Shown here piece after piece: positions 1 to 63,371 of a stretch of DNA of 63,371 nucleotides (within the stretch, counting starts at the first letter, position 1; each line of letters begins with the position of its first letter). The notes below the pieces were generated by a model. It was not told the DNA's origin. It did no database searches and saw only the letters and a list, made by a program, of their open reading frames with translations. A program made the translations under genes and the position numbers. Source of the DNA: Adhaeribacter rhizoryzae (lineage in GTDB: Bacteria; Bacteroidota; Bacteroidia; Cytophagales; Hymenobacteraceae); NCBI RefSeq assembly GCF_008629685.1, contig NZ_VWSF01000030.1, positions 1-63,371 of the forward strand. Direction: 5' to 3'.

Positions 1-147
1 GTTATGCAGCAGACGGTAGTAACTCCGCTGCTCGGCTTCGCTCGCACTTAGCTGATGTATCACCACACTTTGCTTTTCTATTATCTTTTCTACTACTTGC
101 TTGACCCGTCGCTCTATCCGAATATTGCTAAATATTGCATCTGCCAT
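1..147 (-). CDS. IS4-family transposase, N-terminal part, cut by the window edge
   Basis: The minus strand is open from an ATG at 147 to base 1 (49 codons). The peptide begins MADAIFSNIRIERRVKQV and ends near ASEAEQRSYYRLLHN. This fits the N-terminal DNA-binding domain of Tn5/IS4-type transposases, which has the pattern F.....D.R...R followed by S.SEA...YR.L.N. The gene continues beyond the left edge. An inverted-repeat end of the element lies just upstream of the start (174-208). The same 35 bases occur inverted at the right edge of the window, next to the C-terminal part of a related transposase. Identification as IS4/Tn5 group rests on my recognition of the pattern; the catalytic core is not in the window. 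Confidence 0.65.
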   Translation of the reverse strand, partial: MADAIFSNIRIERRVKQVVEKIIEKQSVVIHQLSASEAEQRSYYRLLHN

Positions 148-173
148 TTACCCCCAACAGCTCCCCGCTCCAT

Positions 174-208
174 TTTGTGTCCTAATCGTAGCCCTAATTT
201 AGGGAAGG
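174..208. repeat. Terminal inverted repeat of the left IS4-type element
   Basis: These 35 bases are the exact reverse complement of 63010-63044. Identity stops on the outer side at 208/209, which probably marks the outer limit of the element. The other end of this copy lies outside the window, so the target-site duplication cannot be checked. Confidence 0.75.
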
Positions 209-627
209 AGTTCGGCCTACCCGTATTGTTGCGGATTTGCTTTGTTGGGAGGTTTAATGTTTAAATCTAATAATTATTTATGTTTAGAAAAGCCGTAGCT
301 ACGAAGCAGATTACAGCAGTTTGGGCGATGAGGGCCTTCTAAGGTTGTGGTGCGTAGCATTCCGACAATAGGAGGAAAACAAGCTTAGACAGCCCGAGTG
401 ACCAAACGGGGCCCCGCGGCCGGGAGTAAACTTATACTTATAAATTTAATTAGCACGTCAGCATTGAAAGATGGAATCTTTTAAAAGATAAAATTAAAAA
501 CTTAAGCTACTTATGGAATATCGTTAAAAGCATTAGCATTAGTAATAACTTACTTAAAAGCTAACACAAATATTGCCCCAATAAGGCACTACCAAAATTT
601 AAACGAGGATAGAATATTGGGTGTAAG
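209..627. other. Intergenic stretch with a GC-rich island
   Basis: I see no convincing gene here. Most of the stretch is AT-rich, but 391-425 is strikingly GC-rich (GGGGCCCCGCGGCCGGG core) and unlike the surroundings. A 20-codon reading frame starting near 280 is too short to support. The stretch may be a decayed mobile-element remnant beside the IS end; that is inference only. Confidence 0.4.
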
Positions 628-1068
628 CTAAACTGATTCTTCGTTTACCAATACCTTTATTTTTTGTAAATCGGAAAGGTAAGTTGTATCCAGAATAGCC
701 GCAGTAGCATCGCGCACCTTTTTCATTACTAGCCGGATTTCGCAGGTTTCTTCGTTCAGGCACTCGTCGCATTTGCGGTAATACAAATGACTTACGCACT
801 GAATAGGTGCCAGTGGTCCGTCAATCATCCGCACAATATTGCCTACCGATACCTGTGCGGGGTCTTTAGCCAGGGAATAACCGCCATTTTTACCACGCGT
901 ACTTTGCAACACGCCCTGGGTTTTCAGATCTACCAGAATAGCTTCTAAAAATTTGCGGGGAATCCGTTCGGTGTTCGCAATTTCGGATATTAGGATAAGG
1001 CCTTTATCCGCATTTTTAGTTAAATACAGAAGTGCTTTAAGTGCGTATTTGGCCTTTTTCGAAAGCAT
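628..1068 (-). CDS. Rrf2-family transcriptional regulator with four cysteines
   Basis: This 146-residue protein has the Rrf2 winged-helix start (MLSKKAKYALKALLYL), a recognition region around residues 30-65 (IPRKFLEAIL, then STRGKNGGYSL) and a C-terminal dimerisation helix. Cysteines at 91, 100, 103 and 109 lie in the loop where IscR, NsrR and RsrR bind an iron-sulfur cluster, so redox, NO or Fe-S sensing is plausible. The spacing is not exactly that of IscR, so the ligand is not settled. It starts 13 bases after the dnaA stop on the same strand and may be co-transcribed with dnaA. Its targets are unknown. Confidence 0.85.
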   Translation of the reverse strand: MLSKKAKYALKALLYLTKNADKGLILISEIANTERIPRKFLEAILVDLKTQGVLQSTRGKNGGYSLAKDPAQVSVGNIVRMIDGPLAPIQCVSHLYYRKCDECLNEETCEIRLVMKKVRDATAAILDTTYLSDLQKIKVLVNEESV

Positions 1069-1081
1069 AGCAAATTATTCC

Positions 1082-2506
1082 CTACCCTGCTTTAACTTTA
1101 AATTTCTTTTGCAACTCCTGAATAGAAGCTTTAAATTTTTTATCGGTATCTATTAAATCCGAAACGGTTTGCACCGAGTGAATTACTGTGCTATGGTCGC
1201 GGCCGCCAAAATGGTAACCAATAGATTTTAAAGAATGGCTCGTAAATTCTTTTGCAAAATACATGGCAACCTGCCGGGCCGTTACAATTTCTTTTTTCCG
1301 GGTTTTGGCTTTTAAAGAATCTACGGTTACTTCAAAATATTCGGCTACTGTTTTCTGAATAAAATCGAGGTTTACTTCGGCTTCCACATCTTCAATAATG
1401 TGTTTTAAAGCACCTTTTGCCAGTTCCAGATCAATTTCTTTCCGGTTCAGCAGCGATTGGGCCATGAGCGAGGTAAGTACGCCTTCCAGTTCCCGCATGT
1501 TGGTATCTACGGAATAGGCTAAATATTCTACTACGTTATCCGGAATATCAATGCCATCGGACTGCATTTTTTTCTGGATAATGGCCATCCGGGTTTCAAA
1601 ATCCGGACTTTGCAAATCGGCGGTTAAACCCCATTTAAACCGCGATAATAAGCGTTCTTCCAATCCTTTCAGGCTGCGCGGCGGCAAATCCGAAGTCATT
1701 ACGATTTGCTTACCGGCCTGGTGCAGGTGGTTGAAGATGTGGAAGAACATTTCCTGGGTTTTTTCTTTACCGCTCAGGAACTGCACATCATCAATAATTA
1801 AAATATCGACCAACAAATAAAAGTTGGCAAAATCCTGGATGGTATTGGTTTTTACCGATTCGATAAACTGGTTCGCGAATTTCTCCGACGAAACATACAA
1901 CACAAACTTTTCGGGGTTGTTGCTTTTAATGTGGTTGCCAATGGCTTGTACCAAATGCGTTTTTCCCAGCCCTACGCCTCCGTAAACCATTAAGGGGTTA
2001 AAAGAAGTAGTTCCGGGTTTATTGGCTACGGCATAACCAGCCGAACGGGCCAAACGGTTGCAATCACCTTCAATATAATTATCGAAATTATAAGACGCGT
2101 TCAGTTGGGAGTTCAGGAAGTTCCGGTCGATGCTTTTGGACTCAAACGGATTTTTTAAAAAGTGCTGCTCCGGCTGGTACGAATTGGCAATAGCCTGCGG
2201 TACTTTTTTAGTAGGAATATTTACCGTTTGGGGTTTATTAAAATTATCGCCCCGGTCAATAATAATCTGGTATTCCAGGCGACCTTCGCTGCCCAGCTCC
2301 TGGTAAATAACTTTTTTTAATAAACCAACATAATGTTCTTCCAGCCACTCGTAAAAAAACTGAGTTGGCACCTGTATCGTCAGTACATTATCTTTCAAAG
2401 CAAAAGGCACAATCGGTTCGAACCACGTTTTGTAGCTCTGCTCGCCGATGTTGTCTTTAATTACTTGCAGACAATTCCGCCATACTGTCGCACAGTCTTT
2501 TACCAT
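1082..2506 (-). CDS. dnaA: Chromosomal replication initiator protein DnaA
   Basis: DnaA binds origin boxes and melts DNA at oriC. Visible features are domain I (residues 1-90), a linker to about 130, an AAA+ domain with Walker A GGVGLGKTHL and Walker B ILIIDDVQF, and the C-terminal box-binding domain with the signature GGRDHSTVIHSV. Length (474 residues) is normal. I prefer the ATG at 2506 over the in-frame GTG at 2515 because AGGTGA lies 5 bases upstream of the ATG. dnaN is not adjacent and I found no cluster of DnaA boxes, so the origin is probably not in this window. The Rrf2 gene follows on the same strand. Confidence 0.97.
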   Translation of the reverse strand: MVKDCATVWRNCLQVIKDNIGEQSYKTWFEPIVPFALKDNVLTIQVPTQFFYEWLEEHYVGLLKKVIYQELGSEGRLEYQIIIDRGDNFNKPQTVNIPTKKVPQAIANSYQPEQHFLKNPFESKSIDRNFLNSQLNASYNFDNYIEGDCNRLARSAGYAVANKPGTTSFNPLMVYGGVGLGKTHLVQAIGNHIKSNNPEKFVLYVSSEKFANQFIESVKTNTIQDFANFYLLVDILIIDDVQFLSGKEKTQEMFFHIFNHLHQAGKQIVMTSDLPPRSLKGLEERLLSRFKWGLTADLQSPDFETRMAIIQKKMQSDGIDIPDNVVEYLAYSVDTNMRELEGVLTSLMAQSLLNRKEIDLELAKGALKHIIEDVEAEVNLDFIQKTVAEYFEVTVDSLKAKTRKKEIVTARQVAMYFAKEFTSHSLKSIGYHFGGRDHSTVIHSVQTVSDLIDTDKKFKASIQELQKKFKVKAG

Positions 2507-2610
2507 TACACTCACCTGATACCACGTATTAATTAAGCTTGAAGACTACCCGTTTACAAAGGGGGGGCTACAAAAATGTGAAAAATTTAGATAACAAAAA
2601 ATTATTTTAT

Positions 2611-3549
2611 TCAGGAAGTTTTTACAAGAGAACCCACCGGTACTACCGCACTGGCTACGCTGTTTTTGGTTTTGCTGCGCCGGTTAAATGTAAAATCCAA
2701 CCGACCTAAAAACAATCCATCTTTTCCTACCTGGTTAATCAGCGTTTGGGTACCGTCGGCATGTGAAATTATTTTGGGCTCCGGCATAAACAAGTGCGAA
2801 TGGCCGCCTAAAATTACATCAATACCGGCTACTTGATGCGCCAATTTCTGGTCGTTTACTTTTTCGGGCTCGTTCGTAAAATCGTAGCCTAAGTGCGATA
2901 AGCAAATTACTAGCTGGCATTTTTCTACTGCGCGCAGTTGTTTTACCATTTCTGCGGCGCGTTGCAGGGGATCGAGGTAAATAGTTTGACCGTAGTTCCG
3001 GGTATCTACCAATCCGGCCAGCTCAATGCCTAAACCAAAAATGCCTATTTTAATATTTTCTTTTTCAAAAGTTTTATAATCACGGAAACGGCCTTTCAGA
3101 ACGGTACCGCTAAAATCGTAATTAGCCGTCAGGAATGGGAAACCCGCATTGGGTAACTGGCGCTGCAAACCGGCTAAACCGTTATCAAAATCGTGGTTAC
3201 CCAAAGTAGCGGCATCGTATTGCATCTGGGTCATGAGTTTATACTCCAGTTCCCCGTCGAACAAATTAAAGTAAGGCGTTCCCTGCCAAATATCGCCGGA
3301 ATCGAGCAATAACACATTTTTCTCCTGACTTCGGATTTGTTTTACCAGGTGCGCCCGCCGGGCCATGCCGCCCAAACCGGCATTGGGCCGGCCATCCATC
3401 GGGTAAGGATCGATGCGGGAATGCACATCGTTGGTATGCAAAATAGTTAACCGCACGTGGTCGGCGGCCCAGGTAGGCGTTGGTACACCCAGCAAACTTA
3501 ATCCGGCAGCGCCGGCTACTGTATTTCTGATAAAATCTCTTCTGTTCAT
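2611..3549 (-). CDS. Metallophosphatase, catalytic half of a split 5'-nucleotidase
   Basis: The protein has 312 residues and a twin-arginine signal (MNRRDFIRNTVAGAAG). It carries the calcineurin-like metal motifs of the UshA family: LHTNDVHSR, LLDSGDIWQG, TLGNHDFDNG and GGHSHLF. It probably hydrolyses nucleotides or related phosphoesters in the periplasm after Tat export. It lacks the substrate-binding C-terminal domain found in UshA. That domain is encoded by the gene just upstream (stop-to-start gap 22 bases), so the two products probably form one enzyme. dnaA follows 104 bases downstream on the same strand. The substrate cannot be told from the sequence. Confidence 0.9.
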   Translation of the reverse strand: MNRRDFIRNTVAGAAGLSLLGVPTPTWAADHVRLTILHTNDVHSRIDPYPMDGRPNAGLGGMARRAHLVKQIRSQEKNVLLLDSGDIWQGTPYFNLFDGELEYKLMTQMQYDAATLGNHDFDNGLAGLQRQLPNAGFPFLTANYDFSGTVLKGRFRDYKTFEKENIKIGIFGLGIELAGLVDTRNYGQTIYLDPLQRAAEMVKQLRAVEKCQLVICLSHLGYDFTNEPEKVNDQKLAHQVAGIDVILGGHSHLFMPEPKIISHADGTQTLINQVGKDGLFLGRLDFTFNRRSKTKNSVASAVVPVGSLVKTS

Positions 3550-3571
3550 CTCCTAAATATTACCCGTTCGC

Positions 3572-4333
3572 CTACAGTATTTTTATCCGGCCGTCTACGC
3601 GCGCTTCAATGGGTTTATTCTGGGCGGTTAGCTGCCTGATATGCTTAATCAGGGCATCGCGCACCAGAAGGCCCGTTGGTTCCACTTTAGTGGCTTCCTT
3701 CAGTAAAAACAAATCATCGCCGCCGTTTGCCAGGTAATCAGACACCACTATGGTATAACTTTTAGCGGGGTCCAGGGGCTTACCGTTTATTTTAATATTA
3801 AGCGGTTTATCGTTTTTAATGGTAAAAGTCGCATTTTTTAATACCAGATTTTTAGATTGCGCACCGTGCACAAATAATTTCTGCAAAGTGGTACCGGGCA
3901 GGGTTAGCACCACCAATTCGTTCTCGAAAGGCGAAAGCTCAAATATATTGCTTAGGGTAACAGGGCCTTTTGGGATAGTAGCGCGTAAGCCACCGGTAGT
4001 CATCAAACTTAAATCAATTGGCTTTTGGTAAAGCGGCAGCACCTGAGCCATTTGTACATCGGCCACAAAATTACCCAACGCCGATTCGCCGTTATTTGCT
4101 TTCCGGAGTTCCTGCGCCGAATAACCCAACACCTCGTTCATTTGGCTTTCCAGTTTCTGCCGGTAAGGTGCAATCAGGGTTTCTATTTCGGGATTAACCG
4201 GAACACTGGCATCTACTTTTATATCGGTTTCGGGCGGAAGCTGGGCCGTAGGCACCAAGGCCGGCTGGCAGGCAACCAGGAATAAACTAAACCAAAAACT
4301 ATAAAAAATATGCCGGGGGCGAAAAAAACGCAT
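3572..4333 (-). CDS. 5'-nucleotidase C-terminal domain lipoprotein
   Basis: The protein has 253 residues with a lipoprotein signal ending LVAC (lipobox cysteine near residue 22). The rest is the UshA-type 5_nucleotid_C domain, with motifs such as ESALGNFVAD, TTGGLRATIP, SNIFELSPFENELV and YTIVVSDYLANGGDD. In UshA this domain binds the nucleoside and is fused after the metallophosphatase domain. Here it is a separate, membrane-anchored polypeptide encoded first in a two-gene operon. It likely tethers the Tat-exported catalytic half to the cell envelope. The arrangement is known in other Bacteroidota. Confidence 0.9.
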   Translation of the reverse strand: MRFFRPRHIFYSFWFSLFLVACQPALVPTAQLPPETDIKVDASVPVNPEIETLIAPYRQKLESQMNEVLGYSAQELRKANNGESALGNFVADVQMAQVLPLYQKPIDLSLMTTGGLRATIPKGPVTLSNIFELSPFENELVVLTLPGTTLQKLFVHGAQSKNLVLKNATFTIKNDKPLNIKINGKPLDPAKSYTIVVSDYLANGGDDLFLLKEATKVEPTGLLVRDALIKHIRQLTAQNKPIEARVDGRIKIL

Positions 4334-4533
4334 TAAACTAAAATTTATTAAAAGTTTACAAAATTAGGCTATTTTAGAAGCTTAGGCAAGTAATTTCAGC
4401 ATCCAGCCGTTAAGCCCGAAAAGATTCCGGGAGTTATAAAGATAAAGAAGGCGTAAGCTTAATATATGCTATTGCGGCCAGACCAATTCTGCTACTTTAA
4501 GCAAAACCATTATCTTGCGCGATTATCAGGCCT

Positions 4534-6393
4534 ATGAATATATTAGGAATATCCGCTTTTTACCACGATTCGGCTGCTGCCCTGCTGCAACAGGGGCAAA
4601 TAATAGCCGCCGCGCAGGAAGAACGGTTTACCCGGCGCAAGCACGACCCCAGTTTTCCGCTGCAAGCCATTAAATATTGCCTGCATGAGGCGGCACTGCA
4701 GCTAAAAGACATTGAAGCCATTGCTTTTTACGACAAGCCTTTCCTAAAATTTGAGCGGCTCCTGGAAACCTATTATGCCTTTGCGCCAATGGGGTTACGG
4801 TCGTTTTTGACTGCCATGCCCGTGTGGCTGAAAGAAAAATTATTTCTGAAACGCTTATTACGAAAAGAACTCGCCAAAATAGACCCGATAGCTGCTAAAA
4901 AAATAAAATTATTATTCCCGGAGCACCACCTCTCGCACGCGGCCAGCGCTTTTTATCCGTCGGGCTTAACAGAAGCCGCTATTTTAACCGTAGATGGCGT
5001 GGGCGAATGGACTACTACTTCGCTGGCCCTGGGGCGCGGCCAGGATATTACTGTTTTGCAGGAGCTGCGTTTTCCGCATTCATTGGGTTTGCTGTATTCG
5101 GCGGTTACGTATTTTCTGGGCTTTAAAGTAAACGCCGGCGAATACAAGGTTATGGGCCTGGCGCCTTACGGCAACCTCCAGGCCGAAAGCACCCAAAACT
5201 ACATTAGGTTAATTAAAAGAACTTTGGTGCAGGTACAGGAAGATGGCTCGATCTGGCTGAATCAGAAATATTTTAATTATGCCACCGGGCTTACCATGCT
5301 ACCTGATATCAAATGGCAAAATTTATTTGGCTTTCCAAGGCGGTTACCCGAATCGGAGCTAGAACAAAAGCACTGCGATATGGCTTTGGCCATTCAAACG
5401 GTAACCGAAGAAATAATGCTGAAACTGGCCCGGGAAGTAAAGCGGCTAACGGGCGCGGCCGATTTATGCCTGGCCGGCGGCGTAGCCCTGAACAGTGTAG
5501 CCAACGGTAAATTACAAAACAGCGGGTTATTCCGGCATATATTTATTCAGCCGGCCGCCGGCGATGCCGGCGGCGCTTTGGGAGCCGCTTTAGCCGCCCA
5601 TTACCTTTATTTTAAGCAAGAACGAACAATTACCCCCGGTCCCGATGCCATGCAAGGCACTTACCTGGGTCCGGCTTTCCCAAACTGGGCGGTAGCCGAA
5701 ATAATAAAAAAATACCGGGCGGTAGCCGAAATAGTAAACGAAGAAGATTTAACAACCCGAACGGCTACTTTACTCGCCGCAGGCAATATTGTGGGCTGGT
5801 TTCAGGGGCGGATGGAGTTTGGCCCGCGGGCGTTAGGCAACCGGAGCATTCTGGCCGATCCGCGCAACCCCGAGATGCAGAAAAAATTAAACCTGAGTAT
5901 AAAATTCCGGGAAAGTTTTAGGCCGTTTGCCCCCACCGTATTGGTCGAAGATGCACAGCAATATTTTCAGTTACCGGGAACTTCGCCGTATATGCTTTTA
6001 GTACAGCCCATAAAACCAAGCTTACGCCGCGCACTACCTAAAAAATTTAACAAATTAACGCTCACCGAAAAACTGTATTGCCAGCGTTCTGCGCTGCCCG
6101 CCATTACCCACGTCGATTTTTCGGCCCGCATCCAAACCGTTCACGCCGAAACCAACCCGCTTTTCTGGAAATTATTACAGGCTTTTAAAAAAATAACCGG
6201 CCACGGCCTGTTGGTAAATACCAGTTTTAACGTACGCGGCGAACCCATTGTGTGCACGCCCGCAGATGCTTATACCTGTTTTATGCGCACCCAAATGGAT
6301 TATTTGGTTATGGGTAACTATATTTTTACCAAAGGCCAGCAACCCCCTTGGCCCGAGAAAACAGATTGGCAGAAACAATACGGACTGGATTAA
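4534..6393 (+). CDS. NodU/CmcH/SxtI-family carbamoyltransferase
   Basis: These enzymes transfer carbamoyl from carbamoyl phosphate, via an adenylate, to a hydroxyl of a sugar or natural product. The 619-residue protein has the N-terminal ASKHA-like fold (start MNILGISAFYHDSAAAL, then EHHLSHAASAFYPSG and VDGVGEWTTTSL). The C-terminal carbamoyltransferase domain begins around residue 400 (GPRALGNRSILADPR near 430, LVNTSFNVRGEP near 563). It overlaps the next gene by one base (TAATG) and is followed by an SGNH hydrolase and an SxtJ-like membrane protein, a tight three-gene operon. The acceptor molecule is unknown; an envelope glycan is my guess from the two membrane partners. Confidence 0.93.
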   Translation: MNILGISAFYHDSAAALLQQGQIIAAAQEERFTRRKHDPSFPLQAIKYCLHEAALQLKDIEAIAFYDKPFLKFERLLETYYAFAPMGLRSFLTAMPVWLKEKLFLKRLLRKELAKIDPIAAKKIKLLFPEHHLSHAASAFYPSGLTEAAILTVDGVGEWTTTSLALGRGQDITVLQELRFPHSLGLLYSAVTYFLGFKVNAGEYKVMGLAPYGNLQAESTQNYIRLIKRTLVQVQEDGSIWLNQKYFNYATGLTMLPDIKWQNLFGFPRRLPESELEQKHCDMALAIQTVTEEIMLKLAREVKRLTGAADLCLAGGVALNSVANGKLQNSGLFRHIFIQPAAGDAGGALGAALAAHYLYFKQERTITPGPDAMQGTYLGPAFPNWAVAEIIKKYRAVAEIVNEEDLTTRTATLLAAGNIVGWFQGRMEFGPRALGNRSILADPRNPEMQKKLNLSIKFRESFRPFAPTVLVEDAQQYFQLPGTSPYMLLVQPIKPSLRRALPKKFNKLTLTEKLYCQRSALPAITHVDFSARIQTVHAETNPLFWKLLQAFKKITGHGLLVNTSFNVRGEPIVCTPADAYTCFMRTQMDYLVMGNYIFTKGQQPPWPEKTDWQKQYGLD

Positions 6394-7799
6394 TGAAACC
6401 CGAACCCAATATTCGAAATATTGAAACCCGGTTGGGCGGCATTTGGGCTATTTTGTTAGCTTTATGCCTAAACCCCTGGCTGGTGGCTTACCTGCTCACG
6501 GCTGATGGCAAATTCGAGTCCGGGAAAGTACCTTTGGTTTTGGGCTTTATTTCGGCCACGCTCATATTATACGGCTTTTTGTCCTTGGCGCAAAAAATCC
6601 GGCTAAGTGCTGCTTTTAGCAAAATATTGCTGTTACTCGCCAGCGGCTTCATTGCTTTTTATTGCACGGTTTTGGCCGATCGGCTGATTGGCAAATTATT
6701 GCTACCACCGGCGCAAAACCTGATTTTCCCGGCTAATTCAGCGGTTACATATAATACCCCAGAGTTTAACGTTACGGCCCGTATTAACTCTTTGGGGTTC
6801 CGGGACAGGGAATATTCGCTGCATAAAGGAAATAAATTCCGGATAATCGTCATCGGCGATTCTTTTACTTTTGGCTGGGGCGTGAATATTCAGGACACTT
6901 GGGTAAAGCTCCTGGAAAAGAAATTTCAGAAAGAACATCCGGAAATTGAAATATTAAACTTAGGGCGGAGCGGCGGCTCTCCGGAAACCTACGAAGCAAT
7001 AGCAGCCCAGGCGGTACCGGTTTTACAACCCGATTTGGTAATTATTGCGCTGCTCCAAGGCAACGATTTACAGCAACTACTCCCAACCACCGAAGCTGAT
7101 ACCACTACCGCGCCATCGCCCAAATTAAATTTAAGCCGGTTACTAAATATTGCCACCGCCAATGCGTACCCGAATATTTTACGGTTATTGACCGCTACAA
7201 CTTTACAAACCGAAGTTAAACCCGTTTGGCAGGAGCAAGCCGCTTCTATTACGCAACACCTCACCCCTACCGAAAAAATTAGATTTAGAAAATTAGATGC
7301 TACTGCCAAACAGTTGTTTTTAAACGGCGAACTAAATCCGGACTTGATTTATAGCTTTCTGAAAGACCCGAAAATTTACCTGCACCTGCAGCAAACCACC
7401 AGTAAACCAGTAAAACAGGCCCAGCAAAAGCTTGCCCAACATTTAAATAATATCCGGGAATTAACAGTTCAGCACCACGCCCGCTTACTAACCCTAACCG
7501 TACCAAACAAATATTATCTTTGCGAAAAAGCTATGCGGGAACATACTAGTCTGGGTGTCGCTGTAGATCCAGCCATCATTCCGCGTAATATTCCGGATAG
7601 TTTAGTAATGGCGGTTACTAAAGCCATTGGTATTCCTTTTTATTCGGCCACGGACAAGATGCAAGCCTACTGCCCTACGCAACAATTATATTATACTTAC
7701 GACAGCCATTTTACCCCTTTAGGCAATAAATTATTCTCGGAAGCTATATTTGCGGAGCTAAAAGAACCGGTAAAGGCTATTATGAGTAAAAGAAAATAA
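6393..7799 (+). CDS. Membrane-anchored SGNH/GDSL hydrolase-like protein
   Basis: The protein has 468 residues, with about three hydrophobic segments in the first 110 residues and then a soluble SGNH domain. Block I is GDSFTFGWG (near 155), block II contains LGRSGGSPE, block III LLQGND, and the DxxH block is DSHFTPLGN (near 436). The catalytic Ser, Asp and His are therefore present. Such domains act as esterases or O-acyl transferases on glycans. I place the start at 6393 because the ATG overlaps the stop codon of the carbamoyltransferase gene; an upstream in-frame ATG at 6348 lies inside that gene. The next gene starts directly after this stop codon. Confidence 0.88.
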   Translation: MKPEPNIRNIETRLGGIWAILLALCLNPWLVAYLLTADGKFESGKVPLVLGFISATLILYGFLSLAQKIRLSAAFSKILLLLASGFIAFYCTVLADRLIGKLLLPPAQNLIFPANSAVTYNTPEFNVTARINSLGFRDREYSLHKGNKFRIIVIGDSFTFGWGVNIQDTWVKLLEKKFQKEHPEIEILNLGRSGGSPETYEAIAAQAVPVLQPDLVIIALLQGNDLQQLLPTTEADTTTAPSPKLNLSRLLNIATANAYPNILRLLTATTLQTEVKPVWQEQAASITQHLTPTEKIRFRKLDATAKQLFLNGELNPDLIYSFLKDPKIYLHLQQTTSKPVKQAQQKLAQHLNNIRELTVQHHARLLTLTVPNKYYLCEKAMREHTSLGVAVDPAIIPRNIPDSLVMAVTKAIGIPFYSATDKMQAYCPTQQLYYTYDSHFTPLGNKLFSEAIFAELKEPVKAIMSKRK

Positions 7800-8177
7800 A
7801 TGAATAATCTCTCCTTATCGCGCGAAAAGAAACTGGAAACAGCCCTGGTGCTGGTAGTAGGTTTGCTGGTATTACACGTAATATTTAAATACGAAAGTTT
7901 TTTGCTGGCGGCGCAAATTATTGGGGCACTATGTATTCTATCGGAACACGTGCTTACCCTGGTAGCCTGGGGCTGGACCAAACTGGCACTCGCGTTAGGT
8001 TACATTAACGGTATAATATTGCTTACCCTTATTTTCTTTCTGGTACTTTGCCCGGTGGCATTTTTATACCGGTTTAAAAACAAAGACCCGCTGCAACTGA
8101 AAAAAAAATCTTCCGGCTCTTATTTTATTACCCGCAACCACACCTACACGGCCCAGGATTTAGAAAAATTGTGGTAA
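7800..8177 (+). CDS. SxtJ-family small membrane protein
   Basis: The protein has 125 residues and three hydrophobic segments (about 16-32, 36-58 and 66-90). It ends in a cytoplasmic tail with RFKNKDPLQL followed by SGSYF. That tail and the tryptophan in the second segment are typical of SxtJ, encoded next to the carbamoyltransferase sxtI in saxitoxin clusters and in many bacteria without the toxin. The gene abuts the SGNH gene with no spacer. The usual third partner, a DUF5989/SxtK-like peptide of about 50 residues, has no room here. The molecular role of SxtJ is unknown; being encoded with the transferase suggests a membrane platform for it. Confidence 0.75.
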   Translation: MNNLSLSREKKLETALVLVVGLLVLHVIFKYESFLLAAQIIGALCILSEHVLTLVAWGWTKLALALGYINGIILLTLIFFLVLCPVAFLYRFKNKDPLQLKKKSSGSYFITRNHTYTAQDLEKLW

Positions 8178-8181
8178 CCGC

Positions 8182-8925
8182 TTACATATTCTGGAGCATT
8201 TCCTGTAAAGTTTTGGCGTTCTGAATAGCGCTGCCAAACATGGTATTGTTAAAAAATACCCACACTTCTTTGCCATCGAGCAACCAATCGTTAATCATAA
8301 AAGCGTAGCGTTCCAGTTGCTCATCGGTATATAAAGAAGAATACAGGCGCTCGTCGCCGTGCAGCCTCAAATACACTGTTTCGTTGGTGGTAGTTTCGAG
8401 GTAAGGCCAGCGCTTGCCCGCACTGGCAATTACATAAGTAATATCATAATCGCGCAGCAAATCCAAAGCTTCTTCGGTTTGCCACGATTTATGCCGGGTT
8501 TCCAGCGCAAATTTGGTATAGGGGTATTTCTCCCGCAGGGTACGGTAAAAACCTTCGGCCACGGGCCGCTCAAACCGAAAACTACTGGCAATCTGAATCA
8601 ACAAAGGCCCGAGCCGATCGCCCATGAGTAAATACCGGCTCATAAACTTATCCAGCGGTTCGTCTATGTTTTCGAACTTGCGTTTATGGGTTATTTCCTG
8701 GTTTAGTTTGGCACAAAACTTAAAAGTAGATGGGGTTTCGGTTAGCCATTTATCAATGGTTTTGGCCATGGTAAAATGGTAAAAGCTGCTGTTAACTTCG
8801 GTGCAATTAAAATGCTGGGCGTAAAAAGCTAAATATTCCGCCGACTTCATTTCTTCGGGGTAAAACAAGCCTTTCCAGCGATAGCTCCAGCCGGAGGTTC
8901 CAATAAACAAATTTGCATCTGCCAT
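8182..8925 (-). CDS. DUF72 family protein
   Basis: The protein has 247 residues with the DUF72 TIM-barrel start IGTSGWSYRWKGLFYPE. Later motifs are FNCTEVNSSFYHF, FKFCAKLNQEITH, FALETRHKSW and VYLRLHGDERLY. The family (E. coli YecE type) has no settled biochemical function. It converges on the sxtJ-like gene with only four bases between the two stop codons. A second, more divergent DUF72 gene lies at 31283-32197. Nothing in the neighbourhood points to a specific role. Confidence 0.88.
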   Translation of the reverse strand: MADANLFIGTSGWSYRWKGLFYPEEMKSAEYLAFYAQHFNCTEVNSSFYHFTMAKTIDKWLTETPSTFKFCAKLNQEITHKRKFENIDEPLDKFMSRYLLMGDRLGPLLIQIASSFRFERPVAEGFYRTLREKYPYTKFALETRHKSWQTEEALDLLRDYDITYVIASAGKRWPYLETTTNETVYLRLHGDERLYSSLYTDEQLERYAFMINDWLLDGKEVWVFFNNTMFGSAIQNAKTLQEMLQNM

Positions 8926-8973
8926 GGCCTAACCTACGGAAAACCGGTTCAAAAAGATAGCATCTAATTTTAT

Positions 8974-9006
8974 AAGCCGGCCGGAATATTCTATCCGGCC
9001 GGGCTT
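8974..9006 (-). terminator. GC-rich hairpin between the small membrane protein and DUF72 genes
   Basis: The arms AAGCCGGCCGGA and TCCGGCCGGGCTT pair with one bulge, separated by a short loop. The hairpin lies between the stop of the 59-residue gene and the start of the DUF72 gene, both on the minus strand. The T-tract after it on the minus strand is weak, so termination may be partial. Confidence 0.45.
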
Positions 9007-9046
9007 GGGGTATTACAGGAATATAATTGGTTACTGGTAAAAATAT

Positions 9047-9226
9047 TCATTCGGTCTCCTGTTTCTCTTGTTTTTTGTTGCTTATCGATTTTAATAAGCC
9101 CACCGCTAAGGCGGCAAATATGCTGTGTTCGGTATGAATGCCCCGCCAGATCACATCTATCCCAATTACCAGTAAAATAAAAAGAGCAGCACCGGTGGTC
9201 CAGGGGTTTTCTTTAAACTGTTTCAT
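9047..9226 (-). CDS. Small hypothetical membrane protein (59 residues)
   Basis: An ATG frame from 9226 to a TGA at 9047 encodes 59 residues. It starts MKQFKENPWTTGAALFILLV, has one membrane segment at about 12-28, a short amphipathic stretch and a charged tail (SNKKQEKQETE). The hydrophobic-then-charged pattern suggests a real single-pass protein rather than a random frame. I see no recognised domain. There is no strong ribosome binding site, which is usual in this phylum. Confidence 0.5.
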   Translation of the reverse strand: MKQFKENPWTTGAALFILLVIGIDVIWRGIHTEHSIFAALAVGLLKSISNKKQEKQETE

Positions 9227-9493
9227 TGTTGTAAGCTTTTATGTTTAAGTGATAAAATTGTTTTTGTTAGCTGTTGCGCTTGGTTTACTGCCATTATTTG
9301 TTTTAAACCTGGTTGCCACATTTTATTAATATTTGGCTCTGCCAGTAATTTCTTTTACCAATATTTTGCTCATTCTTAGTGTACAAATATTCCGAATCAG
9401 GCTTTATAGCATATTTTAGAACCTGCTACCTACTGCCTGCCTTGTTCCCACGGCAAGCTGTTTTACTTTCTTATACATTTTCCGTATCATTGT

Positions 9494-9562
9494 ATTACCA
9501 CGTATATATACGTGCAATTACCACGAAAAGGCTATCAATTGCAATAAAAATTCGTGTAATTA
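9494..9562. promoter_or_regulatory. Candidate operator of the S24-type repressor
   Basis: A perfect 16-base palindrome CACGTATATATACGTG lies at 9499-9514. The word ATTACCACG occurs at 9494-9502 and again at 9517-9525, and its near complement CGTGTAAT lies at 9553-9560. These repeated, partly inverted half-sites sit 20-90 bases before the repressor start, as expected for an autoregulated HTH/S24 gene. Binding is inferred. Confidence 0.5.
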
Positions 9563-9583
9563 CCTAAATAATTCTTTAAGCAA

Positions 9584-10411
9584 TTGAAAGAGAGGCTGCT
9601 AAAATTAATTGAAGCGTTAGGCATGAATGTGCTCAGCTTTAGCAAATACATTGGCGTAAGCGATGGTACTACCCGCATGTACACCACGCGCGGGAGTAAA
9701 CCGGGTTCCGACTACCTGGAAAAGATTATTCTTGCAAATGATAGGATAAATATTGAATGGCTGCTAACCGGCCGCGGTGAAATGTTTCGCCCCGATTCTT
9801 CAACTCTAACTAAGCAAACGCCAGCAGCTACGGTAAAACCCAACCAGATCATCCATATTAACCAGGATAATGAAAACGGCATTATTATCCCGATGATCGA
9901 TCAGAAAGCGGCCGCCAATTACCTCTCGGGCTATACTTCGCAGCAATATTACAACGAACTGGCGCATACCACCTTACCGCCTTACATGGCCAAAGGCGGC
10001 ATTCATTTCTGGCTACAGGTTAAAGGCGACAGCATGGAAACTACTTTTTACGACGGCGACTGGCTGTTGTGTGAGCAGATTCCGCGGGAAAACTGGCTGG
10101 ATTTAAAAGATTACGACGTGCACGTAGTTGTTAGCAACGACCGGGGCGTACAGGTAAAACGCCTGAAAAATCGCCTGAAAAAAGGTTTTATCCGGTGCCG
10201 TTCCGATAACCGCGCGCACAAGCCTTACTCGCTGGTGTACGACGATATTTTAGAAATATGGCGGGTAAAATGGTACCTCTCGAACTACATGCCCAACCGG
10301 AACGAAGATTTATTTAACAAAGTAGATGCCTTAGAAGAGAACCTGGAGGATGTGCGCACGCTAACCGAAAGCCTGATGAAGCAACTTCACGAAATACAAC
10401 AGAAAAAATAA
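9584..10411 (+). CDS. HTH regulator with S24 (LexA/CI-like) peptidase domain
   Basis: The protein has 275 residues. An N-terminal helix-turn-helix of the XRE type spans about 1-65 (LSFSKYIGVSDGTTRMY, then IEWLLTGRGEMFRP). A LexA/CI-like S24 domain follows, with GDSMETTFYDGD (Ser near 150) and VQVKRLKNRL (Lys near 190), so the Ser-Lys dyad appears intact. A coiled tail runs to the end (about 240-275). The start is a TTG at 9584: an in-frame stop lies 15 bases upstream and there is no ATG between. The gene stands alone; similar proteins occur as chromosomal regulators in Bacteroidota and as phage repressors. No phage genes are nearby. Confidence 0.82.
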   Translation: MKERLLKLIEALGMNVLSFSKYIGVSDGTTRMYTTRGSKPGSDYLEKIILANDRINIEWLLTGRGEMFRPDSSTLTKQTPAATVKPNQIIHINQDNENGIIIPMIDQKAAANYLSGYTSQQYYNELAHTTLPPYMAKGGIHFWLQVKGDSMETTFYDGDWLLCEQIPRENWLDLKDYDVHVVVSNDRGVQVKRLKNRLKKGFIRCRSDNRAHKPYSLVYDDILEIWRVKWYLSNYMPNRNEDLFNKVDALEENLEDVRTLTESLMKQLHEIQQKK

Positions 10412-10729
10412 CTTTTATTCCGGCTTTCATCTCCAAAGCCTTATTCTTAAACAATTTATTTATCCGGGTTAAGTTTGCTTTCTACCTCCGGCTACTTCAG
10501 CTATATTTCTAAAAATGTTGCCTTAAATATTGCTGCTTTTGCCAGCTGTTGAGTATTATTTAAATGGTTACGGCGGCCAATAAAGCCACTTTTATTATTT
10601 GGTACATGCGGGGGTGGTAGTTTAGTACGTTCGGAAGGTAAGCCGTTCTTAATTTAAGGCGGCGGCCTCATGCATTAACTTTAAGTAAGCCCGAAACGTT
10701 TACCTTTACAGCAACCCGTACTAAAACGC
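10412..10729. other. Intergenic region upstream of mutA
   Basis: This holds no open frame or strong hairpin that I can support. The motif TACCTTTA near 10701 resembles the TAnnTTTG -7 box except for its last base and could be the mutA promoter. That is weak evidence. Confidence 0.3.
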
Positions 10730-12568
10730 ATGGAGCAGAAACAAAACCAATCGCTTCTTTTTAACCAGTTTGCCGCTGCTGCGGCCACCGATTGGGCCGA
10801 AAAAATTAAGAAGGATTTAAAAGGTGCCGATCCGGCTACATTAGCCTGGCATAGCGCCGAAGAAATAACGGTAAAGCCTTTTTATACCGCCGAAGATATT
10901 GTTGACCTACCCCAGTCCGAAACGTTACCGGGTAAGTTTCCTTACATTCGGGGCCATAAAACCAGCGCCAACCACTGGCATAATTTACAGGATATTTCGG
11001 TTACCCACGATAGCCGGGCGGCCATAGACAAAGCGCTACTGGCTTTAACCGGGGGTGCCGACGGCATTCATTTTAAAATAAACGACCCGAGTACCTTTGA
11101 TTTTGCTTATGCCCTAACCCACCTGGATGTCCAAAAATATACGGTTTGTTTTTCGGTAACGCGCCAGCCAGCCAGCTTCTTAAAAAATTATGTTGCGCAG
11201 CTTAAAAATCACCAGATCTCGCCGCACGGTCTGAAAGGATTTATTAATATTTCGCAGCCTTTGGCTTCTGAAACCTGGCAACTCGAATTTAATCAGCTGG
11301 AGGAAATTGTAGAACTAACCAAAGACGCGGTAGGTTTTTACGGCATTACGGTTAATGGTGCCATATTTGGTAATCGGGGCGGCACCTTGGTACAGGAACT
11401 GGCTTTTACCTTAGCCGCCGCCTTAAATTATACCGATGAATTGGCTTCCCGTGGCATTCTGTTGCAAACCATTTTCCGGAACATGCAGTTTCTGGTGAGC
11501 ACCGGCACCAATTACTTTTTTGAAATAGCTAAATTACGAGCCTTGCGCTGGCTTTGGTCGGGTATTGTAAAAGCTTCGGGCGAAGCCCCGGAATTTGCAG
11601 CTTACCTGCGAATACATGCCCAAACTGCTAGTTGGTTTGCCACCACCTTCGATCCGCACACCAATATTTTACGGGCCACCACCGAAGCCATGGCCGCCAT
11701 TATTGGGGGCTGCGACTCGGTGGCAGTAGCGCCTTTTGATGCCACCTTTAACCAAAACAATCCCTTTGCCGAACGCATTGCCCGCAATATCCCGCTAATC
11801 TTACATCATGAGGCCTATCTCCACCAGGCCATCGACCCGGCAGCCGGCTCTTATTACCTCGAAACCTTAACCTGCGAACTCGCCGAAAAAGCCTGGGCCT
11901 TGCTGCAAGAAGTAGAACAACTGGGCGGTTACACCAAAGCCTTGCAAACTGGCTTTATTCAGGAAAAATTAAATAAATCCGCCGAAGAAAAATTCAGAAA
12001 TATTGCTTCTGGCAAAGAAGTATTGGTGGGCACGAATAAATTCGCGAACCAGCACGAAAAAATAAATTTCGACGCCGAAGCCCTGTTGCACAGTGCAGCT
12101 TTTGATAATACCCGGGCCAGTTACCCGTTTGAAGTAATGCGCCTGGCCGCCATGCTGCATTACCAGAAAAAAAACGCCCGCCCCAAAGCCGTTATTGCCA
12201 TTATTGGCCACGATATTCAGGAACACATTCACGCCGCTTTTGCCAAAGAGTTTCTCGATTGCGGCAGCTTCCAGACCGAGATTTTGCACTTCGATTCCGT
12301 AAAAGCAGCCTTAGAAAAATTGCTCTTTATAGATTGTAAAATACTCGTGTTTTCCAGCACCGAAGCAGAATATTCCCAATTCTCCCAGCATTATTTCGCC
12401 GCCCTGAAAAACCACAAACACCGGCCTATCCTTATTTTGGCTGCGCCGCCCGAAAACATGAAAGAAGAACTCGCAGATAATGGTTTCGATGCCCGTATTT
12501 TCCAGAACTGCAACGCTCCTTCTATTATTGGCCGCATTCAGGAAAGATTGTTTACGAGTGAGGTTTAA
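10730..12568 (+). CDS. mutA: Methylmalonyl-CoA mutase small subunit
   Basis: The protein has 612 residues and pairs with the large subunit encoded 275 bases downstream to interconvert succinyl-CoA and (R)-methylmalonyl-CoA. The N-terminal TIM barrel covers about 40-440 (KPFYTAEDI, RGHKTSANHW, IDPAAGSYYLETLT). The C-terminal B12-like domain starts near 485. There the cobalamin motif DxHxxG is replaced by a sequence around GHDIQEHIH, which is expected because the small subunit does not bind B12. Organisation as a heterodimer is usual for Bacteroidota. No MeaB/ArgK chaperone gene or epimerase is in the window. Confidence 0.93.
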   Translation: MEQKQNQSLLFNQFAAAAATDWAEKIKKDLKGADPATLAWHSAEEITVKPFYTAEDIVDLPQSETLPGKFPYIRGHKTSANHWHNLQDISVTHDSRAAIDKALLALTGGADGIHFKINDPSTFDFAYALTHLDVQKYTVCFSVTRQPASFLKNYVAQLKNHQISPHGLKGFINISQPLASETWQLEFNQLEEIVELTKDAVGFYGITVNGAIFGNRGGTLVQELAFTLAAALNYTDELASRGILLQTIFRNMQFLVSTGTNYFFEIAKLRALRWLWSGIVKASGEAPEFAAYLRIHAQTASWFATTFDPHTNILRATTEAMAAIIGGCDSVAVAPFDATFNQNNPFAERIARNIPLILHHEAYLHQAIDPAAGSYYLETLTCELAEKAWALLQEVEQLGGYTKALQTGFIQEKLNKSAEEKFRNIASGKEVLVGTNKFANQHEKINFDAEALLHSAAFDNTRASYPFEVMRLAAMLHYQKKNARPKAVIAIIGHDIQEHIHAAFAKEFLDCGSFQTEILHFDSVKAALEKLLFIDCKILVFSSTEAEYSQFSQHYFAALKNHKHRPILILAAPPENMKEELADNGFDARIFQNCNAPSIIGRIQERLFTSEV

Positions 12569-12624
12569 ATATTAATTACTAATAAGACATAGATAGCTAG
12601 GCAAAACAGATTCCATATAGTAAA

Positions 12625-12758
12625 TGTCATTCAGGAGGAAACTTTTTAGCCTATTTCAAGGGCAGTAGCTATGTAAAATAGAAGGATTAGAAAGTATAAA
12701 TAAGACTACCTTGTAGGGAGGCTTTTGAATCAGTTAAATAGGTTCCTCCTGAATGACA
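12625..12758. repeat. Dispersed palindromic repeat, long copy
   Basis: The left arm TGTCATTCAGGAGGAAAC begins at 12625 and the right arm GGTTCCTCCTGAATGACA lies at 12741-12758. They are near-perfect inverted copies. The same arms occur at 25311-25367 and 31111-31184. This copy has a longer, unrelated-looking centre. It sits between mutA and mutB. Confidence 0.75.
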
Positions 12759-12843
12759 AAAGTGAAAAGTATAATCATGAGAAGTAAAATTTAAAATACT
12801 CCTCATTCATAATTTTTAATTTCTAATTCATAATTAACAGAAC

Positions 12844-14985
12844 GTGCAACCTGATTTTTCGAAGATAGATTTTAAAGAATTAACGGCGGGAGTAAATCCG
12901 CCCGGAGCCGCTATAAAACCGGAAACCTGGCAAACGCACGAGCAGATTCCGTTGCAGAATTTTTATACGAAGGAAGATACGACCAATTTTGAGCATTTAG
13001 GTTTTGCGGCCGGTTTGCCCCCGTATTTGCGCGGACCGTATAGTACCATGTACGTTAAAAACCCCTGGACCATCCGGCAATACGCCGGCTTTAGTACCGC
13101 CGAAGAAAGCAATGCCTTTTACCGCCGCAACTTAGCCGGCGGCCAGAAAGGTTTATCCGTCGCCTTCGATTTAGCTACTCACCGGGGCTACGATTCGGAC
13201 CATCCGCGCGTAGTGGGCGATGTGGGCAAAGCCGGCGTGGCTATTGATTCGATTCTGGACATGAAAATATTATTCGACCAGATTCCGCTGGACCAGATGA
13301 GCGTTTCCATGACCATGAACGGGGCCGTTCTGCCAATATTGGCATTTTACATTGTAGCGGCCGAAGAACAAGGCGTAAGTCAGGATAAATTAAGCGGCAC
13401 CATCCAGAACGATATCTTAAAAGAGTTCATGGTGCGCAACACCTACATTTATCCGCCGGAGCCCAGCATGCGCATTATTTCGGATATTTTTGCGTACACC
13501 TCGCAGCACATGCCCAAGTTCAACTCCATTAGCATCAGCGGGTATCACATGCAGGAAGCCGGCGCCACCGCCGACCAGGAACTGGCCTACACTTTAGCCG
13601 ATGGGCTGGAATACGTGCGTACCGGTTTAAAAGCAGGTTTAAATATTGATGCATTTGCGCCGCGGCTTTCGTTTTTTTGGGCCATTGGCATGAACCATTT
13701 TATGGAAATTGCCAAGATGCGCGCGGCTCGTATATTGTGGGCCAAACTCATGCAGCAATTTCACCCTAAAAACGAAAAATCATTAATGCTGCGGGCGCAC
13801 TGCCAAACTTCTGGCTGGAGCTTAACCGAACAAGACCCATTTAATAATATTGCCCGCACCACTGTAGAAGCCTTGGCTGCAGCACTGGGCGGCACCCAAA
13901 GTTTGCACACCAATGCATTAGACGAAGCTATTGCCTTACCCACCGATTTTTCGGCCCGGATTGCCCGGAACACGCAGTTGTATTTGCAGCACGAAACCCA
14001 CCTAACCAAAACCGTAGACCCTTGGGGCGGCTCGTATTACGTAGAAGCGCTCACGCACGAACTATCGCACAAAGCCTGGGAATTAATTCAGGAAGTAGAA
14101 GAATTGGGTGGCATGGCCAAGGCTATTGAAACCGGTCTGCCGAAAATGCGCATAGAAGAAGCCGCTGCCCGCCGCCAAGCCCGGATTGATTCGGGAAAAG
14201 ACGTAATTGTGGGCGTAAATAAATATCGTTCCAGTACGCCCGACGATTTCCCGATTGAAATATTAGATATTGATAATACCGCCGTACGCGAAGCCCAATT
14301 GCAACGCCTGCAATATTTAAAAGAGAACCGGCACCAGCCGGAAGTAGATGCTGCCTTAAATGCTTTAACCGAAGCCGCCCGCACCAACACCGGAAATTTA
14401 TTGGCTTTGAGCATAGAAGCCGCCCGCAAACGTGCTACCTTAGGCGAAATATCAACTGCTTTAGAAAAAATTTACGGGAGACACAAAGCCGTGACCAGAG
14501 CCATATCGGGCGTGTATGCCGCCGAACTATCCGACGACGAAAACTTTAAAAAAGCCCAGGAACTGGCCAATAAATTTGCGCAACTGGAAGGTCGCCGGCC
14601 CCGCATTATGGTGGCTAAAATGGGCCAGGACGGCCACGACCGCGGCGCTAAAGTAATTGCCTCTTCTTTCGCCGATTTAGGTTTCGATGTAGATATTGGG
14701 CCATTATTTCAAACACCCGAGGAAGTAGCCATGCAGGCCGCCGAAAACGACGTGCACGTAGTGGGCATCAGCAGTTTGGCGGCCGGCCACAAAACACTGG
14801 TACCCCAATTAATTGCCGAATTAAGCAAGCTGGATCGCGACGATATTTTAGTAATTGTAGGCGGCGTAATTCCGGCGCAGGATTACGGGTTTTTAAAAGA
14901 GGCTGGCGTAGCCGGAATATTTGGTCCGGGTACGGTAATTAGTGTAGCCGCGCAGGAAATATTAGAGCGGTTAATGCAGGAGTAA
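12844..14985 (+). CDS. mutB: Methylmalonyl-CoA mutase large subunit
   Basis: This is the catalytic, adenosylcobalamin-binding subunit, 713 residues. The TIM barrel with the substrate site ([20 protein letters not shown], then [19 protein letters not shown]) covers about 1-400. The C-terminal B12 domain has [13 protein letters not shown] near 594-606, with the axial histidine at about 599 in the DxHxxG motif. The start is a GTG at 12844, with no better in-frame ATG. Between mutA and this gene lie a palindromic repeat and AT-rich word repeats, so the two subunits may have separate promoters. The pathway is propionate/succinate metabolism. Confidence 0.97.
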
Positions 14986-15022
14986 TCATTTCAACTTTTA
15001 AAAAATCAGAAAAACTGCTATA

Positions 15023-16363
15023 GTGAGAATAATTATTTGCAAGCTCCTCGTCCTCTTTCTTGTCTTAAATATTTACTTCCAGCAAAACTGCCATGCTCAG
15101 GCAAATACAAAAAAACAAGCTGCGCCCGCTTCTGCTACCGAAGTACCGCTCGGCGGCAATACCTGGAAATCCCAAACCGGTAAAGCGGGCGGCCAACTAG
15201 ATAAAACCGGTATTACCAACTGGACGGACCAAAAAAACACTTTTACCACGTATGTACGGGTTGCAAAACCAGGCAATTTAAAACTTTGGCTGCGTTTACA
15301 AGTGCCCAATGGCAAAAGCCGACTTAGGGTTACATTACTGGGCAAATCCCGGGAAATAAATATTACCGGCAATTTACCCCAAGATTATTACGCCGGAGAA
15401 TGGCAAGTAACAGCCCCCGGCTACCTGGCCATAGAAATAGCCGGCCTTACAAAAACCGGAAACCAGTTTGCCGAAGTAAGCAGTTTAAAACTTGTCGGCG
15501 AAGCTATAGACAATAATATGGCTTTCGTGAAAAACGACGAGGGCAACTTTTTTTATTGGGGTCGGCGCGGTCCATCGGTGCACCTGAATTATACGGTTCC
15601 GGAAAATATTACCGCCGAATGGTTTTACAACGAAATTACGGTACCGGCAGGCTCCGATGTGATTGGTTCTTATTTTATGGCCAACGGTTTTGCCGAAGGA
15701 TATTTTGGCATCCAGGTAAATTCGCCCACCGAGCGGCGCATCTTGTTTTCGGTCTGGAGCCCTTACCAAACCGATGACCCCACTAAAATTCCGGAAGACC
15801 AGCGCATCAAGCTTTTAGGAAAAGGCGAAGGCGTGTACGCCGGCGCGTTTGGCAACGAAGGCTCGGGCGGGCAGAGTTATTTAAAATATAACTGGCAAGC
15901 CGGAACTACTTATAAATTTTTGCTGCACGGGCTACCGGCCCAGAATAATTACACCAACTATACTGCTTATTTTTATAATCCCGAAACGCAAAACTGGCAG
16001 TTAATTGCCAGCTTTAGCCGCCCCAAAACAAGTACTTATTTAAAACGCTTGCACTCGTTTTTGGAAAATTTTATTCCCGAAACCGGCAATATTACCCGCC
16101 AGGCGCAATTTAGCAACCAATGGATTTGTGACCCGCAAGGCCAATGGCTGGAACTAACCGAAGCCCGCTTTACCGGCGATAATACCGCTCGTAAAAATTA
16201 CCGCCTGGATTACGCCGGGGGCTTACTAAATAATACTTTTTTTCTGCAAAACTGCGGTTTTTTTAATAAATATACGCCCCTGAGCACTACTTATAAAAGG
16301 CCCCAAACCAATAAGCCACCCCAGGTAAACTTAACGCAGCTGCCAGTTGTGGTCAGGCCTTAA
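15023..16363 (+). CDS. Secreted DUF5077/DUF3472 protein
   Basis: The protein has 446 residues with a signal peptide ending near QNCHAQ (residues 1-26). A DUF5077-like beta domain follows (about 40-160, YVRVAKPGNLKLWLRLQVP), then DUF3472 (about 165-420, NDEGNFFYWGRRGPSVHL and YQTDDPTKIP). Such proteins are exported by Bacteroidota and often lie with polysaccharide genes, but no activity is established. The start is GTG at 15023, 37 bases after mutB. No carbohydrate locus surrounds it. Confidence 0.8.
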   Translation: MRIIICKLLVLFLVLNIYFQQNCHAQANTKKQAAPASATEVPLGGNTWKSQTGKAGGQLDKTGITNWTDQKNTFTTYVRVAKPGNLKLWLRLQVPNGKSRLRVTLLGKSREINITGNLPQDYYAGEWQVTAPGYLAIEIAGLTKTGNQFAEVSSLKLVGEAIDNNMAFVKNDEGNFFYWGRRGPSVHLNYTVPENITAEWFYNEITVPAGSDVIGSYFMANGFAEGYFGIQVNSPTERRILFSVWSPYQTDDPTKIPEDQRIKLLGKGEGVYAGAFGNEGSGGQSYLKYNWQAGTTYKFLLHGLPAQNNYTNYTAYFYNPETQNWQLIASFSRPKTSTYLKRLHSFLENFIPETGNITRQAQFSNQWICDPQGQWLELTEARFTGDNTARKNYRLDYAGGLLNNTFFLQNCGFFNKYTPLSTTYKRPQTNKPPQVNLTQLPVVVRP

Positions 16364-16410
16364 AATATTACGGTAGCAGTTTGGTAACTTAAAAATACAC
16401 CTTGCTTTAG

Positions 16411-17724
16411 ATGTTAAATACCCCATTAGATTTACACGAATTTTTTATAAATATTCCGGAAGCCCTGGTAGCCATTGCCCCAGATTACACGGTGTTAGCC
16501 GCCACAAATAAATATTTAACTTTGGTTTTGCGCACCCGCGAAGAACTAATTGGCCGCAATTTATTAGAAGCATTTCCCAATAGCCCTTCCGACCCCGATT
16601 CTAAAAACGAGTCGCTGCTGCGTAAAGCCATTGACCAATGCTTTCAGGAGAAAAGAACCATTTCATTTGAAGTGTTGCGCTACGATATTGCCCGGCCCGA
16701 ATCTGTGGGTGGGGGTTACGAAACGCGGTACTGGCAGGCCTCGCACACGCCCGTTCTCGACCAGGAAGGTAACGTAAAATATATTATCCGGCGCACAGCC
16801 AACGTAACCGAACGCGAATTAGCCAAACAAGCCCAACTGGAATCGGAAAACAAATTTAAGTTTATGACCGATGCGGTACCGCAACTTATACATACCGCCG
16901 ATACGCAGGGCAATGTTACTTACGTGAACCAACGCTGGCTGGCGTATACCGGCTTAACAGAGCAAGAATTATTAGGAACGGGCTGGCACCAAACATTTCA
17001 CCCCGACGACCTGGCTGCCGTGCACCGCAAAATGCTGGCAGCCTTACCCAATAACCAAGAGTTTCAGGCCGAAGTCCGGATTAAAAACAAAGAGGGCCAT
17101 TACCGCTGGCATTTAACCAAAAGCTTGCCCCTGGTTAGTTTGGCGGGGCAAGTGCAGATGCGCGTAGGCAGCAACACCGATATTCATGACACCAAGTTAA
17201 TGGTGCAGGAACTGCTGGCCAGCAATGAGCAAATGGCGCAGCTATCGGACCAGGTGCAACTAGCCCTGCAAAAAGCCGAAGCCGAACGCATAACGCTGGA
17301 ACGCTTAATTATGCAGGCGCCGGCGTTCTTCTGCATTTTAAATGGGCCGGAACACCGCTACAGCCTTATTAACCCCGAATACCAGAAACTTTTTCCGGGT
17401 CGTGAATTATTACACAAAACCGTAGCCGAGGCCCTGCCCGAAATTGTAGAACAAGGTTTTATTCAGTTATTAGATAAGGTTTACCAAACCGGGCAGGATT
17501 TTGTAGCCGAAGAAGTACCCGTAAAAATTGGCCGGACTAACGTGCAAACCCTGGAACAGATTTATATTAACTTTACTTACCAGGCTATTTATAACGAAGC
17601 CGAAGCGGTAACCGGCATTTTGGTTTTTGGCTACGAAGTAACGCAGCAGGTTATTTTTCGGCAGAAACTAAAAGAACTTGGTTTTGCCGCAGCTACCAGC
17701 GCCCAACCAGATAAGGCTTTATAA
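16411..17724 (+). CDS. Triple PAS-domain protein without an output domain
   Basis: The protein has 437 residues and three PAS domains: about 5-130 (FFINIPEALVAIAPDYTVLA), about 145-270 (FMTDAVPQLIHTADTQGNVTY, with a PAC part RIKNKEGHYRWHLT), and about 300-425 (LIMQAPAFFCILNGPEHRYSLINPEYQKLF). A helical linker with coiled-coil character lies near 270-300. It stops soon after the third PAS at LGFAAATSAQPDKAL, where kinases of this family continue into HisKA/HATPase domains. No kinase domain is present in any frame downstream. The next gene starts six bases after the stop and encodes a CZB-like protein, so the two may act together. The ligand is unknown. Confidence 0.82.
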   Translation: MLNTPLDLHEFFINIPEALVAIAPDYTVLAATNKYLTLVLRTREELIGRNLLEAFPNSPSDPDSKNESLLRKAIDQCFQEKRTISFEVLRYDIARPESVGGGYETRYWQASHTPVLDQEGNVKYIIRRTANVTERELAKQAQLESENKFKFMTDAVPQLIHTADTQGNVTYVNQRWLAYTGLTEQELLGTGWHQTFHPDDLAAVHRKMLAALPNNQEFQAEVRIKNKEGHYRWHLTKSLPLVSLAGQVQMRVGSNTDIHDTKLMVQELLASNEQMAQLSDQVQLALQKAEAERITLERLIMQAPAFFCILNGPEHRYSLINPEYQKLFPGRELLHKTVAEALPEIVEQGFIQLLDKVYQTGQDFVAEEVPVKIGRTNVQTLEQIYINFTYQAIYNEAEAVTGILVFGYEVTQQVIFRQKLKELGFAAATSAQPDKAL

Positions 17725-17730
17725 AAGCGG

Positions 17731-18084
17731 ATGAACATAGCCGAAATCGATTTTCAACAGCTTCGGATTAAGCATATTCTCTACAAATCTAAAGTACGCT
17801 CGGTGCTTTATGTTAACGGCGGAGAATATGCGGCTTCGTTTTTTACCACCAACAGCCCGGTAAACGAATGGTTTAACACGGTTGGCCGTAAATACCGCCA
17901 CGAACCCGGCATGCAGGCCTTACTACAATTGCAACAAGATATGGACAACACCGCCCGCCAATTATTTAACCTGTATAAAGCCGGCAAAATAGACTTGGCC
18001 CAGCAGGGCCTCAGCACCATCGAAGAAAAATCTCAAAAATTTGTTTCTCTGCTTTTAGAGTTAGAGAATAAGTTGAAGGATTAA
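17731..18084 (+). CDS. CZB-like helical protein lacking most zinc ligands
   Basis: The 117-residue protein is all-helical in appearance and follows the layout of the CZB (chemoreceptor zinc-binding) domain: IKHILYKSKVRSVLY, then NEWFNTVGRKYRHEPGM, then QDMDNTARQLFNLYKAGK, then LSTIEEKSQKFVSLLLELE. In true CZB domains a His, a Cys in the CxxGxW motif and two His bind zinc. Here only the first His (near 14) is clear; the Cys position reads SPVNEW and the two His positions look like Gln and Asp. It starts six bases after the PAS gene. I infer a sensor partner of the PAS protein that no longer binds zinc. Family assignment is tentative. Confidence 0.55.
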   Translation: MNIAEIDFQQLRIKHILYKSKVRSVLYVNGGEYAASFFTTNSPVNEWFNTVGRKYRHEPGMQALLQLQQDMDNTARQLFNLYKAGKIDLAQQGLSTIEEKSQKFVSLLLELENKLKD

Positions 18085-18530
18085 GAAGTACTCCTTCAAT
18101 TTATTTTACCCTTAAACCTTTGCTCTGGAGAAACTTTTAGCTGTTAAGTTTTTAGTTGTATGGTCGAAGAAAAAGTTCCGGTTTACCTCCTGTTTAAATT
18201 CTTCCAGAAAGCTTATATCTAAATTACTGGAATTAATTCTGCTCAATGGTATAATGTAAAGTTGTTCGGGCAAGGATGGCTCTCCACCTACTCCTTCAGC
18301 AAAAGCTTCTCCACCTCCCATCCAAAAACCCGATCTAATTAGCAGCTATTTGCGGACTAAAAATTAAGTTAAATAATTTACAAGAGTACTTACCTTAAGA
18401 ATAATCATTTAATAATCAGAGCCGTATTATCCCATTAACATTTATCCCCAAAAAATATAAAAATCAGAAAATTTAATTGTACTATATTACAGGATTAATA
18501 AAGTAAAAGCCGGAAATTAGAAGCAGCAGC
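18085..18530. other. Intergenic region with no supported gene
   Basis: A 69-codon minus-strand frame (18112-18321) is open but has no domain, signal or ribosome site and its middle looks non-coding. No repeat of the window's families and no strong hairpin are visible. The last 150 bases are AT-rich and likely hold the promoter of the LuxR-type gene. Confidence 0.35.
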
Positions 18531-19235
18531 ATGCGTTCAACAGATTCTGACCAGAATAATATTACAATTACCCTACAGCAAAAAATACAAAATAAAATTA
18601 CCGAAATAGCAGCCGTTGCCGACGACCTACCCGGCGTAATTATTATTCACGATATTAGAAGTTTGTCGGTGGTGTATATGTCGCCGCGCGGAACCAGTAC
18701 GTTGGGGGTAAGTCTGGAAGAAGTAATTGCCTTAGGGCCAGATTACCACAAGGCGTTTTTTAATCCCGAAGAATCGCAGGAGTATGTACCCCAGATTATT
18801 GAATTTCTGCAACGCAACAACAACGCCGAAAGCTTGTCTTTGCTGCAGCAGGTAAAAGGCCCGCACCAAACAAACTGGACCTGGTATGCCTCCACCATGA
18901 AAATATTACTTTGGAACAAGGCCGACGAACCCGTCCTGACCATAACCATTGCTATTCCTATCGATACCAAACATCACATCTCGGCTAAAGTTGGCCGGTT
19001 ACTCGACGAGAATAATTTCCTCCGCAAGCACTTTCACTTGTTTTCGCAACTTTCTAAAAGAGAGCAGCAGGTATTAAAGCTGTTAGCCTTGGGCAAAAGC
19101 GCCACCGAAATTGCCGATGCATTATTTATTGCCACCGCTACCGCCGAAACCCACCGGCGCAATATCCGGCAAAAACTAAACGCTGAATCGGCTTACGAAC
19201 TTTCGCAGTACGCCCGGGCTTTTAATTTAATCTGA
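18531..19235 (+). CDS. PAS-LuxR transcriptional regulator
   Basis: The protein has 234 residues. The N-terminal half is a PAS-like sensor (about 25-145, VIIIHDIRSLSVVYMSPRGTSTLG, then the core tryptophans WTWYASTMKIL). The C-terminal 65 residues are a LuxR/GerE helix-turn-helix (LSKREQQVLKLLALGKSATEIAD, then TVETH-like TAETHRRNIRQKLN). This one-component layout is common in Bacteroidota. It lies 450 bases from the PAS/CZB-like pair on the same strand; a link is possible but unproven. Signal and targets are unknown. Confidence 0.87.
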   Translation: MRSTDSDQNNITITLQQKIQNKITEIAAVADDLPGVIIIHDIRSLSVVYMSPRGTSTLGVSLEEVIALGPDYHKAFFNPEESQEYVPQIIEFLQRNNNAESLSLLQQVKGPHQTNWTWYASTMKILLWNKADEPVLTITIAIPIDTKHHISAKVGRLLDENNFLRKHFHLFSQLSKREQQVLKLLALGKSATEIADALFIATATAETHRRNIRQKLNAESAYELSQYARAFNLI

Positions 19236-19324
19236 GCTACCTTAAATTATCTGTTTATTTGGCATGATGCTTGGATTTAACTAGTTCTGGATGAACTCGC
19301 TAAAATCCTCATCTGCCTACTAAC

Positions 19325-20029
19325 ATGAAAAGATTAATAATAGCGGCTGGTTTACTCTTTGGAGTTGCCCTGGCCCAAACCGTTACGGCCCAGGTAGCGG
19401 TAATAAATATTGGCAGCCAGCCGGTTTGGGGCCCGGTCGGGTACGATTACGTAGAATATTATTACTTGCCCGATATTGATATGTATTATCATGTGCCCAC
19501 GCAGCAATACGTGTACCTGGTAAACCGGCGCTGGGTCTTTGCGCGGGTTTTGCCACCCCATTTGCGGGGTTACGATATTTACCGGGACTACAAAGTAGTA
19601 ATTAACGAACCCCGGCCTTATTTGTACCACGACCGTTATCGCAAATATTACGGGCATTACCGCGGCAGCATGGGCCAGGCAATAATCCGCGACAGCCGCG
19701 ATTCGCGGTATTTTGTTAATCCGGGGCATCCGGCTTATAACCGGCCCAACTATGCTTATCGCAACCAAAACCATTACCGCGACCAGTACGACAATCGTTA
19801 CGAGCGTTACGAATCAAATAATCGGCGGCCAAACGACCGGAACAATCAACGCGAAGACCGGCGCAACGACTACCGAACCGAAAATAATAATCGTTTTCGC
19901 AGCGACAATGATAACCGCTATCGTAAGGATAATGATGCGCGGTTCCGGGATAATAACGAGAGTCGGTTCCGTAATAACCAAAACGACCGGGATAGGTTTA
20001 ACTCCCGCAGCTACCGCGCGCGAGACTAA
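19325..20029 (+). CDS. Secreted basic protein with Arg/Asn/Asp-rich tail
   Basis: The protein has 234 residues with a signal peptide ending TVTAQ (about residue 23). The middle (25-130) is tyrosine-rich: VWGPVGYDYVEYYYLPDIDMYYHVP and RDYKVVINEPRPYLYHDRY. From about residue 140 the sequence is low complexity, almost only R, N, D, Y, F, with repeated words such as DNRYR, DARFRDNN and ESRFRNN. Related Tyr-rich exported proteins are common in Bacteroidota but have no known function. The tail may bind polyanions such as cell-surface polysaccharide or nucleic acid; that is a guess from charge. A strong terminator follows. Confidence 0.7.
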   Translation: MKRLIIAAGLLFGVALAQTVTAQVAVINIGSQPVWGPVGYDYVEYYYLPDIDMYYHVPTQQYVYLVNRRWVFARVLPPHLRGYDIYRDYKVVINEPRPYLYHDRYRKYYGHYRGSMGQAIIRDSRDSRYFVNPGHPAYNRPNYAYRNQNHYRDQYDNRYERYESNNRRPNDRNNQREDRRNDYRTENNNRFRSDNDNRYRKDNDARFRDNNESRFRNNQNDRDRFNSRSYRARD

Positions 20030-20064
20030 TTCTGCGGTAATAGCTTATTTTTATTATTTGTTCT

Positions 20065-20092
20065 AAAAGCCAGGTTTTTGCCTGGCTTTTTT
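20065..20092 (+). terminator. Intrinsic terminator after the basic secreted protein gene
   Basis: The stem AAAAGCCAGG / CCTGGCTTTT has a short TTTTG loop and is followed by a T-run. It is 36 bases beyond the stop codon. Confidence 0.9.
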
Positions 20093-20209
20093 GTTTAAGG
20101 TTTCTTAATTTCTTAACCTGACCTTAAAACAAATTTACATACAACCAGTTAATTTAATGTCAGAGCTTACTAACATTCGTTAGCGAGATTATTTACACCA
20201 ACGTTACTT

Positions 20210-20920
20210 ATGAAAACCACTCTTATCCGAGCCAATGAACGGGGCTTAAAAGATCTTGGCTGGCTGCAAAGCAATTTATCGTTTAGTTTTTCGGGTTATC
20301 AAAATCCGGTACGGCAGGGTTTTGGCTTGTTAAAGGTGTTTAACGATGATTTTGTATATCCCCGAAATGGTTTTGGGCTGCACGCGCACCTGAATATGGA
20401 AATTATTTCGGTTATGCTGCAAGGCCGCATGAGCCACAAAGATAATTTGGGCTACACCGAGGTGGTAGAAAAAGACTGGGTGCAAATAATGAGCGCCGGC
20501 AGCGGCCTGCGCCACGAAGAACACAACGTAGGCGAAGAAGATGTGAATTTTCTGCAAATCTGGATAGAGCCCAAGCTGCAAAATATTATGCCCCGGTACC
20601 AGCGCCGGCAATTTCCGGAAGATAAGCGGCACAATAAATTAATTACCATTGTGAGTAACGAAGAGGGCCAGGCGCATTGCTGGATTAACCAAAACGCCCG
20701 CCTGAGTTTGGGCTATTATGAGCAAGGCCAGCATATTACTTATTCGCTTAACCCACTTAACCGCTGCATATTTATTTTTAATATTAGCGGCCAGCTAACC
20801 ATTGCAGACGAAACTTTGCAGCCGCGCGATTCTCTAGGTATTTGGGAAACCGATACCATTGCTATTACTACCAACGCCGAATGTCGCTTTTTAATAGTAG
20901 ACGTGCCCATTAATAATTAA
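20210..20920 (+). CDS. Pirin family protein (bicupin, YhhW-like)
   Basis: The 236-residue protein is a two-cupin pirin. The N-terminal cupin carries metal ligands in GLHAHLNMEI (His, His) and LRHEEHNVGEEDVNFLQIW (His, Glu). The C-terminal cupin (about 130-230) lacks obvious ligands, as usual. E. coli YhhW has quercetinase activity in vitro; the natural role of such proteins is not settled. It is monocistronic, starting about 180 bases after the preceding terminator. Confidence 0.92.
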   Translation: MKTTLIRANERGLKDLGWLQSNLSFSFSGYQNPVRQGFGLLKVFNDDFVYPRNGFGLHAHLNMEIISVMLQGRMSHKDNLGYTEVVEKDWVQIMSAGSGLRHEEHNVGEEDVNFLQIWIEPKLQNIMPRYQRRQFPEDKRHNKLITIVSNEEGQAHCWINQNARLSLGYYEQGQHITYSLNPLNRCIFIFNISGQLTIADETLQPRDSLGIWETDTIAITTNAECRFLIVDVPINN

Positions 20921-20942
20921 AAAAGCCACCGTTGCGGGTGGC
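20917..20942 (-). terminator. Minus-strand terminator for the small lipoprotein gene
   Basis: The stem GCCACC / GGTGGC is preceded on the plus strand by a run of six A, which reads as a T-run on the minus strand. It therefore terminates transcription coming from the gene at 21016-21297, and overlaps the pirin stop codon. Confidence 0.7.
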
Positions 20943-21015
20943 TTCCAAAGTAAAATATTAGCTACTGCTGAAAAATCGTCGGTTACCGGCAGGTTAATGC
21001 AGCAGCTTTTATTTT

Positions 21016-21297
21016 TTATTCTTTTGGTTTATCTACTACGCCATCGTTATCGCGGTCGCGGGCACCTGTATCACCATCGGTTCTTTCGTAAGCATTATCC
21101 ATGCTTTCTAAATTCGAGGGGTCGGTGCTGGTAGGTTGGTTGCCCGAAACATTATGGTCGTTCGGATTTTTATCTTTAGCATCACTTTCTTCCACGTTGG
21201 TGTCTCCGGAATCGGTGCCGGTGCTGCAAGCGCCTACACTCAGGCCCATTACCAACGCAAAAGCCACCACCCGTATTTTTTCTGTTATAATTTTCAT
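21016..21297 (-). CDS. Small acidic lipoprotein
   Basis: From the ATG at 21297 the protein has 93 residues: a lipoprotein signal (MKIITEKIRVVAFALVMGL) with lipobox VGAC, then a very acidic, Asn/Asp/Ser-rich tail. The end (DGDTGARDRDNDGVVDKP) contains a DxDxDG-type word like those of Ca2+-binding loops. An upstream in-frame start at 21327 would put ten extra residues before the signal and is unlikely. No domain is recognised. Surface exposure is inferred from the signal. Confidence 0.7.
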   Translation of the reverse strand: MKIITEKIRVVAFALVMGLSVGACSTGTDSGDTNVEESDAKDKNPNDHNVSGNQPTSTDPSNLESMDNAYERTDGDTGARDRDNDGVVDKPKE

Positions 21298-21485
21298 AGT
21301 TTCTAGGTTAGTTAATTCTGTTTTCAATAACCTTAAACCTTAAGGTTGGGAATATAATGGTACCCAATAAGGCTTAATTCCGTAGTTTACGCAAGGCTAT
21401 ACGCATAAGTTAAACAGGATAAAGGTAAAATAAACCAAAGTTTAGCTTCCGGCAATTTTAAAAAGGCTTACTCCTATTTATTCTA

Positions 21486-21493
21486 TAATTTTG
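21486..21493 (+). promoter_or_regulatory. -7 box TAATTTTG of the 91-residue protein gene
   Basis: The octamer fits the Bacteroidota -7 consensus TAnnTTTG and lies 32 bases before the ATG at 21525. No clear -33 TTTG is present at the right distance. Confidence 0.45.
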
Positions 21494-21524
21494 AAGCCGG
21501 TAAGCGCCCCCGAACTAAAAACAA

Positions 21525-21800
21525 ATGGCTAAAAGCAGAAAACTACCCATAAAAAAACCATCTACCCGCAAACCGGCGAAGAAAAGCTTTGATAGGCGGG
21601 GGCTTTTACGCCAGTTACTCATTATTTTTCTGCTGAGCTTTTTTATCTCTACTGCCTTAATTATTTACTTATTCGGCATGACCGAAGATTTTTTCTCCCG
21701 TTTGTTCTCGTGCCTGCTGGTAGTTTTCCTATTTATTTCTAGTATGGTGCTGGGCATTATTCCGGCCATCAACTACTTGGGCAATAAATGGCTAAAATAG
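21525..21800 (+). CDS. Small two-segment membrane protein, basic N-terminus
   Basis: The 91-residue protein has a lysine/arginine-rich start (MAKSRKLPIKKPSTRKPAKK). Two membrane segments follow, at about 30-50 and 60-82, with a short loop. I recognise no family. A -7 box lies 32 bases upstream. It is followed after 36 bases by the HMA-AraC regulator on the same strand and may be co-transcribed with it. Confidence 0.6.
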   Translation: MAKSRKLPIKKPSTRKPAKKSFDRRGLLRQLLIIFLLSFFISTALIIYLFGMTEDFFSRLFSCLLVVFLFISSMVLGIIPAINYLGNKWLK

Positions 21801-21836
21801 TTATTTTTGTAAAAGAAGTTAATAAGTTCAACCGCC

Positions 21837-22412
21837 GTGAAAAACGCTCAACTGCACATTAAAAATATGGTTTGCCCGCGCTGCATTAGTACCGTAACCC
21901 GGGTACTAACCGAAGCCGGTTTGCCCGTAGCAGCAGTTACGCTCGGCGAAGCCCAAATATTAGCACCCGAAACCAACATAGATTTTGATGCACTAAACCA
22001 GGCTTTACAGCAGGAAGGCTTTGAACTGATTTACGACCGCGAAACACAACTTTCCGAAAAAATAAAAAACCTGCTGATTCATTACCTCGAACATTTTCAA
22101 ACCCATTACGAACCTGTTACAACTTCTGCTTTTCTTTCAGATAAACTAAACCTGCCTTACCAGCAGTTAAGCAAGGTATTTTCGCGCCAGGAAGGTACCA
22201 CCATCGAGAAATATTTTATTCGCCTGAAAATTGAGAAAGTAAAAGAACTGCTTAGTTATAACCAGCTTACTTTAAGCGAAATTGCCTACCAGCTAAAATA
22301 CAGCAGCGTGCAGCACCTCTCTAACCAGTTCAAAAAAGTTACGGGTTTCTCGGTAAGCGACTACAAAAACAGCACGGCTGCCCCCCGCACCTCACTCGAT
22401 TCGCTTATTTAA
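21837..22412 (+). CDS. AraC-family regulator with N-terminal heavy-metal (HMA) domain
   Basis: The protein has 191 residues. Residues 1-70 form an HMA-like ferredoxin fold with the metal motif MVCPRCI (Cys13 and Cys16). The C-terminal 100 residues are an AraC HTH pair (LSDKLNLPYQQLSKVF, then LTLSEIAYQLKYSSVQHLSNQF). A GTG start at 21837 is used. The fusion of a copper-chaperone-like domain to AraC is known in Bacteroidota near metal-resistance genes. The next plus-strand gene (23044) encodes a secreted metal-binding protein. I infer a copper- or soft-metal-responsive activator. Confidence 0.85.
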   Translation: MKNAQLHIKNMVCPRCISTVTRVLTEAGLPVAAVTLGEAQILAPETNIDFDALNQALQQEGFELIYDRETQLSEKIKNLLIHYLEHFQTHYEPVTTSAFLSDKLNLPYQQLSKVFSRQEGTTIEKYFIRLKIEKVKELLSYNQLTLSEIAYQLKYSSVQHLSNQFKKVTGFSVSDYKNSTAAPRTSLDSLI

Positions 22413-22493
22413 CCCAAGCCACCCATTTACCGGTTCATCTATTTTGTCCCTGTCGCGGTATCAAGCACAAAAAATATATAAGCAAAAATAACA

Positions 22494-22576
22494 GGTAATA
22501 CCATTATCAAATGAATACTGCGCTTATAAATAAAACAAAGGCTGTACCTCCCATCCCGGTCATTCTGCAGAATGAC
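22494..22576. repeat. Dispersed intergenic repeat (family 2) with a perfect palindrome
   Basis: Bases 22494-22553 match 35045-35104 with seven differences in 60; the shared core includes AAATAAAACAAAGGCTGTAC. Just after it, 22559-22576 is a perfect 18-base palindrome (GTCATTCTGCAGAATGAC), whose half resembles the ends of the other repeats in this window. The rest of the 631-base gap 22413-23043 is AT-rich. A 98-codon frame across the repeat is not credible. Confidence 0.65.
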
Positions 22577-23043
22577 TGTGGTGAGTGGATATTCGTTTGT
22601 TATTATTTTATTGTTTCTAAAGCGCAATTCCTAATTAATATCGGTATAAATACTAGCGCCCCTATTCCGCTTAAAACAGGAGGGAAGGTTCTAGCACCTT
22701 TAATTATATATGCTTTAATTTATCTGGCTATTTATTTCCGGGGAAGAACAATAAATATCCCAAAACCGGAAAAAAAACAATCAGCCTTTTTCCTGAATGC
22801 GCTTTAAAGTTAATATGACTTACTTTATTTCATCCTGCTTCTGTTATAAATTAAACTTCCTGGCCCTGTTTAAATAATTACGATAACTATTTGGCCTCTG
22901 ATAAATTACCTGACCGAATATTTAAAAATATATTGGCTCAAATTTTGCAACAGCTTAGATATTTTCTATTTTACCACAAACGATACTTCGTTCGGTATTT
23001 TATTATTTACGTAAAAGGATTATATGAATAAACATTTACTTGC

Positions 23044-23583
23044 ATGATAACTTATAAGCATCATAAAATATGGATACTGGCAGTTCTTCTGTTGTTGAGT
23101 ACCGCAACCATCGCGCAAAATAATAAACCTACGCATGCTGCGGGACCGGCGCACGCGCACAAAGCAAACCACGGCGGCACGGTAAAATCGGCCGGCGATT
23201 ACCACATTGAATTAGTAGACCGGAAAGACCAATATTATATTTATTTGCTGGATGCCTCCGAACACGCTGTTAGTTTAAAAGGGGTAACCGGACTGGCCAT
23301 TTTGCGCGACGGCGACCGTACCGTGCATACCCAAAGCCTTAGCCCTACTTTTAATACCCATTTTGTTCTGCAAACCAAAGGCGTAGCGCACAGTGCCGTA
23401 ATTATTAACTTTATGGTGAACAACCAGAATATTACGGCTAAGTTCGAGAAAGGCAGTACTGGCGCCAGCGCGATGAACTTTTTCTGCCCGCAAAAATGCA
23501 CCGGCAGCGATAGTAATATTGCCGGCGTTTGCCCTAAATGCGGTACCGCCCTGTTAGATCGCCGGTTATTGGCAAAAGAATAA
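23044..23583 (+). CDS. Secreted protein with a heavy-metal-binding (HMBD-type) motif
   Basis: The protein has 179 residues. A signal peptide ends near TATIAQ (about 25). A His/Ala-rich segment follows (PTHAAGPAHAHKANHGG), then a beta-rich domain. Near residue 148 comes FFCPQKCTGSDSNIAGVCPKCG, a variant of the YxCPMHP...CPKCGM motif of heavy-metal-binding domains found in Cus/CopB-type efflux proteins. Four Cys and the His-rich stretch are plausible soft-metal ligands. It follows the HMA-AraC regulator, which supports a role in copper or related metal handling in the periplasm. Confidence 0.75.
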   Translation: MITYKHHKIWILAVLLLLSTATIAQNNKPTHAAGPAHAHKANHGGTVKSAGDYHIELVDRKDQYYIYLLDASEHAVSLKGVTGLAILRDGDRTVHTQSLSPTFNTHFVLQTKGVAHSAVIINFMVNNQNITAKFEKGSTGASAMNFFCPQKCTGSDSNIAGVCPKCGTALLDRRLLAKE

Positions 23584-23663
23584 AGATAGCCTGCTTTTTT
23601 TGTGCTGAATTGTTACAGAAATTAATACTCACATTTTATCCTGCGCAGCAATAACCGGTTCTT

Positions 23664-25196
23664 TTACCAGGTACCTTTATTTATATGATCGTTTTTCTTA
23701 TTCTGAATTCTTTTTAGCGGAATTTGCAGGCCATTGGTTCCTTCCAGCCAATCCCAGAGTTGGGTGTTTAAATCTTTGGCAATTTGCTGGTGCGCTGCAC
23801 TTCGGATTAAATTATTTACTTCCAGCGGATCTTGGGTTAAATCATAGAGTTCGTTTATATCCCAGGTTCCGTGGATGCGGGTAAATTTATAGCGGTCAGT
23901 GCGAATGCTGTGCATGGTGGGCGTTTGCGGAAAAGCATTTTCCCAGTAATATTCGTAAAATACTTTATCGCGCCAGGGCACTTGCTGCCCCTGCATTAAA
24001 GGCAACGCCGAAACGCCTTGCATCTGCTTTGGTTTATTCAGGCCGGCCAAATCCAGAATAGTAGGCGCAATATCCAGGTTCAAAACCATCTGGTTTATTT
24101 CGGTGCCGGGCTTAATTAAACCGGGTGCGCGGGCCAGCAGCGGCACCCGCATCGATTCTTCGTAGGCGTGGCGTTTATCAATCAGGCCGTGCTCGCCAAA
24201 TGAAAAGCCGTTATCGCCCATGTAAAATACCACCGTTTCCTCATCTAAGCCATTTTCTTTTAAATAAGCCAGCACCCGGCCAATGCTATCGTCTATGCCC
24301 AGCAACGTTTCGAGGTAATCCTGATAAAAGCGGTCGAAGTCGGTTTGGCCGTGGTACATGTAATCTACGCCGTGCCAGCTATAGCGCTGCGCTCGTACCC
24401 AATTCGGAATATCCTGGTAGTTAAACTTTAACTGATTGCCTTCGGGCATTTGCCACTTGCCTTTGGTAAACTGTTTACTCTGGGGCGTAGCCGTTATAAA
24501 CATAGAAGCCGGGTATTGAATTTGAATTTGCTGGTAGCGCCCTTTGTGCCGCTTGGCCGCACTAAACTCCGCGTGGACTGTTTTGTGCGAGAGATACATA
24601 AAAAACGGCTTGTTCTTTTTCCGCTGCTGTAACCACGCAATGGCTTCGTCGGTTAAAACATCCGAAATATAGGCGCTATCGGTATATTGTTTTTGCTTAC
24701 CATTAATATTAAGTTTAGGATTGTAATAAACACCCTGGCCCCGAAAACTGATCCAATGGTCGAAGCCCGGCCTTGGCTCGTCGCTGTCGCCGCCCATGTG
24801 CCACTTGCCCAGAAAAGCGGTTTGGTAACCAGCCTTTTGCAAATATTGCGGAAAATAAACCAGGCTGGCGGGTGCCGGCGCTTCGTTGTCTACTACGGTG
24901 TGCGTATGGGCATATTGCCCGGTTAAAATAGAAGCCCGGCTGGGCGAACAAAGCGCCGTGGTAACAAAAGCATTTTTAAAGTGAGCGCCTTCTTTAGCCA
25001 ACCTATCCATATTGGGCGTTTGCAACCCGGGTACTTTCCCCATGAAACCCATAAAATCATACCGGTGGTCATCGGAGAGAATATATATAACGTTTTTAGG
25101 TTTGGTTTTAGCCGTAGCAATTTGTGGCAATATATGCCAGTAAACAGCCAGTAATATTAATAGTAGAGATAACTTCCGGAGTAACTGTTTTGTCAT
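23664..25196 (-). CDS. Exported sulfatase (arylsulfatase/N-sulfatase type)
   Basis: From the ATG at 25196 the protein has 510 residues with a signal peptide (MTKQLLRKLSLLLILLAV). A frame with 18 more residues upstream exists but would bury the signal. The sulfatase motif CSPSRASILTGQ contains the formylglycine cysteine (Cys83). Metal residues are seen in YILSDDHRYDFMGF and MGDNGFSFGEHG, and KTVHAEF and EYYWENAFPQTP follow. It should hydrolyse sulfate esters, probably on a polysaccharide, in the periplasm or outside. The maturase (FGE or anSME) and sugar hydrolases are not nearby, so the substrate is open. Confidence 0.92.
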   Translation of the reverse strand: MTKQLLRKLSLLLILLAVYWHILPQIATAKTKPKNVIYILSDDHRYDFMGFMGKVPGLQTPNMDRLAKEGAHFKNAFVTTALCSPSRASILTGQYAHTHTVVDNEAPAPASLVYFPQYLQKAGYQTAFLGKWHMGGDSDEPRPGFDHWISFRGQGVYYNPKLNINGKQKQYTDSAYISDVLTDEAIAWLQQRKKNKPFFMYLSHKTVHAEFSAAKRHKGRYQQIQIQYPASMFITATPQSKQFTKGKWQMPEGNQLKFNYQDIPNWVRAQRYSWHGVDYMYHGQTDFDRFYQDYLETLLGIDDSIGRVLAYLKENGLDEETVVFYMGDNGFSFGEHGLIDKRHAYEESMRVPLLARAPGLIKPGTEINQMVLNLDIAPTILDLAGLNKPKQMQGVSALPLMQGQQVPWRDKVFYEYYWENAFPQTPTMHSIRTDRYKFTRIHGTWDINELYDLTQDPLEVNNLIRSAAHQQIAKDLNTQLWDWLEGTNGLQIPLKRIQNKKNDHINKGTW

Positions 25197-25310
25197 GTTT
25201 GCGGATATGTTAGCCGGTGGGTAGGCAATAATATTTGTTATTTTATACAATTACTGACGTTACGCTACACTCTAGTGGAATATTAAATTTTGGTATTTCT
25301 AATTCAACCC

Positions 25311-25367
25311 TGTCATTCAGGAGGAAACTATTTGGCTGCCTGCTAAATAATTTCCTCCTGAATGACA
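25311..25367. repeat. Dispersed palindromic repeat, compact copy
   Basis: The arms TGTCATTCAGGAGGAAA (25311-25327) and TTTCCTCCTGAATGACA (25351-25367) are perfect inverted 17-mers. The centre contains GCCTGCTAAATA, whose reverse complement also sits in the centre of the copy at 31111-31184, so that copy is the same element inverted. It lies between the sulfatase and sorB-like genes. Confidence 0.85.
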
Positions 25368-25414
25368 AGTGTGGGTTACTTAAACTTCCTTTTTTAAGGT
25401 TTGTATAAATTCAG

Positions 25415-25849
25415 TTACAACTTATACCACTCTATACTCTTTAACGGTGGCCGGCGGCCTTCATTGGTAGGCGCGTAATTTTTGGCGAGGTAGTCTAATA
25501 TTTCGGGTTCGGCTTTGCCCAGGTCCCACAAGCCTTGGGTTTGCTGCATCCACCTAATAGTAGCCAGCCAGCCGTCGCGGGTAGCACGTTTATCGGTTAT
25601 GAGTTTTGGCGAATGGCAGCGCACACAATTTTGCTTTACCAAAGTGTACCCAGGGGCCATAATTAAACCTGTTTGTTTATCCACCGAATCAGCCACTACT
25701 GTAAACGCCAGCGTATAGGCATTATTAATAGTAGGCTGCTGGCGCGATAAACTGGTATTAATGCTCAAAACCAACAACACTAAAAAAACAACTACCCCCA
25801 CCCCTGCCTTTTGCATTCCTTTAAAAGATTTATTCAATATTTTATTCAC
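25415..25849 (-). CDS. sorB: Monohaem cytochrome c, SorB-like subunit
   Basis: The protein has 144 residues with one N-terminal membrane segment (about 15-32) and a single haem motif CVRCH (Cys75, Cys78, His79). A likely distal region contains LITDKRATRDGW and WMQQTQGLWDLG. It follows the SorA-like gene after 73 bases on the same strand. In sulfite dehydrogenases SorB accepts electrons from the molybdenum subunit. The N-terminal anchor would place it on the periplasmic face of the membrane. Confidence 0.78.
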   Translation of the reverse strand: MNKILNKSFKGMQKAGVGVVVFLVLLVLSINTSLSRQQPTINNAYTLAFTVVADSVDKQTGLIMAPGYTLVKQNCVRCHSPKLITDKRATRDGWLATIRWMQQTQGLWDLGKAEPEILDYLAKNYAPTNEGRRPPLKSIEWYKL

Positions 25850-25922
25850 CTTAAATTATTCAAAGCAATATCAGACTTTAACTTATTAGCGGTTTATTTC
25901 GCCCTATACTATTTATCTATTA

Positions 25923-27167
25923 TTAAACAACTTCTACGGCAATGCGGTGGCAGGCATTATTCAGGTAGCCCCCGGGGTTCCAGGCCGGTACCAGCATGGG
26001 CTGCATTACGTTTTCGCTATCGGTGGCGCGGGCCCATACCTCGTAGTAACCTTTCTGGGGTAATTTTAGGGCGGCACTCCATTGCTGCCAGCAGTTGCGG
26101 TTGCGCTGACTTTTTACCGTAGCTTTATGCCACGTAGCCCCAAAATCGTATGAAACGTGCATTTCCTTTATTTTGCGGTCGCCGGCCCAGGCATGGCCGC
26201 GTAATTCCAACGGTTTACCTTCGGTGAGTTGGGCACCGGTTTTGGGGTAAGTTATCAGCGATTTTACCGGCATGGCTTCTATAATACGCATGTTTTCGTT
26301 GGTAGCTGTAATTTTAGCGCCGGGGGCAATCGGGTTCTTGGGTAAGCGGTAATCGGTACCGTTCATTTTGGCGCCATCGTGTATTTTGTTCCGGATAGCA
26401 ATACGGGTTAACCATTTACCACTGGTAGAGGCTGGCCAGCCGCCAAATAACACGCGTAGCGGGTAACCATGTACTACCGGAATATCTTGTCCGTTCATAG
26501 CCCAGGCAATGAGGGCTTCATCTTCCAGGGCTTTGCGCATAGGTACGCCCCGCGAAATAGGCACTTCGTCTTTGCCGCTCAAATGTTTATCGCGGCCGTA
26601 ATAACCTATATATACCGCATCTTTTTTAATACCGGCTGCCTCCAGCACATCGCGCAGGCGCACACCCGTCCATTCGCAGCAACCCACGCCGCCCGTTGTC
26701 CATTGGTTACCGTGGCCCGGCGGACTATATTCGGAACGGCCATTGCCGGCGCATTCGTGCACCAATTGGTAGGTGTGGTGTTTAAACTTCTTCTTCAGAT
26801 CGTCGAGGGTAAACACCGTTTGCTTTTCCACGGATTCGCCATCAATCGTTAACGTCCAGGTTTTCGCATCCAGATTTTCGGGAATCAGGCCGTTGTTCCG
26901 GACAAATAATTTATTAGCGGGGGTAATAACATCGTCGAGTAAGTGCGGTGGCGTTTCTATGTTCCAGGGCTTATCGCTCAGCACTACCAGGTCGGGGTGC
27001 TTTTCTTTCAGGCTGAAACCATCGCCTAAGGTTAGTTTTTGCTGGCCAGTTCCGGTTGTGCCGCTGCCCTTTGCCCATAAATTATTGCCCAATGCCAGGC
27101 CGGCTAAACCCAATCCGGTTTTTACTAAAAATTGCCGGCGGCTTTTCTGTATTTCATCTTTTGCCAT
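25923..27167 (-). CDS. sorA: Sulfite oxidase/dehydrogenase molybdopterin subunit (SorA-like)
   Basis: From the ATG at 27167 the protein has 414 residues, with a Tat-type signal (SRRQFLVKTGLGLAGLAL). The oxidoreductase molybdopterin domain covers about 80-280. The molybdenum cysteine lies in VHECAGNGRSEYSPPG (near 135), with GGVGCCEWTGVRLRDVL after it. A dimerisation domain ends the protein (about 290-400). Family members oxidise sulfite to sulfate in the periplasm. Pairing with a cytochrome c gene fits the SorAB type. The upstream TTG at 27176 is a less likely start. Confidence 0.88.
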   Translation of the reverse strand: MAKDEIQKSRRQFLVKTGLGLAGLALGNNLWAKGSGTTGTGQQKLTLGDGFSLKEKHPDLVVLSDKPWNIETPPHLLDDVITPANKLFVRNNGLIPENLDAKTWTLTIDGESVEKQTVFTLDDLKKKFKHHTYQLVHECAGNGRSEYSPPGHGNQWTTGGVGCCEWTGVRLRDVLEAAGIKKDAVYIGYYGRDKHLSGKDEVPISRGVPMRKALEDEALIAWAMNGQDIPVVHGYPLRVLFGGWPASTSGKWLTRIAIRNKIHDGAKMNGTDYRLPKNPIAPGAKITATNENMRIIEAMPVKSLITYPKTGAQLTEGKPLELRGHAWAGDRKIKEMHVSYDFGATWHKATVKSQRNRNCWQQWSAALKLPQKGYYEVWARATDSENVMQPMLVPAWNPGGYLNNACHRIAVEVV

Positions 27168-27543
27168 TATTTGCAATAATATACTTTTATATAAACCAGG
27201 TTAACCTATGTTAAGCGCTGTTAAGTCCGGTTTAATTACGCTAATTTAAACTGGTATTAACTTTTATTTTATAATGAATATTGGCGGCCCTTTAAGCCGA
27301 ACGTAGAATTGATTTCCGGCTAAATATAAAAATTATTCTCTTTTATTTTATCAACAGCTGCCACCAACAGCTTTTTCGCCCGATAAACTTAACTAATATT
27401 ACATGCCATCTTTGTCCCCAACACCAAAGACTATTTTTCTTAACCTTATTCATTTAGTTTATCCGGATTCAAAACGAAAACAGAATAATTATCAGTATTG
27501 CTTTTCGTTTTAAACAGAACAGATAAAATCCCCTTTAATCCCA

Positions 27544-27551
27544 TATATTTG
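27544..27551 (+). promoter_or_regulatory. -7 box TATATTTG upstream of the M16 protease pair
   Basis: The octamer matches TAnnTTTG and lies 39 bases before the ATG at 27590. The -33 element is not clear. Confidence 0.45.
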
Positions 27552-27589
27552 CCTTTTAGTCAGATTATATTATTATCGCAGAACCCCTT

Positions 27590-28912
27590 ATGAAAAAACT
27601 TTTTTTTACGTTACTGTTGCTTAGCGGTGGGCTGCTTAGTCAGGCGCAAAGCAATAAGCTTACCTTTACCGAATACGATTTAGACAATGGCTTGCACGTA
27701 ATTTTGCACGAAGACAAATCGACGCCCATTGTTGCGGTTTCGGTGATGTACCACGTGGGCTCTAAAAACGAGCAACCCAACCGCACCGGTTTTGCCCATT
27801 TTTTTGAACACCTGATGTTTGCCGGTACTGAAAATATTGCCCCCGGCCAGTTTGCCAATTTGGTACAGCAAGCCGGCGGCGAACACAACGCCAATACCAC
27901 CCAGGACCGTACTTTTTACTACGAGGTATTGCCTTCTAACCAACTGGCTCTGGGCCTGTGGCTCGAAGCCGAACGGATGCGCAGCGCCAAAATAGATAAA
28001 GCGGCCATCGATATTCAGCGCGGGGTAATAAAAGAAGAGAAAAAACAACGGATCGATAACCAACCTTACGGCACCATTCAGGAGAAGGCTTTTGCCAACG
28101 CTTTTACCGCTCACCCTTACCGCTGGGTACCCATCGGCTCCGACCAATATATTGACCAGGCTACGCTGGAAGAATTTATTGATTTTTACAAAATGTATTA
28201 TGTGCCTAATAATGCCGTACTAAGTATTTCGGGCGATATTGATATAAACCAAACGCGGCAGCTCATCCAGAAATATTTTGGGCCGATTACCCGGGGCACC
28301 CGCCAAATAAACCGGCCTAATGGGCAGGAGCCGCCGCAAACCACCGAAAAACGGGAAATTGTTTTTGATGAAGTGCAGTTACCGGCCGTAGTACAGGCTT
28401 ACCACATACCCAAGCAGAACTCGCCAGATTTTTACGCCATCTCTATGCTGACCGCCTTACTGACTGGCGGCGAAAGCGCCCGCCTGAATAAAGCGTTGGT
28501 AGATCAGCAGCAAAATGCCGCCTACGTAGGTGCTATCCCGATGCAACTCGAAGACCCGGGTTTGTTTTTAATGTTTGCCGTTGCCAACCAAGGCAAACAA
28601 CCCGAAGCCTTAGAACAAGCCATTGATGCCGAAATTGAACGCATTAAAAAAGAACCTTTAGCCGAGCGTGAGTTTCAGAAGTTGCGCAACCAGGTAGAGG
28701 CCGGTTTGGTGCAGCAATATACCACCAACCTGGGCATAGCCGAGCAACTGGCCAACTACCACTTATTTTACAACAATACCAACCTGGTAAACACCGAGCT
28801 GCAGAATTACCTGAACGTAAAAAAAGAAGATATTACCCGGGTTGCCAACCAATATTTAAAGAAAGAAAACCGCGTAGTGCTGCATTATTTGCCCCGGGCT
28901 AACCAGCGCTAA
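27590..28912 (+). CDS. M16 zinc peptidase, catalytic subunit
   Basis: The protein has 440 residues with a signal peptide (about 1-20). The inverted zinc motif HFFEH is at residues 70-74, with the third ligand in the VIKEEKKQ helix near 150. The C-terminal M16 half (about 200-430) includes YVPNNAVLSISGDI. It is encoded 18 bases before a second M16 protein that lacks the zinc motif, matching the active/inactive pair arrangement of mitochondrial processing peptidase and bacterial PqqL-like pairs. Periplasmic processing or degradation of peptides is likely. Confidence 0.93.
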   Translation: MKKLFFTLLLLSGGLLSQAQSNKLTFTEYDLDNGLHVILHEDKSTPIVAVSVMYHVGSKNEQPNRTGFAHFFEHLMFAGTENIAPGQFANLVQQAGGEHNANTTQDRTFYYEVLPSNQLALGLWLEAERMRSAKIDKAAIDIQRGVIKEEKKQRIDNQPYGTIQEKAFANAFTAHPYRWVPIGSDQYIDQATLEEFIDFYKMYYVPNNAVLSISGDIDINQTRQLIQKYFGPITRGTRQINRPNGQEPPQTTEKREIVFDEVQLPAVVQAYHIPKQNSPDFYAISMLTALLTGGESARLNKALVDQQQNAAYVGAIPMQLEDPGLFLMFAVANQGKQPEALEQAIDAEIERIKKEPLAEREFQKLRNQVEAGLVQQYTTNLGIAEQLANYHLFYNNTNLVNTELQNYLNVKKEDITRVANQYLKKENRVVLHYLPRANQR

Positions 28913-28930
28913 TTTTAATATTTAATCACC

Positions 28931-30997
28931 ATGAAGCATATATATATTACTTTTATAGCCCTTGGCCTGAGTTTGCCGGCGGCTTTTGCCCAAAAACAAA
29001 CCCCACCCCCACCGGCACCCGCCCCTATCATAAATATTGGCGAAGCCGAATCTTTTACCTTAAAAAACGGCCTGAAAGTTTACGTAGTAGAAAACCACAA
29101 AGTACCAACTGTTTCTATTTCGCTTATTCTGGACAACGACCCACTTATACAAGGCGATAAAAACGGCTACGTAGATTTAGCGGGTTCTTTGCTGCGCACC
29201 GGTACCAAAACCCGCACCAAAGAACAACTCGACGAAGAAATTGATTTTATCGGGGCCGAGTTGGCTACGTTTGGCGGCGGCCTGAATGCCACCGCACTGA
29301 AAAAACATTTGCCTAAATTATTCCAGTTAACTTCTGATGTGTTGCTGAACCCGCAGTTTAAACAGGAAGAACTCGATAAACTTAAAACTCAATCGCTTTC
29401 CGGTTTAGCTTCGGCCAAAGCCAACCCCAACCAGGTAGAAAGCATGGTACGTAATACGTTGGTGTTCGGCAAAAACCACCCTTACGGCGAGCAGCCAACC
29501 GAAAAAACCGTCGAAAATATTACCCTAACCGATGTACAGAATTATTACAACAACTACTTCCGGCCCAACGTGGGTTACCTGGCCATAGTAGGCGATGTAA
29601 ACACCAAAGAAATTAAAAAACTGGTGAAGAAATATTTCGGCCCGTGGAAGAAAGGCAATGTACCGGAACAAACGGTGCCAGCACCTGCCCCCATTACTGG
29701 TACCCGCATCGCCATTGTTGATCGTCCTGGCTCCGTACAAAGCGTGCTTTCTTTTTCGAATATTGCGGATTTAAAACCCGGCAGTTCTGATGCTATTCCG
29801 GCCACGGTCATGAACTCTATTCTGGGTGGACCTTATTCGCGCCTGATGAATAACCTGCGCGAGAAACGGGCTTATACCTACGGCGCTTATTCGCAGTTAA
29901 GCCCCGATGAGCACATTAGCCAGTTTAATGCGTTTACCAGCGTGCGCACGGCCGTTACCGATAGCGCCGTAGCCCAGATGATACTGGAACTGTACCGGAT
30001 GCGCGCCGGAGAACCCACCCCCGACGAACTACAACGTGCCCAGAGTATGGTTTCGGGGGCTTTTGCCCGTTCGCTGGAATCGCCGCAAACCGTGGCCTTG
30101 TTTGCAATTAATACGGCCCGCTACAAACTACCCAAAGATTATTATGCCAATTACCTCAAAAACGTAGCCGCCGTAACGCCGGCCACCGTTAAGCAGGTAG
30201 CCGAAAAATATATTACCCCTACCAACGCTTATATTCTGGCCGTAGGCAACGCCGATTACATCGAGCGACGCCTAGCCCGCTTCGATGCCGATGGCACCTT
30301 GGAATATTACGACGTAAACGGCAACAAAGTAGACCGCGCCTCTTTAGAAGTACCCGCCGGCATGACTGCCCAAAAAGTACTGGACCAATATATTCAGGCT
30401 TTGGGCGGCCGGGCTAACCTGGAGAAAGTAAAAGATGTTACCATTACCAGCACCATTACTTCGCCGGCGGCCAGCCTTACCATGACCCAGATTCAGAAAG
30501 GTACCGATAAAATTTACCAATCTTTAAAATACGGCAGCAACGAAGTGCAACGTACAGTTATTAACGGTGCTAAAGGAAAAGCCCAGAGCGCTGACCAAAA
30601 CCGCAACCTGTCTGCTCAGGAAATACAGGAACAAAAGCTTAAACTAGCCCTTACCAGCATTATAAGCCTGGATAAATTTGGCATCAAGAAAAACCTGCTG
30701 GGAATGGAAAGAATAAATGGCCGGGCGGCTTACCGCTTAGAATTAACCATGCCCAACGGTAAACGCACCATTTATTACATCGATTCGGAAAGTGGCTTAA
30801 AGCTGCGCGAAATGGAAATTGAAGAAACCAATATTGGTAACGCAACCCAAACCACCGATTATGGCGATTACCGCGAAGTAAACGGCATTAAAATACCGCA
30901 TCGCTCCATACTGCATGCTGGCCAGCAAGGTGTATTAACTGAAGTGCAGAAGGTAGAAATAAATAATAATGTAAAAGATGATGCCTTTAAAATTTAA
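28931..30997 (+). CDS. M16-like inactive partner with C-terminal LolA-like domain
   Basis: The protein has 688 residues with a signal peptide ending AAFAQ and a proline-rich linker (TPPPPAPAP). The two M16 halves cover about 35-460 (LKNGLKVYVVENHKVPTVSI, YFRPNVGYLAIVGDV, GGPYSRLMNNLREKRAYTYG). Where the zinc motif should be, the sequence reads YVDLAGSLL, so it cannot hydrolyse by the usual mechanism. Residues about 480-688 form an extra beta-rich domain resembling outer-membrane lipoprotein-carrier proteins (QALGGRANLEKVKDVTI, YYIDSESGLKLREMEIE). It probably forms a heterodimer with the preceding peptidase. A strong terminator follows. Confidence 0.85.
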   Translation: MKHIYITFIALGLSLPAAFAQKQTPPPPAPAPIINIGEAESFTLKNGLKVYVVENHKVPTVSISLILDNDPLIQGDKNGYVDLAGSLLRTGTKTRTKEQLDEEIDFIGAELATFGGGLNATALKKHLPKLFQLTSDVLLNPQFKQEELDKLKTQSLSGLASAKANPNQVESMVRNTLVFGKNHPYGEQPTEKTVENITLTDVQNYYNNYFRPNVGYLAIVGDVNTKEIKKLVKKYFGPWKKGNVPEQTVPAPAPITGTRIAIVDRPGSVQSVLSFSNIADLKPGSSDAIPATVMNSILGGPYSRLMNNLREKRAYTYGAYSQLSPDEHISQFNAFTSVRTAVTDSAVAQMILELYRMRAGEPTPDELQRAQSMVSGAFARSLESPQTVALFAINTARYKLPKDYYANYLKNVAAVTPATVKQVAEKYITPTNAYILAVGNADYIERRLARFDADGTLEYYDVNGNKVDRASLEVPAGMTAQKVLDQYIQALGGRANLEKVKDVTITSTITSPAASLTMTQIQKGTDKIYQSLKYGSNEVQRTVINGAKGKAQSADQNRNLSAQEIQEQKLKLALTSIISLDKFGIKKNLLGMERINGRAAYRLELTMPNGKRTIYYIDSESGLKLREMEIEETNIGNATQTTDYGDYREVNGIKIPHRSILHAGQQGVLTEVQKVEINNNVKDDAFKI

Positions 30998-31023
30998 GAG
31001 AGACTTTGGTCTAAAGTAAAAAT

Positions 31024-31054
31024 AAAAAAGGGATGCGGTCGCATCCCTTTTTTT
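31024..31054. terminator. Bidirectional intrinsic terminator after the M16 pair
   Basis: The stem AAAAAAGGGATGCG / CGCATCCCTTTTTT has a two-base centre and T-runs on both strands. It is 26 bases beyond the M16 stop. Confidence 0.9.
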
Positions 31055-31110
31055 ATACTCTTTTTTAGTGCCGATATTATTAGATAATATAGGTTTAAGC
31101 AATCCACCAC

Positions 31111-31184
31111 TGTCATTCTGTGAATCCAAGTATTCAGGAGGAACCTATTTAGCAGGCAACCCAATAGTTTCCTCCTGAATGACA
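31111..31184. repeat. Dispersed palindromic repeat, inverted copy
   Basis: The right arm TTTCCTCCTGAATGACA (31168-31184) is identical to that of 25351-25367 and the left arm is TATTCAGGAGGAACC (31131-31145). An extra TGTCATTCTGTGAATC lies before the left arm. The centre, TATTTAGCAGGCAACCCA, is close to the reverse complement of the centre of the 25311 copy. Confidence 0.8.
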
Positions 31185-31282
31185 CCGAGAGGTTAGAAAT
31201 GTTGGAGATGCTAAAAATCAATATAACCCCAACATGTGCGTAACATCAGTTATTAAGTAATAAATAAATCCATAGGGCTTTC

Positions 31283-32197
31283 TTAGAATAAACGCCCTTG
31301 TACCGGCTGCGGAATAATTTGGGGTTTATCCAGCGCAATGCCGCACGTTTGGTTTAATTTATCCAGAAAGTAACTAATTAATATTGGTGCATGCTGAATA
31401 TCCTGCTGATGAATAAAGAAGTAAAGCTTTTGCAGACCCCAATCGAACCAGGTTTTCAGGCGGTTTACCCAATCGTCGATGCGGGTGTAATCGGAGGCGT
31501 GCAAACCGTAGCCAACAAACCGCACAAAAGCGGTGGCATTGGTTAAACGCATGTGCAACACATCGCGCCGGCCGGCCACATCCGTAATTACGGTTGCCAG
31601 GTTGTAAGCTTCCAACAAAGCCCACAACTCTTCTGTTTGTAAATATTGCCGAAACCAATCCTCGTCGCGCAACTCCAGGGCCAGCGGAAAATCCCGCGGA
31701 AAATTATCGAGGTAGCGCATTAGAATATTTAATTGGCTGGGACCAAAAGTTGGCGGTAATTGTAAAAAGCTACAGCCCAGGTGCTCTCCTAAACCTACTA
31801 AACTCTCACAAAAATTTTTAGTTAAGCCTTCAGTGTTTTTAAGCTGCCATTCGTGGCTGATAACCTGGGGCAGTTTTGGACAAAAAGTAAAATTAGGCGT
31901 AACGGTTTCGCGCCACCGGTTAATGGTAGCAACATCGGGTATCTGGTAGTGAGTAGTATTTAACTCAATGGCATTAAACTGTTTACTGTAAAATGCTAGT
32001 TGAGCGCTGGCTTTGGCACTCGCCGGATAATAGCTACCCAACCAAGGCTTGTTGTTCCAGGTAGGGCAACCCACATATACCTGCGGCTTTAAGTAAGTAA
32101 CCGGTCCGGCAGTCTTTAGTACCCGCGCTGTACCCAAGGCATCTGGTGGCAACTCAAACCTGATTTCCTGTATAAAATCTACTCGCCCAAAATCCAT
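31283..32197 (-). CDS. DUF72 family protein, second copy
   Basis: The 304-residue protein has the DUF72 barrel after an N-terminal extension of about 45 residues. The barrel starts YVGCPTWNNKPWLGSYYP, then has FNAIELNTTHYQIP, FTFCPKLPQVISHE and FPLALELRDEDWF. It differs clearly from the copy at 8182-8925 and is not a recent duplicate. The gene is flanked by divergent rlpA and has no evident partner. Its function is unknown. Confidence 0.85.
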   Translation of the reverse strand: MDFGRVDFIQEIRFELPPDALGTARVLKTAGPVTYLKPQVYVGCPTWNNKPWLGSYYPASAKASAQLAFYSKQFNAIELNTTHYQIPDVATINRWRETVTPNFTFCPKLPQVISHEWQLKNTEGLTKNFCESLVGLGEHLGCSFLQLPPTFGPSQLNILMRYLDNFPRDFPLALELRDEDWFRQYLQTEELWALLEAYNLATVITDVAGRRDVLHMRLTNATAFVRFVGYGLHASDYTRIDDWVNRLKTWFDWGLQKLYFFIHQQDIQHAPILISYFLDKLNQTCGIALDKPQIIPQPVQGRLF

Positions 32198-32569
32198 TCT
32201 ATAAACCTTATAATCCTATTATTTTTAGTGAAAATAGTATTTAATCAGGAGAAAATAAAGACATGCCAAATAACTCGATATAAATACGTATTTAATGCGT
32301 TATAAATACTTAAAATTAATATTTTTTAAAATTATTTTTAGCCTAAAAAATATTAAGTTTTACAGATATTATAATTTGTAGCTACAAAGATAAAAATTGC
32401 TTATACTGCCCAGAATCAAAGATTTTTTATGCAATTACAGTCCTTTAAATCGCTTATCTTTTTTGTGTCGTGTCACCCACGGGCAAAACCTCATCGTTCG
32501 TTCTGGAGCCTTAGAATTAGTTTTTAATAAATTCCTTCGTAATTTTGCCCCACACCAATAGATGAACAC
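32198..32569. other. AT-rich divergent intergenic region upstream of rlpA
   Basis: No gene is visible. The octamer TAATTTTG at 32540-32547 matches the TAnnTTTG -7 box, 22 bases before the rlpA ATG, and is the likely rlpA promoter. The segment 32320-32400 is extremely AT-rich. Confidence 0.4.
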
Positions 32570-33220
32570 ATGCGTATTACGAAATTACACTATGTATTCA
32601 GCTTTCTCTTTATCTTATTTATCGGCCTGAGCCAACCAGGGTTCGCTCAAAAAAAAGGCAAAATTCAGAAAGGTTTAGCCACTTGGTACGGCATTCAGTA
32701 CCACGGCAAGAAAACCTCCAGCGGCGAAGTATATAACAAAAACCGGATGACCGCTGCGCATCCCACGCTTCCTTTTGGCACCAAAGTAAAGGTTACCAAT
32801 TCTATTACCAAAAAATCGGTAATTGTGCGGGTAAACGACCGGGGGCCTTTTGGCAACAAACAACGGATTATTGATTTATCGGAAGCTGCTGCCCGTAAAA
32901 TTAAAATTTACCATCACGGCGAAGCCCAGGTAATCGTAGAAGTGCTTTCGGTTAGTTATTTAATGGAAGTAGACAAAGAAAATTTGCTGGCGCAAGCGCC
33001 GGCTTTTGCTCCCGAAAACGCTACCAATACCAATATTATTCCGGCCTATGTAATACAGGCCCTGGAACAGCCGCTAATGCCAAAGCGTGCATACGAACTA
33101 AAAGTTAGCCCCGCAGATTTGGAGCAGTTTGCGAGCGGTGTTGAAGACGAAGAATTAAATTCTCAGTTGGGCAAGAAAGGGATTAATAATTTTGTAAAGC
33201 AGCTATTTGGTGCCTCTTAA
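32570..33220 (+). CDS. rlpA: RlpA-like septal ring lytic transglycosylase
   Basis: The protein has 216 residues with a signal peptide ending QPGFAQ (about 27). The double-psi beta-barrel covers about 37-128: ATWYGIQYHGKKTSSGE, MTAAHPTLPFGTKVKVTN, VRVNDRGPFGNKQRIIDLS. These contain the conserved residues of RlpA enzymes that cleave denuded glycan strands at septa. There is no SPOR domain; the tail (130-216) is unassigned. A strong terminator follows. Confidence 0.88.
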   Translation: MRITKLHYVFSFLFILFIGLSQPGFAQKKGKIQKGLATWYGIQYHGKKTSSGEVYNKNRMTAAHPTLPFGTKVKVTNSITKKSVIVRVNDRGPFGNKQRIIDLSEAAARKIKIYHHGEAQVIVEVLSVSYLMEVDKENLLAQAPAFAPENATNTNIIPAYVIQALEQPLMPKRAYELKVSPADLEQFASGVEDEELNSQLGKKGINNFVKQLFGAS

Positions 33221-33276
33221 CCCCTAATTTATTCTCCTATAATACAGTAAGATAAAGATAAGTAAAGCAATACAAC

Positions 33277-33313
33277 AAAAAAGCCCGGCCATGTATAATA
33301 GCCGGGCTTTTTT
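33277..33313. terminator. Bidirectional terminator after rlpA
   Basis: The stem AAAAAAGCCCGGC / GCCGGGCTTTTTT has a loop of about 11 bases. It lies 57 bases beyond the stop. Confidence 0.9.
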
Positions 33314-33508
33314 GTTGCCCGATAATTTAACTTACCGCCGCTTACTGTTGGCAAATTTTTTATCAAACTCCGGCAAACTTATCCCCTATTATTGGGCATT
33401 AATCAAGAAAAAACGATGCACTCAAGTTAATATCTAGCTTACTAAGCACGGGTTGATTTTTCCAAAAATTTACTTATATTTTCCGGCTGATTAATAATTA
33501 TCGCGAAC

Positions 33509-34123
33509 ATGCAAAACACCGATCCGCGCGTAACCGCTTACATTCAAAATGCTGCTCCGTTTGCCCAACCTGTTCTAACGCATTTGCGACACATTATTCA
33601 TGCAGCTTGCCCCGAAGTTACCGAAACCATTAAATGGGGGTTTCCAAATTTTGACTATAATGGCATTATTTGCAGTATGGCGGCTTTTAAAAACCACTGC
33701 ACCTTTAGTTTTTGGAAAGCTTCTTTGCTCTCCGACCCGTACAAATTATTTACAGCCGTAGGTAATACCGCAATGGGGCAATTTGGCCAAATAAAATCTT
33801 TAAGCAACTTACCATCCGATATTATTCTGACGGCTTATATTCAGGAAGCAGCCAAACTGAATAAAGAAAAAGTAAAAGGCGCGCCTAGAACCAAGCCAAC
33901 CGCTGCACCGGAGTTGCTAGTACCAGAATATTTGCTTGAAGCTTTAACCCAAAACGAAAATGCCCAGCACACTTTCGAAAGATTCAGCTATTCGCATAAA
34001 AAAGAATACGTTAGCTGGATTACCGAAGCTAAGAGCGAAGCAACCCGGCAAAAAAGAATAAACACTGCGCTGGAATGGATGGCCGAAGGAAAAGGCAGAA
34101 ATTGGCAATACCTGAAAAAATGA
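33509..34123 (+). CDS. YdeI/OmdA-like protein with DUF1801 domain
   Basis: The 204-residue protein starts with a DUF1801 domain (about 15-115: LTHLRHIIHAACPEVTETIK, then CSMAAFKNHCTFSFWKA). A bacteriocin-protection OmdA-type C-terminus follows (about 140-200: FERFSYSHKKEYVSWITEAK, then TALEWMAEGKGRNW). The two-domain form is common and cytoplasmic. The biochemical function is not known. The gene is monocistronic. Confidence 0.85.
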   Translation: MQNTDPRVTAYIQNAAPFAQPVLTHLRHIIHAACPEVTETIKWGFPNFDYNGIICSMAAFKNHCTFSFWKASLLSDPYKLFTAVGNTAMGQFGQIKSLSNLPSDIILTAYIQEAAKLNKEKVKGAPRTKPTAAPELLVPEYLLEALTQNENAQHTFERFSYSHKKEYVSWITEAKSEATRQKRINTALEWMAEGKGRNWQYLKK

Positions 34124-34226
34124 CTTTTCGTTTAGCCAATGCCTATAAACCTTAATTTTCGTTAAGACTAAGAAACCGTCAAAACATCTGCCTGTTTAAC
34201 AGGTTACTTCTTAAACATACATAACT

Positions 34227-34976
34227 ATGAAACTCAAAAACATTTTAACCATGCTGCTGTCGCTGGTGCTGCTGCAGGCAAATGCCCAGAAACCCGCACC
34301 CGACCAATTGGAAACCAAGAAAGGTTCTTTAACCATTCAACCGGTGCAACACGCGGCTACTGTACTAAAATGGGATAATAAAACCATTTACGTAGACCCG
34401 GCCGGCGGAGCCAACCTTTTTACCGGCCTGGATGCCCCCGACCTGATTTTAATTACCGATATTCACGGCGACCACATGGATTTAAAAACTCTGGAAGCTA
34501 TTAATACCTCTAAAGCTACGCTAGTAGTACCCCAGGCCGTGGCCGATATGCTGCCGGTTAGCTTAAAGCCCAAAGTAGTGGTGCTGGCAAATGGAGCTAA
34601 AACAACTAAGTTCGGTGTTACCATTACCGCTATTCCTATGTATAACCTCCCCGAAACCGCCGATTCCCGGCACCCCAAAGGCCGGGGCAATGGCTATGTT
34701 ATAAACGTAGGCGATAAAAATATTTACTTTTCGGGCGATACCGAAGATATTGCTGAAATGCGGGCCCTAAAAAACATAGATGTGGCTTTTGTATGCATGA
34801 ACCTGCCTTACACCATGGATGTAAACCAGGCTGCTCAAGGTGTGCTGGCGTTTAAACCCAAAGTGGTATATCCTTATCATTATCGTGGCCAGGATGTAAA
34901 TGTTTTTAAAAGCCAGGTAAACACCGGCGACAACAAAATTGAAGTAAGACTGCGAAACTGGTATCCCGGCACTTAA
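34227..34976 (+). CDS. Exported MBL-fold metal-dependent hydrolase (UlaG-like)
   Basis: The protein has 249 residues with a signal peptide ending LLQANAQ (about 21). The metallo-beta-lactamase fold has the metal motif in DIHGDHMD (near 78), then the dipeptide-like YFSGDTEDI and the final YPYHYRG histidine. This resembles the UlaG/YtnP-like subgroup. The signal peptide puts it in the periplasm, so it is unlikely to be a sugar lactonase acting on cytosolic ascorbate-phosphate. Substrate unknown. A terminator follows. Confidence 0.85.
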   Translation: MKLKNILTMLLSLVLLQANAQKPAPDQLETKKGSLTIQPVQHAATVLKWDNKTIYVDPAGGANLFTGLDAPDLILITDIHGDHMDLKTLEAINTSKATLVVPQAVADMLPVSLKPKVVVLANGAKTTKFGVTITAIPMYNLPETADSRHPKGRGNGYVINVGDKNIYFSGDTEDIAEMRALKNIDVAFVCMNLPYTMDVNQAAQGVLAFKPKVVYPYHYRGQDVNVFKSQVNTGDNKIEVRLRNWYPGT

Positions 34977-35001
34977 TTATTAACTATATTAAAATATCAA
35001 A

Positions 35002-35033
35002 GAAAAACCCCAGCTTTAAGGCTGGGGTTTTTC
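35002..35033. terminator. Terminator between convergent MBL hydrolase and histidine kinase genes
   Basis: The stem GAAAAACCCCAGC / GCTGGGGTTTTTC has a six-base loop and works in either direction. Confidence 0.9.
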
Positions 35034-35044
35034 TTTAAAAATCT

Positions 35045-35104
35045 GGTAATAACCTTATCGAATGCATACTGCGGTTTTAAATAAAACAAAGGCTGTACTT
35101 CCCA
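35045..35104. repeat. Dispersed intergenic repeat (family 2), second copy
   Basis: These 60 bases match 22494-22553 with seven differences. It lacks the palindrome that follows the first copy. Confidence 0.7.
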
Positions 35105-35161
35105 ATGCTGTGAGAGGGTAGTTGGTTGTAATTATTCTATTGTTTTTAATTTCTTCCTATT

Positions 35162-35266
35162 TGTCATCTTGAAAAGATCCATTGGATAAACTGCCTCACA
35201 GGTAAAACTAGTAAAGCGGTAATCACCTCCTTTACTTTCTAAACAATAGATGCTTTCAGCATGACA
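35162..35266. repeat. Palindrome-ended intergenic repeat
   Basis: The left end TGTCATCTTGAAAAG and the right end TTTCAGCATGACA are imperfect inverted copies. They share TGTCAT ends with the family at 12625, 25311 and 31111, but the interior differs. It lies downstream of the histidine kinase gene. Confidence 0.5.
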
Positions 35267-35332
35267 CCTGGAGATTTTTATATTATGATTATGGAAGATG
35301 GTAATTACTATAAGGTTTAAATATTGAGTGCT

Positions 35333-38224
35333 TCAGGTAGCCGGTTGCTTTTTGAAAAATACTTTAAAGGTAGCGCCTTGGCCTTCCTGGCTATCTACAG
35401 TTACGTAGCCGCCGTTATTTTCTACAATGCGCTTTACAATGTACAAGCCAATACCGCTGCCCTCTACGTGCGTATGCACCCGCCGGAACATCGAAAAAAG
35501 TTTATGCTGCTGATCGGCCCGGATGCCCAGGCCGTTATCCGAAACGGTTAGCGTTATATATTCTTCTTCCTGGGCTGTTGAAATAATTACCAGAGGTTTT
35601 CTTTCTAAATGCCGATATTTAATGGCATTAGAAACCAGGTTATATAATATGCTGCGCAAATTTTTACGGGCGTAAATAATTTCGGGCACGGCAAAATCAG
35701 TCTGAATACAGGCTTCCGATTCTTCTATCATCGGCAGAATATCCTGCTGCACATCGGCCAGCACTTCGGCAAAAGATAGGTTTATCTGGCTTTGATCTAC
35801 CTCCTTCTGAACGCGGGTTATATTGGTTAAATCAACAATGGTGCGTTTTAATTTATTTATTGATTCCTGCACTAATCTAAGTACAAATTGCTCCTCTGGT
35901 GCCAGGCGCGCGTACAGGTTGTACATCATGTCGTTGGTAAGGCCTTCTAAATTGGCAATGGGCGCCCGTAAATCATGCGAAGCGGTGTACACAAAATTAT
36001 CGAGGTCGGTATTGGTGCGGCGCAATTCCACGTTGGTGCGGCTTAGTTCTTCGTTGGTTTGCATTAACTCTTTGCGGCTAAAAACCAGTTCGGTTACTTC
36101 TATGGCAAATATCAGCACGGCTTCTACTTCGCGATCCGGCGTAAACAAAGGCTGATATACTAAATTAAAATAACCCGTTTGCCGTTTGCCGTTTGCTTCT
36201 TTGCTAATGGCTACTTCTTTTCCCACAAACGCTTTCCCGTTGGCAATTACCTGGCCTATCTGCTCAAATAAGCCGGGCCCTTCTAAATCGGGGTGCGCCT
36301 CGCGAATGCTTTTGCCGGTTGCTACCTGATTGCCCAGCATTTTGCGGTAAAACGGGTTGGCAAAAACGTAGGTCTGGTCCTCGGCCCGGATTAAGGCTAC
36401 CAGAGCCGGCACTTCCAAGAATATTTTTTGCAGCAGTTGGGCATTTTCCTTTATTTTCTGCTCAGCCTCTTTTCTCTCGGTAATATCAATTACAGAGCCA
36501 ATATAACCCATAAACTTACCCGCCGCGTCAAAGCGCGGCGCCGCGTTGGTAGCCATCCAGCGGTAAACGCCGTCGTGCCGCCTTAAACGGTAATCCATCT
36601 CAAAACCTCTCTGATTTTTTAGCGCCTGCTCGTAAATAGGTCGTATTTTCGCTACATCATCCGGATGAACGGCCTTAATCCAGCCGAGGTTTAAAGCTTC
36701 TTCCGTAGTTTGTCCTGTAAATTCCAACCATTGCTTATTCAGGTAAGTAGCTAAAGCTTTCTCGTTATTCAGCCAAACCATTACCGGCGCACTATCGGCC
36801 ATGTTCCGAAACCGGACCTCACTTTCCAGAATGGCTAGTTGGGCCTGCCGCTCTTCGGTTACATCGCGTACTTCCAAAACCATGTACACTAAAGCATCCT
36901 GCTCCATTACGGGCGTGGCCGAACAGCTAACGTTAAAAAAAGTGCCATCTTTCCGGATAAATATATCCTCGTGGTCCCGCAAACCTTTATTTTGTCTTAA
37001 AGCTATTTGTATCGGGCATTCTTCTATCCGGAAAGGAGAACCATTGGGGTAATGATGGTGCACCAGATAGTGAAACGGCTGCTGTTGTATTTCGTCAAAT
37101 GTATAGCCCGTCATGCGCTCAGCCATTGGGTTCATAAAAGTACAATAACCTTTGGCATTTAGCATAAACAAAGCTACTGTGGCATTGTCCGAAATGGTTT
37201 GCCGCAATTTATTTGCGCGGCGGGTTCTGGCCACCGACAACAAAGCAAAGAAAACCAGCAGGCTGATAATGCTTCCGGCAGCTAACACAATTTCAGGAAT
37301 TTTGCTTTGGGTTTGCTTAAAGGTGGGCTGCGCCTGAAACACAATTGTCCAGGTACGATTGGCCATGTTAATCCTGGTGCTTTTGGTTAAAACGGCATTC
37401 CCAGAGCCCTCAATATCCTGGTTGTTGGTGTATAAAAGATATTCTTTCCGGGTTTGCAGCCCATCGTAAATCCGAATAGAAAAATCTTCGAAATCATCAA
37501 ATAAAACGTTTTGCATTAAATCTACGGCCCGGAATGGACTATATACATAACCTTTAAGCAAGCGCCGCCGCTCCGGTACGGTTTGGGGCAAAATCACATC
37601 CTGGTAAACCGGCAGGTATAACAAAAATCCCGGCTGTTTTTTATTGCCGCTTTCCTGCACCAGGGTAACTTTACCGGATAAAACCGGTTGCCCCGAATCC
37701 CGGGCTTGCTCCATCGCTTGCCGGCGAATAGGCTCGCTAAACATATCATAACCAAAGGCGCGCAGGTTGGCCCCCGAAAAAGGCTCTAAATATACAATAG
37801 AAGTATAAACCGGCCGCGTACCAGCCGGGCTTAGCTTATAATCCGGGAAGCCTTCGGCCCGTACCTTTCGGATATGGCGCTGCAAATTTTCTGGCCGGAT
37901 TACTTCGGCAAAACCAATTCCCTGTATGCCCGGATAATTTTTGTAAACTTCCAGGGCTTCTATATAATTTTTCCACTCTACCCGTTCTATTTCCGTAGAG
38001 GCTGTAAATAATCCTTTTGCACCTTTCAGCACCTGAATATAGTGCCCGGTCCGGCGACTAACCAGATCTTCGGCCTGGGCCGCCTTTAAGTTAAAGCGGT
38101 TGATAACACCTTCTTCTCTGCGTTTTTTCAGGTAGAAATAAGCAAAAATGGTTACTCCTAGAAAAAACAAGAAAGGAATGAAAGTAAAGGAGAAATATTT
38201 AAATAACCGCTTAATATCTGTCAT
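35333..38224 (-). CDS. Membrane histidine kinase with CHASE and three PAS domains
   Basis: The protein has 963 residues: a membrane segment at 11-30, an extracytoplasmic CHASE domain (about 75-250, GIQGIGFAEVIRPENL, then YLEPFSGANLRAFGYDM), a second membrane segment near 318-340, and three PAS domains (about 350-465, 480-600, 615-725). A short coiled coil precedes HisKA (phospho-acceptor in TASHDLRAPI near 753). HATPase_c has N (NLVSNAIKYR), G1 (DNGLGI) and G2 (GSGIGLYIV) boxes. There is no receiver domain and no response regulator gene nearby, so the partner is unknown. CHASE domains bind small molecules. Confidence 0.93.
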   Translation of the reverse strand: MTDIKRLFKYFSFTFIPFLFFLGVTIFAYFYLKKRREEGVINRFNLKAAQAEDLVSRRTGHYIQVLKGAKGLFTASTEIERVEWKNYIEALEVYKNYPGIQGIGFAEVIRPENLQRHIRKVRAEGFPDYKLSPAGTRPVYTSIVYLEPFSGANLRAFGYDMFSEPIRRQAMEQARDSGQPVLSGKVTLVQESGNKKQPGFLLYLPVYQDVILPQTVPERRRLLKGYVYSPFRAVDLMQNVLFDDFEDFSIRIYDGLQTRKEYLLYTNNQDIEGSGNAVLTKSTRINMANRTWTIVFQAQPTFKQTQSKIPEIVLAAGSIISLLVFFALLSVARTRRANKLRQTISDNATVALFMLNAKGYCTFMNPMAERMTGYTFDEIQQQPFHYLVHHHYPNGSPFRIEECPIQIALRQNKGLRDHEDIFIRKDGTFFNVSCSATPVMEQDALVYMVLEVRDVTEERQAQLAILESEVRFRNMADSAPVMVWLNNEKALATYLNKQWLEFTGQTTEEALNLGWIKAVHPDDVAKIRPIYEQALKNQRGFEMDYRLRRHDGVYRWMATNAAPRFDAAGKFMGYIGSVIDITERKEAEQKIKENAQLLQKIFLEVPALVALIRAEDQTYVFANPFYRKMLGNQVATGKSIREAHPDLEGPGLFEQIGQVIANGKAFVGKEVAISKEANGKRQTGYFNLVYQPLFTPDREVEAVLIFAIEVTELVFSRKELMQTNEELSRTNVELRRTNTDLDNFVYTASHDLRAPIANLEGLTNDMMYNLYARLAPEEQFVLRLVQESINKLKRTIVDLTNITRVQKEVDQSQINLSFAEVLADVQQDILPMIEESEACIQTDFAVPEIIYARKNLRSILYNLVSNAIKYRHLERKPLVIISTAQEEEYITLTVSDNGLGIRADQQHKLFSMFRRVHTHVEGSGIGLYIVKRIVENNGGYVTVDSQEGQGATFKVFFKKQPAT

Positions 38225-38354
38225 TCAGAATCCTAAATAAACTTCTAAATTAAGCCTATATATGATAATTCCCAGTTTTAAAATTAAAAACTTAAACGCA
38301 GCGGCCTCTAAACACATTTTAAAGCATTTACAAAGCTGGCCAGGCTGCAGCTAA

Positions 38355-38400
38355 AAAATATTACCCTAAATAAAATCTAATTTATTTAGGGTAATATTTT
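38355..38400 (-). terminator. AT-rich 20-bp perfect hairpin terminating uxuA
   Basis: The arms at 38355-38374 and 38381-38400 are perfect 20-base inverted copies with a six-base loop (AAAATATTACCC / GGGTAATATTTT ends). On the minus strand the hairpin begins inside the uxuA stop codon and is followed by a T-run. Confidence 0.85.
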
Positions 38401-39616
38401 ACGTTAACGACCGGATGATACCTAACTCCAGTCCCCGCAATTCGGCTAAACCTCTTAACCGGCCAATGGCCGAGTAGCCCGGGTTTGTTTTTTTGTGTAA
38501 ATCATCGAGCATGCGGTGACCATGATCGGGCCGGAAAGGCATCTGGTAATCGGACCGGTTCTCGGCCCGACGGCGGTTTTCTTCTTCTACCAGGGCGCGT
38601 ACCACCGCGTACATGTCTACATCGCCGGTCAGGTGATCAGCTTCGTAAAAGGTTTCGGGCTGTTCTGGGTCGCGCTTGGTGCTGCGCAGGTGCACAAAAT
38701 TAATGCGGTGGCCGTGCCGTTCTATCATACCGGGTAAGTCATTGTCGGGCCGCACGCCGTAAGAACCGGTACACATGGTAAAGCCGTTGGCCGGCGAATC
38801 TACCACATTTAATAAAGCTACTAAATCGGCTTCAGTACTTACCACGCGGGGCAAACCTAATATGGGCCGTGGCGGATCGTCGGGGTGAATGGCCATGCGC
38901 ACGCCTGCTTCTTCGGCTACCGGAATTATTTGCTGCAGGAAATAGGCTAAGTTCTGACGCAGTTCGGCATCCCCTATTTCTTTATAAGTATCCAGTACTA
39001 ACTGAAACTCTTCCAGGGTAAAGCTTTCTTCGGAACCAGGTAAACCCGCAATAATGTTTTGCTGCAGTTTCTTTTTTTCTTCTTCCGAAAGAGCTTCAAA
39101 ATATTTCCGGGCGGCATCTACCTGTTCCGGCGAATAAGTAGTTTCGGCACCGGGGCGTTTTAAGATAAATAATTCGAAAGCCGTAAAAGCTACTGCGTCA
39201 AAGCGCAACGCCTCCGAGCCATCTTCTACCACGTAGTTCAGGTCGGTGCGGGTCCAGTCGAGCACGGGCATAAAATTATAGCAAATAGTATCTATGCCGC
39301 AGGCCGCCAGATTCCGGATGGTTTGCTTGTAATTTTCAATGCAACGTTCCCGCTCCGGGTGAGCAATCTTAATATATTCGTGCACCGGTACGCTTTCTAC
39401 CACCGACCAGCGCAAGCCACGGGGTTTGGCCGGGCTCACGGTTTCGTCTAATTCAATCAGGCGCTTGCGTTCCTGAATGGCTTCTACGGTCCAGACTTCG
39501 CCGTTAGGTATTTGGTGCAGGGCGGTTACAATGCCGGTAGCACCCGCCTGCCGGATATCCGATAAAGAAACCGGATCGTTGGGGCCAAACCAGCGCCATG
39601 TTTGTTCCATGCTCAT
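38399..39616 (-). CDS. uxuA: Mannonate dehydratase
   Basis: The protein has 405 residues and dehydrates D-mannonate to 2-keto-3-deoxygluconate in hexuronate breakdown. UxuA motifs include [20 protein letters not shown] near the start, [48 protein letters not shown] and [10 protein letters not shown], with the metal-binding His, Cys and Asp. Length fits the family. The start may be 39616 or the ATG six bases downstream (39610). No other uronate genes are nearby, so it is isolated from its pathway. Confidence 0.95.
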
Positions 39617-39999
39617 ATCTTAGAATTATTCGTGGTTGGTTGTTTTTTAAGAATTACTGATTTTTAAATTAATTAGCTGCTAGTAAACCCTGGCAAAAAT
39701 ATCTTTTAACCTGAATAATTGCTCTACTCTAATAGAATATATTTCCGGCAACGTTGCCAAACACCATTGTTTTACAAAATAAGTTTAACTAAATTTTAAC
39801 CTGGTAAGCATTCGTAAGAATTACTGTTTTTAGGGTAAGTGTTTAATAGATACAAAGAAAACCTTTTAGCTATCAGGCATTATTTCTATTATCTAACTTC
39901 TAAATACTTCTGATTTCGTCCTGCTTATATACTCTTTTTTATACCTTTAGAACTTTAAAATTCCTAACTATATAATTTGCCTATTTTAAAATAACCAGC
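39617..39999. other. Divergent intergenic region uxuA / tldD-like
   Basis: An AT-rich stretch without an open frame, repeat or clear TAnnTTTG box. It must hold the promoters of both divergent genes. Confidence 0.3.
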
Positions 40000-41643
40000 T
40001 TGAAAAGGAGAGATTTCATTCAATTAACTTCGATGGGTGTTGGGGGCCTGGCGCTTTCGCATATTCCGGTTTTCGGTAACCCAATTTCACCGGAAGTGGC
40101 ACTGGAACCAATAGATTTGGCCGTAAAAAAACGGCTCGCCGATGCTGCCCTGAATGCTGCCAAATCCCAGGGTGCTACTTACGCCGATGTTCGCATTGGC
40201 CGGTATTTGCAGCAATATATTTTTACCCGCGAGAAACAGGTACAAAATATTGTAAACGCCGAATCTTACGGAGTGGGCATCCGGGTAATTGCCAACGGGA
40301 CCTGGGGCTTTGCTGCCACCAACAACGTAACCGAAGCCGGACTTGCCCATGCAGCCTCCCAGGCTATTTCCATTGCTAAAGCCAATGCCCGTTACCAGCA
40401 AGAGCCGGTACAATTGGCGCCCGTAAAAGGGGTAGGCGAAGTTTCCTGGCGAACGCCCATTGTACAAAATGCATTTGAGGTGCCGGTAGCCGAAAAGGCC
40501 GATTTGTTGCTAGCGGCGAACGCCAAAGCTTTAGAGAACGGCGCTAGTTTCATTAACACCTCTCTTTTCCAGATAAACGAACAAAAATACTTCGCTTCTA
40601 CCGAAGGTTCTTACATTGATCAGGACATACACCGGATTTGGCCTACCTTCTCGGTATCGGCAGTTGACCGGTCGACTGGTAAATTCCGGAGCCGGGAAGC
40701 CCTGAGCGCCCCCATGGGTATGGGTTACGAATACCTGAGCAAACCAGGTCCAAAAATCGCCGGTCCCGCCGGCACTGGTTTGCAAGGCTATAACAAATAC
40801 TACGATATTCTGGAAGATGCTGTCCTGGCGGCCAAACAAGCCAAAGCCAAAATCACGGCCAAATCAGTACAACCGGGTAAATACGACTTGGTGCTTGATC
40901 CGAACCACCTGGGCTTAACCATCCACGAATCGGTGGGCCACCCCCTGGAACTGGACCGGGTTTTGGGTTACGAGGCTAATTATGCAGGTACCTCTTTTGC
41001 TACCCTGGATAAGTGGAAAACCAAAAACTTTAAATACGGCTCTAAACAGGTTAACATTTTTGCCGATAAAACCCAGCCGGGTTCTTTGGGCTACGTGGCC
41101 TACGACGACGAAGGCGTAAAAACCAAACGCTGGGATTTAATTAAAGACGGTGTCCTGGTAAACTACCAGGCAATCCGCGATCAAGCGCATATTATTGGCG
41201 AGCCGGAATCGCATGGTTGCTGCTACGCCGACCACTGGAGTTCCGTGCAGTTCCAGCGCATGGCCAATATTTCGCTGGCGCCGGGTAAAACCAAACTATC
41301 TGTAGACGACATGATTAAAAATGTAGAAAAGGGAATTTATATTGCTGGCCGTGGCTCTTTTTCCATCGATCAGCAACGTTACAATTTCCAGTTTGGCGGC
41401 ACCGTGTTTTACGAGATTAGCAAAGGCAAAATTGTGGGTATGCTCGAAGATGTAGCTTACCAATCGAACACCCAGGAATTCTGGAATTCCTGCGCTGCCA
41501 TTTGCGACGAAAGCGATTATCGTATGTTTGGTTCTTTCTTCGACGGTAAAGGCCAGCCTGCCCAGATTAGTGCCGTATCGCACGGCAGTGCGACAACCCG
41601 CTTTAACGGCGTAAACGTAATTAATACGGCCCGAAAGATATAA
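40000..41643 (+). CDS. TldD-like metalloprotease with a twin-arginine signal
   Basis: The protein has 547 residues. A Tat-like start (KRRDFIQLTSMGVGGLAL) precedes the TldD/PmbA fold. The TldD zinc motif is present as HESVGHPLELD (His309, Glu310, His314), and GCCYADHWSSVQ lies in the C-terminal third. TldD/TldE heterodimers cleave unfolded peptides inside a closed cavity. The start is TTG at 40000, with a good GAAAAGGAG-like region just after. The partner gene follows after 136 bases. A Tat signal is odd because E. coli TldD is cytosolic. Confidence 0.88.
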   Translation: MKRRDFIQLTSMGVGGLALSHIPVFGNPISPEVALEPIDLAVKKRLADAALNAAKSQGATYADVRIGRYLQQYIFTREKQVQNIVNAESYGVGIRVIANGTWGFAATNNVTEAGLAHAASQAISIAKANARYQQEPVQLAPVKGVGEVSWRTPIVQNAFEVPVAEKADLLLAANAKALENGASFINTSLFQINEQKYFASTEGSYIDQDIHRIWPTFSVSAVDRSTGKFRSREALSAPMGMGYEYLSKPGPKIAGPAGTGLQGYNKYYDILEDAVLAAKQAKAKITAKSVQPGKYDLVLDPNHLGLTIHESVGHPLELDRVLGYEANYAGTSFATLDKWKTKNFKYGSKQVNIFADKTQPGSLGYVAYDDEGVKTKRWDLIKDGVLVNYQAIRDQAHIIGEPESHGCCYADHWSSVQFQRMANISLAPGKTKLSVDDMIKNVEKGIYIAGRGSFSIDQQRYNFQFGGTVFYEISKGKIVGMLEDVAYQSNTQEFWNSCAAICDESDYRMFGSFFDGKGQPAQISAVSHGSATTRFNGVNVINTARKI

Positions 41644-41779
41644 TTTGTCTGGCCGATAATGCTAAACCCAGTTTAAATATTGGCCAAAAGATAAAATACC
41701 GGTTTAGGCCGGATTAATTAAAGCATAAAAAGATTAAGAATGTTGGCGGACGGTAGCGCCCCGACTATCGAGAAATAAC

Positions 41780-43111
41780 ATGGCAATATTAACGAAAGAT
41801 GAAGCCCAGGCCATCTTAAAAAAAGTACTGAGCTACTCCAAATCCGATGAATGTGAAGCAAGCCTGAGCGGATCGGTGGGCGGTAATATTAGGTATGCCC
41901 GTAACAGTGTTTCTACGAGTGGTATGAATGAAGATACCTCCTTATCCGTTGAATCGCGCTTTGGCAAACGCGCCGGAGTGGCTACTGTAAACGTATTCGA
42001 CGAAGAATCGCTGCAAAAAGTAGTGCAGCGGGCCGAAGAAATTGCCCGTCTTGCCCCGGAAAACCCTGAATATATTCCATTTCTAGGCCCGCAGACTTAT
42101 TTACCAGCAAACGCTCATTTTGCTACTACTGCCAATATTAAACCTGAATTTCGGGCCGAAGTAGCTGGAAAAAGCATTGAACTGGCTAACGCCAAAGGGT
42201 TAACAGCAGCCGGCTTTCTGGAAGATTCGAGCGGTTTTAGAGCTACCATGAACAACAAAGGCTTGTTTAATTACGGACAGAATTCGGGCCTGGCTTTTTC
42301 GGTAACAGTGCGCACCGCCGACGGCACAGGTTCTGGATATGCCACCCGCGATTTTAGTGATGCTTCAAAATTTAATACAACCGAACCATCGCAAGTGGCC
42401 ATTGCCAAGGCATTAGGCTCGGCCCAGGCCAAAGCCATTGAACCCGGCAAATATACCGTTATTATGGAACCTGCCGCCCTGGTAGCCAACACCGATGCCA
42501 GTTTGCTTGGGGCTTTGTTCAGCAGCCTTTCGGCCAGGCCGGCCGATGAAGGCCGAAGCTTTCTGTCTAAAAAAGGTGGGGGTAATAAATTAGGTGAGAA
42601 ATTGTTTGACGAACGGATAACTGTTTATTCAGACCCAAACAACACCGAAATACCTTCGCTTACCTGGGCTGAAGATGGACGCCCACGTGAAAAAATAACC
42701 TGGATTGAGAAAGGAGTAGTTAAAAACCTTTTTACTACCCGTTACTGGGCGCAAAAGCAAAATATTAAACCTATTCCTACGCCGGGTGGTTTTATTATGC
42801 TGGGCGGTACCCAAAGCGTAGACGACATGATTAAATCAACGGACCGGGGTATATTGGTAACGCGCCTGTGGTACATCCGCCCCGTAGATCCGCAAACGCT
42901 GCTTTATACCGGTCTTACCCGCGATGGTACTTTCTACATTGAAAACGGCAAAATTAAACATCCGGTAAAAAATTTCCGCTTCAACGAAAGCCCCATTATT
43001 ATGCTGAACAACCTGGAGGCGCTGGGTAAACCCGTGCGCGTTGGCGGCAACCTGGTGCCCCCCATGAAAATTCGTGATTTTACCTTTACCAGTTTATCCG
43101 ACGCTGTTTAA
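41780..43111 (+). CDS. TldE/PmbA-like partner protein
   Basis: The protein has 443 residues of the TldD/PmbA family without a HExxxH motif, as in TldE. Recognisable parts are ASLSGSVGGNIRYARNSVST, RFGKRAGVATVNVFD and WYIRPVDPQTLLYTGLTRDGTF, the last being typical of the family C-terminus. It likely forms the second half of the heterodimeric peptidase with the gene upstream. It shows no signal peptide, unlike its partner. A terminator follows. Confidence 0.88.
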   Translation: MAILTKDEAQAILKKVLSYSKSDECEASLSGSVGGNIRYARNSVSTSGMNEDTSLSVESRFGKRAGVATVNVFDEESLQKVVQRAEEIARLAPENPEYIPFLGPQTYLPANAHFATTANIKPEFRAEVAGKSIELANAKGLTAAGFLEDSSGFRATMNNKGLFNYGQNSGLAFSVTVRTADGTGSGYATRDFSDASKFNTTEPSQVAIAKALGSAQAKAIEPGKYTVIMEPAALVANTDASLLGALFSSLSARPADEGRSFLSKKGGGNKLGEKLFDERITVYSDPNNTEIPSLTWAEDGRPREKITWIEKGVVKNLFTTRYWAQKQNIKPIPTPGGFIMLGGTQSVDDMIKSTDRGILVTRLWYIRPVDPQTLLYTGLTRDGTFYIENGKIKHPVKNFRFNESPIIMLNNLEALGKPVRVGGNLVPPMKIRDFTFTSLSDAV

Positions 43112-43129
43112 CTTATTAGCTTTTTACAG

Positions 43130-43168
43130 AAAGCCATTCTTGCTTTAATTGGCCAGGATGGCTTTTTG
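43130..43168 (+). terminator. Terminator after the TldE-like gene
   Basis: The stem AAAGCCAT / ATGGCTTT has a 20-base centre, followed by a T-run. It lies about 18 bases beyond the stop. Confidence 0.7.
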
Positions 43169-43324
43169 TTGAAGCATTTGTTTAATCAAGCAGAAGTTTC
43201 CTGGTTTAAATTTCTCAACCTGTAAACCAAATGGGAATATTCTGAATTATTAGCTATTTTCGGTAACCAAGGATTAAAATAGCAACGGAATAAAAAGCCG
43301 GTTGCCCCGTTTGAAATTGCACAC

Positions 43325-43951
43325 ATGCCTTTTTCTTCCACTTTTACGTTTGTTCGCTTGCAATATCGTTCCGGCGATTGGGACACCGACATCCGGATGC
43401 CATCCAATATTCTGAATTCTTTAATCGAATACACTACCTTAAAAGTTAACCTGCAGGAAAAAGTAATTTTACTTGAAAGTCAGGAATTATTCTCCTATCC
43501 TTTCTGCTACCTCAGTGGGCATAAATTGGTGCAGTTTAACGCTAAGGAAAAGAAAAATTTTGAGCAGTATGTCCGCAATGGGGGCTTTGTATTTGTAGAT
43601 GATTGCAACCACGACATCGATGGCTTATTTGCCCGTTCGTTTGAGCGTCAGATGGAAGCCTGTTTTGGCGCGGGCAGCCTGAAAAAAATTCCCAATAATC
43701 ACGCTCTGTATAAATTATTTTTCAAATTTCCGGATGGCCCACCGGCCACTGGTTTTGAACTGAATGGCTGGGGCGATGATCTGGTGCACGAATATCTGAA
43801 AGCCATCCAGATTAATGGCCGGATTGGCGTTTTATACAGCAATAAAGATTACGGTTGCGAATGGGATTACGACTTCCGGAACAAACGCTGGCTCGCCGAA
43901 GACAACACCAAATTTGGAATAAATATTATTATGTATGCCTTAACTTCCTGA
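43325..43951 (+). CDS. DUF4159 domain protein
   Basis: The protein has 208 residues and is entirely a DUF4159 domain: TFVRLQYRSGDWDTDIRMP, then QYVRNGGFVFVDDCNH, HALYKLFFKFPDG and IGVLYSNKDYGCEWDYD. It resembles a glutamine-amidotransferase-like Rossmann fold. It is often encoded next to MoxR/DUF58/BatA genes, as here, where MoxR starts 104 bases later. No signal peptide is seen in this copy. Function unknown; probably part of the same envelope-associated system. Confidence 0.85.
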   Translation: MPFSSTFTFVRLQYRSGDWDTDIRMPSNILNSLIEYTTLKVNLQEKVILLESQELFSYPFCYLSGHKLVQFNAKEKKNFEQYVRNGGFVFVDDCNHDIDGLFARSFERQMEACFGAGSLKKIPNNHALYKLFFKFPDGPPATGFELNGWGDDLVHEYLKAIQINGRIGVLYSNKDYGCEWDYDFRNKRWLAEDNTKFGINIIMYALTS

Positions 43952-43965
43952 GATGCCTTTTTTTT

Positions 43966-43995
43966 AAAACAATATTTTAGAAAACAATATTTTAG
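43966..43995. repeat. Perfect 15-bp tandem duplication
   Basis: AAAACAATATTTTAG occurs twice in direct tandem between the DUF4159 and MoxR genes. It may be slippage-prone and alter promoter spacing of the MoxR operon. Confidence 0.85.
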
Positions 43996-44055
43996 ACTTT
44001 AAAATAAAATATTTCTGCTTACCATAGCTGCTTTTAGTTCACAGATAATTTTTAA

Positions 44056-45054
44056 ATGAACACTGAAGAAAGAATAAATAATCTTTTGGCTAAACTTCCC
44101 GCTTTGCGCACCGAAATCGGGAAAATAATTGTGGGGCAGGAAAAAGTACTCGACGAAGTACTAATTACTTTGCTGGCCGGAGGCCACGGATTGCTGGAAG
44201 GCGTGCCCGGCTTAGCTAAGACCTTACTGGTGCGAACGCTGGCTGGCGCTACTGATTGCGCTTTTCGCCGGATTCAGTTTACCCCGGATTTAATGCCCAC
44301 CGATATTTTAGGAACCGAAATATTAGAAGAAGACCATACCACCGGCAAACGTTTTTTCAAGTTTAACGAAGGACCCGTATTTGCCAATATTGTATTGGCC
44401 GACGAGATAAACCGGACACCACCCAAAACCCAGGCTGCCTTGCTCGAAGCCATGCAGGAATTTGAAGTAACCTATGCCGGTAAAACCTATTCGCTGCCTA
44501 AGCCATTCTTTATTCTGGCAACTCAAAATCCCATTGAACAGGCCGGCACCTATCCGTTGCCCGAAGCCCAACTCGACCGATTTTTATTGTACATCCGGAT
44601 TCAGTATCCGACCGAGCAGGAAGAATTAGCAATTTTAACCGGCACCACTGGTAACCACCAACAACCGTTAAAACCCGCCTTAACTGCTGCTGACCTGGTG
44701 CAACTGCAACAACTGGTGCGGGATGTAAGTATCAGCCCGGATTTAGTGGAATACGTAAACCTGCTGGTACGCGCCACCCGGCCAACTACTTCTCCGGTAG
44801 CTTTTGTTAAAGAATACGTACGTTGGGGCGCTGGTCCCCGCGCCGGCCAAGCCTTAATATTAACGGCCAAAGCCCGGGCTTTGCTGCGCGGGCGCTTTGC
44901 CGTTACGGCTCAGGACGTGCAAACGCTGGCTTATCCCGTGCTGCGCCACCGCATGGTTACTGGCTTTAACGCCGAAGCCGACGGGGTAGACACCGATTGG
45001 GTAGTAACAGAATTATTGGCGGCCATTAAACTACCTACCCCTATCTTGAAGTAA
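44056..45054 (+). CDS. MoxR-family AAA+ ATPase
   Basis: The protein has 332 residues with Walker A GVPGLAKT (about 50-57), Walker B IVLADEINR and sensor-type motifs TQNPIEQAGTYPLPEAQLDRF. It belongs to the MoxR AAA+ group, which acts as a chaperone for partner proteins, commonly those with von Willebrand A domains. The DUF58 gene starts one base after its stop, and BatA-type and DUF4175 genes follow, which is the standard cluster in Bacteroidota. Confidence 0.95.
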   Translation: MNTEERINNLLAKLPALRTEIGKIIVGQEKVLDEVLITLLAGGHGLLEGVPGLAKTLLVRTLAGATDCAFRRIQFTPDLMPTDILGTEILEEDHTTGKRFFKFNEGPVFANIVLADEINRTPPKTQAALLEAMQEFEVTYAGKTYSLPKPFFILATQNPIEQAGTYPLPEAQLDRFLLYIRIQYPTEQEELAILTGTTGNHQQPLKPALTAADLVQLQQLVRDVSISPDLVEYVNLLVRATRPTTSPVAFVKEYVRWGAGPRAGQALILTAKARALLRGRFAVTAQDVQTLAYPVLRHRMVTGFNAEADGVDTDWVVTELLAAIKLPTPILK

Positions 45055-45055
45055 C

Positions 45056-45934
45056 ATGGGTACGAAACTCCTTTCTCCGCAAACCTTAGCCGCTATCAAA
45101 GATTTGTCGTTGGTAGCGCGAATGGTGGTGGAAGGTTTTATGGCCGGCCAGCACCAAAGCCTGAAACGCGGAGCCGGGATTGAGTTCAGCCAGTATCGCA
45201 GTTACCAGGCCGGTGACGATTTGCGGCAACTCGACTGGAAAATGTTTGCCCGCTCCGACCGCTACTACATACGCGAATCCGAAACAGATACGAATCTGCG
45301 CATTCAGTTTGTGGTAGATGCCAGCAATTCTATGAACCACGAAGAAGATGGCTTGAGCAAACTAACCTACGCCAAATTAGCCGTAGCCTGTCTGGCTTAC
45401 CTGGCTACACAACAAAGCGACGAGGTAATGTTGTATATGCTCCAGGAAAATAAAATAGCGAATATTTTGCCGGAAGGTGGTAACCGTTTGCAGCGACTCT
45501 GGCTAGCCCTGGAGCAAATGACAGCAGCCGGAAAGTTTGCCTCGAAACAAGTGGTTAATAGTCTCCTGCAAAACACCCGAAAAAAAACAATTACCATTTT
45601 TTTAAGTGATTTGTACGAGCAGGAAAACGAAATAACCAGCCTCTTGGGGAATTTGCGCAGCCGCGGCCAGGAAGTATTGCTGCTGCACCTGGTGGGCCAA
45701 CGAGAAATAGCCTTAGATTATAAAGGCACCGTTTTATTCGAAGATTTGGAAACCGGCCAAACCATACAGGTAAATGCCCCTAATTACCAGGAACAATACG
45801 AAAAACAGTACCAAAGCTGGCTCCAGGAAATTGCCACCCTGATGCGCAAGAAACAAATTACTTACGACCGGTTTTTTATCCAGGAGCCCCTCGACAAGGC
45901 TTTACGCATCTTCCTGAAAGTCCGGAGAAGGTAA
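45056..45934 (+). CDS. DUF58 protein with von Willebrand A-like domain
   Basis: The protein has 292 residues. The DUF58 core is GIEFSQYRSYQAGDDLRQLDWK (about 36-60). The vWA-like part has the MIDAS motif DASNSM (near 88) and the strand ITIFLSDLYEQE. It is the expected partner of the MoxR ATPase encoded directly upstream. No membrane segment is seen, so it is cytoplasmic or peripheral. Its substrate is not known. Confidence 0.92.
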   Translation: MGTKLLSPQTLAAIKDLSLVARMVVEGFMAGQHQSLKRGAGIEFSQYRSYQAGDDLRQLDWKMFARSDRYYIRESETDTNLRIQFVVDASNSMNHEEDGLSKLTYAKLAVACLAYLATQQSDEVMLYMLQENKIANILPEGGNRLQRLWLALEQMTAAGKFASKQVVNSLLQNTRKKTITIFLSDLYEQENEITSLLGNLRSRGQEVLLLHLVGQREIALDYKGTVLFEDLETGQTIQVNAPNYQEQYEKQYQSWLQEIATLMRKKQITYDRFFIQEPLDKALRIFLKVRRR

Positions 45935-46057
45935 ATCAGTAACTCAAAAACAAAATTTCAGGCAAATAATATTGCTAAAAATATTCATCTTAAAATATCA
46001 TCAATATTTTACCCGCAATTAACGCTTAACTTTAATCTCTTAACACTATAACTTTTA

Positions 46058-47590
46058 ATGCTGCAACTGCTTTCCGCTTATTGGCTTTGGGCGCTCACCG
46101 GCTTGCTGGTTCCGGTGCTCATTCATTTATGGAATAAAAAGCAGCCAAAGGTGATTAAAGTAGGCAGTGTCCGCTGGTTGCAGGCTGCCGCCAGCCAACA
46201 AGCCCGCCAATTGCAACTACACGACTGGCCTTTGCTGTTGCTGCGCTGTTTTCTTTTACTAACCTTGGTTTTATTTCTGTGCCAGCCGGTTTGGCAGCAA
46301 ATCAGTCGCCAACCAGGCCACCGGTATTTGTGGGTATCGCCTTCGCTGCTCCAACCCCAGAATTTACCGTTGGTACAAACCACCATCGATTCCCTGTTAA
46401 AAAATAATTACCAACTTCGGGAATTTAGTTTAGGTTTTCTTCCTATTTCAACCCAATCCTGGGAAAACCTTAAAACCGGTAAGGAAGAAAAGAATAAACT
46501 TTCAGGCAATTTAAATTATTGGGCACTGGCCAATGCCGTTCACCAGCAATTCTACCGGGCGCAGGAACACCTCTTCGTAACCGATAACCAGTTTGTACAC
46601 TTTGCCGGCGCCCGTCCCCTTTTCCCCGCTTCTAGTCGCTGGCTTACCATTCCGGTAAATCAATACGATAGCCTGTTTGTGCAGGAAGCTTTCCAGAACC
46701 GCCCGGATTCGTTAACAGTAGTTATCGGGCAGAAGAGAAAAGGGGGCATTCGTTTCTCCAATATTTCTTTTACTACCCCCACCCCAAACCAGGTCTTAAA
46801 CTTGCCTGGCCTGCTACCTTTAATTTATACAAAAAGCATAAATCAGGCTTTTATTTCTTTTCAAAACAGCCCTAACCAGGTACCAGTAAAAAAATCCGGT
46901 AAAAATATAGCTTTGTACTATGATAAAAGCCGGGAACAGGATAGCAAATATGTGAGCGCCGCCCTGGCTGCGTTGAGCAGTTATACCGGCCGACGGTTAA
47001 ACCTAACCCAAATTACGGCTACCCGCCCGATTAACATTAATCATATTGATTGGCTTTTCTGGCTTTCCGACCAGCCGCTGCCGGTTTACATTCAGATGGA
47101 AATAAAAAAAGGCCTCTCTGTATTTAAAGATGCTCCCACTACTCCCAAATTAATGCTAGCTAATTTCATAACTACCGAACAATTGCCCACACCTATTTCT
47201 TTGGCACAACAGGTCCGTTTGGTTCAGCAGGGAGGAAACAGCGTTTGGCAGAATAATTTTGGTGAGCCGGTGCTGCAGTATAAATCGGTGGGCCAAGGTG
47301 GCCTCTATTATTTTGGCAGCCGGTTTAATAACCAGTGGAATAATCTGCCCCAAAGCAGCTTTATCCCGGAACTGCTTAGCTATCTTATTTTTCCGGAAGC
47401 GAAAATTCGCCAGGACTGGCGTGAACTGGAAAATATACAGGTGCAACCTAGCTTAACCAAAACAACGCAGCAGCCAATGTTTTACAGCCAGGTGCAGCAG
47501 GACCTAAAATATTTATTGTTAGCTCTTGGTGCACTATTGTTTTTAACGGAAAGATGGTGGGCTTATAAGAAAGGGAAGCGATTAATATGA
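46058..47590 (+). CDS. BatA-type membrane protein
   Basis: The protein has 510 residues. The N-terminal BatA domain (about 1-80) has two membrane segments: LLSAYWLWALTGLLVPVLIH and LLLLRCFLLLTLVLFLCQPV. A large extracytoplasmic region follows, and a final membrane segment lies near 480-500. There is no intact vWA MIDAS motif. It overlaps the next gene by four bases (ATGA), showing translational coupling. It belongs to the MoxR/DUF58 envelope cluster. Confidence 0.85.
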   Translation: MLQLLSAYWLWALTGLLVPVLIHLWNKKQPKVIKVGSVRWLQAAASQQARQLQLHDWPLLLLRCFLLLTLVLFLCQPVWQQISRQPGHRYLWVSPSLLQPQNLPLVQTTIDSLLKNNYQLREFSLGFLPISTQSWENLKTGKEEKNKLSGNLNYWALANAVHQQFYRAQEHLFVTDNQFVHFAGARPLFPASSRWLTIPVNQYDSLFVQEAFQNRPDSLTVVIGQKRKGGIRFSNISFTTPTPNQVLNLPGLLPLIYTKSINQAFISFQNSPNQVPVKKSGKNIALYYDKSREQDSKYVSAALAALSSYTGRRLNLTQITATRPININHIDWLFWLSDQPLPVYIQMEIKKGLSVFKDAPTTPKLMLANFITTEQLPTPISLAQQVRLVQQGGNSVWQNNFGEPVLQYKSVGQGGLYYFGSRFNNQWNNLPQSSFIPELLSYLIFPEAKIRQDWRELENIQVQPSLTKTTQQPMFYSQVQQDLKYLLLALGALLFLTERWWAYKKGKRLI

Positions 47591-49743
47591 GCGGCCAGGA
47601 AATAATTTTAAACCTGAAGAAAGATTACGTGCAACGCAAAGGCCTGTTTTATCTGTTGCTGCTTTTTTCTTTTTCGCTGCTGTTCGGGTCTGTTTATCTG
47701 CGCTGGACAGTAGGCACAGCGGCTACCTGCATTATTTCAGGCTTCTGGCTCATTGGTTGCATGCTTCTTTACCGGGAATTTCAGAAAGTTAAAGAAACTT
47801 CGCTGCACAGCATTAGCCGCTATTTAAACCGGACGGAAACCAAACTGGAAGAAAGCTCGCACCTGGTATTACAGCCAACCGACAAACTAAACCCGCTGGA
47901 AAAGCTTCAGGTAAACCGGATTACACCAACCTTATCCACCCTAAATGCCCGGGAAGCCATACCTGTTTCGTATCGGCCTGCTTTAATAATATTTGGTTCC
48001 AGTGTGCTGTTATCAGCCTTGATGTTATTTTTACCGGGCCCAAAAGTCGCACAACCGGAAGTATCAATCAAGGCACCTTTTTCCCAAAAACAACTGCAAG
48101 CCATTCAACAGGTTGTACCGGAAATAAAAGAAATCACCATTCAGGTAACACCCCCAGCTTACACTCGCCGGGCACCTTATTCGGTCCAAAATCCCAGCTT
48201 TAAAGCAGAGGCAGGGGCTCGCCTAACCTGGCGCATTCAAACAGCGGGCGAAATTAAAGATATCCGGCTTTCCGTTCAGGAGAAAAAAAACCTGAACTTT
48301 CGAAAAGTAGCTAATGCGCCCCATACGTACGAAGCCACTTTTACGCCTGCTACCTCCTTTATTTATACCTTGGATCTTAACGGGAAAAAGTCCGACTTCT
48401 ACGCCGTGGAAATAATCCCCGACCAGGCTCCTTCCATTACAATTACCCAACCAAAACAATACACCCAATTAACCTTCGGCCAGCCGCAACAGGTAACGGT
48501 ACTGGCCACCCTAAGTGATGATTACGGTTTACATAAAGCTACCCTCACGGCCACCGTTGCCAAGGGTTCCGGGGAAAGCGTAAAGTTTTCCGAAAAAACC
48601 TTTCCGTTAATCCTGCAGCCTGCCGGTACAACCGGTAAGTGGACCGTCCGGCAAAAACTAGACTTAAAAGCAATGGGCATGACCTATGCCGATGAGTTGT
48701 ATTTCTTCCTGCAAGCCCAGGACAACCACCGTAACAGTGCCCGATCCGAAACTTATCTGGTGCAGTTAGAAGATACAACGGTAATTACCGCTGGTGCCGA
48801 TGTTTCGCTGCCTTTGTCGGTGGTGCCAGCTTATTTCCGGAGTCAGCGCCAGCTTATTATAGATACCGAGAAATTATTGCAGGAGAAAAACAAATTAAGT
48901 CCGGAAGCTTTTCGGGAAAGATCGAACGACCTTGCCGGGGAACAGAAAATATTGCGTTTGCGCTACGGCAAGTTTCTGGGCGAAGAATCGTCTACTACCA
49001 TAGGACCCAACGGGAAAGAACCGGAAGAACATAGCGCGGACGATGGCCACGACCACACCAGCACCCCGGAAACGCAAAACAGTGCGGCGGAATTACTGGA
49101 CCCCTACTTACACAAACACGACACGGAAGAAGATGCTACTTTTTTCGAGCCCCAGGTAAAAGCTCAATTAAAAGCCGCTTTGTCGCAGATGTGGGAAGCC
49201 GAACTGCAACTACGTTTAAGTCTGCCGGCTAAGGCATTACCTTTTGAATACAAAGCCTTACGCCTGCTGAAAGAAGTACAGCAGAAATCGAGGGTGTATG
49301 TGCGCAAAATGGGCTTTGATCCGCCACTTATTATAGAAAAAGAAAAACGCTTAAGCGGTGAGTTAGATAAAATTGCGGCGCCTACAAACCAGGCCGAACA
49401 GAAAGAAAAACAAAACTATCCTGCTATCCGGCAGGCCTTGCTCTGGTTGGGGCAGCAAACACCCGGCCAACCGGCTACCACCCCAGATGCATTAGTACTC
49501 CAACGGGGCGGTCAGGAATTAGCCCGGGTGGCGGCCAATAAGCCCGGCCAATATTTAAAAGGCTTGCAAGATTTGCGACAACTTATCCGGGAAACCCAGG
49601 CAGGAAAAAGCCTGTGCTCCTCTTGCCTAAGCTCGGTTACCGGCGTAATGGAGCGGGTTCTGCCAGCACCATTACCGGCGCCGGCGGCACCAACCAGGTA
49701 CCGGCATGCTTTAGCCGAACAATATTTCAAAAGATTAAAATAA
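47587..49743 (+). CDS. DUF4175-like membrane protein
   Basis: The protein has 718 residues: two close membrane segments at about 18-60, a third near 135-155, and then a long periplasmic part. That part includes Ig-like beta domains (about 180-400, SITITQPKQYTQLTFGQPQQ) and a helical region rich in Gln/Glu/Lys (about 415-690). A His/Asp-rich stretch lies near 478-520 (DDGHDHTS, LHKHDTEED). The layout fits the DUF4175 family found after BatA genes. The start overlaps the BatA stop. Its role is unknown. Confidence 0.78.
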   Translation: MSGQEIILNLKKDYVQRKGLFYLLLLFSFSLLFGSVYLRWTVGTAATCIISGFWLIGCMLLYREFQKVKETSLHSISRYLNRTETKLEESSHLVLQPTDKLNPLEKLQVNRITPTLSTLNAREAIPVSYRPALIIFGSSVLLSALMLFLPGPKVAQPEVSIKAPFSQKQLQAIQQVVPEIKEITIQVTPPAYTRRAPYSVQNPSFKAEAGARLTWRIQTAGEIKDIRLSVQEKKNLNFRKVANAPHTYEATFTPATSFIYTLDLNGKKSDFYAVEIIPDQAPSITITQPKQYTQLTFGQPQQVTVLATLSDDYGLHKATLTATVAKGSGESVKFSEKTFPLILQPAGTTGKWTVRQKLDLKAMGMTYADELYFFLQAQDNHRNSARSETYLVQLEDTTVITAGADVSLPLSVVPAYFRSQRQLIIDTEKLLQEKNKLSPEAFRERSNDLAGEQKILRLRYGKFLGEESSTTIGPNGKEPEEHSADDGHDHTSTPETQNSAAELLDPYLHKHDTEEDATFFEPQVKAQLKAALSQMWEAELQLRLSLPAKALPFEYKALRLLKEVQQKSRVYVRKMGFDPPLIIEKEKRLSGELDKIAAPTNQAEQKEKQNYPAIRQALLWLGQQTPGQPATTPDALVLQRGGQELARVAANKPGQYLKGLQDLRQLIRETQAGKSLCSSCLSSVTGVMERVLPAPLPAPAAPTRYRHALAEQYFKRLK

Positions 49744-49749
49744 TTAGGT

Positions 49750-51552
49750 TTGCAAACCACTATAATACTAGCAAGTGCGTTCGTTCTGACTTTAATTTTA
49801 CTTTGGCTTGCCTGGCATCGCCCGAACCGCCGTTTGCTTCTTGCCCGGTGTCTGGCAACTGTATTAGCCGTGGCCAGCCTGGTACTTATGGTTTTACCGC
49901 CCCAGCGGAAAATCAGCCTTAATGCTTCGGATATAATCTTGCTTACGCCGGGCTTTTCTGCAGATTCGCTGAATTCTTTAAAGAAATTATTACCGCCTCG
50001 CCCAATTATACTGAGTTATAAGGATGCTGCCAGCCACTATCCTGCCCTGGCCACGGTAGCAGCTTTACCTTATTTATACCCAAGTACGCAAAGAATTCAC
50101 TTGTTAGGGTTCGGGCTGGATAGAGCCGAATTAGCAGGGCTAGATTCGGTGGAACTTATTCCGCATTTAAGCGCTCCGCCAGAGGGTTTTACCACAGTGC
50201 ATTGGCCAAACAAACTCCAGCTAGGCGAACCATTAAATATTACCGGGCAGTTCTACCAGAAAAAAGAGCAAGAAACAAAAATATATCTCCAGTCTGGCTC
50301 TTCTGTACTCGATTCCCTGGTCTTATCTGCTGCTGGAACTAACCGGTTCACGTTGCGCTACCAACCCAAACAGGTTGGGCGTTCTGTATTTTCTTTGCTG
50401 CGTAAAGATGCGGCCGGCAAACAACTAGCTGGTCTGGTACCGGTGCAGGTAGAACCCCGGAAATTATACCAGGTCTTATTGCTGTCCTCCTCTCCCAATT
50501 TCGAGTTTAAATTTCTTAAAAATTTTCTCGCCGGTCAGCAGCATGGCGTAGCTTGGCGTATTTCCATCAGTAAAGCTATCTATCAAACCGAATACCTGAA
50601 CCTGCCTAAAAAGCCTTTAGAACGGCTTACGCCTAACCTGTTACGCAGCTTCGATTTGGTGATTACCGACCCGGATATGTTGCAAAGTTTAAACTCTGCC
50701 GAAAGAAATGCTTTGTTCTTAGCCGTACAGAATGGTTTGGGTTTGCTGCTCATACCCGAAAGTTTACCCCTAAAAGCCACTCCTGCATTATTTAAAAATT
50801 TCAAATTTATCAGCCATCCAAATCCGTCCGGAAACACAGTACCATTACAAGTAAGCTGGCAAAATCAATCAAAGACTTATCCGGCCACGGCTTTACCTTT
50901 TGCCATCTCAGTGCAAGCCAATCAGCAAAAACTGGTTTGGACAAATAAAAGCACTTTAGCTGCCAGTCAGCCTTATAATTGGGGTAAAGTTGGTGTAACG
51001 TTAATTCCGCAAACATTCAGCTGGCAATTGGCCGGCAACACCGCCCAGTATTCCGCTTTCTGGTCTCATTTGCTGGGCCAGTTAATTAAACCGGAAATTC
51101 AGGACTTTAGCTGGCACCTGCTCCATCCCTTATCCGCCGTAGTTCATCAGCCCGTTTCTTTACAGCTTTCAGATTATACTTTTTCTACTGGGGCGGCCCT
51201 GCCAGAGGCGGAAGTCAAAAGGGTCGGCACCAATCCTTTTGAGTTGCCGTTACTCCAAGATCAGGTATTGTCCCATCGGTTTACCGGCCAGTTCTGGCCG
51301 CTTGAATCAGGCTGGCATCAGGTAAATAAGTTAAATGGCCTACCATCTTATTTTTACATTTACCCCGATTCGGTCTGGCAAACAGTACGGCAAAACAAGC
51401 TCATCCAGCTAAACCAGGAGTATGCGCAAAAACACTCTGCGCCTTTGCTAGCAGGAAAAATAAGGCGGCAGGAAGTGCCCATTTCGCCGGTTTGGTTTTT
51501 CTGTTTGTTCTTATTGGCAGCCGGCTTTTTATGGGTAGAAGAAAAGTTATAA
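49750..51552 (+). CDS. Membrane protein of the BatA/DUF4175 operon
   Basis: The protein has 600 residues. Two N-terminal membrane segments (about 2-20 and 28-46) are followed by a large extracytoplasmic region with Ig-like and glutamine-amidotransferase-like parts (LLSSSPNFEFKFLKNFLAG, LVITDPDMLQSLNSAE). A C-terminal membrane segment is near 578-595 (VWFFCLFLLAAGFLWVEE). The start is a TTG at 49750, six bases after the DUF4175 stop. It ends the cluster. Such proteins occur at this position in other Bacteroidota, but I know no function. Confidence 0.75.
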   Translation: MQTTIILASAFVLTLILLWLAWHRPNRRLLLARCLATVLAVASLVLMVLPPQRKISLNASDIILLTPGFSADSLNSLKKLLPPRPIILSYKDAASHYPALATVAALPYLYPSTQRIHLLGFGLDRAELAGLDSVELIPHLSAPPEGFTTVHWPNKLQLGEPLNITGQFYQKKEQETKIYLQSGSSVLDSLVLSAAGTNRFTLRYQPKQVGRSVFSLLRKDAAGKQLAGLVPVQVEPRKLYQVLLLSSSPNFEFKFLKNFLAGQQHGVAWRISISKAIYQTEYLNLPKKPLERLTPNLLRSFDLVITDPDMLQSLNSAERNALFLAVQNGLGLLLIPESLPLKATPALFKNFKFISHPNPSGNTVPLQVSWQNQSKTYPATALPFAISVQANQQKLVWTNKSTLAASQPYNWGKVGVTLIPQTFSWQLAGNTAQYSAFWSHLLGQLIKPEIQDFSWHLLHPLSAVVHQPVSLQLSDYTFSTGAALPEAEVKRVGTNPFELPLLQDQVLSHRFTGQFWPLESGWHQVNKLNGLPSYFYIYPDSVWQTVRQNKLIQLNQEYAQKHSAPLLAGKIRRQEVPISPVWFFCLFLLAAGFLWVEEKL

Positions 51553-51789
51553 ACTATACTTTAAATGAATAATAGCCCATTTTGCCGGATAATTATTACC
51601 AGGCATTTAATTAGTACCCGTTCAAGGGCAGGACAAAGACTGTTAATCAGATTAAACCGGATTGGGCTTTACGAATTCTTCTTTAAGAAGCGGTTTAGTT
51701 TGAGAAATGAAATATTCCTCCTGAATAAATATTCTTTAACAAAAAGGCTAAAGAGATTAATTACTGGGCTATAACTTTTAAATCCAAGT

Positions 51790-53298
51790 TTAACGGGCCA
51801 GTTCCAGCAGCACTTCGTAATATGGCCGGCTGACCATTTTAGATTTAAGCCATGCGTAGTAGCTCATGGCCTGTAAATCTTCGCGTTCGGCGGGTACAAA
51901 ACTTAAGGCATTTTCTACGTACTGTAAAAAGGCGCGGCGGGTAGCGGCATCGGGCTGCAGAAACAACTGCTCCAGCAACTGCAGAAAAGCATGTACATTG
52001 CTGTAAACCGGCTGCGCTAACAATTCCCCAAAATTTTTCATCAGGCTCTTTAATTTATCCAGCGCTAAATCCGGGTTCCCAAATTCGTACTGCAATATCA
52101 GTTCGCCCAGGCATTTTTTTAAGAGCCATTCCTTGCCCATTATTTTTTCGCACCATTTATCCGAATGACTGATGCCCAACAAAACCCGGTTGGCTTTCTG
52201 GTAAGCGCCCTGGGCAAAATACAGAAAGCCTAAGCCCAAACTAGCTGTTAAAATATCGCGCTGACTTAATAAATGGCTTTTGCGCTGCAGCAAATCTTCC
52301 ATCAGGGCTAAAGATTCGGATAAGTTGCTCAAGAAGGCATCGTTGGCAGTTTTCAGAAAAACGTATTTGGCATAAAACGCCGCGTACAAACTTTTTCCTT
52401 CGCCGGTTAGGGCTTGGTATAATTCGGCTAAATAATGGTTCGATTGAGCAAACTTGCGGTTGCGATACAGAACGTGGGCAATCATGTACAGCAAACTAAT
52501 TTTGTAATGCTGATGGGCCGGCGAAAACCCGTGCGTAGCCCTAACTTGCTCATACTGGCTGATAATATACGGCTCAAAAGAATAAAAATCTTTCCGGGCC
52601 AGCACCGAGCTACGGGTAATGGACATGAGTTTGTAAAATAACGCCGGCCGCTGGCTTACCGCTTCCGTCAGGCCGTATGCCTTTAAAACCGATTGAATAG
52701 TGGCATCTATCTGCAAATCGCGGCCTTGCCGGCGGGCGGCTTCCAGTTGTTTTGTAATAATACTATTGGCAATATTGGCGCGTTCGTCTTCGTCGGCGGC
52801 CAGTTTATTTTCGTTGCGCTTCCGGATTACTTCGTCCAGATCATCGGCAAATTCAGAGTCGGCTTTTTCTATTTGCACATTATAAATGGTGTTCAGCAAA
52901 TCGAACTGCTCGTTCGTAGCGGCCAATTTCTCGGCTTTGCGCAGCATGTTCCAGGCCAAGCGGTCTACGCGTACATCAAACAAATATTTAGCTACCGCCA
53001 GGGTTCCCATAATGGATGATACCGCCGTCGGGTCTTCTTCCATGCGTTTCAGCACAATAAAATCGGTGAGGTGCTGCGTCAGGCGCTTGCGGAGGGCATA
53101 ATACGCCACGGCATTGGGTTCGTCGGGGTACAGCCGGTGTATTATTTCCTGGGGCTTGTACTGCTTTTTGCCTTGCAGCAACTGGAATAACTCGTAATCT
53201 TTGCGGTTTCGTTTCGATTTCTGTCGCTGAATAAAATAATTAAATTCTTTTTTGTCTTCCGCCGACAAAGTATCAATGGTAATTTTCAGATCATCCAT
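51790..53298 (-). CDS. Conserved hypothetical helical-repeat protein
   Basis: The 502-residue protein has no signal peptide or membrane segment. It starts MDDLKITIDTLSAEDKKEFN, and from about residue 60 is helical and resembles TPR/HEAT-type repeats (LAVAKYLFDVRVDRLAWNML, ASLGLGFLYFAQGAYQKANR). The basic patch QRQKSKRNRKDYELFQLL near 29-46 is notable. I recognise it only as a cytoplasmic protein common in Cytophagales. It stands alone between convergent and divergent neighbours. Confidence 0.65.
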   Translation of the reverse strand: MDDLKITIDTLSAEDKKEFNYFIQRQKSKRNRKDYELFQLLQGKKQYKPQEIIHRLYPDEPNAVAYYALRKRLTQHLTDFIVLKRMEEDPTAVSSIMGTLAVAKYLFDVRVDRLAWNMLRKAEKLAATNEQFDLLNTIYNVQIEKADSEFADDLDEVIRKRNENKLAADEDERANIANSIITKQLEAARRQGRDLQIDATIQSVLKAYGLTEAVSQRPALFYKLMSITRSSVLARKDFYSFEPYIISQYEQVRATHGFSPAHQHYKISLLYMIAHVLYRNRKFAQSNHYLAELYQALTGEGKSLYAAFYAKYVFLKTANDAFLSNLSESLALMEDLLQRKSHLLSQRDILTASLGLGFLYFAQGAYQKANRVLLGISHSDKWCEKIMGKEWLLKKCLGELILQYEFGNPDLALDKLKSLMKNFGELLAQPVYSNVHAFLQLLEQLFLQPDAATRRAFLQYVENALSFVPAEREDLQAMSYYAWLKSKMVSRPYYEVLLELAR

Positions 53299-53473
53299 AT
53301 ATATTTTAAACTAAACTGCCACCAGAACTAGCCAGGAGCAGCCACCACTATTTTACAAAGTACACAAAACCAATATATAATATGTTGATTTACAAAATAT
53401 TACCTAAATTAATAAATAAAAACAAAAGTCTGATTTCCGAAATATTAATTACCCAAAGGCTATTATTGGTCCT

Positions 53474-53481
53474 TAATTTTG
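53474..53481 (+). promoter_or_regulatory. -7 box TAATTTTG upstream of a secreted hypothetical gene
   Basis: The octamer matches TAnnTTTG and lies 77 bases before the ATG at 53558. No clear -33 element is present. Confidence 0.4.
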
Positions 53482-53557
53482 GTGCATAAAATTATTCAAT
53501 TTACTACCCGAAACACAAGCCCGTAACTGGGTAAAAATATTTAATGCGTTATCTCCC

Positions 53558-54142
53558 ATGAAAAAACACCTACTCCTCTTATTACTTTTCTCTGCAATAC
53601 AATTTAGCTTGCAAGCGCAGGACCTGATAATAACCCTAACCGGCGATGAATTGCTGGTGAAAGTAACCGAAATAACCCAACAAGATGTGGTTTACAAACA
53701 TCCGGATTCGCTGCAAAGCCTGCCGCGTACCATCCCGAAAAAGCAGGTCTTTATGGTTAAATACAGCAATGGCACCAAAGAAATCATTTCCCATATCGAC
53801 CCGCAGACGAACTCTCTGACAGCCTTAGATTCGCGGGAAATGTATGAACGCGGCCGGGCTGACGCCAGAAAATATTACAAAGGCAATGGCCCCATGTGGG
53901 GAACCGCGGCAGCAACCATGCTGGCTGGCTTACCTGGTCCTATCATTATTGGGGCCATTCCGCCGAAAATAAATTACCAACAGGTATCGGAAATAACGTT
54001 GCTGCAAAACCAGCATTACGTACGCGGCTACAAACAACAAGCCCACAACAAAAAAATTAAAAAAGTAGTAGCGGGTACCGGCATTGGCGCCGGCCTGATG
54101 GTGGCCCTGCTGTATGCATTTATTTCATCGGCGGGCTATTAA
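53558..54142 (+). CDS. Secreted hypothetical protein with C-terminal membrane segment
   Basis: The protein has 194 residues with a signal peptide ending SLQAQ (about 20). A short beta domain follows (DLIITLTGDELLVKVTEIT, VVYKHPDSLQ), which resembles small domains of Bacteroidota exported proteins that report on KEY-like sequence motifs. Two Gly/Ala-rich hydrophobic segments lie at about 112-132 and 172-190. No function is known. The neighbours are a hypothetical gene and the metH leader. Confidence 0.65.
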   Translation: MKKHLLLLLLFSAIQFSLQAQDLIITLTGDELLVKVTEITQQDVVYKHPDSLQSLPRTIPKKQVFMVKYSNGTKEIISHIDPQTNSLTALDSREMYERGRADARKYYKGNGPMWGTAAATMLAGLPGPIIIGAIPPKINYQQVSEITLLQNQHYVRGYKQQAHNKKIKKVVAGTGIGAGLMVALLYAFISSAGY

Positions 54143-54271
54143 ATAAATGCGCTGTCGCTGATTTAAACGCCTCATTTTTAAATATTCTTATTCCTGCCCT
54201 GCCACCCGCCAGTACCATAATAAAATTTTGTATTCGGAAGTCCTACTTATATAGGAAGTATAACATATAAA

Positions 54272-54303
54272 TTTGCTAATTATCTTCTAAATATTTATAT
54301 TTG
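54272..54303 (+). promoter_or_regulatory. Promoter of the SAM riboswitch-metH transcript
   Basis: TTTG at 54272-54275 and TATATTTG at 54296-54303 are 20 bases apart, matching the Bacteroidota sigma pattern TTTG-N19/20-TAnnTTTG. Transcription would begin about where the riboswitch P1 stem begins. Confidence 0.75.
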
Positions 54304-54308
54304 CACCA

Positions 54309-54419
54309 CTTATCAAGAAAGACCGAGGGATATGGCCCGCTGAAGTCTTAGCAACCCTGGCAAGCAGGGTGCTACTTCCATCCCGTAAACGGCGCACGGC
54401 CGTGGGAAAGATGAGATAA
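54309..54419 (+). ncRNA. SAM-I (S-box) riboswitch upstream of metH
   Basis: The RNA has the SAM-I layout: P1 strand CTTATCAAG, then GACCGAGGGA and GGCCCGCTGAAGTCT, the conserved GCAACCCTGGCAAGCAGGGTGC (P3 region), a P4 hairpin, and a closing GATGAGATAA. Position directly upstream of metH, and a promoter matching the start, support the call. Downstream, 54457-54465 (CTTGATAAG) is the exact complement of 54309-54317, so it can compete with P1. Confidence 0.93.
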
Positions 54420-54456
54420 ACAGATTGCATAAATCCGGACTAACTCACACGAATAT

Positions 54457-54500
54457 CTTGATAAGCAAAAAAATAGCTTAAAAAGCTTTAATTTTTGCTT
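54457..54500 (+). promoter_or_regulatory. Anti-P1 element and start-proximal hairpin of the metH leader
   Basis: CTTGATAAG at 54457-54465 can pair with the 5' strand of the riboswitch P1. An alternative hairpin, AAGCAAAAA (54463-54471) with TTTTTGCTT (54492-54500) and an inner AGCTT/AAGCT stem, ends 14 bases before the metH ATG. There is no T-run after it. This suggests control of translation start rather than termination. Confidence 0.6.
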
Positions 54501-54514
54501 AACGCACGATTGCT

Positions 54515-57500
54515 ATGACAACAATTGCTACCGAGAGCGCCATTACGCGCATCGAAGAAGAAATTAAAAAACGCATTCTGGTGCTGGATGGTGCCATGGG
54601 CACCATGATTCAGCAGTACAAGCTGGAAGAAGCCGATTACCGGGGCGAACGCTTCAAAGATTATCCTTCGGACCTGAAGGGCAACAACGATTTGCTGTCG
54701 CTTACGCAGCCGCACATTATAAAGGAAATTCACAGCCAATATTTTGAGGCCGGGGCGGATATTGCCGAGACCAACACCTTTAGCGCTACCTCCATTGGTA
54801 TGGCCGATTACGGCATGGAAAGTCTGGCTTACGAGCTGAATTACGAATCGGCGCGGATTGCGCGCGAAGCTGCCGATGAATTTACGGCCCGCGAACCGCA
54901 TAAGCCCCGCTTTGTAGCCGGCGCTATGGGACCAACCAACCGCACGGCTTCTATGTCGCCGGATGTAAATAACCCGGCTTACCGGGCCATTACCTACGAC
55001 GATCTGGTCATTGCTTACACCGAACAAATAGAAGGTTTAGTGGACGGCGGCGTGGATGCCTTACTAGTAGAAACAATATTTGATACACTGAATGCGAAGG
55101 CCGCCTTATTTGCCATCGACCAATATTCGCAGCGCACCGGTAAACGCCTGCCCATTATGGTTTCGGGTACTATTACCGATGCTAGTGGTCGTACCCTTTC
55201 GGGCCAAACCGTAGAAGCCTTTTTGTATTCTATTTCGCACTTGCCATTATTAAGCGTGGGCCTGAACTGCGCTTTGGGGGCGAAGCAATTGCGTCCGCAT
55301 ATTCAGTCTTTATCTAAGGCTTCTAAGTTTTATGTGAGTGCTTACCCCAATGCCGGTTTACCGAATGCTTTCGGCGAATACGACGAAAGTCCGGAGCAAA
55401 TGGGGGCGCACATCCGTGATTTTCTGGAGCACAACTTTGTAAATATTGTGGGTGGTTGTTGCGGTACTACGCCGCCGCACATTAAAGAAATTGCCCGGAT
55501 TGCTGCCGAATATTCGCCGCGCCAAAAACCCCAGTTACCAGCCGTTCCTAAATATTCCGGCCTAGAGCCTTTAACTATTTTTGAAGGTTCCACTTTTATA
55601 AATATTGGCGAACGCACGAACGTAACCGGTTCTAAAAAATTCGCCCGCTTAATTCTGAACGATAATTACGATGAGGCCCTTTCGATTGCCCGTGAACAGG
55701 TAGAAAACGGTGCCCAGATTATCGACGTGAACATGGACGAAGGCATGCTCGATTCGGAGAAAGCCATGACGCACTTTCTGAACCTGATTGCCTCCGAGCC
55801 CGATATTTCGCGGGTGCCCGTTATGATTGACTCTTCTAAGTGGAGCGTGATTGAAGCCGGACTGAAGTGCGTGCAGGGCAAGTGTATTGTTAATTCCATC
55901 AGTTTAAAAGAAGGCGAAGAAAAATTTAAAGAAGTAGCCCGCAAAGTGCGCAGCTACGGCGCTGCCGTGGTGGTGATGGCTTTCGATGAGCAAGGCCAGG
56001 CCGATAATTACGAGCGCCGCACCGAAATTTGTGCGCGGGCTTATAAAATATTAACCGAAGAAGTAGGCTTTGCGCCCGAAGACATTATCTTCGACCCGAA
56101 TATTTTAACCGTAGCCACCGGTATTGAAGAACATAATAATTACGCGGTTGATTTTATCCGGGCAACCCGCTGGATAAAAGAAAATTTACCGGGCGTAAAA
56201 GTAAGTGGCGGCGTTAGTAATATTTCGTTCTCGTTTCGGGGCAACGACACGGTGCGCGAGGCCATGCACTCGGCTTTCCTGTACCACGCTATTAAAGCCG
56301 GTCTGGATATGGGCATTGTAAACGCCGGTCAGATTGAAGTCTACGAAGAAATTCCGAAAGACCTGCTGGAGCGCGTGGAAGATGTGTTGTTGAACCGTAG
56401 ACCAGATTCTACTGAACGTTTGTTAGAGTTTGCCGAGCAGGTAAAAAACAAAGGCAAAGTAGTGGTAAAAGACGAAGCCTGGCGCGATGCGCCCGTACAG
56501 GAACGCCTCACCCACTCGCTGGTAAAAGGCATTACCGATTACATTGAAATAGATATTGAAGAAGCCCGGCAACAAGCCGAAAAACCTTTGCACGTAATTG
56601 AAGGCCCTTTAATGGCCGGCATGAACGTAGTAGGCGACTTGTTTGGCGAAGGTAAAATGTTTTTGCCGCAGGTAGTAAAAAGCGCGCGCGTGATGAAAAA
56701 AGCCGTGGCTTATTTATTACCCTTTATCGAAGCCGAAAAACAACCCGGCGACGAATCCAAAAACGCCGGTAAAGTATTACTAGCGACTGTAAAAGGTGAC
56801 GTACACGATATTGGTAAAAATATTGTGGGTGTGGTACTGGCCTGTAACAACTACGAAATTGTGGATTTGGGCGTAATGGTGCCTACCGATAAAATATTGC
56901 AAACCGCCATCGAAATTGGGGCCGATGTAATTGGCGTAAGTGGTTTAATTACCCCGTCGCTCGACGAAATGGTGGGCGTAGCCAAGGAAATGGAACGCCT
57001 TAAACTTAATATCCCGTTACTCATTGGCGGCGCCACTACTTCTAAAGCGCATACGGCCGTTAAAATCGACCAGAATTACAGCGGCCCGGTAGTGCACGTG
57101 CTGGATGCTTCGCGGAGTGTGCCGGTGGTAGGCAATTTATTACAGCCCGAGCAAAAAGAAGAATACGCTAAGAAAATAAAAGCCGAATACGTGGAATTGC
57201 GCGAGAGTTATGCCAGCCGCAAAAAAGACCGCAATTATTTAAGCTTAGAAGCCGCTCGCGCAAATAAATTCAAGATAGACTGGTCACCGGCCGAAGTGTA
57301 TACGCCTAAGTTTATCGGCACCAAAGTATTCGAAGATTACCCGCTAAGCGAAATCCAGAATTACATCGACTGGACACCATTCTTCCAGGCCTGGGAACTG
57401 CACGGCAAATACCCGAAAATATTAACCGATGAAGTAGTAGGCGCTGAAGCTACCCGCCTGTTGCAGGATGCGCAGGTAATGCTGAAGCAAATTGTGAAAG

Positions 57501-58219
57501 AAAAATGGTTAAAAGCCCGTGCCGTCATTGGTATTTACCCGGCCAACACCGTAAACAGCGATGATATTGAGGTTTACGCCGACCGGGAACATAGCCAGTT
57601 ACTAACTACATTCAGGACGTTGCGTCAGCAGGGCCAGAAAGGCCAGAATATACCCAATATTGCCTTAGCCGATTTTGTAGCGCCGAAAGAAACCGGTGTG
57701 AGTGATTATATGGGTGCTTTCGCGGTAACCGCTGGTATTGGCATCGATGATATTATCAAGAAATACGAAGCCGATCACGACGATTACCACAGCATCATGA
57801 TTAAAGCCCTGGCCGACCGTTTAGCCGAAGCTTTCGCCGAACTGCTGCACGAACGGGTTCGCCGGGAATACTGGGGGTACGCACCAGAAGAGCAATTCAG
57901 TAACGATGATTTAATTAAAGAAGAATACCAAGGCATTCGTCCGGCTCCGGGTTACCCGGCTTGCCCCGAGCATACCGAGAAGAAAACCATATTCCAGTTG
58001 CTGGATGCCGAAAAAAATACCGGCATTACTTTAACCGACAGCATGGCGATGTACCCGACCGCCGCCGTATCCGGGTTTTATTTCGCGCACCCGAAAGCCC
58101 GTTATTTCGGCTTAGGTAAAATAAACAAAGACCAGGTAGAAAGCTATGCCCAACGCAAAGGGTTTACAGTAGAAGAAGGCGAACGCTGGCTTTCGCCTAA
58201 TTTGGGGTACGATAATTAA
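54515..58219 (+). CDS. metH: Cobalamin-dependent methionine synthase
   Basis: The 1234-residue protein is full length and transfers the methyl of methyltetrahydrofolate to homocysteine through cobalamin. Four modules are seen. The homocysteine-binding zinc domain spans about 15-330 ([32 protein letters not shown]). The pterin domain spans about 350-630 ([15 protein letters not shown]). The B12 domain spans about 650-880, with DVHDIGKNI near 760. The AdoMet activation domain runs to the end ([13 protein letters not shown]). It is preceded by the SAM-I riboswitch and followed by metF. Confidence 0.98.
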
Positions 58220-58316
58220 TGTGCTGATTAAATAATGTGCTAATTAGATAATGTAAAATTATTCAATTGAGCGCATCCGAACTAGCACATCAGCACATTA
58301 AAAAATTAGCACATTA
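58218..58316. repeat. Interleaved AT-rich word repeats between metH and metF
   Basis: TAATGTGCTGA (58218-58228) and TAATGTGCTAATT (58233-58245) are direct near-copies. Their reverse complements TCAGCACATTA (58290-58300) and AATTAGCACATTA (58304-58316) follow. The order A, B, A', B' allows several alternative pairings. Confidence 0.75.
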
Positions 58317-58322
58317 GATTAC

Positions 58323-59276
58323 ATGAAAGTAACCGAACATATAAAAAACGCGAGTAGTACTTTATTTTCTTTCGAAATATTGCCCCCGGTAAAAGGAACC
58401 AGCATCCAATCGATTTATGATGGCATCGACCCGCTGATGGAGTTTAAGCCGCCGTTTATAAACGTAACCTATCACCGCGAAGAATACGTGTTTAAAGAAC
58501 GCGGCAACGGTTTGCTGGAGAAAATATCCATCCGGAAGCGGCCGGGCACGGTAGGTATTTGTTCGGCGATTATGAATAAATATAAGGTTGATGCGGTACC
58601 ACACATTATTTGCGGTGGCTTTACGAAAGAAGAAACCGAAAACGCTCTCATCGACCTAAACTTCTTGGGTATTGATAATGTACTGGTGCTGCGCGGCGAT
58701 TCGATTAAAACCGAAGCAACGTTCCGGCCGCACCCCGATGGGCACGCCTACGCCTGCGATTTGCTGCAACACGTGGTAAGCATGAACCACGGCAAATACC
58801 TCGACGAAGATATTGCCAACCCGCTTCCAACTACCTTCTGCCCCGGTGTGGCGGGTTACCCCGAAAAACACGCTGAAGCGCCTAACCTGGCTACCGACCT
58901 GAAATATTTAAAAAAGAAGGTAGATATGGGTGCGGAATACATCATTACGCAAATGTTTTTCGACAACAAAAAATATTGCGATTTTGTAAAGGCTTGTCGC
59001 GAAATCGGGATTAATGTGCCCATTATTCCGGGCATTAAACCGCTTACCACTAAAAACCAATTAAAATTATTACCCAATTTATTCCACATCGATTTCCCGG
59101 ATGATTTGGTTGATGCTATCGAAGGAGCTCAAACGCCACAGGCGGTACGGCAGGTTGGTATTGAGTGGGCCATTCAGCAATCGAAAGAACTGATACAATT
59201 TGGCGTGCCCTGCCTGCACTTTTATACCATGAGTAAATCCGATGCGGTGGTACAGATTGCCAAAGCAGTTTTTTAA
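58323..59276 (+). CDS. metF: 5,10-methylenetetrahydrofolate reductase
   Basis: The 317-residue FAD TIM-barrel protein reduces methylene-THF to methyl-THF, the methyl donor of MetH. Motifs are FSFEILPPVKG, NVTYHREEY, ICGGFTKEETENALIDL, VLRGDS, CPGVAGYPEKHAEAPN and YIITQMFFD. Length is typical for MetF. It lies 104 bases after metH on the same strand, so the two steps may share control by the SAM riboswitch. A long hairpin follows. Confidence 0.97.
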   Translation: MKVTEHIKNASSTLFSFEILPPVKGTSIQSIYDGIDPLMEFKPPFINVTYHREEYVFKERGNGLLEKISIRKRPGTVGICSAIMNKYKVDAVPHIICGGFTKEETENALIDLNFLGIDNVLVLRGDSIKTEATFRPHPDGHAYACDLLQHVVSMNHGKYLDEDIANPLPTTFCPGVAGYPEKHAEAPNLATDLKYLKKKVDMGAEYIITQMFFDNKKYCDFVKACREIGINVPIIPGIKPLTTKNQLKLLPNLFHIDFPDDLVDAIEGAQTPQAVRQVGIEWAIQQSKELIQFGVPCLHFYTMSKSDAVVQIAKAVF

Positions 59277-59288
59277 ATAAATATTATT

Positions 59289-59341
59289 ACCTTTGCCTAA
59301 TCATTAGCGGGCTAATCGCTGTTGATTAGGCAAAGGTTATT
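59289..59341 (+). terminator. Long hairpin downstream of metF
   Basis: The arms ACCTTTGCCTAATCA (59289-59303) and TGATTAGGCAAAGGT (59323-59337) are perfect inverted 15-mers, followed by TATTTTAAT. It begins 13 bases after the metF stop and probably ends the metH-metF transcript. The octamer TACCTTTG (59288-59295) in the left arm also fits a -7 box, so an alternative reading is a promoter. Confidence 0.65.
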
Positions 59342-59395
59342 TTAATAAGGCTAAAACTTTTTTTAAGATAACCGTATTAGAATCAAGATTATAAA

Positions 59396-59438
59396 AGGTA
59401 AAAGCTTCACGCCCCGGATTAATCCCGGCGCTTTACCT
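59396..59438 (+). promoter_or_regulatory. GC-rich hairpin upstream of the poly-cysteine peptide
   Basis: The outer arms AGGTAAAAGC and GCTTTACCT pair with one bulge. The centre holds GCC/GGC and the palindrome GGATTAATCC. It lies 45 bases before the leader-peptide ATG. The AGGTAAAA word recurs as complement further down the leader. Confidence 0.5.
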
Positions 59439-59482
59439 CCAGGCCCCGGCCACCATTATTGCCTTAGTAAACTTTTAATACA

Positions 59483-59581
59483 ATGAAAAAGAACAACGTG
59501 CAACCAGACTTAATCCGGCTTTCCCAAAAGGGTATCCCTGCCACCGGCCTGACTTCTGCTTGTTGTTGCTGTTGTCTTTAA
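59483..59581 (+). CDS. Leader peptide with C-terminal run of five cysteines
   Basis: An ATG frame of 32 codons starts MKKNNVQPDLIRLSQKG and ends with A, five Cys (residues 27-31), Leu and TAA. The Cys codons are TGT TGT TGC TGT TGT. The peptide sits in the 540-base gap between metF and the ferredoxin-NADP reductase gene, 235 bases before that start, and is followed by hairpins with alternative pairing. Poly-cysteine upstream frames that sense cysteine supply are known in mycobacteria. By analogy, ribosome stalling at the Cys run would change the RNA fold when cysteinyl-tRNA is scarce. The peptide itself need not be functional. Confidence 0.7.
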   Translation: MKKNNVQPDLIRLSQKGIPATGLTSACCCCCL

Positions 59582-59595
59582 TCTCCGCTGCCTTT

Positions 59596-59630
59596 GGGCA
59601 TTAGCTTCTTGCCCGAGGCTAAATTTTACA
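59596..59630 (+). promoter_or_regulatory. Mutually exclusive hairpins just after the leader peptide
   Basis: TTAGCTTC (59601-59608) pairs with GAGGCTAA (59615-59622), with one G-U pair and followed by ATTTTA, a weak terminator shape. GGGCA (59596-59600) pairs with TGCCC (59610-59614) across the same bases. Both cannot form together. They begin 15 bases after the leader stop codon, within reach of a ribosome stalled on the Cys codons. Confidence 0.55.
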
Positions 59631-59636
59631 AATTAA

Positions 59637-59762
59637 GTTTTACCTGTTATTGCTATACTCACCGGCTGCACCGGGGGTAAAATCCGTTTGTATATTTAGC
59701 TGCTTTGCGGCAATTGCTGCCCCAATTGGTAACATCTCCTGCTGTTTCTTTGTTTTACCTGT
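59637..59762 (+). promoter_or_regulatory. Distal part of the leader with repeated GTTTTACCTGT and a central complement
   Basis: GTTTTACCTGT occurs at 59637-59647 and 59752-59762. Between them, GGTAAAA (59676-59682) can pair with either copy, so two long-range stems exclude each other. A further CCTGTG/CACGGG stem lies at 59758-59779, about 38 bases before the reductase start. This is consistent with a switching RNA; no ligand domain is recognised. Confidence 0.5.
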
Positions 59763-59816
59763 GGGTTTAGCTCACGGGCTATTTCTATAAATTTTAATAT
59801 TAATATTTCTTAACAA

Positions 59817-60827
59817 ATGAATATTTTATCAACTGATATATGCATTATTGGAGCCGGACCGGTTGGTCTGTTTGCCGTTTTCGAAGCTGGTTTGTTAAAA
59901 ATGCGTTGCCACGTGGTAGATGCCCTGGCCCAGACCGGCGGCCAGCTTTCTGAAATTTATCCTAAAAAGCCGATTTACGATATTCCGGGCTACCCGGAGG
60001 TATTAGCCGGCGACCTGGTAAAAAACCTGGAAAAACAAATAGAACCCTTTAAGCCTACTTTCACGCTGGGCGAACGCGTAGAGCGCTTTACCCGCCTCGA
60101 CGATGGTTCTTTTATTGTGTATACCGTGGCCGGTACCGAAATTAGTTGTAAGATAATTGTGATTGCGGCCGGCTTGGGTTCTTTTGAGCCGCGCAAGCCA
60201 GCCATCGAGCACCTAGCGCTGTACGAAGGCAAAGGCGTTAATTACATGATTCTGGATCCGGAAAAATTCCGCGATCAGCGGGTGGTAATTGCCGGCGGCG
60301 GCGACTCCGCTTTGGACTGGACAATTTTCCTGGCGAATGTGGCCAAAGAAGTTACCTTGGTTCACCGGGGTACCACTTTCCGGGGTGTACCCGAATCGGC
60401 GGAAAAAGTACAGCACCTGGCTGAAGCCGGTAAAATTAAATTATTGCTAAAATCAAACGTAGTAGGCGTAAGCGGCGAAGACAAACTGGAAGCCGTAACC
60501 ATTTCGTTCAACAACGAAGAAGATATAATTCAGGAAACCGATTATTTTATTCCGCTGTTCGGGCTAACGCCAAAACTAGGCCCGCTGGAAGACTGGGATC
60601 TGGAATTGCAGGATGGCGCCATTGTGGTAAATACTTTTGATTATTCTACCAGTATTGAAGGTGTTTATGCTATTGGCGATATTAATACTTATCCGGGCAA
60701 ACTGAAGCTTATTTTGTGCGGCTTCCACGAAGCGGCCCTGATGGCCCAAAGTGCTTACAAATATATTTACCCGGACAAAAAATATACCCTCAAATATACT
60801 ACTGTAAACGGGGTACCAACTTTATAA
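59817..60827 (+). CDS. Ferredoxin-NADP+ reductase, thioredoxin-reductase-like type
   Basis: The protein has 336 residues. The FAD motif is IIGAGPVGLFAVFEAGLLKM and the NADPH motif is VVIAGGGDSALDW. It lacks the CxxC redox pair of thioredoxin reductase and has the C-terminal extension of type 2 FNRs (YuiO/YcgT-like). It would reduce the 2Fe-2S ferredoxin encoded 180 bases downstream with NADPH, for example for sulfite reduction or other ferredoxin-dependent steps. The leader with the Cys-run peptide precedes it. Confidence 0.93.
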   Translation: MNILSTDICIIGAGPVGLFAVFEAGLLKMRCHVVDALAQTGGQLSEIYPKKPIYDIPGYPEVLAGDLVKNLEKQIEPFKPTFTLGERVERFTRLDDGSFIVYTVAGTEISCKIIVIAAGLGSFEPRKPAIEHLALYEGKGVNYMILDPEKFRDQRVVIAGGGDSALDWTIFLANVAKEVTLVHRGTTFRGVPESAEKVQHLAEAGKIKLLLKSNVVGVSGEDKLEAVTISFNNEEDIIQETDYFIPLFGLTPKLGPLEDWDLELQDGAIVVNTFDYSTSIEGVYAIGDINTYPGKLKLILCGFHEAALMAQSAYKYIYPDKKYTLKYTTVNGVPTL

Positions 60828-60837
60828 TAAGCAGTTG

Positions 60838-60970
60838 TTAGTTTTTAGTGATTAGTAGTTAGGTTATTTCTTAAGGATATTTATCATGACCTTGAAGTAA
60901 AACTTAAGTCAGAAGCAAGTAGCTAGACCAATAGCTTACATTGCGCTGCACCCTAATCACTAAAAACTAA
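60838..60970. repeat. Inverted and direct AT-rich word repeats before the ferredoxin gene
   Basis: TTAGTTTTTAGTGATTAG (60838-60855) and its exact 18-base complement (60953-60970) flank about 97 bases. After the right arm come near-copies of CTAATTACTAAA. The style is like 58218-58316, using other words. Confidence 0.75.
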
Positions 60971-61007
60971 CCACTAATTACTAAATACTAATTACTAAAA
61001 GCTAAAA

Positions 61008-61328
61008 ATGAATGATATAAAAATATATGTACAGGAGCCATCGGGTGATAATACGCCGGTGGATGCGCCTACCGATATGGGCCTGAGTTTGATGGAAGTT
61101 TTAAAAGCCAGCGGTTACCCGATTGCGGCTACCTGCGGCGGTATGGCTTTGTGCGCCACTTGCCACATAGAAGTACTCAGCGACCACGAACTGCCGGCCC
61201 CCTCCGATGATGAAGGATATATGCTGGATAGCCTGCCCGCCGTTACCGACAATAGCCGCTTATCGTGCCAGGTTAGGTTAACGCCCGAACTCGACGAATT
61301 GGTAATAAAACTCGGAGCCGGTGATTAA
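61008..61328 (+). CDS. 2Fe-2S ferredoxin (adrenodoxin type)
   Basis: The protein has 106 residues with cluster cysteines at 43, 49, 52 and 87, the C-x5-C-x2-C...C pattern of adrenodoxin/ISC-type ferredoxins (ATCGGMALCATCHIEVL, then LSCQVRL). It follows the reductase gene on the same strand and is the likely electron acceptor. A terminator follows. Which enzyme it serves cannot be told from the window. Confidence 0.93.
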   Translation: MNDIKIYVQEPSGDNTPVDAPTDMGLSLMEVLKASGYPIAATCGGMALCATCHIEVLSDHELPAPSDDEGYMLDSLPAVTDNSRLSCQVRLTPELDELVIKLGAGD

Positions 61329-61404
61329 CTTTTTAAACAATTACCTTTTAGCAGTAGCTTGAAATTGCTCTTTGGGTTACTGGATTTAAGATAGAAATAA
61401 ATGA

Positions 61405-61436
61405 AAAAAGGTCTGGAATATCCAGACCTCTTTATT
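61405..61436 (+). terminator. Terminator after the ferredoxin gene
   Basis: The stem AGGTCTGGA / TCCAGACCT has a three-base loop and is followed by CTTTATTTT. Confidence 0.85.
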
Positions 61437-61575
61437 TTCACCCAAAACAATTTTAATTAAAAATCCAGTTATTAGAGTTTTGAGGGGCTTAAAGGTTTAA
61501 TCAAGCAGGTAAAAAAATTTATTTATTTTAAACATTCGCCGCTGACGGTTGTATATCAACTATTTAAAATTATAA

Positions 61576-62820
61576 ATGGAAAATTATCCGGTAATAATAA
61601 TTGGGGCAGGTTTGGCAGGTTTAAGTTGTGCTACTTATCTGGCAAAAGCCGGACAGCCATTCTTGCTCCTCGAAGGCAGTAATACTGTTGGGGGACGAAT
61701 CCGGACGGAACGATACAAAGGATATTTACTGGACTACGGCTTTCAGGTGTTTCTGGCCAATTACCCCGAAGCCCGCAAATTATTGAATTACGAAGCGCTT
61801 GCTTTAAAAGCATTCCGTTCCGGGGCGCTCATTAAACAAAAAGCAGGTTTCTTAAAGGTAGTTCATCCTTTAAAAGAGCCCAGCCTATTTTTCCCGACTT
61901 TACTTTCCCAGGTAGGCACCTTAGCCGATAAATTCCGGATACTGCAAATAGGCGCCCAGATTATTCCGGCATCAGACGAAAAATTATTACAAAATAACAA
62001 CGGCTTAAGCACCATGGCTTACCTGCGGCAGCAAGGCTTTAGCACTAAAATAATTAATACTTTTTTTGCCCCCTTCTTTGGCGGGGTTTACCTTGATAGG
62101 GAATTAAAAACCAGCAGTAATTTCTTCCGGTTTTTATTTAAATATTTCGCTACTTCGGATGTAACCTTGCCGGCCCAGGGCATAGAAGCCATTCCGGCGC
62201 AGTTAGCCGCTAATTTACCGGCGGGCAGTATTCGCACCAACAGCCCGGTAGCAGCCTTAACTCCCAATAACGAAATAACCCTGGCTAATGGCCAAAAGCT
62301 TAAAGCCGGTATATTGGTAATTGCGACGGATGCAACTGCTGCCGCCCGGTTGCTGGGCGAAACACCTCCTTTATTATTTAACCAAACTACCTGCACATAT
62401 TTCACCGCCGATGAGTCGCCGGACAGTTCTAAACTATTAATCTTAAACCCCAACAGCCAATCGGTGGTGCATAATTTAAGTGTACCCAGCGATATTTCTC
62501 CGGATTATGCGCCGGCGGGTAAATCGTTAATTTCGGTGAGTACCCACGGTGCCCACGGCCTTTCGCCGGAAAATTTAGCCATTAAAATAAAAGAAGAACT
62601 AAAAGGCTGGTTCGGCGAATCGGTAGAAAACTGGCGTTATTTAAAAACTTATTTTATTCCGGAAGCCTTGCCGCCAACGGCTCCTAACCCGGCAAATCCT
62701 GCTTTGCAATTGGTCCACAACCGTTACCGGTGCGGCGATTATCTGGCTTATCCTTCGCAGAATGCGGCCCTGGCTACCGGCCGCTTAGTAGCCGAAGCTA
62801 TTACGGGCAAGAAATTTTAA
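61576..62820 (+). CDS. FAD-dependent amine oxidase/phytoene desaturase-like protein
   Basis: The protein has 414 residues. The dinucleotide motif is IIIGAGLAGLSCATYL and the second GG motif is GSNTVGGRIRTE. Further parts, FFGGVYLDREL, ILVIATDATAA and a final GDYLAYPSQNAAL, fit the protoporphyrinogen oxidase / amine oxidase superfamily. It shows no signal peptide or anchor. The gene is single. The substrate is not predictable; carotenoid- or haem-related oxidation is possible, but no such genes are nearby. Confidence 0.88.
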   Translation: MENYPVIIIGAGLAGLSCATYLAKAGQPFLLLEGSNTVGGRIRTERYKGYLLDYGFQVFLANYPEARKLLNYEALALKAFRSGALIKQKAGFLKVVHPLKEPSLFFPTLLSQVGTLADKFRILQIGAQIIPASDEKLLQNNNGLSTMAYLRQQGFSTKIINTFFAPFFGGVYLDRELKTSSNFFRFLFKYFATSDVTLPAQGIEAIPAQLAANLPAGSIRTNSPVAALTPNNEITLANGQKLKAGILVIATDATAAARLLGETPPLLFNQTTCTYFTADESPDSSKLLILNPNSQSVVHNLSVPSDISPDYAPAGKSLISVSTHGAHGLSPENLAIKIKEELKGWFGESVENWRYLKTYFIPEALPPTAPNPANPALQLVHNRYRCGDYLAYPSQNAALATGRLVAEAITGKKF

Positions 62821-62864
62821 TGGCAGCAATATTAGTTTGATAAAAGCCAACGTATTATACCAAT

Positions 62865-62935
62865 TCACATAATCATTATTCCATAGGAAGGCTGCTCAGC
62901 CAGTTGTCTATTTAGGACTCTTGGGTATTATGTGA
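62865..62935. repeat. Short inverted repeat near the right IS end
   Basis: TCACATAAT (62865-62873) and ATTATGTGA (62927-62935) are exact inverted 9-mers in the 190-base gap between the FAD gene and the IS. It may be a small intergenic element; support is modest. Confidence 0.35.
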
Positions 62936-63009
62936 TACTTTTCTACCTGTTTAGCTTCGCCGGTGCGGCCTTTCTGCTGGAGTAGCTTAACCCTTCCGCT
63001 CTCCGGACA

Positions 63010-63044
63010 CCTTCCCTAAATTAGGGCTACGATTAGGACACAAA
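63010..63044. repeat. Terminal inverted repeat of the right IS4-type element
   Basis: These 35 bases are the exact reverse complement of 174-208. The transposase stop codon (63033-63035) lies inside it. Outside 63010 the sequence differs from that beside the left copy, which supports an element boundary here. Confidence 0.75.
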
Positions 63045-63371
63045 TTTTTGGGCCAGGGTCCACCCGTGCAAGATATGCTGGAAGTAATTCCAACCGCGCA
63101 AAAGGGTAATCACCCCCGCCTGCTTTTCGTGGGGTTTCCACCCGCCTAATCGGGCTATTATCCAGTAGCACCATTGTAAAGAGTCTTGGGGGTAAGGATT
63201 CCGCTGCTTGGCTGTTTTTCCTTCATAACGTTTTTGTAAAGCCTGCAGACAAGCGACTTCTTGCCGGGTAAAGCTTTCTGCCAGCGGCACGGCTTCTTTC
63301 TGTTTAGAAGCCAGGTGCAAGAGCATTATCTTGCTAGCGGCAAACAAAGCCAGCAGCGTGAGTTGCACTAA
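63033..63371 (-). CDS. IS4-family transposase, C-terminal part, cut by the window edge
   Basis: The minus-strand frame is open from the right edge to the TAA at 63033 (112 residues seen). It ends with IARLGGWKPHEKQAGVITLL, RGWNYFQHILHGWTLAQ, very like the C-terminal end of IS4/Tn5-type transposases (IARLGG....PG...LW.GW..L). The GTG at 63368 is not the true start; the frame continues off the window. Together with the N-terminal fragment at 1-147 it describes two copies of one element in the same orientation. Confidence 0.85.
   Translation of the reverse strand, partial: LVQLTLLALFAASKIMLLHLASKQKEAVPLAESFTRQEVACLQALQKRYEGKTAKQRNPYPQDSLQWCYWIIARLGGWKPHEKQAGVITLLRGWNYFQHILHGWTLAQKFVS

Follow-up and report, generated by a model that had tools for sequence, protein, structure and literature searches.

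What is a reading frame that ends in five consecutive cysteine codons doing in the leader of a ferredoxin-NADP reductase gene? The window analysed here, 63,371 nucleotides making up a whole contig of the 6.5-Mb genome of Adhaeribacter rhizoryzae (Bacteroidota), contains such a frame within the 540 nt that separate metF from the reductase gene (FNR; Table 1). An earlier note on this DNA had described a 32-codon frame closing with five Cys codons, Leu and stop. The frame is there as described; it runs from an ATG to a TAA and its 32-residue product, MKKNNVQPDLIRLSQKGIPATGLTSACCCCCL, has the C-terminus SACCCCCL. Like known poly-Cys leaders, it is a small frame in which Cys codons cluster at the stop codon or close to it. 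We consider it quite probable, from sequence comparisons, that this ORF acts in cis as a leader-peptide switch through which the FNR-ferredoxin operon responds to cysteine.

Table 1. Coordinates of the features discussed in the text (window positions, except where a locus is named)
Feature	Position	Strand	Remarks
SAM-I riboswitch (RF00162)	54307-54417	+	65.6 bits; before metH; the window's only gathering-level match
metF	58323-59276	+	upstream of leader ORF
Strong inverted repeat 3′ of metF, likely metF terminator	59290-59336		from sequence; sub-threshold Rfam hairpin matches
Leader ORF	59483-59581	+	ATG...TGT TGT TGC TGT TGT CTT TAA; 32 codons
Conserved 5′ block of leader ORF, AACAACGTGCAA...TTAATCCGGCT	59492-59524	+	predicted partial pairing with Cys codons
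Five consecutive Cys codons	59561-59575	+	TGT TGT TGC TGT TGT; 1 codon before stop; proposed stall site
Element A, TTTTACC	59638-59644	+	pairs with B in predicted fold; TTTTAC kept in three orthologs
Element B, GGTAAAA	59676-59682	+	kept in orthologs; partner of A in predicted fold
Element C, TTTTACC	59753-59759	+	overlaps 5′ arm of terminator-like stem; complementary to B, A:B wins
Terminator-like stem CCTGTGGGTTTAGCTCACGGG	59758-59778	+	imperfect U-rich tail; 38 nt before FNR start
FNR (ferredoxin-NADP reductase), TrxR-like type without CxxC	59817-60827	+	solved relative 5ygq
2Fe-2S ferredoxin	61008-61328	+	PF00111 match
Tandem Cys leaders before sulfite reductase	L191, ~2680-2371	-	each with its own terminator-like hairpin
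SAM-I aptamer followed by Cys-leader ATG	metY loci L319-L337, L339-L346; L231-L234, L166, L169		32/33 cases

The claim that five cysteines in a row are unlikely by chance holds within the window: approximately 0.0005 such runs are expected in the 13,285 bases that lie outside ORFs of at least 150 amino acids (both strands), and only 1 of the 125 short ATG ORFs in this part, the one under study, has a run of at least four Cys codons. The whole genome gives 15 matches to the five-codon pattern, at 9 places, and only the FNR one and L046 were accepted as leaders; the run by itself thus proves little, and the argument is carried by conservation and position. Runs of four Cys codons yield 97 matches in the genome versus 24 for the reversed control pattern. 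These, all in loci that were read, represent 82 distinct runs, nine of which pass a leader filter and five of which were accepted. Loci of FNR, sulfite reductase and metY genes were examined with a strand-oriented filter (three Cys within six residues near the end), which was set after leaders had been seen; it misses two FNR leaders with two Cys codons (genomes G002 and G005) and several metY leaders.

The solved structure closest to the FNR protein is 5ygq, a ferredoxin--NADP reductase (E 3e-103), and no CxxC was found in the protein. A ferredoxin gene lies behind FNR in most of 80 named FNR loci. The metH-metF genes are probably not part of the leader-FNR unit, because metH has a SAM riboswitch of its own and a strong inverted repeat follows metF. 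Rfam matches over the latter hairpin (mir-3121 and another) were far below gathering scores and were set aside. At the right end of the window, a coding fragment (63033-63371, minus strand) differs very little from a portion of the ORF that precedes another poly-Cys leader (locus L272, below) and may be a transposase copy.

In the 80 named loci, metF sits beside FNR only in Adhaeribacter aerolatus and in the MAG Adhaeribacter sp. RYN_302, the genomes G001 and G007. The earlier note had staked its reading on the frame being kept where the gene order is kept, and both relatives do keep it, in place and without gaps. The Cys codons are identical at 15 of 15 nucleotides in the three species, third bases included (C-termini of the two relatives, SACCCCCL and KACCCCCC). 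Between the window and genome G007, identity is 75% over the ORF, 86% over its first 14 codons and 100% over the Cys codons, versus 44% in the 161 nt upstream of position 59450 and 56% in 59582-59720; further conserved pieces are 59721-59750 (72%) and the stem stretch 59751-59782 (81%). By this comparison the leader ORF stands out from its direct flanks, yet it is not the sole conserved piece. Its dN/dS is 0.51-0.55 (three pairs, 32 codons each) versus 0.02-0.04 for FNR, and constraint on the peptide outside the Cys codons appears weak. A role of the Cys-codon stretch as RNA is possible, since even their third bases are kept and they are predicted to pair with the start of the ORF.

In each of the seven same-genus genomes that have this FNR, a small leader ORF closes with 2-6 Cys codons, with 0-1 codons between them and the stop; the eighth genome, G004, has no FNR match at that level. 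The seven leaders fall into two groups that show no visible similarity to each other and differ in their gene neighbours. The four of the second group, MNNFWLLPLLHSAIHCCCS, MTDFSPTPFLTFKIICCS, MKNFLIISFLQTNNCCCCS and MLDFSPIPFLTFKIICCS, end approximately 170-180 nt before FNR genes whose products are 65-66% identical to that of the window, and no metF was seen within the 1.5 kb read upstream of these genes. Only the final Cys codons are visibly common to these peptides and the window's. Two of the seven leaders (G002 and G005) carry just two Cys codons and align with those of G003 and G006; in G006, a TAnnTTTG box, which we take to be a promoter motif, ends about 33 nt before the ORF.

The divergence of the peptides bears on the idea that the leader works through its product, which might be, for example, a small protein that binds metal or thiols and is made along with the redox pair. 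A tail of five cysteines could bind metal or react with thiols, and the three close species agree fairly well in the N-terminal half. However, the other four FNR leaders show no visible likeness besides the final Cys, the leaders of sulfite reductase, metY and cysH differ again, and the property common to them all is the presence of Cys codons upstream of sulfur genes. An acting peptide is in our view extremely improbable.

Outside the genus the leader was hardly seen: one doubtful match (L025) in 27 FNR loci of other genera, a set that leaves out the listed matches G024, G009, G040, G052, G046 and G048. In the 80 named loci, scanned for CCC near the end and at least four Cys, FNR leaders are confined to L081 and L082; matches in L097 and L102 were rejected, being located elsewhere or starting at a distant upstream TTG. 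Searched by homology, the three leader peptides returned only their own three copies at E 3e-21 or better; among the Cys-codon runs in those loci that were fetched for the further matches (E 0.003 to 1), none was taken for a leader. Sulfite reductase is present in 7/7 genomes with an FNR leader versus 3/27 of the others, that of L025 among these three (Fisher p 2e-5 with L025 counted as lacking a leader, phylogeny uncorrected); the FNR genes of those three show no clear leader.

These data also weigh on the view that the frame with the Cys run arose by chance or is not part of the FNR transcript. Of the distinct genomic runs of at least four Cys codons, 77 of 82 were not accepted as leaders, and the conserved segment 59721-59782 could hold an FNR promoter; its conservation leaves room for a separate promoter there, which would place the leader off the FNR transcript. 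Against this stand the occurrence of a leader at all seven FNR loci of the genus and the association with sulfur genes, and we judge a fortuitous or unconnected frame to be very unlikely.

In the genome of A. rhizoryzae itself, the five accepted leaders precede FNR-ferredoxin, a siroheme sulfite reductase, rhodanese-cysH, metY and a TonB-dependent receptor. At the cysH locus the leader lies before genes for a rhodanese and PAPS reductase (cysH), and an inositol-phosphatase-family gene upstream may be cysQ. Another leader precedes a Cys/Met-metabolism PLP enzyme (PF01053), presumably metY, the O-acetylhomoserine sulfhydrylase. The poly-Cys leader of the TonB-dependent receptor, MKKIVLNTHSDSCSAANSLTSCCCCYFA (L272, ~1198-1284, plus strand), was noted besides; the receptor serves perhaps for uptake of a sulfur compound. 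Four further runs listed by the genome scan, L035, L273, L278 and L297, were not accepted; L035 overlaps the start of a long ORF taken by eye for thiC.

The sulfite reductase gene is preceded by two leaders in tandem, MTLINLSSVLSNYNCQACCMCCMALA and MTSFLREDAMCCCCRNSAERLDDAFTF, with hairpins of -16.2 and -15.9 kcal/mol, the second having a poorer U tail; the terminator of the cysH leader reaches -21.8 kcal/mol. Tandem leaders precede sulfite reductase in 7/8 same-genus genomes. A CCMCC motif of these leaders is kept in G000, G001, G004 and G007. More widely, sulfite reductase was found in 19 of 59 relative genomes, with a Cys-rich leader recognised by reading in 13 of the 19 loci; the strand-oriented filter passes 14 (antisense control, 1/19), and L240, which passes it, was not accepted as a leader.

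The earlier note had suggested that the genes under control provide electrons, for instance for sulfite reduction, and the genome fits this proposal. The sulfite reductase with its two Cys leaders is of the siroheme type, and no match to the FAD domain of CysJ (PF00667) was found in the genome. The NCBIfam models closest to the enzyme are those of NirA-type and ferredoxin-nitrite reductases; models of NADPH- and ferredoxin-type sulfite reductases follow, and none of these matches reaches its cut-off. FNR and ferredoxin may therefore reasonably be proposed as the electron source of sulfite reductase.

We propose that, when Cys-tRNA is short, ribosomes would be held up at the Cys codons next to the stop, and that the stalled ribosome would let RNA polymerase (or a ribosome) go on into FNR-ferredoxin. 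With sufficient cysteine, the ribosome would terminate and leave, and expression would be attenuated in the 235-nt stretch before FNR. The two proteins would then pass electrons from NADPH to sulfite reductase, whose gene likewise lies behind Cys leaders. The stall could be turned into output through the weak intrinsic terminator at 59758-59778, through Rho-dependent termination as in tnaC, or through translation. A cysteine sensor at FNR is well supported; for the conversion of the stall into FNR output, these three routes are candidates.

One candidate for this step is attenuation of the trp type, with the stem at 59758-59778 as terminator and pairing of B with C (GGTAAAA/TTTTACC) as antiterminator. 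The stem is kept in 3/3 orthologs (-8.0 to -12.0 kcal/mol, with a poor U tract), as are elements A, B and C; in the second group, too, hairpins with T in the tail (-4.6 to -11.3 kcal/mol) lie 28-49 nt upstream of FNR, and the strong terminators of the sulfite reductase and cysH leaders lend further weight. Constrained folding argues the other way. A:B always wins over B:C, leaving the B:C antiterminator, proposed from sequence, unsupported; as soon as its 3′ arm exists, the stem forms with P 0.93-1.00 whatever the ribosome state, so that stalling makes no difference to it in the model, and no consistent antiterminator was found. The stems are weak, moreover, and the Cys codons lie approximately 180 nt upstream of the window's. 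In the second group, the helix GAAGGUC/GRCUUUC is paired in 96.4% of cells, with no two-sided change and shuffles doing equally well, hence no evidence of covariation. Control of FNR by this route seems to us possible and rather doubtful. As to the 'classic attenuator' of the earlier note, the position stands, and folding of the FNR locus gave no terminator switch that depends on stalling.

The sulfite reductase and cysH leaders, on the other hand, look like ribosome-mediated attenuators as far as their sequences go. Their Cys codons lie 7-13 codons ahead of the stop in the seven compared; a hairpin of -11 to -22 kcal/mol and T come next, and segments upstream of the terminators can pair with the 5′ arm, e.g., CAGAGAGGCTT with AAGCCTTTCTG, which also speaks for the trp type at FNR. 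Modelled ribosome positions gave a mixed result for this pairing. It is higher in the stalled state for the first leader of L227-L229 (0.74-0.84 versus 0.26-0.53 with the ribosome at the stop) and, in the model, for cysH (0.51 versus 0.23), equal in both states for the second leaders of L223, L224 and L227, and lower when stalled for both leaders of L226 and the second leaders of L228 and L229.

The other route keeps the same sensor and makes the output Rho-dependent, as in tnaC, or translational: the stalled ribosome would shield a Rho loading site or alter access to the FNR start. The place of the Cys run accords with this: 0-1 codons separate it from the stop in each of the 7 FNR leaders, versus 7-13 codons in six sulfite reductase leaders and one cysH leader. 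So does an excess of C over G in the region past the leader, clearest in the second FNR group, and so do actinobacterial Cys leaders with a run near the stop and no terminator, for which, in the part of the source available, Rho was suggested (PMC1262725). The C excess is modest, though, in the window's own leader (51 C, 43 G), and Rho sites are not reliably predictable from sequence. We give this mode of output close to an even chance. Whichever way the output works, a cysteine-responsive leader remains our preferred reading of the ORF.

At metY, the leader is combined with a second element. The gene was found at threshold in 29 of 39 genomes, and a Cys leader is present at 27 of these loci, of which 22 were recovered by the strand-oriented filter (antisense control, 0/29) and the rest by separate scans; L338 and L347 lack one, and in L340 another gene intervenes between leader and metY. 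The leader peptides of the sulfite reductase and metY relatives differ widely, the Cys run near the end being their constant part. Arg-Met often precedes the run (MRMCC, RMRMC, RMRLCCC), e.g., in the metY leaders of L327, L328, L333 and L346, and also in L171-L174 (below). A SAM-I riboswitch (RF00162) occurs in 27 of the 29 metY loci, and the two metY loci without an aptamer have no leader either. The aptamer was also found in 4/19 sulfite reductase loci, all in the genus that includes Pontibacter, in L166 (before cysH) and in L169. In 32 of 33 aptamer loci, the aptamer is followed at a distance of 6-19 nt, in most cases 7-9 nt, by the start codon of a Cys leader; in the exception, L326, the leader just fails the filter.

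This arrangement suggests that the riboswitch gates translation of the cysteine leader peptide at metY, and the composite resembles, from its layout, a device with two inputs. FNR is not involved: RF00162 was absent from the FNR leaders scanned, five of the seven (window and L077-L080, with G001 and G007 left out). Between the window's own aptamer and the start of metH there is no ATG, and no Cys leader is found there.

The earlier note had proposed looking in related genomes for short frames that end in Cys upstream of sulfur, ferredoxin or FNR genes, and such frames turned up in the genus, in the same genome and across the phylum. In 395 genomes of the phylum, the pattern (TGY)x5-TAA has 33 matches in 29 genomes, versus 16 for the reversed pattern; 11 are leader-like among the 30 loci read of the 33. 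Two precede cysS (one scanned, the other assigned by likeness), and others precede cysH, a sulfate-binding protein gene, a siroheme methyltransferase gene with a flavodoxin-domain gene, cysE followed by a gene taken for cysK by eye, and a gene for an ATP-grasp protein (by eye). Four, L171-L174, from four genomes of one genus in another family, precede a gene for a PhyH-family dioxygenase (one protein scanned), which is no known cysteine gene; that it has a role in sulfur metabolism would be a guess. L171 and L174 were counted as leaders by their likeness to L172 and L173, though they overlap an upstream extension of the downstream frame. These four leaders end in MRM plus 6-9 Cys. L210 and L211, antisense to long frames, were dropped. 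With one codon before the stop, (TGY)x5-NNN-TAA, there are 41 matches in 36 genomes, versus 4 for the control; in the 29 of these 41 that were read, plus L166, the sole new leader precedes a cysteine synthase gene. Altogether, 7 of the 12 leaders from the phylum scans precede recognised cysteine or sulfate genes.

To our knowledge, cysteine sensing in Bacteroidota is not established. We lean, with some reserve, towards an RNA-based cysteine regulon in this phylum, in which sulfate assimilation, Cys-tRNA synthetase and FNR-ferredoxin are controlled by dissimilar poly-Cys leaders instead of a single common regulator, and in which a SAM-I aptamer, 6-19 nt before the leader start at metY and some sulfite reductase and cysH genes, gates translation of the leader to form a two-input device for SAM and cysteine. 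Terminal Cys codons upstream of sulfur genes offer a simple handle by which the regulon could be listed by computer. Through its FNR-ferredoxin member, the supply of electrons would be tied to the demand for cysteine, and this member hints at which reductase feeds sulfite reductase; the metY composite would show a riboswitch acting on a leader peptide instead of on the gene itself.

The earlier note knew of no such switch in the phylum, and our literature search, which left out most subscription papers and all supplements, likewise found no description of a Cys leader in Bacteroidota. Within this phylum, leader-peptide attenuation has been inferred before amino-acid biosynthesis operons of Flavobacterium psychrophilum; the accessible part of that report names no cysteine, FNR or poly-Cys (PMC9723704). 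In Rhodobacterales, the uORFC-8-2 motif before cysS is a Cys-codon uORF with proposed attenuation; it differs, in the text available, in that its Cys codons are a tandem pair within a stem, usually codons 14 and 15, and that a terminator is present; of the leaders described here, those of sulfite reductase and cysH come closer to it than that of FNR (PMC8632094). The B12 riboswitches with uORFs at metE and ppe2 of M. tuberculosis resemble the metY leaders in pairing a riboswitch with a translated uORF; they respond to B12, not SAM, the accessible text names no Cys run, and they are unlike the FNR locus (PMC11260477).

Closer to the FNR leader are the candidate cys leaders of Actinobacteria, located upstream of cys operons and cbs, with Cys-codon runs near the stop as in the FNR leader and, according to the portion available, without conserved terminator hairpins and with a possible part for Rho; they belong to another phylum and to different genes (PMC1262725). 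The kind of leader described here is known from mycobacteria, whereas such a cysteine control system seems undescribed in Bacteroidota. The mycobacterial poly-Cys attenuators (Canestrari et al. 2020, doi 10.1111/mmi.14498, as related in PMC9094748, PMC9031893 and PMC13236596; earlier finding, PMC4633059) are, as far as these accounts go, likewise short ORFs with a cluster of Cys codons at the end, upstream of sulfur genes. Further marks of that type are a leaderless transcript whose start coincides with the ORF and a response of downstream expression to cysteine by way of the Cys codons. The FNR leader differs in belonging to another phylum, in preceding a ferredoxin reductase/ferredoxin pair and in being known from sequence alone; its location upstream of sulfur genes is indirect, whereas that of the leaders of sulfite reductase, cysH and metY in the same genome is direct.
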